A stretch of DNA of 36,695 nucleotides, from positions 1 to 36,695 of IMG/VR virus record IMGVR_UViG_3300025601_000057; one strand, given 5' to 3'. Positions 1 to 36,695 of the stretch are shown in pieces. Every line of letters begins with the position of its first letter. Within the stretch, counting starts at the first letter, position 1. The notes under the pieces are model-generated. The model saw only the letters and a list, made by a program, of their open reading frames with translations. It had not been told where the DNA came from and did no database searches. The position numbers were made by a program, and so were the translations under genes. Source of the stretch: a virus.

Positions 1-200
1 ATGCAGGAGTAAAGATTCAGGGAAGTAACAATCCTTTTTACATCTATCAATCTAACGGCTCGAACACTAATAAGTTAAGGTTTAATTATAATTCGATGTC
101 CGATGCAGGTGGTCAAATGACTATAGCCTCCAACGGAGACATCAGCTTCTACGAGGACACAGGCACAACGGCTAAGTTCTTCTGGGATGCGTCTGCGGAG
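1..200 (+). repeat. 200-bp direct repeat, copy A (partner 35990-36189)
   Basis: Bases 1-200 match 35990-36189 with two differences that I can see (near 127 and 146). Both copies are in the fibre reading frame and encode the SIHAGVKIQ...FFWDASAE segment, after which the two sequences diverge sharply. Confidence 0.95.
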
Positions 201-1526
201 GCTTTGGGTATTGGCACTAGTAGTGTAGATAGTTTATTACACTTGTCAAAAGCCTCTGGTGGGTCAATTATACGATTAGAAAACCCAGATACTGGTCTTT
301 CTAGCTCCGAAATTGTTGGTAGAATTGAATTTGAAACTCAAGACAATGGCGGGGCTGGTGTTAATTCTTACATTCAAGCCGTTGGTCAAGGCTCAGGAGG
401 CGCTAATCAATTAGAGTTTGGTACAGGCACTAGCAACTCACCATCAACACGTTTAGTCATAGACGCTTCAGGCAACGTGTTGGTGGGTAAGTCTGCCTCT
501 AACACAGCTGTCGAAGGGTCTGAGCTTAGAGATGACGGGTCAATTGTAGCCACGCGGGCTGGTGGCATTGCGGCACTGCTTAACCGAACATCCTCTGATG
601 GTGAGATTTTGAGGATTGCAAAAGACGGCACAACTGTTGGGTCATGGCAGTCAAGAGCAGGGTTAGTTTCTACTATTATTCTCGACCCAAGATCAAATGG
701 CGCAGGACTCAGCGGCGGTGGCAATGCTATTTTCCCTACTAGCAATACAGGTGCTTTACTTAACGATCATGTGGACTTGGGGAACGCGGATTATAAATTC
801 AAAGACGCATACCTATCAGTCGGTTTACGCGGTGATACACTTAAATTTAGCTCAAATGCTGGCACAGAACGTATGCGCATAGACTCCAGCGGTCGATTAA
901 ACGTAGGCGTAACTAGCGGTTCCTTTAACGCTAGGATTACGTCTTACAGCTCATCTAGCTATACTTTTGAGTCTGTTAGAACAGGAACAGGGAATGAAGG
1001 CCATGTTGTTTTTAAGAACGGCAATGGCGCTGTCGGCTTAATCACAACCAATGGCTCTGCTACCGCTTACGGCACTTCCTCAGACTATAGGCTAAAAGAA
1101 GACCTACAGCCAATGACAGGCTCTATTGACAGAGTTAAAGCATTGAAGCCTTGGAACTTTGCGTGGAAGATAGACGGCTCTCGCGTTGATGGCTTTATGG
1201 CTCACGAAGCCCAAGAGGTTGTTGCTAACTGCGCTACTGGCACTAAAGACGCTATGAAAGACGAAGAGTACGAAGTTACTGCGGCTACAGGCGATATATA
1301 CACAGCGGCGGTTGATGCCGTTGATGAGATTATCCATAGCTCAGACGTAGTTGAGCCTGAAACACTTGAGGAAGGTCAGCAATGGAGACAGACCACTGCA
1401 CAAGTAATGGACACTCGGAATATCCCCGATTATCAAGGCATAGACCAATCTAAACTAGTGCCTCTTTTAGTGTCGGCTTTACAAGAAGCTATCGCAAGAA
1501 TTGAAACCTTAGAAGCAGGAGAATAA
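3..1526 (+). CDS. Tail fibre protein, C-terminal part with S74 intramolecular chaperone (5' truncated by window edge)
   Basis: The frame is open from base 3, so the gene begins outside the window; the first internal ATG (96) is not the true start. The N-terminal part carries fibre-type repeats (GDISFYEDTG, ALGIGTSS, MRIDSSGRLNVG) common in marine phage receptor-binding proteins. The last ~148 residues are a peptidase S74 chaperone domain. Its Ser-Lys pair is visible in SDYRLKED (Ser codon at 1080, Lys codon at 1095), the spacing used for self-cleavage. In this family the domain assists trimer folding and is then released. The C-terminus has a short helical tail (LVPLLVSALQEAIARIETLE). It is followed two bases later by a small conserved gene. 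The gene opening at 35530 encodes a matching N-terminal region and shares a 200-bp segment with it, so they are probably parts of one fibre gene or two variants. Confidence 0.9.
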   Translation, partial: AGVKIQGSNNPFYIYQSNGSNTNKLRFNYNSMSDAGGQMTIASNGDISFYEDTGTTAKFFWDASAEALGIGTSSVDSLLHLSKASGGSIIRLENPDTGLSSSEIVGRIEFETQDNGGAGVNSYIQAVGQGSGGANQLEFGTGTSNSPSTRLVIDASGNVLVGKSASNTAVEGSELRDDGSIVATRAGGIAALLNRTSSDGEILRIAKDGTTVGSWQSRAGLVSTIILDPRSNGAGLSGGGNAIFPTSNTGALLNDHVDLGNADYKFKDAYLSVGLRGDTLKFSSNAGTERMRIDSSGRLNVGVTSGSFNARITSYSSSSYTFESVRTGTGNEGHVVFKNGNGAVGLITTNGSATAYGTSSDYRLKEDLQPMTGSIDRVKALKPWNFAWKIDGSRVDGFMAHEAQEVVANCATGTKDAMKDEEYEVTAATGDIYTAAVDAVDEIIHSSDVVEPETLEEGQQWRQTTAQVMDTRNIPDYQGIDQSKLVPLLVSALQEAIARIETLEAGE

Positions 1527-1528
1527 TC

Positions 1529-1846
1529 ATGGCAGTAACTTGGACAATCGCAACACTAGAACGCAACACTTCAGACGATGGCGTAGTAATAGCACACTGG
1601 CGAGCTAACGATAGCGAAGCAGTAGGCGAAGAAACATACTCAGGCAGCTCTTATGGCACTTGTGGCTTTACGCCTGACAGCACTGCTGACGGCTACACTG
1701 CCTATGCAGACATCACAGAAGCTCAGGCTATTGAGTGGGTCAAAGCATCTATGGGCGAAGAGGCTGTTGAAGCTCTTGAGTCTAGCATTGCTGCTCAGAT
1801 CGAAGAGTCTAAAGCACCAGCAACAGCCGCTGGCGTACCTTGGTGA
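1529..1846 (+). CDS. Conserved small phage protein next to the tail fibre
   Basis: A 105-residue acidic protein starting MAVTWTIATLERNT, with the central motif GTCGFTPDSTADGYTAYADI and a helical end. Proteins of this kind recur directly downstream of tail fibre genes in T7-like and marine phages, but I know of no assigned function. It starts two bases after the fibre stop codon and its own TGA overlaps the ATG of the next gene (TGATG), so translation is probably coupled. No signal peptide or membrane segment is visible. The family is recognised from memory. Confidence 0.8.
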   Translation: MAVTWTIATLERNTSDDGVVIAHWRANDSEAVGEETYSGSSYGTCGFTPDSTADGYTAYADITEAQAIEWVKASMGEEAVEALESSIAAQIEESKAPATAAGVPW

Positions 1847-2040
1847 TGGAGCTGCTTCTAAAGAGCTTAAAGTCTAAGACTGTACAGTTCAGTATAGCCC
1901 TCGCAGTCCTGAGTATCCTTCAGGGCTACGTTGGGTTCTTACCCGTGTCACCAGCAGGTCAGGCGGCGGTAGGTTGTGTCATAGCTTCCTGCGTCACTGT
2001 GTTGCGCTTTGTAACTACCACGGGTATAGCTGACAAGTAA
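1846..2040 (+). CDS. Small two-helix membrane protein, holin candidate
   Basis: I chose ATG 1846, which overlaps the upstream stop (TGATG), over in-frame TTG 1840 and GTG 1843; this gives 64 residues. Two hydrophobic stretches (VQFSIALAVLSILQGYVGFL and AAVGCVIASCVTVLRFV) flank a short turn, with a basic N-terminus (KSLKSK) and a polar C-terminus. Size and topology fit a small holin. It is followed by two further short membrane proteins, which together look like a lysis cluster at the end of the fibre genes. Holin is inferred from size, helices and position; a structural membrane role is possible. Confidence 0.7.
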   Translation: MELLLKSLKSKTVQFSIALAVLSILQGYVGFLPVSPAGQAAVGCVIASCVTVLRFVTTTGIADK

Positions 2041-2063
2041 AGTTAACCAAAAGGTGCTGTAAT

Positions 2064-2492
2064 ATGTTAGCAGAAATAGCCGCTTGTAACGCAGCCTTTG
2101 CCATTATTAAGACAGCATTAGCTAACGGGAAGGAGTTGTATGATTGTACTGACGCTACTAAGGATTATTTTGAAAACAAAAGCACCGTAGCTAAACGTGT
2201 AGCGTCCAAGGGCAAAAGCGACTTGGATGCTTTCATGGCTCTTGAGAAGATTAAAGAGCAAGAAGAATGGCTGAAGGAATATATGATATATGCTGGCAGG
2301 GCTGACATGTGGCCTGACTGGCTTAGGTTTCAGTCTGACTGTAAGCAACAAAGAGAAAGAGCTGCTAAGTTAGCTGTGCTTAAAAGACACAATAATGTAA
2401 AGCTAATGAAACAATTTTTTATCTTTATTGGTGTAGCCTTTGCAGTAATACCTGTTTTTATCTACGCTTTAATTTACTTACTCAACAAATAG
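2064..2492 (+). CDS. Conserved phage protein with C-terminal membrane anchor
   Basis: A 142-residue protein: a helical, charged cytoplasmic-type domain (residues 1-115, with SDLDAFMALEKIKEQEEWL and the aromatic block MWPDWLRFQ) and one C-terminal membrane helix (FFIFIGVAFAVIPVFIYALIYLL). Similar proteins occur in marine podoviruses beside the lysis and fibre genes; I know no assigned function. A spanin-like or lysis-accessory role is suggested only by the anchor and by its place between two holin-like genes. There is no lipobox or N-terminal signal. Confidence 0.75.
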   Translation: MLAEIAACNAAFAIIKTALANGKELYDCTDATKDYFENKSTVAKRVASKGKSDLDAFMALEKIKEQEEWLKEYMIYAGRADMWPDWLRFQSDCKQQRERAAKLAVLKRHNNVKLMKQFFIFIGVAFAVIPVFIYALIYLLNK

Positions 2493-2504
2493 CAAGGGAT
2501 TGTC

Positions 2505-2672
2505 ATGGTCGAAACAACAAAGGAAGTACTTGACGTAGCCGCAGCTTCTACCGCTGTACTTTCAATGGCTGCTTGGTTACCGCCAGCAGCTTCCATACTT
2601 ACAATACTTTGGCTTGGTATTAGGATATATGAGTCAGATACTGTACAAAGTATACTAGGGCGTACAAAATGA
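2505..2672 (+). CDS. 55-residue membrane protein, holin candidate
   Basis: Reading directly from ATG 2505 gives 55 residues with a polar N-terminus (MVETTKEVLDVAA), a hydrophobic centre (AVLSMAAWLPPAASILTILWLGIRIY) and a charged tail (LGRTK). It resembles the small holin-like proteins of marine T7-like phages. The stop codon overlaps the start of the next gene as ATGA at 2669-2672, which supports it being real. An AAGGGA ribosome-binding site lies at about 2493-2498. Whether it is the timing holin or a partner of its neighbours cannot be decided from sequence. Confidence 0.7.
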   Translation: MVETTKEVLDVAAASTAVLSMAAWLPPAASILTILWLGIRIYESDTVQSILGRTK

Positions 2673-3046
2673 GCATATTGACTGCAATCCTTGGACCAGT
2701 AGCGGGTATAGCTAAGAGCTACCTAAACAACAAAGCTGAAGAAAAGCAAGCCGTACATCAGCGTAAGTTGTCAGTCATAGAGAACGACGCTAACTGGGAA
2801 GCTAAGATGGCTGAAGCGTCTAAGGACTCCTGGAAGGATGAGTTCTGGACTATTGTTTTAGCTATCCCTATCTTCATGATTGGCTACGCTATTGCTGCTA
2901 ATGATGTTACAATCATAGCTAGAGTAGCTACAGCTTTTGAAGCACTAGAAAAATTACCTGAGTGGTATCAATACCTGCTGTTTATAGCTATATCATCTAG
3001 CTTCGGTATACGCGGAGTTAATAAAATAATGCAGATGAGGAAGTAA
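2669..3046 (+). CDS. Membrane protein resembling 3TM-type holins of phages and gene transfer agents
   Basis: A 125-residue protein with an amphipathic N-terminus, a charged linker (EEKQAVHQRKLSVIENDANWEAKMAEAS), then SWKDEFWTIVLAIPIFMIGY and WYQYLLFIAISSSFGIRGVNK as membrane segments. The pattern 'SWKDE + helix ... PEWYQYLL + helix + FGIRG' matches what I remember of the GTA/phage 3TM holin family. It overlaps the preceding 55-codon gene by four bases and lies three bases before the giant structural gene. It is the best family match among the three adjacent holin candidates, but the family call is from memory. Confidence 0.65.
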   Translation: MSILTAILGPVAGIAKSYLNNKAEEKQAVHQRKLSVIENDANWEAKMAEASKDSWKDEFWTIVLAIPIFMIGYAIAANDVTIIARVATAFEALEKLPEWYQYLLFIAISSSFGIRGVNKIMQMRK

Positions 3047-3048
3047 GA

Positions 3049-6000
3049 ATGGGTCGTGGCAGAGGAAGACAAGAAGCAAGGCGACTTGCTGAAGAAGAAG
3101 CATTACGTAGACTAGCTGCTGGGACGGCTGTGCTGCCTCCTGTAACAGTTCTTCCTTTAGAAGCTCCAAGCACCGTAGCTAACCCTGTTAACTGGAAAAG
3201 CGCGGCTATTAACAAAGATGATAGTTATTTCTCTAGTCAATACGGTGTATATGGTTTAGACGCTCCTGATCCCGATAAAGAAAGCGAAACAGGTTCTATT
3301 GAGGCTGCTTTGTCTCGTTTAGCTAACGCGCCTCAAAGAGAAGCTAACTCTGCAATTTACAGCACGTTTACTGACGAAGAAAGAGTTCTCTCTACGCAAA
3401 CTAATCTTCTTAAAAAATACGGTATTACTTCTGCAAACATTGGTAATAAAGTTTTAACTGACGATCAGATGTTTGAGTTAACTTCTAAGTTAGACAATGA
3501 AATTACAGACTGGCAGACAACTAACCTAAGCACTCTAGCGTCAGAAGATCCAGAAGCTTTTGCAGCAGAATACGGCAAGCTGTACGAAACATCACAGATA
3601 AAGTTTTTAAGCTCCTTGTATGAGTCAGGCGCTTTAGATAAAGACGAATACTTAAACGCTTCTGCTCAGACTTTAATGGCAGGCGATAAATATAATACAG
3701 ATGTTTATATAATAGACAAAGGTAAATTGTACGCAGCTCCTTCTAACTCTGCAGGCAACCCTAATTTTTACAGTGAAGTTGTTTTGTTCCCTGACCAAGC
3801 ATCAGGCCAAAATCAATACAACACTTTTAACTATAAAATAGGAAGTCAGTCACCTACCTCTGATTTTGATGCGAGCGGTGTAACTAAGTTCTTAAATAGC
3901 GCTCCTATTAAGATGGCTGCTTCAATGTTGGGGTTACCTGGCGTTGCTGTTTTAACAGGCTTGAAAGCAGCTAACGGAGAGACTCTACACGCAGAAGACT
4001 GGGCTACTTTAGCTATAGCAGGTCTGGGAGAGGTGGCGCAGGCTAAAGGTTTTGATGCAGCAGAAGCAGGTTCTAAAGCAAACGTAGCTGGTAACGCCGC
4101 TGTTGACTCTGCTATTGCGGAGTATAACGCATACGCTTCTGGGATGCCGGCTGGCACATTTATACCGCCGAATTACACTGCTGTATACGACGCAGCCTAT
4201 AATTCTTCAATTGCAGCAAGTGGTGTTACAACTACTTTTATGGGAATTGATCTTGCTAAATTTGCAGAAAACGCTGATTTAAGCACTTCTGTAAGCCAGG
4301 ATGTCTTAGACGCTGTCTCTGCTTTAGAAGATGCCGCTAAAGGTCAAGGAGACGGTGTTGTTTATAACTTTCTTGAGGATACAACAAACTCTTTAGGCGA
4401 AGACTTTAATGCTTCAAATATTGACCTTATAATAAGTGCTTTTGATACTGTTGTCAATGACAGGGTTGAAAGAGAAGCTAAAGCTGCTGAAGTTGCTAGG
4501 GTTGCTCAAGAAGCTAGAGTAGCAGAGGAAGCAAGAGTTGCTGAAGAAGCTAGAGTTGCTGAAGAAGCTAGAGTTGCTGCAGAAGCTAAAGCTGCAGAAG
4601 AAGCTAGAGTAGCAGAGGAAGCAAGAGTTGCTGAAGAAGCTAGAGTTGCTGCAGAAGCTAGAGCTGCAGAAGAAGCTAGAGTTATTAGGGACGCTGAAAT
4701 AGCAGAAGAAGTTAGGGTTGCAGAAGTAGCGAGATTAGCTGAAGAAGCCGCTAAAGTTGAAAGAGAAGCCGCAGAAGAAGCTGCTAAATTAGCTGAAGAG
4801 GCTGCAAAAAAGGCTGAGGAAGAAGCTATAGCTAACGCTGAAGCAGAGAAACAAGCAGCCCTGGATCTAAAAGCTGCTGCAGAAGCTAAGGCAGCTCAAG
4901 AAGCCGCCGACAGAGCTGAAGCTGCTAGAGTAGAAGAAGCCAGGCTTGCCGAAGAAACAAGAGTTGCTGCAGAAGCTAAAGCTGCAGAAGAAGCTAGAGT
5001 AGCAGAGGAAGCAAGAGTTGCTGAAGAAGCTAGAGTTGCTGCTGAAGCTCAAGCTGCAGAGGAAGCTAGGGCTGCTCAAGAGAAAGCTGAAGAAGCTGCT
5101 AGAGTTGCTGCTGAAATAGCTAAAGCTGCTGAAGAAGAAGCCGCAGCAAACGCTGAAGCAGAGAGACAAGCTGTGTTAGATCTACAAGCAGAGGCAGACG
5201 CTAAGGCTGCTAGAGAAGCAGAAGCTAGAGCTGAAGCTGCCAGAGTAGAGGCTGCTAGAGTTGCTGAAGAAGCTAAAGCGGCTGCTGAGGCTAAAGCGGC
5301 TGCAGAAGCTAAGGCAGCCAAAGAAGCAGAGGAAAGAGCTACAGCCAAAGCTGCTGAAGAAGCGAGAGTTGCTGAAGAAGCTAGAGCTGCAAAAGAAGCT
5401 AAAGACGCCGCAGACGCTAAAGCTGCTGAAGAAGCTGCTAAGACAGCCGCTGAGGTTAAAGCTGCTGAGGAAGCTCAAGCCGCTGCTGACGCTAAAGCCG
5501 AAGAAGATAGAATAGCTGAGGAAGACAGAGTAGCAGAAGAAACTAGGCTTGCTAGAGTTGCTAAAGCTGCTGCAGACGCTCAAGATGCTGCTGATGCTGT
5601 AGCTAAAGAAGAAGCTAGAGTAGCTAAGGAAGAAGCAGAAGAAGCTTCTAGAAGAGCTGCTGAGATTTCTAAAGCTGCTGAAGAAGAAGCTAAAGCAAAC
5701 GCTGAAAAAGAGAAACAAGCAGCCCTAGACTTACAAGCTGAAGCAGACGCTAAGGCTGCTAGAGAAGCTGAAGCTAGAGCTGAAGCTGCTAGAGTTGAAG
5801 AGGTAAGAGTTGCTAAAGCTGCTGTTGATGCTGCTGAAGCTGCCAGAGTTGCAGAGGAAGCTAGAGTTGCACAGGCTGCTGCAGATGCTCAAGCCGTTAC
5901 TGACGCTAGAGTTGCAGAAGAAGCTAGAGTTGCTGAAGAAGCTAGAGTTGCTGAAGAAGCTAGAGTTGCTCAAGAACTAGCTGACGCTCAAGTTGCTGAA

Positions 6001-7098
6001 GAAGCTAGAGTTGCTGAAGAAGCTAGAGTTGCTGAAGAAGCTAGAGTTGCTGAAGAAGCTAGAGTTGCTGAAGAAGCTAGAGTTGCTGAAGAAGAAGCTG
6101 CCGCTGCCGAAGTAACCATAACTGATCCAGCAACAGGCGAGGAGATAATAGCCACTCAGCCTGATCAAGTTGAAACAGAGCAGCCTCTGCCTGACTTCGA
6201 GCTTGATGAAGAACCTATTGTCTTTGAACCACCTACGGACACTTCTGGAGGAGCAGCAGAAGGAGGAGCAAGTGCTGGAGGCGGGGCAGGTGCTGGTGGA
6301 GATGCAGGCGACAGTGCGCCAGTCTCTGATGACATAGTGTTAAGACAGGTGTACGAGGCCGTGTTAGCAGACGAGATTCCTATTGACGAGTACATTAGGA
6401 TGGGAGGCAGGTTTGTCGATGAGCTACGAGCAGGAGTATCTTTAGAAGACGCTCAAGGTCCGTATGAAGAACCTATTATAGATGACACCCCTATTGAGCT
6501 TGACAAGACTGGCGAGCCTCTAACTGAAGAAGGTCCGTTGTTCCCTAGCGACTTCTACGAAGATCCTACAGATTCTTCTGTAGGTTCTACAATTGACTCA
6601 GATCCTGTAACAGTTCCAACAACAGGAACAGTAGACGAAGGTGTAGGCACAGGCGGTGTTGGTATGGATGGCTTAGACGGCCTTGATGGCACAGATGGTC
6701 TTGACGGTTTAGACGGTTTAGACGGCCTCGATGGCTTAGACGGCCTTGACGGAGCTGCTGGAGACCAAGGAGACCAAGGAGACCAAGGAGACCAAGGAGA
6801 CCAAGGAGACCAAGGAGACCAAGGAGACCAAGGAGACCAAGGAGACCAAGGAGACCAAGGAGACCAAGGAGACCAAGGAGACACTGGCGAACAGGGGCTA
6901 CAGGGCGAGAAAGGGGAACAAGGCATGATGTCACCTACTAGAACTACTGATATGGTGTTTGCAGACCTGTTTAAATCTAAAATAGACATTGGCAGTAACC
7001 AGGTAGTTTCTCCTTATGTACAGTTACAACAACGAGGCTTGCAAGCTCCTGCTCAGCAAGGAATGCTAACAAACTCTAACAATTTTAGAAGGCGATAA
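3049..7098 (+). CDS. Giant virion-associated protein: globular head, ~546-residue coiled-coil repeat and collagen-like stalk
   Basis: A 1349-residue protein, the largest gene in the window. Residues 1-470 are of ordinary composition, with a hydrophobic patch near 280-330 (MAASMLGLPGVAVLTGL). Residues ~473-1019 are almost entirely Ala/Glu/Arg/Val in EEARVA-type hexads, predicting a long TolA-like helix. Three copies of a longer unit (ANAExExQAxLDLxAxA...RAEAARVE) lie near residues 590, 695 and 878. Then come an acidic linker with a Gly/Ala-rich patch (GGASAGGGAGAGGDAG), Gly-X-Y repeats at ~1204-1292 (GLD, then 13 GDQ) and a 55-residue tail ending FRRR. Its place before the tail tube genes suggests a structural or fibre-like protein. 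No enzymatic motif is seen. I do not recognise a named family. Confidence 0.85.
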   Translation: MGRGRGRQEARRLAEEEALRRLAAGTAVLPPVTVLPLEAPSTVANPVNWKSAAINKDDSYFSSQYGVYGLDAPDPDKESETGSIEAALSRLANAPQREANSAIYSTFTDEERVLSTQTNLLKKYGITSANIGNKVLTDDQMFELTSKLDNEITDWQTTNLSTLASEDPEAFAAEYGKLYETSQIKFLSSLYESGALDKDEYLNASAQTLMAGDKYNTDVYIIDKGKLYAAPSNSAGNPNFYSEVVLFPDQASGQNQYNTFNYKIGSQSPTSDFDASGVTKFLNSAPIKMAASMLGLPGVAVLTGLKAANGETLHAEDWATLAIAGLGEVAQAKGFDAAEAGSKANVAGNAAVDSAIAEYNAYASGMPAGTFIPPNYTAVYDAAYNSSIAASGVTTTFMGIDLAKFAENADLSTSVSQDVLDAVSALEDAAKGQGDGVVYNFLEDTTNSLGEDFNASNIDLIISAFDTVVNDRVEREAKAAEVARVAQEARVAEEARVAEEARVAEEARVAAEAKAAEEARVAEEARVAEEARVAAEARAAEEARVIRDAEIAEEVRVAEVARLAEEAAKVEREAAEEAAKLAEEAAKKAEEEAIANAEAEKQAALDLKAAAEAKAAQEAADRAEAARVEEARLAEETRVAAEAKAAEEARVAEEARVAEEARVAAEAQAAEEARAAQEKAEEAARVAAEIAKAAEEEAAANAEAERQAVLDLQAEADAKAAREAEARAEAARVEAARVAEEAKAAAEAKAAAEAKAAKEAEERATAKAAEEARVAEEARAAKEAKDAADAKAAEEAAKTAAEVKAAEEAQAAADAKAEEDRIAEEDRVAEETRLARVAKAAADAQDAADAVAKEEARVAKEEAEEASRRAAEISKAAEEEAKANAEKEKQAALDLQAEADAKAAREAEARAEAARVEEVRVAKAAVDAAEAARVAEEARVAQAAADAQAVTDARVAEEARVAEEARVAEEARVAQELADAQVAEEARVAEEARVAEEARVAEEARVAEEARVAEEEAAAAEVTITDPATGEEIIATQPDQVETEQPLPDFELDEEPIVFEPPTDTSGGAAEGGASAGGGAGAGGDAGDSAPVSDDIVLRQVYEAVLADEIPIDEYIRMGGRFVDELRAGVSLEDAQGPYEEPIIDDTPIELDKTGEPLTEEGPLFPSDFYEDPTDSSVGSTIDSDPVTVPTTGTVDEGVGTGGVGMDGLDGLDGTDGLDGLDGLDGLDGLDGLDGAAGDQGDQGDQGDQGDQGDQGDQGDQGDQGDQGDQGDQGDQGDTGEQGLQGEKGEQGMMSPTRTTDMVFADLFKSKIDIGSNQVVSPYVQLQQRGLQAPAQQGMLTNSNNFRRR
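4467..6105 (+). repeat. Degenerate 18-bp tandem repeats encoding the EEARVA coiled coil
   Basis: The unit gttgctgaagaagctaga (VAEEAR) and its variants fill this region, with the purest run at about 5995-6090. Arginine is coded almost only by AGA here. The open antisense frames across it are by-products of the repeat. Confidence 0.9.
4570..5042 (+). repeat. 83-bp identical direct repeat, 390 bp apart (4570-4652 and 4960-5042)
   Basis: The two 83-bp segments are identical by eye. The 390-bp offset equals 130 codons, so duplication or recombination between them keeps the frame and would change stalk length by 130 residues. Confidence 0.85.
6760..6876 (+). repeat. Perfect 9-bp tandem repeat (GGAGACCAA x13) encoding GDQ collagen-like units
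   Basis: Thirteen back-to-back identical copies of GGAGACCAA, in frame as Gly-Asp-Gln, follow a GLD run (6661-6756) whose codons vary. The identity of the GDQ units points to recent slippage expansion. Confidence 0.95.
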
Positions 7099-7100
7099 TA

Positions 7101-7748
7101 ATGACATACCTACAATTAGTAAACAGTGTTCTACGGAGACTCAGAGAAGAAGAAGTAAGCACTGTAGGACAGACCAGCTATTCTAAGCTTGTTGGAGAGT
7201 TTATTAATGATGCTAAGCGAACTGTAGAAGATACCTGGGACTGGTCAGCTTTACGAAGCACGTTAACTGTTACCACCACTCCTGATGTTTTTAACTACAA
7301 CCTTACAGGCTCTCAAGACCGCATTAAAGTTCTTGACGTTGTTAATGACACTTCTGACTGGTTCATGGAGTATCGTGCAGCACACTGGATGACAGCAGCT
7401 TACTTGATTGAGACTCCGCCTCTAGGCGCTCCTCAGTTCTATAGCTGGAATGGTATAGACACTAACGGCGACAGCGCTGTTGATGTCTACCCTGCTCCTA
7501 ACGGCGTGTACAACCTATACTTTAACGTGGTGCTGAGAACAGCAGATTTAGCAGAAGACACTGACAGGATGTTTATACCTTCTTCTCCTGTTATACAGCT
7601 GGCTACTGCACTAGGCGCTAGAGAGCGTGGAGAGACAGGCGGTACTTCTGCTTCTGAGTTGTTCTCACTGGCTGGTAGAACATTGTCAGACGCTGTAGCA
7701 CTCGACGCTGCTAAACACCCTGAAGAGACTATTTGGACGACTGTATAA
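7101..7748 (+). CDS. Tail tubular protein A-like head-tail adaptor (T7 gp11 equivalent)
   Basis: A 215-residue protein opening MTYLQLVNSVLRRLREEEVST, with SKLVGEFINDAKRTVEDTWDWSALR and later PQFYSWNGIDTNGDSAVDVYPAP, the pattern of the podovirus adaptor that sits under the portal and starts the tail tube. The length is close to T7 gp11. It starts three bases after the giant gene and overlaps the next gene (tail nozzle) as TAATG, the same pair order as T7 gp11-gp12. It is assembled on the filled head in related phages. Family recognised by pattern; equivalence to gp11 is also supported by gene order. Confidence 0.8.
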   Translation: MTYLQLVNSVLRRLREEEVSTVGQTSYSKLVGEFINDAKRTVEDTWDWSALRSTLTVTTTPDVFNYNLTGSQDRIKVLDVVNDTSDWFMEYRAAHWMTAAYLIETPPLGAPQFYSWNGIDTNGDSAVDVYPAPNGVYNLYFNVVLRTADLAEDTDRMFIPSSPVIQLATALGARERGETGGTSASELFSLAGRTLSDAVALDAAKHPEETIWTTV

Positions 7749-9292
7749 TGGCTGAGCAACTACAGAATATTACAATTGCAGCTCCAGGCTTCTTGGGTAT
7801 AAACACTCAAGACTCGCCTATTGGACTAGATCCTGCATATGCTTCTATTGCTGACAACTGTGTTATTGATCAGTTAGGTCGCGTAGGTGCTCGTCAGGGC
7901 TACACAAAGATCACTACTAACGGTGGAGATGTCTTAGGCACTAGCAGAGGTATTGAGAGCGTATTTGAGTTTATCAGTGTAACTAACATAACTACTGTGT
8001 TCTCTGCAGGCAACAACAAGATCTTTACAGGCTCAACTACTTTAACAGAAGTGACACTGCCTGCTGGTTATACGATCAGCGACAACAACTGGAAGATTGT
8101 ATCTTTTAACAACGATGTTTACTTCTTCCAAAAAGGTCACGCACCTTTAGAGAGTGTTGGAGGGTCAACAACGCTTACGCTTTTAACAACTTCCGGTGGT
8201 AATCAACCTCCACAAGGTAACGATGTACTTGCTGCTTATGGACGCCTGTGGTCGTGTGACGTTGTTAACAACAAGTACACAGTGTATTGGAGTTCGTTGC
8301 TTGCTGGCGATGATTGGCATGGTGGGTCTTCAGGTAGTATTAACTTAACTACAGTGTGGCCTAACGGGTACGATGAAGTGGTAGCTCTTGCTGAACACAA
8401 CAACTTCTTGCTAGTGTTCGGTAAAAGAAATGTATTAATCTTTACAGGTGCTCAGAGTCCTTCTTCAGACTTAACCTTACACGACACAGTTGAAGGTACA
8501 GGTTGTATAGCAAGAGATTCTATACAAAGTACAGGAACGGACTTGCTTTTTCTTTCTAATCGTGGTATAATGTCCCTAGGAAGGATAGTCCAGGAGAAGT
8601 CTCTACCTCTACGTGACGTAAGCATGAATGTCCGTAGTGACCTGCTGGCTGCTGTAGAAGAAGAAGCACACGCTAATGGTCATAGAGAAGAGATTAAATC
8701 TATCTATAGCCCTGTCCATGCTTTCTACTTGCTGACGTTACCGTCCAGTAATATTGTTTATTGCTTTGATGTACGTCAGCCTTTAGAGAATGGATCGTTT
8801 CGTGTCACTACCTGGACAGCGTTAGAGCCTGTTGCGTTTACTGTGTTTGCTGATGACTCTTTGTACATGGGACGCAATGAAGGCATCATACGCTACGGTA
8901 GCTATCTTGACGACACGGCTAAATATCAGCTTCGTTACTTTAGTAACCCTAACGATTTCCAGAGTCCAGCTAACTTGAAGTTCTTGAAGAAGTTTAACTT
9001 GACTATTATTGGAGGTCAAAGCACAGAGACTGTCTTAAACTGGGGTTATGATTACACAGAAAGCTACACAAAGCAAGCATTTATTTTTGGCAGCGGTGTA
9101 CCTGCTGAGTACGGTATAGCAGAGTATAACACTACTGGCGAATACACAGGATCTGTTGTGGTTAACACACCTAAAGTAAACGCTTCAGGAAACGGTAATG
9201 TGCTGACAATAGGCATTGAAGCTCAAATTAACAACTCACCTTTTTCAATACAGAAAATTGACATACACGCTCTAGTAGGGAGAATGCTCTAA
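7748..9292 (+). CDS. Tail tubular protein B-like tail nozzle (T7 gp12 equivalent)
   Basis: Start ATG 7748 overlaps the upstream stop (TAATG) and gives 514 residues; an in-frame ATG at 7733 lies inside the previous gene and is less likely. The N-terminus (PGFLGINTQDSPIGLDPAYASIADNCVIDQLGRVGARQGY) is typical of podovirus tail nozzle/stabilisation proteins, followed by beta-rich propeller-like sequence (TVYWSSLLAGDDWH, NNFLLVFGKRNVLIFTG, FCFDV-type strands). Position after the gp11-like gene supports the call. It is shorter than T7 gp12 (about 794 residues), as usual for this class of marine podovirus. It forms the tube tip to which fibres attach in relatives. Confidence 0.8.
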   Translation: MAEQLQNITIAAPGFLGINTQDSPIGLDPAYASIADNCVIDQLGRVGARQGYTKITTNGGDVLGTSRGIESVFEFISVTNITTVFSAGNNKIFTGSTTLTEVTLPAGYTISDNNWKIVSFNNDVYFFQKGHAPLESVGGSTTLTLLTTSGGNQPPQGNDVLAAYGRLWSCDVVNNKYTVYWSSLLAGDDWHGGSSGSINLTTVWPNGYDEVVALAEHNNFLLVFGKRNVLIFTGAQSPSSDLTLHDTVEGTGCIARDSIQSTGTDLLFLSNRGIMSLGRIVQEKSLPLRDVSMNVRSDLLAAVEEEAHANGHREEIKSIYSPVHAFYLLTLPSSNIVYCFDVRQPLENGSFRVTTWTALEPVAFTVFADDSLYMGRNEGIIRYGSYLDDTAKYQLRYFSNPNDFQSPANLKFLKKFNLTIIGGQSTETVLNWGYDYTESYTKQAFIFGSGVPAEYGIAEYNTTGEYTGSVVVNTPKVNASGNGNVLTIGIEAQINNSPFSIQKIDIHALVGRML

Positions 9293-9525
9293 TGTCCGAT
9301 TATACGAAAACCACTAACTTCGCAACTAAGGACTCTTTAGCTTCTGGCAACCCTGCTAAGATTGTGAAGGGTACTGAAATTAACACTGAGTTTAACAACA
9401 TACAGACCGCTGTTAACTCTAAAGCTAACTCAGCTAGTCCTACAATAACAGGAACAATGACTGCCGCTACTGTCAACGTAACTGGCACATTGACTGCTGA
9501 CACAATTACTGGAGGATCCTACTAA
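9292..9525 (+). CDS. Small tail-fibre-like virion protein
   Basis: A 77-residue protein. The N-terminus (MSDYTKTTNFATKDSLASGNPAKIVKGTEINTEFNNIQTAV) is the attachment-type start found on several podovirus tail proteins. The rest is short beta repeats (TGTMTAATVNVTGTLTADTITGGSY). Its end resembles the end of the protein at 34501-35517 (NMTTGTLNGGTY), so the two may belong to the same fibre assembly. It overlaps its upstream neighbour and abuts its downstream neighbour with stop-start overlaps. The exact role is unknown. Confidence 0.7.
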   Translation: MSDYTKTTNFATKDSLASGNPAKIVKGTEINTEFNNIQTAVNSKANSASPTITGTMTAATVNVTGTLTADTITGGSY

Positions 9526-10484
9526 TGTCTTTATTTACAGGTAATAATATTTCAGACATGCTTGGAGCTGGTGGTGCTTATTACCTAGGCAATCAAGCTT
9601 CTGATATTGCTAGAGAAGGTGGCGATGTAGCGAGAAACTTAGCAAATGAAGCAGCTACTACTTCAAGAGCAGAGTCAGCTTTTCAGCCATACACTGTAAC
9701 AAGCAACTTGGCTAACATAGGTACAACTGCTCAAGGTGGTTACAACCTCAACCTTTCACCTCAACAGCAACAGCTTCAAAACCAGCTTCTAGGGCAATCT
9801 CAGCAGTTGTTTGGACAGGTGGGTCAAGACCCCGCAGCTCGCGCACAAGGCATCTACGAGCAGATTAGGGCTACTCAGCAGCCTGGTGAAGAGAGAGACC
9901 GCTTAAAGATGCAAGAGAACTTGTTTGCAGGTGGTCGTGGTGGTATACAGACTGCACAGTATGGTGGTTCTCCAGAGCAGTTTGCTTATGAGCAGGCTAG
10001 AGCAGAGTCACAGAACACTGCTGCATTAGGCGCACGAGAGCGTGTGTTAGCAGAAGAAGCTCAAGCGTTGACCTCAGCTCAAGGTTTGATGGCTTCTGGT
10101 TACAACCCACAACAGCAAGCTCTATCGCTTCTGGAAGGTAGTCAAATACCTGCTGGTTATGCTTCTGCTGGTCAACGCACAGGCGCTGAGCTAAGCAGTC
10201 AGTTACGTGGTAGAGGAATTGAGTCTTACGTACAAGGACAGGACTTAGGTAACAGAATTGATCTACAGACTCAAGACGCTATCTTAGGTCTATTGACGGG
10301 TCAGCAGATGTCTCCGCTGCAGCAAGCGCAGATAGCTGAGATCTATGCAGGTATGGGTCAAGAAGCGCCAGGTGGCGGTGGTCTTATTGGTAAAGGTTTT
10401 GATTGGTTATTTGGAGGCAACGGCAACAGCGAGTATGGCAACATTGGCGATCCTTTTGCTGATAATTTTGGAGGTACGCAATAA
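9525..10484 (+). CDS. Putative internal virion protein (T7 gp14-like by position)
   Basis: A 319-residue Gln/Ala/Gly-rich protein with an N-terminal glycine-rich helix (DMLGAGGAYYLGNQASDIA) and a long central helical part (QQQQLQNQLLGQSQQLF; ARERVLAEEAQALTSAQGLMASG), ending in Gly/Asn-rich sequence. T7-like phages carry three internal core/ejection proteins after the tail nozzle gene, and this is the first of three such genes here. Composition fits gp14-type proteins, which form the outer-membrane pore during DNA ejection. No catalytic motif. The assignment rests mostly on gene order. Confidence 0.6.
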   Translation: MSLFTGNNISDMLGAGGAYYLGNQASDIAREGGDVARNLANEAATTSRAESAFQPYTVTSNLANIGTTAQGGYNLNLSPQQQQLQNQLLGQSQQLFGQVGQDPAARAQGIYEQIRATQQPGEERDRLKMQENLFAGGRGGIQTAQYGGSPEQFAYEQARAESQNTAALGARERVLAEEAQALTSAQGLMASGYNPQQQALSLLEGSQIPAGYASAGQRTGAELSSQLRGRGIESYVQGQDLGNRIDLQTQDAILGLLTGQQMSPLQQAQIAEIYAGMGQEAPGGGGLIGKGFDWLFGGNGNSEYGNIGDPFADNFGGTQ

Positions 10485-11848
10485 TGGCTAACATAGATTA
10501 CGCAGGTTTATTGACAGGCATAAGCGGTCAGAACCAACGACCAAGTCCGTTTACTTCTCCTTCAAGAGATCAACAGCTTCTAGGCTTTGCAGCTAAACAG
10601 AACGAAGCATTGACTGGCCGCCTTGGTGGCATGTTTGGACTACAGCAGCAAGACCCTGTAGAGCTTGCTAAGACAAAGCTAGTGGGGCTAGATCCTACAA
10701 ACCCAGCAGATCAAGCACAGTTTATACAGCTGTTGAATATTGTTGATCCTGCGAAGGCTGCTCAGTTTAAACAGCAGTTGGATTCTAAAGCTACTTCGTT
10801 GACTAAGAGTACAAATGATGCTACTACAGTGGCTGACGCATTGCCGGCACAGTACGCATCGTTAGCAAAAGCTGTTCGTAATAAAGTACCTGGCGCTCTT
10901 CAAAGAGCAGTTGAAATACTAGGAGCTGCTCCAACAAAACCAGAAGAAGACCCCGCTTTAGTTAAAGAGTATAGGTTTGCGAAAACACCTAAAGGAGGAA
11001 GTTTTGAAGGCACGTTACAAGACTGGGCAGAGCTTAAAAAAGCTAGAGGAACAGTTATAAAAACTACTCAAACTCCTGCAGAAAAAATGACAGAGAATAA
11101 TTTAGAGCGTCAAGCAAAATATGTTGATATAACTGCACCTGTAGCTGCAACGGCTGTCACGGATAAGCAAGCAGCAAACGCTATACTGAATGAAGTAGAA
11201 AAAGGTTTTGACACAGGCATGGTTGCTAATTTTGTAGCTAACCAATCTAAAAATTTACAAGGTATTTTTCAACTAGCGGGCGTAGCTTATCCGGAATCTT
11301 TTTCTGAGAAAATTAAAGATCAAGCTGTTCTAAAGATTTTACAGAACGAAGCTATTATACCAATGATGGATGCGCAAGGTAAAGGATTTACAGATAAAGA
11401 TTTAGAATATCAGCAGGACGTGCTACCTGGTTACACCCAGCCTTGGCAGTATAACGAAGCAGCGGCAACAATTAAGTTACATAAAGCTGTAAATCAGATT
11501 GAAGAAAACACTTTTGCTAATCAACGTGCTAACTTATCTGAAGTGACTCCATTAGACCATACTACTTTATGGGATGATTATTTAACTAAAATCCCTAGAA
11601 GTAAAATAGCAGCAGCTAAAAGAAACGGTATTGATTACAAAAGAATGGAAGTCATACAGGACAGTGCTAATCTTTCACAATACTGGGTAAAAGATAAGCC
11701 TAGAGGTTTTACCTTGTCGATCAAAGGCGAGAATAAAGATGTAACTTGGGCTGATATTAAAGACACTGCCGCAGCTAATGACATGAACATTAGAGAATTT
11801 TTAGCAGCTTATGAAAACCAAGGTTTAATTGTAAAAGGCGTTTACTAA
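10484..11848 (+). CDS. Putative internal virion protein (second of three)
   Basis: A 454-residue mostly helical protein starting ATGGCTAACATAG at the overlap with the upstream stop (TAATG). Visible blocks are a polar N-terminus, a DPTNPADQAQFIQLLNIVDP motif (residues ~70-88) and a charged C-terminal half (KDLEYQQDVLPGYTQPWQYNE; DDYLTKIPRSKIAAAKRNGI). By position it would correspond to T7 gp15, part of the ejection apparatus, but I see no sequence motif proving this. It is translationally coupled to both neighbours. Confidence 0.55.
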   Translation: MANIDYAGLLTGISGQNQRPSPFTSPSRDQQLLGFAAKQNEALTGRLGGMFGLQQQDPVELAKTKLVGLDPTNPADQAQFIQLLNIVDPAKAAQFKQQLDSKATSLTKSTNDATTVADALPAQYASLAKAVRNKVPGALQRAVEILGAAPTKPEEDPALVKEYRFAKTPKGGSFEGTLQDWAELKKARGTVIKTTQTPAEKMTENNLERQAKYVDITAPVAATAVTDKQAANAILNEVEKGFDTGMVANFVANQSKNLQGIFQLAGVAYPESFSEKIKDQAVLKILQNEAIIPMMDAQGKGFTDKDLEYQQDVLPGYTQPWQYNEAAATIKLHKAVNQIEENTFANQRANLSEVTPLDHTTLWDDYLTKIPRSKIAAAKRNGIDYKRMEVIQDSANLSQYWVKDKPRGFTLSIKGENKDVTWADIKDTAAANDMNIREFLAAYENQGLIVKGVY

Positions 11849-14799
11849 TGGCAATATTCGACACTTCTAACGTAATCTTTGAGTCAGGAGCTTCTAGCAA
11901 TGGGGTTGTTTTTGATACAGGTATTGAGTTCCCTAACGAAGTCATTGCAAGACTAGCTGGCGAAAAAAGAATAGAAGAGCTGCAAGGAGGAGCAACACCG
12001 CCTACATCTTTTCCAGAAGTTCCTGTTCTTTCTGATCAAGGCACTAATGTTACTCCACGCCCAGAGGAAAGTTTACTACAACAAGCAGGAGAAGAGCTAC
12101 GCTATCGTACAGCGCCTGTTGTAAATCCTGTAATGGAAGTGGTAGACGCTATGGTAACGCCTATTTATAGTTTTGGCTATGACATGGCTGTGCGGGTTCC
12201 TACTTACTTAGCTACTATGGGAACTAGAAACTTAGAAAACCTAGCGGAATCTTCTAACGTAAACATAGACATGGAGTGGGAAGGCGGCTACGACATAGGA
12301 GTTCCTGATTTATTCAGAAACAAGAGTTTTGTTAATGATGCTGAAACTGAACAATTCTTAGACAAAGGCGGTTTTTACGCTTCTCTTGGTCTTGGTATTA
12401 CCAGTGCTGCTCGTGCTTCAATAAACATGTTAGGCGCTGGCTTTGTCAACTACGGGAAAAGAGGAGTCGCGCTAAACCCTAAAACTGGTCAGCCTTTTGT
12501 AGGAGTAGAAGGAGCGCGGACAGGTATCACAAGGTCTCTAGCAGAGTCTTCGCTACCTACTGAAGCTAAAGTAGCGTTAGCTATGGCTGTGGCGGGAGAA
12601 GTAGCTTCTGCTGCTACTGGCTCAGACAGTGCTCTTATAGCTTTGCCTGCTGAAATTGCTGGTGGTTTTGCAGCAGCGCGTAAACCAGCTACTTATTTAG
12701 AAGCTGCTACTGGCATTATTAAGTACGCAGACACAGGTGTTGAGGTAGTAGGTAAGAAAATAATAGACGCTTTTGATGCTAAGTTTGGGGAAGACGCAGT
12801 AACTTTAGCTAGTCAACGAATTAGAGGAGAGAGTGTCAGCCCTTTAGAAGCTAAACTAGCTTTAGAAACTGCTGACGATGCTTCTATTTTATCTGTAGCT
12901 CAACAAACAAATGACTCAGGTATCCTCACTTTAGAAAGAGCGTTAGCTGCTGAGGACAGTGTTTTTGCAGGTTTTGTAGACGACCAAGTTGATCAAGCTC
13001 AGTACTCGTTAGCGAGAGAATTAGAAACTCTAATGAATCCAGAAAGCAGTTCTTTAGATTGGACAGCACTAAAAGACTTCTTGCCTAAGATACAAAACGA
13101 CTTGATAGCTCAAGTAGACGACAGAGTTATGATTGAGACAGAGAAGCTTACTAAGCTTTTAAAAGTTTACGATGGCGATGTCACTAAAATGTCCAAAGAG
13201 TTTGAGGAATCTTTTAATAAAATATACGCAGATGTTAAACAACAAGAAAACAACCTCTGGCAGCCTATAAACGACTCTGTAAAGATACCGACTAAACCTT
13301 TAGTAGACGCTGTTGAAACAATTGTCGCTAACTCCAGCTCACAAGCAGTGCTTCCTGCCGAGGAGTTTGCTAACATTCTAGGAAAAGGTGTTGCACGTAC
13401 AGGTAAAGGCTGGAAGACGTTTGAAGTTACTCCTGATAACAAGAAGCGGTTAGCTGAAGCAGGCGTAAAAGTTAAATGGCCTGACGCACCTCTACAAACT
13501 GTAGAAGCTCCTCTAGTCCTTAGAGATTTAAGAAGCAAGCTCAACTCCATGGCTAGAAGCGCAAACGCAGCGACAGACCCTACTTTTCAATATAACCAGA
13601 AAGCTCTAGGGGAAGCTCAGCAAGCTGCTTTAGACAATATAACACTAGGTGTTGAAAGTGTTAATCCACAGCTTCGTGAGTACTATTTAGCGGCTACTGC
13701 TTTCTCTAAAAAAATACACGACACTTTCACTAGAGGAACTTTTGTACCCAAAGCTAAGAAGGCGGTTAAAGAGAAGAAGCTAGAGACAATGGTAGGCGGT
13801 CAAACAGCCAAGCAAACTGACATGGATATTGTTGCTAGGGAGATGGAAGAAGTCTTTAATTTAGCAACGTCTGGCAGCAGCGCCGCCCAGTCTAACGCTT
13901 TAAAACAGGCTGAAGGCTTTCTTCTTGCTAAGTTCCAGGCTCAGGTAAACCCTAATAAACTAGAAGATTTCAAGGCGTTTGAAACTTCCCACTCGTCTTG
14001 GATAGAAAGATTCCCAGCAGTAGGTGAAGCTATTAAAGCAGCAAAGAAAAAGGCGAGGTCTCAAGGGAAAGTAGTACAGAACGCTGAAACAGCAGCGGAA
14101 GTGGCGCGTTTGGACGACTTCTACGGAGTGGCTAACATGACGCCAGAGCAGGTTATGGATGTTATTCTTAAATCTTCAAGCCCTACACAAACTTCTGCCA
14201 GGTTCCGCAAGCTTTTAAGCACTAACAAAGAAGCTCTTGCTGTATTTAAAGAACAGGTTGCTAATCGTGTGGTTGCGCAATCAATGAAAATTGTTGATTC
14301 GCAAGTAGCAGGTAAAGGCAACGTAGAGCTTATTGATCCTGTTAGTTTTTCAAAAATTCTAAAAGATTTTAAGCCGTTGACTGCCGTGTTTAACACTGCT
14401 GAACAGAAAGGTTTAGAGCTGTTGCTTAGAGATGTAAGCAGTATAAGTAAATCTCTATCTGCTAAAAGAGGATATACAAAAGTTGCACCCCCTAAAACAA
14501 GTGCTGGTCTAATACTAGCGGCTAAGTTAGCTGCTTTGAAAGGCGTTAACTTACTAGCCGGTTCTTCTTCTATTGTGTTGGCGGGCACAGCTTCTAACGC
14601 CGCAACTAAAGCAATACAAAACTTAGGAGTAGAAGCGTCTAGTAAAGTTCTAAAAGAAGCTTATAAGAACCCAGAGCTTATGAAAGTTCTCCTTAGTAAG
14701 GATATCACAAGGAACCAGCTACAACTTTTGCAGTCAGGTAGGTTTAAAACAGGACGTATTATTTATAACGCTTTAACAGAGAAGGCAACTCAGCAGTAA
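11848..14799 (+). CDS. Large putative internal virion/ejection protein (third of three)
   Basis: A 983-residue protein ending the rightward transcription unit. It is helix-rich, with a hydrophobic segment near residues 885-925 (AGLILAAKLAALKGVNLLAG, SSIVLAGTASNAATKAI) and another around 240-285 rich in Ala. T7 gp16 (1318 residues), the largest ejection protein, occupies the same relative place. I could not find the lytic transglycosylase glutamate motif that gp16 carries at its N-terminus, so this one may lack that activity. The TAA stop at 14797 is followed within four bases by the bidirectional terminator. Confidence 0.6.
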   Translation: MAIFDTSNVIFESGASSNGVVFDTGIEFPNEVIARLAGEKRIEELQGGATPPTSFPEVPVLSDQGTNVTPRPEESLLQQAGEELRYRTAPVVNPVMEVVDAMVTPIYSFGYDMAVRVPTYLATMGTRNLENLAESSNVNIDMEWEGGYDIGVPDLFRNKSFVNDAETEQFLDKGGFYASLGLGITSAARASINMLGAGFVNYGKRGVALNPKTGQPFVGVEGARTGITRSLAESSLPTEAKVALAMAVAGEVASAATGSDSALIALPAEIAGGFAAARKPATYLEAATGIIKYADTGVEVVGKKIIDAFDAKFGEDAVTLASQRIRGESVSPLEAKLALETADDASILSVAQQTNDSGILTLERALAAEDSVFAGFVDDQVDQAQYSLARELETLMNPESSSLDWTALKDFLPKIQNDLIAQVDDRVMIETEKLTKLLKVYDGDVTKMSKEFEESFNKIYADVKQQENNLWQPINDSVKIPTKPLVDAVETIVANSSSQAVLPAEEFANILGKGVARTGKGWKTFEVTPDNKKRLAEAGVKVKWPDAPLQTVEAPLVLRDLRSKLNSMARSANAATDPTFQYNQKALGEAQQAALDNITLGVESVNPQLREYYLAATAFSKKIHDTFTRGTFVPKAKKAVKEKKLETMVGGQTAKQTDMDIVAREMEEVFNLATSGSSAAQSNALKQAEGFLLAKFQAQVNPNKLEDFKAFETSHSSWIERFPAVGEAIKAAKKKARSQGKVVQNAETAAEVARLDDFYGVANMTPEQVMDVILKSSSPTQTSARFRKLLSTNKEALAVFKEQVANRVVAQSMKIVDSQVAGKGNVELIDPVSFSKILKDFKPLTAVFNTAEQKGLELLLRDVSSISKSLSAKRGYTKVAPPKTSAGLILAAKLAALKGVNLLAGSSSIVLAGTASNAATKAIQNLGVEASSKVLKEAYKNPELMKVLLSKDITRNQLQLLQSGRFKTGRIIYNALTEKATQQ

Positions 14800-14802
14800 T
14801 AA

Positions 14803-14835
14803 AAAAGCCCTATAGAATCTCTCTATAGGGCTTTT
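14803..14835. terminator. Bidirectional rho-independent terminator between convergent arms
   Basis: A perfect 14-bp stem (14803-14816 with 14822-14835, core GCCCTATAGA/TCTATAGGGC) and 5-base loop, flanked by an A-run on the left and T-run on the right, so it can terminate transcription from both sides. It sits 4 bases after the last late gene and 40 bases from the nrdJ stop. Confidence 0.93.
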
Positions 14836-14875
14836 ACACTTTTATGTACCAATAAATGCTAATTCACTACACTTT

Positions 14876-16756
14876 TTACACTATTTCACATGCTCCACCA
14901 GTACACGCTAACTCTTGTGACCCTGTGGTGTTGTCTTCTTTCTCGAAGTTACCCAGGTCAATCCACTCAACACCTTGTGGCATAGCTGCTAATAGCTCTT
15001 CATACTTCTCAGCAGTGATGTCTTCATACGGAGCTTGCTGATACAGATGATCACTAAACGGCAACAAGCTGATACCGCTACAGATGTCAAAGTTATCCCA
15101 GATCCATTGTGCTACCTGCAGGAACTCATCATCGGTGTAGTATACAGTGATGCTTGGCTTATGTTCACACCAGTGGTTCTGATATGCTTTCCAAAGCTGT
15201 AGCTGTTCCATAGCTCCTACCTGGCTCACTGTAACGCTTGTCTCTGGAGCTTTAACAGGGAAGCTAAAGACAGAGGAAGCAGGACTCATTACATCTTGTT
15301 CAACAGGGAATCCAGCTTCGGCCATGAAGATAGCAAGTGGGTCTTTCTTGTCTGAGCGTACACGGCGGATGTAATGCTTAGAGAAGCGAGGGTGAATGCC
15401 ACTAGCGCTATCAACAAGCTGAGACACAGTACCAGACGGCTTAACAGCAGTGACAGCAGTAGACTGATTAATACCAAGCTTCTCAGCCCACACCTTATTT
15501 GTTTCAACAGCCACATCTCTAACTTCCTCTAACCAACGCGCTAAGTCAGGTGAGTCTCCTTTACTCAACAAGTAGTGATCCATAATACCTGTCATGCTTA
15601 CACCCAAGAGCGCCTCTTCTTCTGTGTTCTTCTTCCAACAAGCTCGTAAGTATCTGAAGTCTGTCAGTGTAGCCTGCAGTGTGCCTATGATCGCTGCTAC
15701 CTCAGCCTTAGCCTTGAGTGTCTTGAGTGTGTCATCTGCCCGTACAACGATCTCTGATAGGTTACAGAACTGGTTGCTGCGTAAAATTATTTCACTGCAA
15801 GGATTCGTCCCGAAGTCATGCTTAGCGTCACGTCGTCCGTTACGTGCTGCAATCTTCTGAGCTGCAACGCGACTAAAGATACCACGCTCGCCTGCTTTAG
15901 ACTCATACATGTTAGCCATCTCTGCCAGGAACGACTCAAAGTCTGGCTTCTCAGTGTAGGCTACAGAGTTGTTAGCGAGTCTGCGCTGACCTTCTAATTC
16001 CCACCAGTTACCGTTCTTAGCTTTAGCCATACGAGGATCTGACAGGTTAGACAGGCTGATAAGAGCTGATCTACGTACACCGCCTACAACAACAATGTCT
16101 GCAATCTTACAGCAGATGTCATGGCACTCAATGCTTGTTAGCTTACGACCAGCAGCTTTCTGGAACACAGCCATACAGAACTTAAACAGATCTTCCAAAG
16201 GCTCTGGCCCTGAAGCTCTACCGCCAAAGGTTTTAAGACGTTCGCCAGCACCGCGTACCTTGTGTACGTCATACTTAGGTATCTTGCCAGCGTATAACAT
16301 AGCAATTAGCTCACGGAACGCAGAAGCCCAACCAATCTTGCTGTCAGCTACAACAATAACGCTGTCTGTCTCGTGGAAAGTCTCAGCCACTACTGGTAGC
16401 TTGGTGATGAAGTTACGCTCTACGCTGAAGCCTACACCTGTGCCACACATCAACACGTACATCAGCTCGTCAAAGCTACGCGGTGAGTCTATGTGCAAGT
16501 AACTGCAATTGTATCCAGCTACATTGTCTTTATCTAAAGCTTCGCCTGCTGTCATCATGCAACGCATTGAAGGCATAACTTCTAGGTTGTGGATGGCGTT
16601 GAACAACTGTAAGGCCACCTTTTCATTTATTTGGCCCCGGTCTTTCCAGAAGTCTACGTAGCGATTGACTGTCTCGTCCCATGTCTCACGCCGTGAAGCC
16701 TCTGGAATCCACCGTGCATATCTACTTTTATGTATAAATTGTTGATACTGATCCAT
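14876..16756 (-). CDS. nrdJ: Adenosylcobalamin-dependent (class II) ribonucleotide reductase
   Basis: A 626-residue enzyme that reduces ribonucleotides to deoxyribonucleotides, using a vitamin B12 coenzyme radical. Visible landmarks: redox Cys in YNCSYLHID (C84), MCGTGVGFSVE near 103-113, radical Cys-X-Glu in NPCSEI (C320, E322), second redox Cys in FCNLSE (C331), the phosphate-binding KPSGTVSQLVDSASGIHPRF and the C-terminal Cys pair CTGGAC (C618, C623) that re-reduces the active site. All key residues are present, so it should be active. It is the last gene of the leftward replication arm and feeds the polymerase. Length and motifs fit the single-chain NrdJ type of marine podoviruses. Confidence 0.95.
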   Translation of the reverse strand: MDQYQQFIHKSRYARWIPEASRRETWDETVNRYVDFWKDRGQINEKVALQLFNAIHNLEVMPSMRCMMTAGEALDKDNVAGYNCSYLHIDSPRSFDELMYVLMCGTGVGFSVERNFITKLPVVAETFHETDSVIVVADSKIGWASAFRELIAMLYAGKIPKYDVHKVRGAGERLKTFGGRASGPEPLEDLFKFCMAVFQKAAGRKLTSIECHDICCKIADIVVVGGVRRSALISLSNLSDPRMAKAKNGNWWELEGQRRLANNSVAYTEKPDFESFLAEMANMYESKAGERGIFSRVAAQKIAARNGRRDAKHDFGTNPCSEIILRSNQFCNLSEIVVRADDTLKTLKAKAEVAAIIGTLQATLTDFRYLRACWKKNTEEEALLGVSMTGIMDHYLLSKGDSPDLARWLEEVRDVAVETNKVWAEKLGINQSTAVTAVKPSGTVSQLVDSASGIHPRFSKHYIRRVRSDKKDPLAIFMAEAGFPVEQDVMSPASSVFSFPVKAPETSVTVSQVGAMEQLQLWKAYQNHWCEHKPSITVYYTDDEFLQVAQWIWDNFDICSGISLLPFSDHLYQQAPYEDITAEKYEELLAAMPQGVEWIDLGNFEKEDNTTGSQELACTGGACEIV

Positions 16757-16926
16757 TATTCCATATCCTCTGGGTTAAATTCAAAATACTCATCAAAGCC
16801 CTGCATGATGTACTGCTCTATACAGGACTTAATTGTTTCTTCAATAGGTGTGTCTGTGTGCTTGTGCGCCCTAGTATACCCTGCATCTATACCTGACTCA
16901 ACTATTCGTTCTATAAGTGGGTACAT
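16756..16926 (-). CDS. Small conserved hypothetical protein upstream of nrdJ
   Basis: A 56-residue acidic protein (MYPLIERIVESGIDAGYTRAHKH then TPIEETIKSCIEQYI and an acidic end). I prefer the ATG at 16926, one base after the upstream stop, over an in-frame ATG at 16938 that lies inside the previous gene. Its stop shares bases with the nrdJ start. The AHKH motif with a helical acidic body recurs in small phage proteins near RNR genes; function unknown. Confidence 0.75.
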   Translation of the reverse strand: MYPLIERIVESGIDAGYTRAHKHTDTPIEETIKSCIEQYIMQGFDEYFEFNPEDME

Positions 16927-16927
16927 T

Positions 16928-17308
16928 TTAAGTTTCATTACGATACTCTAGTTCATCTTGCATTACTTTGTATAGGGCTGGACGCATGGTTGCCTTCTGA
17001 GTGTCAAGACAGGCTTGTAAATGCCCTGTGTCCATATCAGCAATTGCAACATACTTCAAAGTCTGATCACCCTGCTTACCATAAGTGCCCCATTTGACTG
17101 CTACTCTTATCATTTCATGGTTATCGTCTGACCAAACAGTTAGCAGCTTTTCATCACCGTTGACAGACCTCCGTACATAATCCCAACCACCATCTAACAT
17201 ATACTCTTTACCGTTAGCGTCTGTATGCGTCACGTAGTCGTGTCGATGAGCTGAGTGCAACACTGTACCATCAGGTGTTCGCATCTTGTTACTCAGTATT
17301 TCACTCAT
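16928..17308 (-). CDS. Conserved phage hypothetical protein
   Basis: A 126-residue protein opening MSEILSNKMRTPDGTVLHSAHRHDYVTHTDANGKEYMLDGG, a sequence pattern I recognise in many T7-like phages without any assigned function. The middle is beta-rich (RVAVKWGTYGKQGD) and the end helical (LQACLDTQKATMRPALYKVMQDELEY). It overlaps the upstream gene by four bases (ATGA). Because it lies among nucleotide-metabolism and DNA genes, a role in replication or host takeover is likely but unproven. Confidence 0.85.
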   Translation of the reverse strand: MSEILSNKMRTPDGTVLHSAHRHDYVTHTDANGKEYMLDGGWDYVRRSVNGDEKLLTVWSDDNHEMIRVAVKWGTYGKQGDQTLKYVAIADMDTGHLQACLDTQKATMRPALYKVMQDELEYRNET

Positions 17309-17496
17309 AACTTATATTCCTTAGCGCTGTTAAGAAACTCCGTCAGCATCGCGTAACATTCACCTGCATCTGCTGCTAACTCTCCACGATAGGTAAGACC
17401 TTTTTCATCAATTACTAATACTACTTCGTCACCAAGGTTAAAATTAATAGTTGGAGCAACTGTGGATATTGTGTTGTCGAGGCACATAGCACTCAT
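17305..17496 (-). CDS. Small hypothetical protein
   Basis: A 63-residue protein (MSAMCLDNTISTVAPTINFNLGDEVVLVIDEKGLTYRG...). It starts a few bases after the zinc-finger gene, with an AGGAGG ribosome-binding site about 8 bases upstream, and overlaps the next gene by four bases. It is probably beta-rich at the centre with a C-terminal helix (ECYAMLTEFLNSAKEYKL). No family recognised; the strong binding site and tight packing support it as real. Confidence 0.65.
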   Translation of the reverse strand: MSAMCLDNTISTVAPTINFNLGDEVVLVIDEKGLTYRGELAADAGECYAMLTEFLNSAKEYKL

Positions 17497-17499
17497 CAG

Positions 17500-17655
17500 T
17501 CATCCTCCTGAGCCTTTACATTTTACACACAGCTCTGTACCTTTGTGTGGCGTTTCATCCTCTGGTTCAAAACCTTGTAGACCTGAACCTGAACAGCCAG
17601 CACAAGCTGTTTTTATGTCTCCGTTTTCGTCTAAAAAGCTCCAATCTGTAGCCAT
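17500..17655 (-). CDS. 51-residue protein with two DnaJ-type CxxCxGxG zinc-finger motifs
   Basis: Read directly from ATG 17655, it encodes 51 residues. Two exact CxxCxGxG motifs, CAGCSGSG (residues 18-25) and CVKCKGSG (43-50), are the repeat that binds zinc in the DnaJ cysteine-rich domain, but there is no J domain, so it cannot by itself stimulate DnaK. An AGGAGGA ribosome-binding site precedes the start. It sits between the DUF3310 gene and a small hypothetical gene. It could be a stand-alone zinc-binding chaperone piece, an adaptor, or a nucleic-acid binder. Confidence 0.8.
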   Translation of the reverse strand: MATDWSFLDENGDIKTACAGCSGSGLQGFEPEDETPHKGTELCVKCKGSGG

Positions 17656-17658
17656 CAG

Positions 17659-18066
17659 TCAATCCTCCTCATTGTCAAACACTACTTCCCCTAACAGTCG
17701 GGCTAAGTACCACTGAGCCTTCTGTAAATCTTCTACTGGCTTGCCTTTGTAGTCATAGCGCCACAGGTACTTCATGCAGTTGCCCTTGAGGTAGCCCCTG
17801 AAAGCTTCAGGAGTCATCGACTCTTCGATGGCTTCAATACACTCTACGTTGCCTGTGTTGTAGTGGTTGGGTGAATTTACTGCATCCCAGTCTTCTCTAG
17901 AAACTTTGAGGGCATAGCCGTTTTCATCGTATCCGTCAAACTCTTCTGCGGCTGCGTCAAGATAAACTTTCATTTGATCATCTATTGACGGCTTCGGAAT
18001 CTCTAATGGCGGATGCTGCTTTCGTAATCTATTCCAGTCTGCTGGTGTTGCGTTATTAATGCTCAT
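17659..18066 (-). CDS. DUF3310-domain protein (T7 gp1.7 nucleotide kinase-like)
   Basis: A 135-residue protein. The C-terminal half carries the DUF3310 signature: DAVNSPNHYNTGNVECIEAI, then EAFRGYLKGNCMKYLWRYDYKGKPVEDLQKAQWYLARL (residues ~60-125). T7 gp1.7, which contains this kind of domain, acts as a nucleotide kinase, so a role in nucleotide supply beside nrdJ is plausible. The N-terminal ~55 residues are unassigned. It overlaps its upstream neighbour by 11 bases. Confidence 0.85.
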   Translation of the reverse strand: MSINNATPADWNRLRKQHPPLEIPKPSIDDQMKVYLDAAAEEFDGYDENGYALKVSREDWDAVNSPNHYNTGNVECIEAIEESMTPEAFRGYLKGNCMKYLWRYDYKGKPVEDLQKAQWYLARLLGEVVFDNEED

Positions 18067-18220
18067 CTTTAAAATCCTCTTGAAATTCTGACAACCTATC
18101 GTTTATCCTGTTGCTGAACTTAGCTACTAGATCTTGAGAGGTTATGTCTAAGATCTCTAATAGCGTTATCTCGTCCAACTGCTCCAGTTTTTCTAATATG
18201 TCATAGTATGTGGCGGTCAT
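18056..18220 (-). CDS. Small conserved phage protein (YYDILEKLEQLDEITLLEIL type)
   Basis: A 54-residue acidic helical protein. I chose ATG 18220 (MTATYYDILEKL) because the longer frame back to 18289 lies inside the metallophosphoesterase gene. Proteins with the pattern 'LEKLxxLDEITLLEILDIxSxDLVxxF' occur in many marine podoviruses with no known function. It overlaps the upstream gene by 20 bases and the downstream one by 11. Confidence 0.75.
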   Translation of the reverse strand: MTATYYDILEKLEQLDEITLLEILDITSQDLVAKFSNRINDRLSEFQEDFKDEH

Positions 18221-18989
18221 CCTGATCTCCGTACTTCTCTCGCAGATAGTTGATACTAACTGGTAACTCGTCACAACCGCCATTAGCAACTTCGTTTAGC
18301 ATCCAAATACCTGCCCAGCTTCCGTTAGTCTGTGGCGATAAGTAATCTTCGTCATGTTGGTAGTAGATCCCAGAGAACAAGCCCAGCATGTTTGTGCCGT
18401 CAGCTTTACGTGCATAGGCTATGTCTCTATCCTGAACATGTCCCATAATACAACTCATGTATTTCTTCTGCAACATCAACTTAGCACTGCTTACTGGTCG
18501 CCCCATAACACCGCTTGTGAAGAAGTGGCAGTAGGCAATCTCGTCAATGATGACAGGATCTAAAAAGTCATACACTTCCCAGCCCATCTCTTCCAGCTTA
18601 AAGTCTTCAAACTTCAGCAAGCCTTCTAGTTTCGGGTCGGATTCTACAGCGCGTGTGATGCGGTTCTCGTGATTGCCCAGAGTAAACACCATACGTGGAC
18701 GCCACTGCTTGTGTTTGTTAACCTTCAAGCGCTTCTGCTCTTCTCTAATAGGCGCTAAGAACTCTTCCATGCCAGCGATACCTGCTTCAATGTCCTGCAA
18801 GTAGCGTCTACCCTCGAAGCTTTTAGTGCCTACGTCATAGCTGCTCAATGACGGCATATCCCAGTGGTCACCAATGTGTATAATAACATCTGGCTTCTTG
18901 TCTGCTGCGTATTGACCAGCCCATCGTAGATGCTCTAAGGACTGTCCAGGCTTTACCTGCGTATCTGGTATTACTAGATGCTTAGTCAT
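18201..18989 (-). CDS. Calcineurin-like metallophosphoesterase
   Basis: A 262-residue protein with the metal-binding motifs of the family in order: D9 in PDTQ, GDHWD (40-44), GNHE (105-108), H155 in YCHFF, and GHVQ (183-186). Such enzymes hydrolyse phosphomono- or diesters and include phage DNA or nucleotide phosphatases; the substrate is not visible here. It lies in the replication arm between an HNH-AP2 homing-type gene and a small conserved gene, so a DNA or nucleotide substrate is likely. No signal peptide, so it should act in the cytoplasm. Confidence 0.88.
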   Translation of the reverse strand: MTKHLVIPDTQVKPGQSLEHLRWAGQYAADKKPDVIIHIGDHWDMPSLSSYDVGTKSFEGRRYLQDIEAGIAGMEEFLAPIREEQKRLKVNKHKQWRPRMVFTLGNHENRITRAVESDPKLEGLLKFEDFKLEEMGWEVYDFLDPVIIDEIAYCHFFTSGVMGRPVSSAKLMLQKKYMSCIMGHVQDRDIAYARKADGTNMLGLFSGIYYQHDEDYLSPQTNGSWAGIWMLNEVANGGCDELPVSINYLREKYGDQDDRHIL

Positions 18990-18992
18990 GGG

Positions 18993-19526
18993 TTACCCTT
19001 CTGTGTTCTCATGGATTACCGGTTCACAATCGCCGTGGTGGGCGAAGATACCGTGTAGTTCTTCTCGCGCTTTCCTAACTACTGCGTCTGCTTCTTCTGG
19101 TGTCTTGTAAGACCCTAGATGAATATTTTTGCTCTCTAAGGTAATATAGGCTTTCCAAGATTTTAGGCGTGTGTCCCAGCTGACTCCTTTATAGCCGCTT
19201 GTGTTATTTCTATTGATCTTTCTGTTATGCTGATTCTGGCCAGCAGTAACTGCTCTTAGATTTTCAATACGATTGTCTGAGCGCTTACCGTTTATGTGAT
19301 CTATTGTTTTAGGCAGGTATCCTTTATGCATTAAAAACACAAGTCGATGTGCCCTATGTTTTTTGTAATTTAGGTCTATTTTTATGTACCCATGCGTATC
19401 GACAGTACCAGCGATAGCGCCTTTTTTTACTTTTCCGTTTGCTTTAGATTCTCTCCAAATTAAATCACCAGTTTCTTTATCATACTCAAACAACTCGTTT
19501 AATAAACCTACAGTTAAATCTCTCAT
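18993..19526 (-). CDS. Free-standing HNH homing endonuclease with AP2 DNA-binding domain
   Basis: A 177-residue protein. An N-terminal segment (LTVGLLNELFEYDKETGDLIW) leads into an HNH_3-type core at ~56-101 (HRAHRLVFLMHKGYLPKTIDHINGKRSDNRIENLR ... QNQHNR, split here for reading) and an AP2 domain at ~110-152 (SGYKGVSWDTRLKSW; GSYKTPEEADAVV). This is the usual make-up of phage homing endonucleases. It cuts DNA at target sites in relatives lacking it, spreading the gene. It is wedged between another HNH gene (4-base ATGA overlap) and the metallophosphoesterase, so it is likely a mobile insertion in the replication arm. Confidence 0.9.
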   Translation of the reverse strand: MRDLTVGLLNELFEYDKETGDLIWRESKANGKVKKGAIAGTVDTHGYIKIDLNYKKHRAHRLVFLMHKGYLPKTIDHINGKRSDNRIENLRAVTAGQNQHNRKINRNNTSGYKGVSWDTRLKSWKAYITLESKNIHLGSYKTPEEADAVVRKAREELHGIFAHHGDCEPVIHENTEG

Positions 19527-19894
19527 TTCTTTCTCCGCTTACGTTCGTCTGCTGTCTTCTCAGCATGACACTTGTAACACAGCACCTGATAGCCTGGCGC
19601 TTCTAGGAACATTCTGTCAATGTAGGTGTTCCAATCTACGAAGCCGACTTCTGGTTTAACAACCGGATCTATATGATCTACTGCTGCGTTGTTTCTTTTA
19701 CGCTTACGTCCTTCGAGTGCAGGGAGAGTAGCTGCTGCTATCTTCTTACAAGCAGCGCACTTGTACTTACCACGCTCTACCCAAGACTTCTTCTTAACAT
19801 CATGCTTGACACCCCACTTACCATGAGCGCCACGTAATGCTGAGATAATGAAGGACCGGAAACGCGCTTCTGTCCATCTTCCGTTATTTCTCAC
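19523..19894 (-). CDS. HNH endonuclease with Cys4 zinc site
   Basis: I chose the GTG at 19894 (residues VRNNGRWTEARFRSF...), which has a GGGAG site about 7 bases upstream and overlaps the exonuclease stop by 11 bases; the ATG at 19948 lies well inside the exonuclease gene. This gives 123 residues. Visible motifs are CAAC (zinc pair), AVDHIDPVV (HNH core His-Asp) and CYKCHAEKTADE (second zinc pair and helix). Such nucleases in T7-like phages process DNA branches or host DNA; here it sits directly behind the 5'-3' exonuclease. It takes the place of an endonuclease I/VII gene. Confidence 0.8.
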   Translation of the reverse strand: MRNNGRWTEARFRSFIISALRGAHGKWGVKHDVKKKSWVERGKYKCAACKKIAAATLPALEGRKRKRNNAAVDHIDPVVKPEVGFVDWNTYIDRMFLEAPGYQVLCYKCHAEKTADERKRRKK

Positions 19895-20576
19895 CTTTAA
19901 ACTCCCATATCTCACCTTCGTGGCGTCTAAGCCAGAGCATCCTGCCATTCTCTATTACTCTGTCTTCGTCGCCGTCGTACATCTCTACGCACTTGTTGTA
20001 GTAGTCCTGCTCAGTGACACAGTCCTCTAACAACTTAGATGACTTCTTCTCGCCTATACCGTAGATGCCGACAATGTTATCAATGCGGTCACCCATTAGT
20101 ATCTGGCGGTAGAAGAACAACATGCCTTCCTCTGGCGTTACGTAGTATTTAGTCCGCTTTACGAAGTTGTAGTGCCAGCCAGGGATCTGATCGAAGTCCT
20201 TATCCAGGGAGACCATAATAGCTTTGTCGCCAATTGCAGTGGCTGCTATAGCTATGGCATCGTCTGCCTCTTCCCCGTCTGTCACTACTGCTGCCCATTG
20301 ATCGATAAGGTGTTGTCTCAGTGCTTGAATGTGGACTGGCTTTGCCTTATCTTTTCGGTTGCCCTTGTAGGGAGCAGTTACTGCGTAGTCGTTGCGAAAG
20401 TTTCCTTTACCCGTGAGATACAGAACATACTCGGACTCTTCTTCATCGGCTCCAAGATGGAATGCTAAAAGGTCGGTGATAAAGCCATCAATACCTCTGA
20501 TGGCTGCTTTCTCAGACTCTTCGTTACAAGACCAGCCTAGACGATAGACCAAAATGTCTGCATCAATTAAGATCAC
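19884..20576 (-). CDS. 5'-3' exonuclease (FEN/T7 gp6-like)
   Basis: A 230-residue nuclease. Acidic metal ligands appear in order: IDADIL (residues 4-9), EEADDAIAI (~101-109), SLDKDFDQIPG (~122-132) and GDRIDNIVGIYGIGEKKSSKLL (~160-182), the last being the helix-3-turn-helix DNA-binding part. This matches flap endonuclease-type exonucleases that remove RNA primers and recombination intermediates, as T7 gp6 does. It starts four bases inside the end of the ssDNA-binding gene and lies in the same transcription unit. Confidence 0.92.
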   Translation of the reverse strand: MILIDADILVYRLGWSCNEESEKAAIRGIDGFITDLLAFHLGADEEESEYVLYLTGKGNFRNDYAVTAPYKGNRKDKAKPVHIQALRQHLIDQWAAVVTDGEEADDAIAIAATAIGDKAIMVSLDKDFDQIPGWHYNFVKRTKYYVTPEEGMLFFYRQILMGDRIDNIVGIYGIGEKKSSKLLEDCVTEQDYYNKCVEMYDGDEDRVIENGRMLWLRRHEGEIWEFKGEK

Positions 20577-20971
20577 AAAGCTTCTGCCATATCTACTTCA
20601 GGCGTGTACTGGATGAGGTCTGTGATCACTAGCTTCATAAGAGAAGGGCTACGGCCTTTAGCGCCTGACGGGCTAGTCCAGTCGTAGTGACCAATGACAG
20701 CTTTAGCCTTGGAGTTGTTGGCAATCAAGACGCCTTTAATCTCTGTCCCATCTGTGTCATACGCTCGGATTGGCTTGCTAGACTTGCAGGTAATAAACTC
20801 GCCTTGCTCTGCCTTGTTGCGTACATTGATGCCCATCTCTTCCAGGGCGTCTACAGCGTTGCTAGACAGGTTAGCTAGATTTACCTGGTACTTGCCTGAC
20901 AGTTTGTTCTCTTCTACCAGGTTAGCCCACATTACGTCTGCTTGAATTGTTACTGGTTTTGCTTGTTCCAT
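20573..20971 (-). CDS. Putative single-stranded DNA-binding protein
   Basis: A 132-residue protein with the pattern VMWANLVEENKLSGKYQVNL ... ALEEMGINVRNK ... GEFITCKSSKPIRAYD ... SLMKLVITDLIQY, which I recognise from marine podoviruses where it is usually annotated as ssDNA-binding. It has beta-rich, OB-fold-like character and an acidic C-terminus (EVDMAEAL) like that of functional SSBs. It is placed between polymerase and exonuclease, and has its own sigma-70 promoter and a good AAAGGTGA ribosome-binding site, as expected for a protein needed in bulk. The family call is from memory. Confidence 0.65.
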   Translation of the reverse strand: MEQAKPVTIQADVMWANLVEENKLSGKYQVNLANLSSNAVDALEEMGINVRNKAEQGEFITCKSSKPIRAYDTDGTEIKGVLIANNSKAKAVIGHYDWTSPSGAKGRSPSLMKLVITDLIQYTPEVDMAEAL

Positions 20972-21012
20972 GATATCACCTTTGATTGAAATAGTTTGTT
21001 TAAGTGTTGTTT

Positions 21013-21030
21013 TAGATCACAACTGATCTA
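21013..21030. promoter_or_regulatory. Inverted repeat at the start site of the ssDNA-binding protein promoter
   Basis: A perfect 7-bp inverted repeat, TAGATCA-CAAC-TGATCTA, begins about 6 bases downstream of the -10. It could be an operator or a 5' hairpin that stabilises the mRNA. Confidence 0.6.
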
Positions 21031-21035
21031 TGTAT

Positions 21036-21065
21036 ATTATACCACACAAACTTTAGAAAAGTCAA
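21036..21065 (-). promoter_or_regulatory. Sigma-70 promoter for ssDNA-binding protein and downstream genes
   Basis: On the minus strand TTGACT (21065-21060), 18-bp spacer, TATAAT (21041-21036), with TG upstream of the -10 (TGGTATAAT). The -35 lies in the last codons of the polymerase gene. Leader of about 60 bases to the ATG at 20971. Confidence 0.85.
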
Positions 21066-22705
21066 TGTGTTTCTGCCCAATTGTTACCTATGTTGAACTC
21101 ACCATCCAGAGGGCAGCGCAGATCGAAGTGCTCACCTGCTTTCTGAATAGCTTTTACTGCTACCTTGCCTACTGCCTTAGCGAAGTGCTCTGGCGTTTCC
21201 ACTTGAAATTCATCATGTACGTTAGCCACAATCTTAAAAGGTATCCCGCGAGCTGTCAAGCTGTCTGACAATATTATCAACGCTTGCTTCATTACTATAG
21301 CGCCTGCACCTTGCAGCAGTGTGTTGAGTGCTGCGTGTTGTGACCTGACTCTTAGTCGTCTGCCGTCAAGACCCTGTAGAGTGCCTGAGAGGGCCAGTCT
21401 AGCCACTTTGTCACGGAGCTTAGCCAATGCTGGCGTGTTGCGTAGAAACGCCGCCATGAGCTGCTGTCCTTCCTTGTAACCACCTTTAACAATCTCGCCT
21501 ATCTTAGCCGGCCCTGCGCCGTACAGGAAAGCGTATATAAATGTCTTCGCCTGGTTGCGGTCCGTAAGCCCTGCTGCCTTCATATTAGCAGTGTGTATGT
21601 CACCGCTTAGGATCTCGTTGGTGTACTTGGTGTCTCGCATGTAATGTGCCAGCATACGTAGCTCTAAACCACTGGCGTCTATACCTACTAGCTTGTAACC
21701 ATGCGGTACAGTCCAGAAGGATCTACACTCTTTACCATACGGCGCTGTCACTGACGGAACTTGAGCCATGTTAGGGCTGAGATGTGTCATTCTACCTGTC
21801 ACAGCGCCATTAGTGATGACTCTACCATGCACTCTGCCGTTCTTCTCGAAGGATAACCAGGAATCTATCTGCGCTGAGCGCTTCTGCAGCATAAGATACT
21901 CGTAAATAACCTTAGCTTCTGGAATGTCAATACCTTCAAGCACTTTTTCGTTAACAATTACAGAACCTTTCTCAGTTTTCTGAGAGAATATAACACCTGC
22001 TTCTGCCAACCTCTCCGCTATCTGCTTCCGTGACCCCACATTGAACTCTGTTACCTTGTCCTTCAGCTGCTTTCCCGTCTTCTCCGACCATCTCTCTTCC
22101 ACTATCGGTGGAAACACCTTCTGCAGGTCTGTTGTTATCGTTCGCATCCTGTGAGTTATCGTTTGGTAGAGGGATGTCGCCCCACTGACGTCTAGTACGA
22201 AACCATTTCTCTCCTGAACCGCCGTAATGATGGCGACCTTGTGCTCTAAATCTACGCATGTGTCGATGAAATCCTCTTGTTTAAGCACGTTAAGCAAATG
22301 TGTATACAGTCTAGTGGTTAAAGCTACGTCCTGCTTGCAATAATCTATCATCTCATCGGATAGACCAGCATTGTAGTCTGAAAAGTCAAGCTTTAAATCA
22401 CCAAATCTCTTGCCCCAGCTATCTAAACTGTGTCCACCTTCCAGGGGAGGGTTATACAACCTGCTGAGGACTAAAGTATCTATCAACTGATTGTCTGGTA
22501 GCTGTAATCCCCACACGTTTGCAAGCACTGGGGCGTCGAATCCTATGATATTGTGACCAATTACACCTGTTGCCTCACGTAATACAGGTATAAGAGTGTC
22601 TGGAGAAGTGTGAACAAGCTGTTTGCCTGTCTTGACTTCCTCAGTTACTCCGCACCAGATCGTATCGTGGTCGGTGTTGGTCTCTAAATCTAGTGTAATC
22701 AACAT
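21062..22705 (-). CDS. Family A DNA polymerase with 3'-5' exonuclease domain
   Basis: A 547-residue replicative polymerase. Proofreading motifs: LDLETN (5-10), HNIIGFDAP (51-59), YCKQDVALTTRLY (122-134). Polymerase motifs: A at VGIDASGLELR (340-350), B/O-helix at RNQAKTFIYAFLYGAG (383-398) and C at NVHDEF (495-500). The residue equal to E. coli Phe762/T7 Tyr526 is Tyr391. All catalytic acids are present. It is shorter than T7 polymerase (704), and a long thioredoxin-binding insertion is not apparent. The start is fixed by the exonuclease motif four residues in. It works with the primase-helicase upstream and the exonuclease and ssDNA-binding protein downstream. Confidence 0.97.
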   Translation of the reverse strand: MLITLDLETNTDHDTIWCGVTEEVKTGKQLVHTSPDTLIPVLREATGVIGHNIIGFDAPVLANVWGLQLPDNQLIDTLVLSRLYNPPLEGGHSLDSWGKRFGDLKLDFSDYNAGLSDEMIDYCKQDVALTTRLYTHLLNVLKQEDFIDTCVDLEHKVAIITAVQERNGFVLDVSGATSLYQTITHRMRTITTDLQKVFPPIVEERWSEKTGKQLKDKVTEFNVGSRKQIAERLAEAGVIFSQKTEKGSVIVNEKVLEGIDIPEAKVIYEYLMLQKRSAQIDSWLSFEKNGRVHGRVITNGAVTGRMTHLSPNMAQVPSVTAPYGKECRSFWTVPHGYKLVGIDASGLELRMLAHYMRDTKYTNEILSGDIHTANMKAAGLTDRNQAKTFIYAFLYGAGPAKIGEIVKGGYKEGQQLMAAFLRNTPALAKLRDKVARLALSGTLQGLDGRRLRVRSQHAALNTLLQGAGAIVMKQALIILSDSLTARGIPFKIVANVHDEFQVETPEHFAKAVGKVAVKAIQKAGEHFDLRCPLDGEFNIGNNWAETH

Positions 22706-22817
22706 AGTAGTGCCTTGCCGTATCTGGCTTGTTGCTGTGTCTGTCGTAAGGGTTAGCGTGTCTTATCTGTGTTTGTCTTTCTTGTATGTCTAGCACCCAG
22801 TTACCTATCTTGCTCAT
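22641..22817 (-). CDS. Possible small protein overlapping the polymerase start
   Basis: From ATG 22817 the frame encodes 58 residues starting MSKIGNWVLDIQERQTQ. The N-terminus looks like a small conserved phage protein ('MSKIGNxVLxxQE'), but the rest is basic and unlike it, and the frame runs 65 bases into the polymerase gene. It may be a degraded or frameshifted gene whose original stop was earlier. Low confidence beyond the first 15 codons. Confidence 0.4.
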   Translation of the reverse strand: MSKIGNWVLDIQERQTQIRHANPYDRHSNKPDTARHYYVDYTRFRDQHRPRYDLVRSN

Positions 22818-22998
22818 TGTCATCCACCATTGGTTCAAAGTCTGACTCCGATTTTAAGTCTATCCTGTCAATCGTGTCAATATCTTCTGATGTGTAAGCG
22901 CAACAACTGTTGCATAAATCCAGGAAAGTCCCAGACACTGCAGACTTACGTGTCGCTTCAAAGTCTGATAGAGCTACGTTACAGGCTAAACATCTCAC
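22801..22998 (-). CDS. Small zinc-ribbon-like phage protein
   Basis: A 65-residue protein: MRCLACNVALSDFEATRKS (CxxC), then FLDLCNSCCAYTSED (CxxC), and an acidic tail. The two CxxC pairs predict one zinc site. Proteins starting 'MRCxACNxxLxDxEATRK' recur next to primase-helicase or polymerase genes of marine podoviruses without a known function. It overlaps the primase-helicase stop by four bases. Confidence 0.8.
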   Translation of the reverse strand: MRCLACNVALSDFEATRKSAVSGTFLDLCNSCCAYTSEDIDTIDRIDLKSESDFEPMVDDNEQDR

Positions 22999-24608
22999 AA
23001 GGCTTCCTCCATAATTTCTGACATTCTACCGCTTTCTTGGTTATAGAGCAAGCCCGCTGCCCGTCCTGTAATACCTGCAAAGCGATTCTTCAGAATTCTT
23101 ACGTGGGTTGTGTTGCGTTCTATTGGGTCAGCTGCCTGGCCGTTCCTTTCAAGCCCTATCACCATGTCAGATAGCTGAGCTATAGATGCTGAGCCTCTGA
23201 GCTGTGACAGTGAACTAGCAGCACCTTCCTCGTGACCCTTGCCGTCTGGTCTCTTCAAGTGGCTCACCATAAACAGCGTGATGCCTGTCTCTTGAACTAG
23301 CATCCTGAGCTTGGTGCAGATCTCATCCAGTGCCTTACGTTCGTCGCCGTTGCTCTGAGCTGATACAACAATAGAGACATGGTCTAGGAACAAGAACTTG
23401 GTGTCCAGCGCTTTTGCCATGTAGCGACAGCGGGCAACAATGTTATCGATACTGGTGCTTCCAAAGTGGTCAAACAAATACAAGCGGTTAGTGCCCATAG
23501 TTTTCTCGAAAGCATCCCAGCGTTCCTCCTCTGTAGTCTCTACTGTTGGTAGGTGTATAGGCTTGTTAGCTGCTAGTGACATAAGCGAAAGAGCTGTCTT
23601 ACGTGCGTTCTCTTCCAGGAACAACAAGCCAATGTTTTCTTCTGAGTTCTGCAGTATGTGCCAGACTATCTCTCTGACAAACTGAGACTTACCCAGTCCA
23701 GAACCTGCAGTAATTGTAACTAGCTCTGCCTCTCTGATGCCGTAAGTAAGCTTGTTAACACCTGCCCAGGGATACATCACTGCAGCAGTCTCTACTGGCC
23801 TGTTCACTTCGTCCCAAAGACTAGCGCCGTTGATGATACCGTCTGGAACAAATCGCTCTGCAGCCCAGAAGGATGCTATATAGGCTCTGTCGTCGTCCTG
23901 GAGTAAGAAGTCGCAAGCGTCTTTGTACTGGCTCGGGTACTTCATCACCTTAGACTTGCCGCTGAACAGCTCAGCAACCTCTCTGGCAGCCTTAATGCCT
24001 GGCTCATCGCTGTCAAAAGAGATAACAATGGTGTCGAAGGTGTCTAGCCACTCGTAAGCGGCCTTACAGTCGCCTAGAGCGCCGCTAGAGCCGTTCTTGA
24101 TACTGACTACAGGGAACTTGCTCCCCTGCATCTGGTAGCTCGCCAGGGCGTCGAATTCGCCTTCTGTTATTGTGACAGTCTTACCACCTTTACTGAACAA
24201 GTGCTGGCCGAACAGTCCAGAATCTTCCCAGTTACCCACCTTGTAGAATCGCTTGTCGTGCTGACGGATCTTGGAAGCTATCGGCGTGTTCGCATCGTCC
24301 GGTGAATGATAGCTGAAATAGGTCTTATCTGGGTTGTGAATGACGCCATATTTCTTAGCAGTCGCCGTTGTAATACCTCTCTCAGGTATAGCGTTATAGC
24401 GTCCAGTAGTAAGTAGGTTCTCTATTGATTCGAAGCTCTGCTTAGGGCGTGGCGTTTCCTCTATGTCTGGCATTGTAATAGCGCCGCTGTTGTCGCCCTT
24501 CTGAAAGTCGCCGCAGCTAAAGCATTTCTTTGATCCGTTCTCGTTGATAGCCGCTGCGTCTGACGAGCCGCAAGCATCACAGGGTAGGTGCGTCTGAGTA
24601 AATGCCAT
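22995..24608 (-). CDS. DNA primase-helicase (T7 gp4-like)
   Basis: A 537-residue bifunctional protein. Primase part: zinc finger Cys10/13/29/32 (PCDAC...KCFSCG), Toprim motifs TEGEFDAL (148-155) and SFDSDEPG (197-204). Helicase part (DnaB/RecA fold): Walker A AGSGLGKS (301-308), LFLEENARKTA, Walker B FLFLDH (405-410), LRGSASIAQLSDMVIGLERN and RILKNRF near the end. Gene order helicase-polymerase-exonuclease matches other T7-like phages. It unwinds the fork and lays down RNA primers. It overlaps the zinc-ribbon gene downstream by four bases. Confidence 0.96.
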   Translation of the reverse strand: MAFTQTHLPCDACGSSDAAAINENGSKKCFSCGDFQKGDNSGAITMPDIEETPRPKQSFESIENLLTTGRYNAIPERGITTATAKKYGVIHNPDKTYFSYHSPDDANTPIASKIRQHDKRFYKVGNWEDSGLFGQHLFSKGGKTVTITEGEFDALASYQMQGSKFPVVSIKNGSSGALGDCKAAYEWLDTFDTIVISFDSDEPGIKAAREVAELFSGKSKVMKYPSQYKDACDFLLQDDDRAYIASFWAAERFVPDGIINGASLWDEVNRPVETAAVMYPWAGVNKLTYGIREAELVTITAGSGLGKSQFVREIVWHILQNSEENIGLLFLEENARKTALSLMSLAANKPIHLPTVETTEEERWDAFEKTMGTNRLYLFDHFGSTSIDNIVARCRYMAKALDTKFLFLDHVSIVVSAQSNGDERKALDEICTKLRMLVQETGITLFMVSHLKRPDGKGHEEGAASSLSQLRGSASIAQLSDMVIGLERNGQAADPIERNTTHVRILKNRFAGITGRAAGLLYNQESGRMSEIMEEAL

Positions 24609-24609
24609 T

Positions 24610-24819
24610 TTAAATTTCCTCTATGTCGTATACGTAACCGTAAGAAATAATAAGGAACGGCAATAGTAGAATAAGACCGTCCATCGGCATAACCGTAGTC
24701 TCATCTGTTTCCGTGTTGTAAACCCAAACAGGTCTAGATTCTACAGCCTCCAGGTCAAACAGGCCAACACCCATTCGGAACTCTATTGACAACAATCTAT
24801 CGAATATCCACCATCTCAT
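24610..24819 (-). CDS. Small membrane-type hypothetical protein
   Basis: A 69-residue protein, MRWWIFDRLLSIEFRMGVGLFDLEAVESRPVWVYNTETDE (first half, shown in part) and a hydrophobic C-terminal stretch (GLILLLPFLIISYGYVYDIEE). One membrane helix is likely. Its start overlaps the previous stop (TAATG) and it ends two bases before the primase-helicase start. I recognise no family. Confidence 0.65.
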   Translation of the reverse strand: MRWWIFDRLLSIEFRMGVGLFDLEAVESRPVWVYNTETDETTVMPMDGLILLLPFLIISYGYVYDIEEI

Positions 24820-25013
24820 TATTTTATACCTCTGTTAAATTTATCATACTCTCGCATCTCTTTAAGAAACTGACTAAGTGCTTCAGTGTCCACCGCGTAC
24901 AGTCTAGCAGCGTCTAATAAAGATAACAACCCGCCCCCAACATCATTGGCAGCTCTCAACAGCGCCATCGTGTACGGCGTCAGTGCGCCACTTGTCATAT
25001 ATTGTTGAAACAT
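24819..25013 (-). CDS. Small helical hypothetical protein
   Basis: A 64-residue protein, MFQQYMTSGALTPYTMALLR followed by AANDVGGGLLSLLDAARLYA and a charged end. Predicted all-helical. It is the first gene after the noncoding stretch at 25014-25159; an AGGCGA sequence 8 bases before the ATG is a weak ribosome-binding site. No family recognised. Confidence 0.6.
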   Translation of the reverse strand: MFQQYMTSGALTPYTMALLRAANDVGGGLLSLLDAARLYAVDTEALSQFLKEMREYDKFNRGIK

Positions 25014-25159
25014 AATTATTCGCCTGGTTGACAGTGTTTTTAATGTGACTATAATAGATCTCTAGAGACCGCTAGTTATCTTTTAAAGCTCTTCAGAGGT
25101 TAACAACAAGTAGTAGAAGCTAAAACCCTAAAAGAGCTCTAAAAGGTCTCTATAGAGCC
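25014..25159. promoter_or_regulatory. Noncoding control segment with palindromes and hairpin
   Basis: No gene. It contains the plus-strand promoter, the palindrome TCTCTAGAGA (25059-25068), CTTTTAAAG, ACCCTAAAAGA and the palindrome CTCTATAGAG (25148-25157). The last is inside a bulged hairpin (AAGG 25043+100 to CTT at 25161) followed on the minus strand by TTTT, so it may act as a leftward terminator or attenuator. The same elements recur at 27423-27577. Confidence 0.55.
25028..25055 (+). promoter_or_regulatory. Consensus sigma-70 promoter pointing against the early genes
   Basis: TTGACA (25028-25033), 16-bp spacer, TATAAT (25050-25055) on the plus strand, in a noncoding gap. All genes to the right for 1.7 kb are on the minus strand, so transcripts from here would be antisense to them or a short noncoding RNA. 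A palindrome lies at the expected start site. Confidence 0.75.
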
Positions 25160-25405
25160 TTAGAATCTTCTGCTAACGCTCTGCGCTAACTGGTCGTTTA
25201 AGTCCGCTAACATCTCTATATCATCCGCATCGGGTACAAAGTTTCTGTCACTCTCTAAAAACTTAAGATTCACCGCTAAGTCATTAGCCAGCATAAAAAA
25301 GTCTTCTCGCGCCTCTTTTGCGTATTGCTTCTGTAGTTGCTCTACCTTGTCGTTATCGTCTAGGTGTTCGTCGCCGTGTAGCCAACTATGGTCTTTACTA
25401 TACAT
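25160..25405 (-). CDS. Small acidic hypothetical protein
   Basis: I chose ATG 25405 (MYSKDHSWLHGDEHLDDNDKV), preceded by GAGAGAGG, over the frame-open ATG at 25459 that overlaps the upstream gene and promoter. It gives 81 residues, acidic and helical, with LQKQYAKEAREDFFMLANDL and DADDIEMLADLNDQLA. No family recognised. The leader contains an A/C-rich CAAACAAACAAC stretch like other early leaders. Confidence 0.65.
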   Translation of the reverse strand: MYSKDHSWLHGDEHLDDNDKVEQLQKQYAKEAREDFFMLANDLAVNLKFLESDRNFVPDADDIEMLADLNDQLAQSVSRRF

Positions 25406-25436
25406 GGTGTTACCTCTCTCTGTTGTTTGTTTGTCT

Positions 25437-25465
25437 ATTATAGCGCAATACGCAACCATTTATCA
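25437..25465 (-). promoter_or_regulatory. Possible leftward promoter with strong -10 only
   Basis: TATAAT at 25442-25437 in the context GCTATAATAGAC, the same as the late promoter, but the -35 position (TGATAA, 25465-25460) is poor. It lies 30 bases before the ATG at 25405. Confidence 0.4.
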
Positions 25466-25707
25466 GACTCTCGCATTTCTTTATTCTCTAACCTGTTCTC
25501 TAGCTCCTCTCTGCGCCTTGCTAACGGCCCTATAATAGGCGGACCGCTCGGTCTAACGTCTCGCTCTGTGAAGTCTTTCTTGTAGCGTAGGCGGCTGTGC
25601 AGTGTTGACTTGTTGATCTCTGTTATTAGGTGAAGCGTCGGTATAGTGTAATAGGCGTTTGCAACCAGGCGCGGGTGATCTCCTATAAACTTAAAACTTT
25701 TATTCAT
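25438..25707 (-). CDS. Small basic protein with helix-turn-helix-like segment
   Basis: I chose ATG 25707 (MNKSFKFIGDHPRLVANAYYT), which has a GAGGAA site upstream and overlaps a micro-ORF stop (ATGA). It gives 89 residues. ITEINKSTLHSRLRYKKDF resembles the recognition part of small phage helix-turn-helix proteins (a turn followed by 'STLxxRLxxKxxF'), then a basic Pro-rich stretch and a charged helix (RREELENRLENKEMRESDKW). It is a candidate regulator of the early/late switch, but this is weak evidence. Confidence 0.65.
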   Translation of the reverse strand: MNKSFKFIGDHPRLVANAYYTIPTLHLITEINKSTLHSRLRYKKDFTERDVRPSGPPIIGPLARRREELENRLENKEMRESDKWLRIAL

Positions 25708-25783
25708 AATTTTTCCTCTATGACTCGATAGATGTTCATTAGTGCACCGCAAACGCTATTACGTATATCGCTGGTTGAATCAT
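25704..25783 (-). other. Two overlapping micro-ORFs (14 and 11 codons) with stop-start overlaps
   Basis: After the 54-codon gene, ATG 25783 opens MIQPAIYVIAFAVH and ends with TAA overlapping ATG 25739, which opens MNIYRVIEEKL; its TGA overlaps the start at 25707. Each junction is a stop-start overlap (ATGA, TAATG, ATGA). They may relay ribosomes through a gap that otherwise holds no gene. Confidence 0.3.
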
Positions 25784-25944
25784 GATCCCCATCTCGCCAC
25801 CATGCCCCATTGTATGGCCATTACAAGCGCCGCCACTGCTACCACTAAAGCTAGGACTAGTACAGTCTCTGCGACTATTAGTCGTAGCTGTTCGCGTCTC
25901 TGTGCCGCCTTGAATGCCTTGTTGCCTTTGTATATATGTAACAT
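25780..25944 (-). CDS. 54-residue single-span membrane protein
   Basis: Read directly from ATG 25944: basic N-terminus (MLHIYKGNKAFKAAQRREQLR) and one clear membrane helix (LIVAETVLVLALVVAVAALVMAIQWGM). Net positive inside charge predicts the N-terminus in the cytoplasm. It starts one base after the stop of its upstream neighbour. An early-expressed membrane protein could act in host takeover or superinfection exclusion; this is inference. Confidence 0.65.
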   Translation of the reverse strand: MLHIYKGNKAFKAAQRREQLRLIVAETVLVLALVVAVAALVMAIQWGMVARWGS

Positions 25945-25945
25945 A

Positions 25946-26134
25946 TTATTCTACTCCCTCTATAAAGGTGTTGATTATCTGTTGGCTTTGATCTGTCACG
26001 TTGTATACGGTTACGGTCGTTATTCCATCGTCGCCCGTTGCGCTTAGCGTGTGGCCTGTCAGGGTAGCCCGCGCCCAGTACTTAGTGAACTGTTGAGCTA
26101 GTGCCCTGTTGTTGAATGTTAGCGTTGCGTCCAT
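25946..26134 (-). CDS. Small early hypothetical protein
   Basis: ATG 26134 (MDATLTFNNRALAQQFTKYW), just after the upstream stop and with a GAGAGG site, is preferred over 26143, which overlaps the previous gene. It gives 62 residues with beta-rich central sequence (TLTGHTLSATGDDGITTVTVYNV). No family recognised. Confidence 0.65.
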   Translation of the reverse strand: MDATLTFNNRALAQQFTKYWARATLTGHTLSATGDDGITTVTVYNVTDQSQQIINTFIEGVE

Positions 26135-26135
26135 G

Positions 26136-26426
26136 TTATACAACCTCTCTTGCGTCTATGATTGACTCAATGTCGTTCTCTAAGTTGAAGCTAGTAGTCA
26201 CAAAACCGCCACCGAATTCCTTACCACGGTACACCTTAAAACCTAGCTTATTAGCTCTCTGCTTTGCTATGTCGTAGTCGCCTATGCCTAGCTCATCATC
26301 ACGGAGAAAAGCGAGGTAGTGCGTAACGTAACGCGGGTTGCCGTTGCTGTCGTTGTTGACTCTATAGAAAGAATCATTGAACTGAGCTTCCAGGTCGGGG
26401 CTGATGTAACATTTTTGATTGTTCAT
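26136..26426 (-). CDS. Early hypothetical protein
   Basis: A 96-residue protein starting MNNQKCYISPDLEAQFNDSFY, with a central GDYDIAKQRANKLGFKVYRG and an acidic end (NLENDIESIIDAREVV). A GAGGT ribosome-binding site precedes it and a GC-rich hairpin lies upstream. No family recognised. Confidence 0.7.
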   Translation of the reverse strand: MNNQKCYISPDLEAQFNDSFYRVNNDSNGNPRYVTHYLAFLRDDELGIGDYDIAKQRANKLGFKVYRGKEFGGGFVTTSFNLENDIESIIDAREVV

Positions 26427-26450
26427 TGTGTGACCTCTATTGTTTGGTGT

Positions 26451-26476
26451 GCCCCTTGCGGGGCGCTGATTAGTCT
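26451..26476 (-). repeat. 26-bp repeat with GCCCC-TTGC-GGGGC hairpin, copy 1
   Basis: An identical 26-base segment occurs at 26655-26680. Each lies between small early genes and can form a 5-bp GC stem with a 4-base loop. There is no T-run, so it is not a classical terminator; RNA processing or stability are alternatives. Confidence 0.8.
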
Positions 26477-26528
26477 ATAGTGCTGCGCGGATGTGTTCGC
26501 CATCAATTTCTAGCTCCCAATATTTCAT
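26475..26528 (-). CDS. Possible 17-codon micro-gene
   Basis: MKYWELEIDGEHIRAAL, starting in an ATGA overlap with the stop of the 30-codon gene and ending inside the hairpin repeat. Coupled start, but its length makes it uncertain. Confidence 0.35.
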   Translation of the reverse strand: MKYWELEIDGEHIRAAL

Positions 26529-26617
26529 AATATACCGCCTATTGTAGTGAGTTCAAGGGTGACCAGCAGCACGCCTAAGAGCGCTACGATCCAAGTGAGT
26601 GCAAGTAATTCTTTCAT
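26525..26617 (-). CDS. 30-residue single-span membrane peptide
   Basis: Read from ATG 26617: MKELLALTWIVALLGVLLVTLELTTIGGIL (30 residues), one membrane helix. A strong AGGAGA site lies upstream, after an A/C-rich unstructured leader (CAAACAAACAGACAAACAAA). The strong signal supports real expression. Role unknown. Confidence 0.55.
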   Translation of the reverse strand: MKELLALTWIVALLGVLLVTLELTTIGGIL

Positions 26618-26654
26618 GCTATTGTTCTCCTTTGTTTGTCTGTTTGTTTGCTTG

Positions 26655-26680
26655 GCCCCTTGCGGGGCGCTGATTAGTCT
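26655..26680 (-). repeat. 26-bp hairpin repeat, copy 2
   Basis: Identical to 26451-26476. It lies between the 48-codon gene and the 30-codon gene. Confidence 0.8.
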
Positions 26681-26695
26681 TACTGTTTCAACTGT

Positions 26696-26842
26696 TTAGT
26701 CGTAAGGATAAATTATATCCTCTTTGATAATATAGTCCGTGAGGTTGTGCTCAGATATTATCTCCATTATCTGCCCTTCAGTTGCAGCGGCACCAATGTA
26801 TTGACCATTAGCTATCAGTATATAAATCGTCTGCTCTATCAT
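26696..26842 (-). CDS. 48-residue first early gene
   Basis: Read from ATG 26842: MIEQTIYILIANGQYIGAAA then TEGQIMEIISEHNLTDYIIK and an acidic end. An AGGAG site sits 9 bases upstream, next to a hairpin (26856-26870). It is the first gene after the leftward promoters, where phages often place host-takeover proteins. No family recognised. Confidence 0.6.
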   Translation of the reverse strand: MIEQTIYILIANGQYIGAAATEGQIMEIISEHNLTDYIIKEDIIYPYD

Positions 26843-26855
26843 TTTGTTAGCTCCT

Positions 26856-26870
26856 GCACCGTTTTGGTGC
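26856..26870 (-). promoter_or_regulatory. Hairpin abutting the ribosome-binding site of the first early gene
   Basis: GCACC-AAAAC-GGTGC (minus strand) ends one base before AGGAG. It could modulate ribosome access. Confidence 0.45.
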
Positions 26871-26907
26871 GTTTATTTGTTTATGTCTTTCACTTCTTGA
26901 TGGTTCC

Positions 26908-26935
26908 ACTATATAGAATGCAAGCAGGCAGTCAA
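26908..26935 (-). promoter_or_regulatory. Leftward early promoter, proximal
   Basis: Minus strand TTGACT (26935-26930), 16-bp spacer, TATAGT (26913-26908), about 65 bases before the first early ATG. Confidence 0.65.
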
Positions 26936-26964
26936 GTATTTATATATACCGTAATAGCATAAGC

Positions 26965-26994
26965 ATATAACCATTAGGACACACCAGGTGTCAA
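26965..26994 (-). promoter_or_regulatory. Leftward early promoter, distal, with palindrome over the -35
   Basis: Minus strand TTGACA (26994-26989), 18-bp spacer, TTATAT (26970-26965). The palindrome ACACCAGGTGT (26981-26991) overlaps the -35 and could be an operator. Confidence 0.5.
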
Positions 26995-27393
26995 TAGCCT
27001 ACAGTGCTAACGATCCAGGTCTTCATAAGCTGCAGTGATATAGGTGGGGGTGCTGGGTGGTCTGTATAGTACCACTATAGACTCTCACTCCTCACTCTAC
27101 AGCCTGTGGATAACCTGTGGATAACTATAGAGGTGGGTGTTCTTTAGAGGCCGGGGAGGGTCTGGGGTGTGCGGAGATTGTTACTGTACCCGCCTAGATA
27201 CAAAAAAGGGTCAAATTAGAACAATAATAACAAGGCAGTAGACAGTCTGTGTAGTCCTTGTAAGCTGTTGATTACTATAGAGAATAAGGGCGGGGCTGCG
27301 GAGTCTCTAGGGCTGCTGAGATCCGCTGATGAAGGGACGGGGATGTATGTAACAGCCCTATGTAATTTATTTACTCTATATAGTAATCTCTGC
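26995..27393. other. Divergent intergenic control region, candidate replication origin
   Basis: About 400 bases without a convincing gene, between the leftward and rightward promoters. It holds the inverted repeat TATAGT-ACC-ACTATA (27065-27079), two tandem DnaA boxes (27105-27124), two G-rich patches (27042-27060, 27133-27176), an A-run (27205-27210) and copies of ACTATAGAG. A short rightward frame from 27268 overlaps the late promoter and looks accidental. Confidence 0.55.
27105..27124 (-). promoter_or_regulatory. Two tandem DnaA boxes
   Basis: TGTGGATAA at 27105-27113 and 27116-27124, i.e. TTATCCACA on the minus strand, both exact matches to the bacterial DnaA box, 11 bp apart. Confidence 0.7.
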
Positions 27394-27422
27394 TTGACTT
27401 TTGCTCTAAAATATGCTATAAT
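27394..27422 (+). promoter_or_regulatory. Rightward sigma-70 promoter of the late arm
   Basis: TTGACT (27394-27399), 17-bp spacer, TATAAT (27417-27422) with extended -10 TGC. Leader of about 155 bases to the small terminase gene. Confidence 0.88.
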
Positions 27423-27424
27423 AG

Positions 27425-27436
27425 ACTCTATAGAGT
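27425..27436. promoter_or_regulatory. 12-bp palindrome at the late promoter start site
   Basis: ACTCTATAGAGT is a perfect palindrome beginning three bases after the -10, the same placement as TCTCTAGAGA at the 25028 promoter. Likely an operator. Confidence 0.6.
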
Positions 27437-27481
27437 TAAGTAAGAGACCTTTTAAAGACTTGATAGAGACCCTAAAAGAAT

Positions 27482-27505
27482 AACTACTTTCAACTTCCAG
27501 TAGTT
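27482..27505 (+). promoter_or_regulatory. Hairpin in the late leader
   Basis: AACTACT (27482-27488) pairs with AGTAGTT (27499-27505) across a 10-base loop. It is flanked on both sides by ACCCTAAAAGA copies (27468, 27518 areas). Confidence 0.5.
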
Positions 27506-27585
27506 GTTCTCGTAGAAACCCTAAAAGACATTAAAAGATCTCTTGTTTAACTAAACAGAACTTTATAGACTATAGAGGCAATTCT

Positions 27586-27966
27586 GTGTCTGAGAACAAA
27601 AGAGTAGGCAGGCCCTCAAAGAAGGATGTTTCATCTGTTAAGAAAGGTAACAGGAATTCTGTTGGTAGACCCAAAGGGGATGCTGCTACAATCAATGAGT
27701 ACAAAGCACGTATGCTTGCATCTCCTAAGAGTAGGAAGGTGTTAGACAGTATCCTCAATGCAGCTCTTGATGACGATCACAAGAACCAGGCAGCAGCATG
27801 GAAGTTGTGTATGGATCGTTTGTTACCTGTTAGCTATTTCGAGAAGGATAAGGCTGGAGGAGGCAGAGGCGCTATCAACATATCTATTACTGGTGTTGGT
27901 GGTGAGACTACTGTTATCTCAGGCGGTGAAGAAGACATAGAAGAGGGTAACTATTCAGATGTATGA
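27586..27966 (+). CDS. terS: Putative small terminase subunit
   Basis: A 126-residue protein starting at GTG 27586 (AGAGG site upstream; first gene of the late arm). The N-terminus is basic with two AT-hook-like cores, KRVGRPSKK and SVGRPKGD, followed by a helical segment (NEYKARMLASPKSRKVLDSILNAALDDDHKNQAAAW, shown in part) and a Gly/acidic tail. Small terminases recognise the packaging site on DNA. Place immediately upstream of the endolysin and large terminase, size and DNA-binding motifs all fit. The family match is by context more than sequence. Confidence 0.7.
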   Translation: MSENKRVGRPSKKDVSSVKKGNRNSVGRPKGDAATINEYKARMLASPKSRKVLDSILNAALDDDHKNQAAAWKLCMDRLLPVSYFEKDKAGGGRGAINISITGVGGETTVISGGEEDIEEGNYSDV

Positions 27967-28333
27967 TATTAACCAAGACTTAGACTATTTCACCAAAGAA
28001 GAGTTTGCCTGTCAGCACACAGGTGACAACGAGATTAAAGATACATTCCTATTGAAGCTAGACTTGCTTAGAGCTAGGTGTGGTTTCCCATTTGTTATAA
28101 CTAGCGGCTATCGTAGCCCAGAACATCCCATTGAATCACGTAAGGAGAAACCAGGAACTCATGCCCAAGGCATTGCAGCGGACATTAAAGTTAGTACGGC
28201 ACAACAAAGGTACACGTTGGTTGAGGAAGCTATCAAGATGGGATTTGGAGGCATTGGAATACACAGTGTGTTCGTCCATATTGATATGCGCAGTGTTAAC
28301 GGTAATGCTAAACCTGTAATGTGGTTGTACTGA
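27959..28333 (+). CDS. Endolysin, M15 (D-Ala-D-Ala carboxypeptidase-like) peptidase
   Basis: A 124-residue zinc peptidase that cleaves peptidoglycan peptide bridges. Motifs: SGYRSPEHP (49-57), the zinc ligands H68 and D75 in GTHAQGIAADIKV, and H107 in VHIDMR. This matches the peptidase M15_3 family. No signal peptide is seen, so export through a holin is expected. It overlaps the small terminase gene by eight bases and its stop touches the GTG start of the large terminase. The holin candidates are far away at the other end of the late arm (1846-3046). Confidence 0.9.
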   Translation: MYDINQDLDYFTKEEFACQHTGDNEIKDTFLLKLDLLRARCGFPFVITSGYRSPEHPIESRKEKPGTHAQGIAADIKVSTAQQRYTLVEEAIKMGFGGIGIHSVFVHIDMRSVNGNAKPVMWLY

Positions 28334-29587
28334 GTGTCTGACTTAAACGTCTCACTGTTGCCGTGGCAGCAGAAGGTCTGGAATGATCCCATACGCTTCC
28401 AAGTAATAGCTGCTGGTAGACGTACAGGTAAGTCCCGCTTAGCTGCGTGGAAGTTAATCATTGAAGGCTTAGGCGCTACTAAAGGTAGTGTCTTCTACGT
28501 TGCTCCTACACAGGGGCAGGCTAGAGACATTATGTGGGACATGCTGCTTGAGCTAGGTAACCCTGTTATTGCTAGCAGCCACGTTAACAACCTACAGATT
28601 AAGCTCATCAATGGCGCTACCATAGCCCTAAAAGGCGCTGACAGACCAGAGACTATGCGTGGTGTTAGCCTCAAGTTCCTGGTTATGGATGAGTATGCTG
28701 ACATGAAGCCAGAGGTGTGGGAGCAAATCCTACGCCCAGCTCTAGCGGATCAGAAAGGTTCTGCGATGTTTATTGGTACGCCAATGGGTCGTAACCACTT
28801 CTATGACTTGTACCAGTATTCCTGTATAGCTGATGACGACACTTTCGCTGGTTACCACTTTACAAGTTACGACAACCCGTTGCTAGATCCAGATGAGATT
28901 GAAGCAGCTAAGAAGTCCATGTCTACCTTCTCGTTTAGACAAGAGTTTATGGCGTCCTTTGAGGCACAAGGCAGTGAGCTGTTTAAAGAAGACTATATCA
29001 AGTTTGATGACAAGGAGCCGGAAGATGGTGAGTATTATATTGCTGTCGATTTGGCTGGATTTGCAGACGTTCAGAAGGTCACAACCAAGACTAAACGCTT
29101 GGATGAAACAGCTATATCTGTTGTTAAAGCGAGTGTTGACGGTTGGTGGGTTGCTAATATCATACATGGCCGCTGGGGCGTCGAAGAGACTGCCAGACGA
29201 ATCTTTGAAGCAGTTAGAGACTATAAGCCAATTGCAGTGGGCATCGAGAAAGGAGCGTTAAAGAACGCTGTCTACCCTTACCTGAACGACATGATGAAGA
29301 AGAACCAGCAGTTCTTTCGTGTTGAAGAGCTTACACACGGCAACAAGAAGAAGACAGACCGTATCGTATGGGCGCTACAAGGCCGCTTTGAACACGGAAC
29401 AATAACGCTTAACAAAGGCAGTTGGAACCCTCAGTTCTTAGATGAATTGTTTCAGTTCCCTAACCCATTAGTCCACGATGACTTGATAGATTCTCTAGCG
29501 TATATAGACCAGCTTGCTAAGGTTGCTTACTCTTTTGACTATGAAGAAGACGACTATGAATTTTTAGATAAATACGCGGGATACTAG
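28334..29587 (+). CDS. terL: Terminase large subunit
   Basis: A 417-residue DNA packaging motor starting at GTG 28334 directly after the endolysin stop. ATPase: Walker A AAGRRTGKS (26-34), Walker B FLVMDE (115-120), followed by GTPMGRNHFYDLY. Nuclease (RNase H fold): VDLAGFAD (D239), VGIEKGA, and HDDLIDSLAYID near the C-terminus. All acidic residues needed for cleavage are visible. It pumps DNA into the prohead through the portal, encoded two bases downstream. Confidence 0.95.
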   Translation: MSDLNVSLLPWQQKVWNDPIRFQVIAAGRRTGKSRLAAWKLIIEGLGATKGSVFYVAPTQGQARDIMWDMLLELGNPVIASSHVNNLQIKLINGATIALKGADRPETMRGVSLKFLVMDEYADMKPEVWEQILRPALADQKGSAMFIGTPMGRNHFYDLYQYSCIADDDTFAGYHFTSYDNPLLDPDEIEAAKKSMSTFSFRQEFMASFEAQGSELFKEDYIKFDDKEPEDGEYYIAVDLAGFADVQKVTTKTKRLDETAISVVKASVDGWWVANIIHGRWGVEETARRIFEAVRDYKPIAVGIEKGALKNAVYPYLNDMMKKNQQFFRVEELTHGNKKKTDRIVWALQGRFEHGTITLNKGSWNPQFLDELFQFPNPLVHDDLIDSLAYIDQLAKVAYSFDYEEDDYEFLDKYAGY

Positions 29588-29589
29588 AT

Positions 29590-31608
29590 ATGGAATTAGA
29601 TCAAGACAAGTTTACGATTGAGCAGTCACTAGAAGGATGGGTAGGCGAGAAGTGCTTAGCATGGCGCGACAACTTTGAAGAGAACTATTCCCAACGCTTT
29701 GACGAGTACTACCGCCTCTGGCGTGGTCAATGGTCTGCTGAAGACAGAACGCGAGAGTCTGAGCGATCTAAGATTATTAGTCCTGCGTTACAACAAGCTG
29801 TTGAGTCTTCTGTAGCTGAGCTGGAAGAAGCTACCTTTGGTCGTGGTAAGTGGTTCGACCTCAAAGACGATAAGATGGATCAGAACCCAGAAGACATTGC
29901 GTTGCTTCGTGAGCTTCTATACGCTGACTTTAAAAGAAACCGCATCCGTAAAGGCGTTGCTGAGTGTATCTTGAATGCTGCCATCTTTGGTACAGGTATT
30001 GCTGAGATAGTCATTACAGAAGAGAAAGAGTTTCAACCAGCCACACAGCCTATTATGGACGGTGAGCTGACGGCAGTAGGTGTTAACATTGTTGACCGCA
30101 CTTGCGTTAAGCTGAACCCTATTATGCCACAGAACTTCCTTATTGATCCACTGGCTACGTCTGTTGAAGACGCTATGGGCTGTGCTGTCGATGAGTTTGT
30201 TTCTATGCACATTGTAGAGCAGCTCCAGGAGCAAGGTGTTTACCGCGAAGCTGAGATCTCTAATGCTTCCCCTGACTTTGACATTGAACCTGATCAAGAC
30301 CTTACCTCGTTTGATGAAGACAAAGTGCGTCTGACCAAATACTTTGGACTTGTTCCCCGCCACCTCCTTAACGAAGCTATGAAGGAAAGCGATGACGAAG
30401 AAGTTATAGAGTTTGATGACGAAGACGATAGCTACTACGTTGAAGCTGTTGTTGTCATAGCTAACGACGGTACTTTGCTCAAGGCTGAGAAGAACCCCTA
30501 CATGATGGGTGATCGACCTATTGTTGCATTCCCGTGGGATGTTGTTCCTAGCCGATTCTGGGGTCGTGGAGTATGTGAGAAAGGCTACAACAGTCAGAAG
30601 GCGTTAGACGCGGAACTACGCGCTCGTATTGATGCTCTTGCTCTCACTATCCACCCAATGATGGCAATGGACGCAAGTCGTATGCCTAGAGGCTCTAAGC
30701 CAGAGATTAGACCTGGTAAGATTATCCTTACCAACGGCGATCCTCGTGAGGTTCTACAGCCATTTAACTTTGGTCAAGTAGGTCAGGTTACCTTTGCACA
30801 GGCAGAGGCTCTACAACGTATGGTACAGACCGCTACAGGCGCTATAGACTCAGCCGGTACGTCAGGGTCTATTAACGGCGATGCGACCGCTGCGGGCATC
30901 TCTATGAGCTTAGGAGCGATCATTAAGCGTCACAAGCGCACATTGATTAACTTCCAAGAAGCTTTCCTGATACCTTTCGTTACAAAAGCAGCACACAGGT
31001 ATATGCAGTTTGAGCCTGAGATGTATCCAGTAGCTGACTACAAGTTTGAAACGTCTAGTAGCTTAGGTATCATTGCTCGTGAGTATGAAGTTACGCAGCT
31101 TGTACAGCTCCTGCAAACTATGTCTCCAGATACGCCAATGTACCCGCAATTGGTACAGTCAATCATTGACAACATGAACCTGTCTAACCGTGAAGAGCTT
31201 ATTGCATCTCTCAAGCAAGCTAATGAGCCTAATCCAGAAGCTCAACAAGCACAACAAGCTACTCAACAGGCTCAATTGCAGTTCCAGGCGTCACAAACCG
31301 CTGCTCTTAACGGTCAAGCCTCTGAATCACAAGCTAGAGCGCAGAAACTGGTTATGGAAACGCAGATTATGCCTCAAGAGCTTGAAATTAACCGTATTAA
31401 GGCTGTTACAACCAACCTGCAGGCGGGAGATACAGACGATAAAGAGTTTGAGAAGCGTTTAAAGATCTCTCAGCAGCTTCTAAAAGAGCGTGAAGTAGCT
31501 GTTAAAGAGGGTAACCCTGTCTCAGCAACTCCAGCACCTGCTGCGCAGCCACAGCCGCGACCAACTCCACAAGCAACCTTTCCACCACAAGGACAATTGC
31601 CGCAATGA
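29590..31608 (+). CDS. Portal protein (head-tail connector)
   Basis: A 672-residue protein in the place and size range of podovirus portals. Signature parts are the N-terminal WRDNFEENYSQRFDEYYRLWRGQW and IISPALQQAVESSVAELEEATFG, the central DRPIVAFPWDVVPSRFWGRG, and KALDAELRARIDALALTIHP. A Gln/Ala-rich helical C-terminus (QAQQATQQAQLQFQASQTAA) ends in a Pro/Gln tail. It forms the dodecameric ring at one capsid vertex. It follows terL by two bases and overlaps the next small gene as ATGA. Confidence 0.92.
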   Translation: MELDQDKFTIEQSLEGWVGEKCLAWRDNFEENYSQRFDEYYRLWRGQWSAEDRTRESERSKIISPALQQAVESSVAELEEATFGRGKWFDLKDDKMDQNPEDIALLRELLYADFKRNRIRKGVAECILNAAIFGTGIAEIVITEEKEFQPATQPIMDGELTAVGVNIVDRTCVKLNPIMPQNFLIDPLATSVEDAMGCAVDEFVSMHIVEQLQEQGVYREAEISNASPDFDIEPDQDLTSFDEDKVRLTKYFGLVPRHLLNEAMKESDDEEVIEFDDEDDSYYVEAVVVIANDGTLLKAEKNPYMMGDRPIVAFPWDVVPSRFWGRGVCEKGYNSQKALDAELRARIDALALTIHPMMAMDASRMPRGSKPEIRPGKIILTNGDPREVLQPFNFGQVGQVTFAQAEALQRMVQTATGAIDSAGTSGSINGDATAAGISMSLGAIIKRHKRTLINFQEAFLIPFVTKAAHRYMQFEPEMYPVADYKFETSSSLGIIAREYEVTQLVQLLQTMSPDTPMYPQLVQSIIDNMNLSNREELIASLKQANEPNPEAQQAQQATQQAQLQFQASQTAALNGQASESQARAQKLVMETQIMPQELEINRIKAVTTNLQAGDTDDKEFEKRLKISQQLLKEREVAVKEGNPVSATPAPAAQPQPRPTPQATFPPQGQLPQ

Positions 31609-31745
31609 TTACAGACAGAGACCTACAGCACGTAGTATCACAGGTAAACGCTAAGTTTGAAGAGTTATTTAAGCGTTTAGAGAAATTAGAGGCTAAAGAG
31701 GAGAAGCCCAATGGCAACGCCAAGAAAGGGCAAAGCAAAAGTTAA
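31605..31745 (+). CDS. 46-residue coiled-coil protein after the portal
   Basis: Read from ATG 31605 (ATGA overlap with the portal stop): MITDRDLQHVVSQVNAKFEE then LFKRLEKLEAKEEKPN and a basic tail. The heptad-like LFKRLEKLEA suggests a short coiled coil. It overlaps the next gene by 35 bases in another frame. Small proteins starting MITDRDLQ are seen after portals in marine podoviruses; function unknown. Confidence 0.7.
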   Translation: MITDRDLQHVVSQVNAKFEELFKRLEKLEAKEEKPNGNAKKGQSKS

Positions 31746-31965
31746 GGTTACCTCTAGCGGCAAGAAAGTAAGCTACGGACAGGCAGGTAAAGCCGAAGGC
31801 GGAGGTCCCCGCGTAAAACCAGGGACTTCCAAAGGCGACAGCTACTGTGCTAGAAGCTTAGGTATTAAGAAAGGCTTATCTAAAGACAAACAGAACGATC
31901 CCAACACTCCCAATAACCTTTCACGCAAGCGCTGGAAGTGTTCAGGAGCTAAGTCTAAAAAGTGA
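31711..31965 (+). CDS. Conserved small basic phage protein (DUF6321-like)
   Basis: An 84-residue, very basic protein (MATPRKGKAKVKVTSSGKKV) with the conserved block DSYCARSLGIKKGLSKDKQN and NTPNNLSRKRWKCSGAKS. I associate this block with DUF6321 (number from memory). The paired Cys and high charge suggest nucleic-acid binding or virion packing. A GAGGAG site precedes the ATG. Confidence 0.8.
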   Translation: MATPRKGKAKVKVTSSGKKVSYGQAGKAEGGGPRVKPGTSKGDSYCARSLGIKKGLSKDKQNDPNTPNNLSRKRWKCSGAKSKK

Positions 31966-31973
31966 GGTGTTAA

Positions 31974-32087
31974 ATGAAGTGTTCATCATGTGGCGGAAGC
32001 CATACAAAGAAAGGCAACAAGATGCCTATTAGAGGCCAACGGGCTGTAAAGAACAAAGCATCTGCAGCTAAAAAGAAGAAGAAATAG
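31974..32087 (+). CDS. 37-residue basic protein with CxxC motif
   Basis: Read from ATG 31974: MKCSSCGGSHTKKGNKMPIR then a Lys/Ala-rich end (KKKKK). One CSSC pair. A GAGGTG site lies upstream. It is the last gene before an internal promoter. It looks like half a zinc ribbon with a basic tail; function unknown. Confidence 0.6.
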   Translation: MKCSSCGGSHTKKGNKMPIRGQRAVKNKASAAKKKKK

Positions 32088-32090
32088 TAC

Positions 32091-32119
32091 TTGACTTTTA
32101 AGTGAAAGTGTGCTATAAT
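32091..32119 (+). promoter_or_regulatory. Sigma-70 promoter of the capsid cluster
   Basis: TTGACT (32091-32096), 17-bp spacer, TATAAT (32114-32119) with extended -10 TGC. The leader is about 36 bases. It should add transcription of the scaffold and capsid genes. No palindrome follows it. Confidence 0.88.
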
Positions 32120-32161
32120 ACATCAGTAATTCAACTAAACTGTCCTTAATGGAGAAACAGT

Positions 32162-32419
32162 ATGATCGATAAAGAACTTGAGCAATACTACACTGTGTAC
32201 CGTGAAATGTTTATGACACCTGGTTGGAAGCAGCTCCAGGAAGATCTAGCACAGAATGCAGGTATTGTTAACTCAGTTGAAGCGTGTAAAGATGGCGATA
32301 ATCTGCATTTCCGTAAAGGTCAACTTGCAATCTTAGCCAACTTAATCAACTTAGAAGCTCAGATTAAAGCAGCAGAAGAACAAGCAAATGAAGAAGAAGA
32401 GCTAGAAGAGGCTGCATAA
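32162..32419 (+). CDS. Small acidic conserved hypothetical protein
   Basis: An 85-residue protein (MIDKELEQYYTVYREMFMTP; GWKQLQEDLAQNAGIVNSVE; acidic tail EEEELEEAA), mostly helical. It is first in the capsid transcription unit and ends overlapping the next start (TAATG). Similar proteins sit between portal and scaffold genes in T7-like marine phages; no function known to me. Confidence 0.75.
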   Translation: MIDKELEQYYTVYREMFMTPGWKQLQEDLAQNAGIVNSVEACKDGDNLHFRKGQLAILANLINLEAQIKAAEEQANEEEELEEAA

Positions 32420-32649
32420 TGGCCTTGCTCTTTGATTTTGAATGTTCAGGTGGACACATAGAAGAACACTTTGTATCTTCGGATACTAGAGAAGTTACTT
32501 GTCCACACTGCAAAAGAATAGCAACAAGGATTCAATCTCCTGTGCGCTCAGCGCTTGATCCGATCTCTGGTGATTTTAACGGTGCTACCGATAAATGGAT
32601 GAGGAACCGCGCACAGAAGCTAAAGCAAGAACAGAAGGCTAACTCGTAA
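32419..32649 (+). CDS. Small zinc-ribbon protein (FmdB-like)
   Basis: A 76-residue protein with FDFECSGGHIEEHFVSS and TCPHCKRIATRIQSP, i.e. a Cys...Cys-x-x-Cys ribbon like FmdB-type regulatory proteins, then a basic helical tail (WMRNRAQKLKQEQKANS). The first half-site is Cys-Ser-Gly-Gly-His, so the fourth ligand may be His. Role unknown; position between small acidic and scaffold genes suggests a head-assembly accessory. Confidence 0.75.
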   Translation: MALLFDFECSGGHIEEHFVSSDTREVTCPHCKRIATRIQSPVRSALDPISGDFNGATDKWMRNRAQKLKQEQKANS

Positions 32650-32703
32650 GAACCCTTCTATACAACTTACCTCCATAATGAGAGTACTCACGGAGTTTTA
32701 ATA

Positions 32704-33477
32704 ATGGCAACACTACTAGACGAGCGTCTTGAAGACGAAAATGAAGAAGCATCTAATTTTGAAGAGACTCAAGAAGAGATTCAAGAGCAACCTCCTCAAG
32801 AAGACGAAATCCCTGAGAAATACCAAGGAAAATCAACTGCTGATATTGTAAGGATGCACCAGGAAGCTGAGAAGCTTCTAGGAAAGCAAAGCGGTGAAGT
32901 AGGGGAGCTTCGGAAAGTAGTCGATAGTTATATTCAGACACAACTCGACACAACAACAACACCAGAACCTGACGAAGATATAGACTTTTTCTCAGACCCC
33001 GAAAAGGCAGTCGAGAGAGCTATTAACAATCATCCTAAGATGAAGCAAGCCGAAGCCGTTACACAGCAATACCAGAAGCAATCAGCAATGACTCAGTTGG
33101 AGAAGAAACACCCTGACATGAGCACAGTGCTACAAGATTCTAAGTTTGTTGAATGGATTAAAGCTTCTAAGATTAGGACTCAGCTCTTTGCACAGGCAGA
33201 CAAGCAGTATGACTATGAAGCTGCAGATGAACTTTTCACTAATTGGAAGGAACGTCAAGGAATAGTAGCTCAGACTGTAGCTAATGAGAAGGCAGAAAGA
33301 AAAACTGCAATTAAGACTGCATCAACAGGCAACACCAAAGGAAGTGGTGAGCAGCAGTCTCGTAAAGTTTATAGACGCGCCGACATTATTAAACTCATGC
33401 AGGACGATCCTGATCGGTATTTATCCTTGTCTGATGAGATCATGCAAGCATACCAGGAAGGGAGAGTCCGCAACTAA
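32704..33477 (+). CDS. Capsid scaffolding protein
   Basis: A 257-residue, strongly acidic N-terminal protein (LDERLEDENEEASNFEETQE; IPEKYQGKSTADIVRMHQEA) with long helical middle and a basic C-terminus (QSRKVYRRADIIKLMQDDPD; EIMQAYQEGRVRN). The 'EKYQGKSxxDIVxMHQEAEKLLG' pattern and the place directly before the major capsid gene are typical of podovirus scaffolds (T7 gp9 equivalent), which shape the prohead and then leave. The basic end would contact the coat protein. Confidence 0.9.
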   Translation: MATLLDERLEDENEEASNFEETQEEIQEQPPQEDEIPEKYQGKSTADIVRMHQEAEKLLGKQSGEVGELRKVVDSYIQTQLDTTTTPEPDEDIDFFSDPEKAVERAINNHPKMKQAEAVTQQYQKQSAMTQLEKKHPDMSTVLQDSKFVEWIKASKIRTQLFAQADKQYDYEAADELFTNWKERQGIVAQTVANEKAERKTAIKTASTGNTKGSGEQQSRKVYRRADIIKLMQDDPDRYLSLSDEIMQAYQEGRVRN

Positions 33478-33502
33478 ACTCTTATTATAGGAAATAAACA
33501 AC

Positions 33503-34435
33503 ATGGCAACTTCAGTATATCCCAATATGGGCGGAGCAGTGACTAACACTAGCGCCGCTAAGTTCATCCCTGAAATCTGGAGCGACGAAGTAATCGCTGC
33601 ATACAAGTCTAACCTCATTATGGCTAACGCCGTTAAGAAGATGAGCATGACTGGTAAGAAAGGTGATGTCATTCACGTACCTAAGCCTACTCGTGGTCAG
33701 GCTCACGCCAAAGCTGCTGGCACTGCTGTAACCATCCAGAACACTGTTGAGTCAGAAGTTCTGATCACTATCAACAAGCACTTTGAATTCTCTCGTTTGA
33801 TCGAAGACATTACCGAAGTACAGGCTCTTGCTTCTCTTCGTCAGTTCTACACTGGTGATGCAGGCTATGGTCTGGCTAAGCAGGTTGATGACGATCTGTT
33901 TGAGCTTGGTAAGTCTTTCGGTAACGGTGACGGTTCTTCTTGGGTCAACACTGGTTCTTACCAGATTAACACTTCTTCCGGTGCTCTTGAAGCATATGAC
34001 GCTGATGGCACTGCTGACGTTGGTGCTTTCTCTGACGCGGTTTTCCGTGGTTTGATTCAGAAGATGGATGACGCAGACGTTCCTATGGATGGTCGTACTT
34101 TCGTTGTGCCACCTTCTTTGCGCAACGCAATCATGGGTGTTGAGCGTTATAACTCTGCTGACTTCGTAGACGGCAAAGGCACTGTTACTGGCAAGATCGG
34201 TAACCTATACGGTGTTGACGTTCTTGTATCTAGCAACGTACCTACTCTTGAGACTGGCGTTCGTGGCGCACAGCTTATCCACAAGGACACCAATGTTCTT
34301 GCAGAGCAGCAGGGTGTTCGTTCACAGACTCAGTACAAACAGGAGTTCTTGGGAACTTTGTACACTGCTGATACTCTGTACGGCACTCAGGTTATGCGTC
34401 CAGAAGCAGGCTTTACCCTAGCAGTCTTAGGCTAA
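33503..34435 (+). CDS. Major capsid protein
   Basis: A 310-residue HK97-fold-type coat protein. The N-terminus (NTSAAKFIPEIWSDEVIAAY; ANAVKKMSMTGKKGDVIHVP) and VESEVLITINKHFEFSRLIE are typical of podovirus coat proteins, and FVVPPSLRNAIMGVERYNSAD belongs to the peripheral domain. Arginine is coded only by CGT/CGC, unlike the AGA-rich neighbours, which fits very high expression. A strong terminator follows. A GGAAA-type site lies upstream of the ATG. Confidence 0.93.
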   Translation: MATSVYPNMGGAVTNTSAAKFIPEIWSDEVIAAYKSNLIMANAVKKMSMTGKKGDVIHVPKPTRGQAHAKAAGTAVTIQNTVESEVLITINKHFEFSRLIEDITEVQALASLRQFYTGDAGYGLAKQVDDDLFELGKSFGNGDGSSWVNTGSYQINTSSGALEAYDADGTADVGAFSDAVFRGLIQKMDDADVPMDGRTFVVPPSLRNAIMGVERYNSADFVDGKGTVTGKIGNLYGVDVLVSSNVPTLETGVRGAQLIHKDTNVLAEQQGVRSQTQYKQEFLGTLYTADTLYGTQVMRPEAGFTLAVLG

Positions 34436-34449
34436 GCAAGTAACAAACT

Positions 34450-34485
34450 GGGGATTCTTCGGAGTCCCCTTTCTTTTCTTTTGTT
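34450..34485 (+). terminator. Rho-independent terminator with UUCG tetraloop after the capsid gene
   Basis: GGGGATTC (34450-34457), loop TTCG, GAGTCCCC (34462-34469): 8-bp stem with one wobble pair, then a T-rich tail (34470-34485). It likely lets capsid mRNA dominate, with read-through to the fibre genes. Confidence 0.92.
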
Positions 34486-34500
34486 TCCGTAGGAGCTACA

Positions 34501-35517
34501 ATGGCTATATTTAGAGGAGATGGAGGTGCTGGAGATTCCAACACAGACTCCACTCTTAACTTAGTTACTGCCCAAGCTGTTATAGCCACTACGAAAGCAA
34601 GCGATGCAGCCGCTAGTGCCGTAAGTGCTAGTGACTCAGCTACAAGTGCAACAACATCTAAAGATGCAGCAGCTACCTCAGCTACCAATGCAGCTAACTC
34701 TGCACAAGGTGTTGAGAGCGCTGCCACAGCGGCCACAGCAAGTGCTACAGCAGCGTCTACGTCAGAAACTAACGCAGCCACAAGCGCCACAGCGTCAGCT
34801 ACATCAGCTACAGCTGCTAGTGCCTCTCAGACAGCTTCTAGTGCCTCTGAGAGCAACGCAAGCACATCGGCCACCACTGCCACTACTAAAGCCTCAGAAG
34901 CGGCTACAAGCGCATCTAATGCGTCTACAAGCGCTTCTACGGCAACGACCAAAGCATCAGAGGCGGCGACTAGTGCAAGCAATGCCTCAACCTCCGAAAG
35001 CAATGCTGCTACGTCAGCCTCTGGTGCATCTACTTCCGCTACAAACGCAGCTAACTCTGCAACAGCATCTGCTGCCTCTGCTAGCGGTGCTGCTACATCT
35101 GCTACTAACGCTGCTAACAGTGCTACAGCGGCTGGTACGTCTGAGACTAACGCAGCAACAAGTGCTACAAGTGCTTCTACTAGCGCAACAGCAGCTGCAG
35201 CCTCTGAGACAGCAGCAGCGACTAGTGCAACTACAGCCATAACTAAGGCTAGTGAATCTAGTACCTCAGCAGCTAACGCAGCTACAAGCGCATCTACGGC
35301 CTCTACACAGGCTACTAATGCAGCCACTAGCGCAACTGCTGCGGCTAACAGTGCTACAGCTGCTTCTACCAGCGAGACTAACGCAGCTACATCAGAGACT
35401 AACGCAGCTGGCAGTGCTACATCAGCAGCTAACAGTGCAGCAGCAGCTATAGTAACTCTTTCTAATCTTAACGCAGACAACATGACTACTGGTACACTCA
35501 ACGGTGGAACTTACTAA
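34501..35517 (+). CDS. Ala/Ser/Thr-repeat tail-fibre-type protein
   Basis: A 338-residue protein: MAIFRGDGGAGDSNTDSTLN (virion-attachment-like start), then ~280 residues of ASxSATxAxxSAT repeats like those of lambda Stf and other side-tail fibres, and a short end (LSNLNADNMTTGTLNGGTY). The repeats would form a long triple-stranded rod. It starts after the capsid terminator with a TAGGAGC ribosome-binding site and lies 12 bases before the main fibre gene. It probably joins virion and receptor-binding fibre. The open frames on the opposite strand are by-products of the repeat. Confidence 0.75.
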   Translation: MAIFRGDGGAGDSNTDSTLNLVTAQAVIATTKASDAAASAVSASDSATSATTSKDAAATSATNAANSAQGVESAATAATASATAASTSETNAATSATASATSATAASASQTASSASESNASTSATTATTKASEAATSASNASTSASTATTKASEAATSASNASTSESNAATSASGASTSATNAANSATASAASASGAATSATNAANSATAAGTSETNAATSATSASTSATAAAASETAAATSATTAITKASESSTSAANAATSASTASTQATNAATSATAAANSATAASTSETNAATSETNAAGSATSAANSAAAAIVTLSNLNADNMTTGTLNGGTY

Positions 35518-35529
35518 AGGTATTTAAAC

Positions 35530-36695
35530 ATGGCAACAAAAATTGTAACTAAAAATAGCTCCACAGCTTCGAGCGTACCTACAGCAGCGCAGCTTGTTCA
35601 AGGAGAGCTGGCGGTCAACGTAGCGGACAAGCGGCTATATACTGAAGATAACGCAGGTGCTGTTGTTTTGCTGGCTGACGGCACTAAGCTAGATGGCATT
35701 GAAGCCTTAGCAGATGTTACAGATGTAACCAACGTCACAGCCGCTGGTGCTTTGATGGACTCAGAGCTTACTAGCATTGCAAGCGTTAAAGCTCTTGACC
35801 AAGGCGTAGCTACTACTGATAGCCCTACGTTTGCGGCAATAGACGTTACCGGCACAGCCACGATGGATGGGCTTTTGGTTGAAGGAGAAACAGCAGGTCA
35901 AGGGGCTTCTATAGAAGTACACGCAACTACTGCAGAGTTTGGTGATGCTCTTTTAATTGCAAAATCAGATAACGCAAGTGATTCTATTCATGCAGGAGTA
36001 AAGATTCAGGGAAGTAACAATCCTTTTTACATCTATCAATCTAACGGCTCGAACACTAATAAGTTAAGGTTTAATTATAATTCGATGTCCGATGCAGGTG
36101 GTCAAATGACTATAGCTTCCAACGGAGACATCAGTTTCTACGAGGACACAGGCACAACGGCTAAGTTCTTCTGGGATGCGTCTGCGGAGTCTTTAGCGCT
36201 TTCAGGCACTGGCGGTTTAGACATCGCAGGCAACATAGACGTAGATGGCGTTACTCACTTGGACGTTGTGGATATAGATGGCGCTGTGGCTATGGCTAGT
36301 ACATTGGCTGTGTCGAGTGATGTAGGCTTACATAGCGGCTCTACTCTTTCTATCGGAGGCACTGCAACAAGCTCAACAGCAATAGGTTCACTAGGTAATA
36401 CGGCAGGTGTGCTCACAATAGATACTGATGGTACTCGATCAATCAACCTCTCCACAGGAGGCACAGTACGGTTGTTTGTTAGTGGCGCAGACGGCTCACT
36501 CAGCACCCCAACATTAGGAACCTCCAACGTCCGCTTTGGCGTAAACGCAGGTAACTCCATCATCGCGGATGGTAACTACAATACTCTTGTGGGTGATGAG
36601 GCAGGTACTGCTATTACTACTGGTGATGTAAATACATTTGTAGGTTACTCCGCAGGTGCCGCGACTACTACAGGAGGTTCAAACTCGGGTTTTGG
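35530..36695 (+). CDS. Tail fibre protein, N-terminal part (3' truncated by window edge)
   Basis: The frame is open from ATG 35530 (AAAGG site upstream) to the end, 388 codons plus two bases. It opens MATKIVTKNSSTASSVPTAA and QLVQGELAVNVADKRLYTED, a common marine phage fibre start, followed by beta repeats (ITDVTGTATMDGLL-type, VDGVTHLDVVDIDG) and a glycine-rich 'NTLVGDEAG...NTFVGYSAGAATTTGG' repeat at the end. Residues ~155-220 match the start of the fibre fragment at bases 3-200. The C-terminal part is most likely the S74-type fragment at 3-1526 or a variant of it. Confidence 0.88.
   Translation, partial: MATKIVTKNSSTASSVPTAAQLVQGELAVNVADKRLYTEDNAGAVVLLADGTKLDGIEALADVTDVTNVTAAGALMDSELTSIASVKALDQGVATTDSPTFAAIDVTGTATMDGLLVEGETAGQGASIEVHATTAEFGDALLIAKSDNASDSIHAGVKIQGSNNPFYIYQSNGSNTNKLRFNYNSMSDAGGQMTIASNGDISFYEDTGTTAKFFWDASAESLALSGTGGLDIAGNIDVDGVTHLDVVDIDGAVAMASTLAVSSDVGLHSGSTLSIGGTATSSTAIGSLGNTAGVLTIDTDGTRSINLSTGGTVRLFVSGADGSLSTPTLGTSNVRFGVNAGNSIIADGNYNTLVGDEAGTAITTGDVNTFVGYSAGAATTTGGSNSGF
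35990..36189 (+). repeat. 200-bp direct repeat, copy B (partner 1-200)
   Basis: Same segment as 1-200 with two base differences, in the same reading frame. The sequence after 36189 differs completely from that after 200. Confidence 0.95.

Follow-up and report, generated by a model that had tools for sequence, protein, structure and literature searches.

How does a phage that likely has no RNA polymerase of its own control the timing of its late genes? We address this question in the window, by which we mean the whole stretch of DNA analysed, an IMG/VR virus record of 36,695 bases from an uncultured, marine podovirus-like phage. A previous reading of this DNA, made from the sequence alone (the sequence-only reading), had placed palindromic operators at the start sites of two promoters and proposed that a single protein blocks both, giving an early/late switch. 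Marine metagenomes contain phages of this group in abundance, although none of their close relatives has been cultured, and their late-gene timing probably depends on the host polymerase alone.

The phage and its genome

The minus strand of the window carries the replication genes (RNR, DNA polymerase, primase-helicase, exonuclease and endonucleases) and the plus strand carries the late genes (TerL, portal, major head protein and tail). The DNA polymerase shares 50% identity with that of Pelagibacter phage HTVC103P and 42-45% with those of roseophages, the portal is distantly related to those of HMO-2011 and CRP phages, and TerL matches cultured phages at less than 60% identity and with partial coverage only. 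A TerL query returned at least 599 related stretches in the viral contigs of one collection, and we therefore regard the virus group as common but uncultured. The first late gene (27586..27966, plus strand, 126 aa, GTG start) lies 5' of endolysin-like and TerL genes. Its product is, by position, a probable small terminase subunit (TerS), with no family match and no homologue found among cultured phages.

The replication genes are related to those of the HMO-2011-type and Cobavirus-group marine podoviruses, but the gene layout of the window is unlike theirs and the similarity of polymerase and portal is distant only. The shared gene order and close core genes that membership in this group would entail are absent. 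For cobaviruses, an RNR and the absence of an RNA polymerase have been reported (PMC6918029). The sequence-only reading took the window phage to have no RNA polymerase either, and indeed none was recognised, which is weak evidence: a search with PF00940 gave no match in the window or in eight relatives and its control was silent too, and the PHROGs search of the window proteins named no polymerase and gave the 983-aa ORF at 11848-14799 no assignment.

Several other features of the record were observed. A 205-base repeat of tail-fibre sequence, 98.5% identical, lies near both record ends (1-205 and about 35990-36194) and suggests either that the genome is circularly permuted or that the tail fibre has variants. 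On the 5' side of the late promoter, a non-coding stretch of about 220 bp (27127-27345), a G-rich block followed by AGATACAAAAAAGGGTCAAATTAGA, is strongly conserved even in L013, and may be an origin or a site of packaging. At 27105-27124, two perfect DnaA-box-like sites TGTGGATAA stand in tandem; they are also present in L086-L088, and are not found in L085 or L084. We also considered a physical genome end or packaging site at the late leader and set it aside, as the contig ends around TerL do not cluster there, which for metagenome contigs is weak evidence.

Palindromes at the predicted start sites of two promoters

The late promoter (27394..27422, plus strand) is of the sigma-70 type and is kept 5' of the TerS homologue in most relatives. 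It consists of TTGACT at 27394-27399, a 17-bp spacer and TATAAT at 27417-27422, with the TG of an extended -10 (TGC) before the -10 box. A T7-type promoter, with the CACTATAG core alone, does not describe it, because TTGAC[TA]-17-TATAAT precedes this core in nearly all relatives. The perfect 12-bp palindrome ACTCTATAGAGT (27425..27436) is centred on the start point predicted from the -10 spacing (27429-27431). A second promoter, TTGACA-16-TATAAT (25028..25055, plus strand, with its -10 at 25050-25055), runs antisense to the early gene block, and at its predicted start lies the perfect 10-bp palindrome TCTCTAGAGA (25059..25068). The centre of each dyad falls 8.5 bases beyond the final base of the -10, so that the two share an identical register, and in each case three bases separate the -10 from the 10-bp core. 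Of 26 sigma-70-like matches in the part of the window scanned (22-36.7 kb), these two promoters rank highest.

The palindromes at the predicted start sites of these two promoters are thus confirmed, and their shared register is not a matter of chance, since the window contains fewer perfect palindromes of at least 10 bp than shuffled sequence does. The 36.7 kb hold 3 perfect palindromes of at least 12 bp and 18 of at least 10 bp, against averages of 10.8 and 44.3 in dinucleotide-shuffled windows, so that the window is depleted overall. With the observed palindrome densities and four allowed centres, the chance of a dyad at a given register on one named promoter is about 3e-4 for 12 bp and about 2e-3 for 10 bp. 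As a side observation, the depletion of palindromes of at least 10 bp (18 versus 44 shuffled) is as expected under restriction avoidance.

Other promoters of the window served as comparisons. A third promoter of the same type, 5' of the capsid gene group (32091..32119, plus strand), has no start palindrome. The promoter scan also gave an early promoter (26908..26935, minus strand), TTGACT-16-TATAGT followed by GGAACCATCAAG, which has no start dyad. The start sequence of the early minus-strand promoters, this one included, is of a TATAAT-GAACCCATCAAG type conserved across the group. A hairpin CTGTCC-N-GGAGAAACAG (32135-32161), which contains the ribosome-binding site, lies 5' of an 85-aa gene and is conserved in the capsid-promoter leaders of nearly all relatives.

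Conservation of the symmetry among relatives

The region 5' of the TerS-position gene was extracted from 157 related loci, and the late promoter was found in nearly all of them. For a divergent set we took 27 representatives less than 75% identical over the first 30 bases. A perfect start dyad with arms of at least 4 bp (at least 8 bp in all) occurs in 13 of these 27, where 1.3 are expected and where 2000 dinucleotide shuffles gave at most 7; the relatives are non-independent samples, and the shuffles correct for composition and not for ancestry. The late-promoter dyad, then, is conserved, and so withstands the check that the sequence-only reading had named for its own refutation. Below 55% identity, start dyads are found in 5 of 9 representatives (0.4 expected), and the signal vanishes 10-18 bases downstream of the start position. 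If a centre of up to 3 bases is allowed, arms of at least 4 bp are found in 20 of the 27, but the null rises too. The letters of the dyad vary by clade (ACTCTATAGAGT, ACTATATAGT, CTATATAG, TAGTATACTA, TAGTATATACTA and ATACTATAGTAT). The early promoters have no start dyad, with only five distinct ones examined, and at the capsid promoters the dyad count is near chance with a small excess. From the excess among divergent relatives and the lack of dyads at early promoters we conclude that the dyad is a feature of the late promoters across the family, in which the symmetry is kept rather than the letters.

Dyad symmetry beyond chance at a fixed promoter position is what a repressor operator would show. 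Other observations speak against an operator: about half of the divergent relatives lack a perfect dyad of at least 8 bp with an even centre, the dyads are mostly TA-rich steps adjoining the AT-rich -10, and we found no candidate binder that is present wherever the dyad occurs. The same sequence at co-regulated promoters, another property of operators, is seen only in L063 and L069, which carry the same ATACTATAGTAT at their late and capsid promoters; neither the window nor most relatives have matching late and capsid dyads within one genome.

The base composition raises the question whether a binder is needed at all. The dyads could be an inherited, TATA-rich initially transcribed sequence that aids promoter opening or escape. 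The AT-rich context would fit this explanation, as would the CTATAG/TATAG-like cores that are common at several promoters of the group, including promoters with no dyad. But far fewer dyads arise when the same bases are shuffled with their dinucleotides preserved, and capsid promoters of similar composition show a much weaker excess. We consider this explanation rather improbable.

The leader of the late transcript

The sequence-only reading was right about the dyads but missed that the late promoter is joined to a hairpin leader. The leader RNA forms a predicted long-range imperfect hairpin (27434..27552, plus strand) with the outer stem GUUAAGUAAGAGA / UCUCUUGUUUAAC, and the fold of 27429-27590 has a z of -5.5, with none of 200 shuffles as stable. 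A short predicted hairpin, CUUUAUA-GAC-UAUAGAG (27561..27577, plus strand), covers the likely ribosome-binding site (AGAGG, 27574-27578) and repeats the start-site core CTATAGAG. Copies of CTATAGAG at 27125, 27275, 27428 and 27570 gave the impression of a regular spacing of about 150 bp, but this is probably coincidence because the copy at 27125 is not conserved. No Rfam 15 family matches the leader at gathering score.

In an arm-swap test, the leaders of the window's superclade pair far better with their own arms than with arms exchanged between relatives (in L001, -39.7 kcal/mol against a swapped median of -16.4 kcal/mol). The own arm ranks 1-6 of 30 for twelve representatives of this superclade, with L056 as the exception at rank 12. 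Within the window's own clade, distinct sequences are too few for covariation. A sister clade supports the fold: two-sided changes affect 10 of 42 pairs there, and the 17 cells with such changes exceed both the 6.7 of shuffles and the slid controls; in a second clade covariation backs the leader fold weakly.

The leaders of the CTTAAG superclade are of a different kind, with no arm-specific pairing in the arm-swap test. A single covarying hairpin was rejected for them, as RNAalifold gave only one local 6-bp hairpin and repeated local palindromes describe them better. In this superclade, an early/middle gene is preceded by a minus-strand promoter whose leader also contains similar palindromes, near the ribosome site. 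Repeated perfect palindromes CTTAAGTATACTTAAG / AAGTATACTTAAGTATACTT are also seen just 5' of ribosome sites in the late and minus-strand leaders of L131, L090, L078, L014 and L150, which belong to a large sister group. Over 17 loci, perfect palindromes of at least 12 bp reach 7.9/kb over the 200 nt that follow the late -10 and 0.12/kb elsewhere, a difference of about 67-fold.

These leaders suggest another explanation, namely that the dyad is a side effect of the RNA: the 5' end of the transcript would pair with a matching sequence immediately ahead of the ribosome-binding site, without any role for a DNA-binding protein. In the window's superclade, a copy of the start-site core is found close to the ribosome site (CTATAGAG at 27570 in the window, AGTCTATATAGACT in L105), this recurring core can pair with the transcript 5' end, and leaders with strong arm-specific pairing exist. 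However, RNA pairing alone fails to explain the symmetry, because the upstream half of the dyad precedes the expected start and would not be transcribed if transcription begins at the usual 7-8 nt. In addition, the CTTAAG superclade has start dyads without arm-specific pairing, and the match between start and leader core is weak overall (p ~0.014). A purely RNA-based origin of the dyad is possible, but we think it unlikely.

The second promoter and the search for a binder

The promoter at 25028 is seen only in L085, L086 and L087, in which its palindrome is identical. Its leader (25060..25157, plus strand) has ends that pair (CTCTAGAGACC...GGTCTCTATAGAG), although the fold of this leader alone is not significant (z -0.9). 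It shares CTTTTAAAG with the late leader; all three window copies of CCCTAAAAGA lie within these two leaders, and of the two genome copies of the 10-mer CTCTATAGAG, one is at the late start and the other (25148) at the distal end of the 25028 leader. Similarity among L085, L086 and L087 falls off directly after TCTCTATAGAG, the end of this leader. Probably, the late promoter-plus-leader module has been copied locally and in part to give the 25028 element, which lies antisense to the early genes. As the promoter points against these genes, interference with them is possible. An antisense RNA running from 25028 to a plus-strand terminator at 26856 was considered and dropped, since the terminator-like hairpin is not found in L085-L087.

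Could one phage repressor act on both palindromes and set an early/late switch, as the sequence-only reading proposed? The register is identical at both promoters, both palindromes are unchanged among the closest relatives, and an early HTH-like protein of 89 aa is encoded nearby (25438..25707, minus strand). The half-sites, however, are CTCTA and TAGAG at the late start and TCTCT and AGAGA at 25059, which shortens the distance between the CTCTA/TAGAG half-sites by 2 bp in the 25028 copy, so that a rigid dimer would not read both dyads equally. Furthermore, the 25028 promoter was found only in three close relatives, and in the window the third such promoter, at 32091, lacks a dyad.

The 89-aa protein had been put forward as the binder, and its N-terminal part is confidently helix-turn-helix-like. 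A PDB fold search gave nothing significant, and sequence searches of Pfam, NCBIfam, PHROGs and PDB gave no convincing family. We set it aside as a general binder because it was not found in L063, L069 and L110, records of 34-38 kb and near-full-length that all have perfect 10-12 bp dyads, although some of the dyad-bearing records may be incomplete. By inspection, its putative recognition helix also does not track the dyad class (L056 versus the window). The C-terminus of this protein family is kept across relatives, and the early proteins at 24819-25013 and 25438-25707 (both minus strand) have the C-terminal motif KEMRE-x-DK in common (KEMREYDKFNR / KEMRESDKWLR). Given the difference in spacing and the relatives that have the dyad but in which the 89-aa gene was not found, we keep the operator-like dyad and drop the shared repressor, which now appears improbable.

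A tentative model for late-gene control

Our preferred reading, which we hold tentatively and at somewhat less than an even chance, is that the late promoter, used by the host polymerase and followed by a structured leader, carries an operator-like dyad of inferred function. The late operon would be transcribed by the host RNA polymerase from a near-consensus promoter whose predicted start point lies within a short DNA dyad, and selection keeps the symmetry of this dyad while its letters drift. The dyad may be the operator of a small dimeric DNA-binding protein of phage or host, and this putative binder would hold an otherwise very strong late promoter back early in infection. By its sequence, the transcript opens with a leader of about 150 nt containing the predicted long hairpin and the short hairpin over the ribosome-binding site, and these hairpins might adjust the stability or translation of the late mRNA.

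A bolder proposal, and in our view a long shot, is that the start-site dyad and the self-paired leader form a fast-evolving late control module and diversify jointly from lineage to lineage, so that each lineage has its own operator/leader type. If true, lytic marine phages dependent on the host polymerase might perhaps gain a form of superinfection or lineage specificity from such types. The dyad element is in any case a concrete and testable candidate site of late-gene control. Given more complete genomes, the set of differing dyads at one position across the family could reveal the binder by co-variation.

Comparison with known systems

A literature search, with limited coverage of subscription journals, found no description of such an element. 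The put RNA of HK022, which acts in cis in antitermination, is likewise structured and lies close to the 5' end of a phage operon, but put consists of two short adjacent stem-loops whereas the window leader is one long imperfect hairpin without an Rfam match. Lambda PR' with its 6S RNA leader under Q control also combines a strong sigma-70 late promoter with a structured leader of about 150-200 nt ahead of the late genes. In contrast to PR', the scan listed no intrinsic-terminator-like site in the window's leader, and no Q-like gene was recognised among the window proteins searched.

The operators of lambda/P22-type phage repressors are short dyads inside the RNA polymerase footprint, by a strong sigma-70 promoter. 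Unlike these, the element of the window's family has one site per promoter, centred on the predicted +1, with dyad letters that change between clades and with no recognisable repressor gene tied to the dyad, in a genome that looks lytic and in which no integrase was seen among the proteins searched. What the two have in common is the placement of a dyad where its occupation would block initiation.
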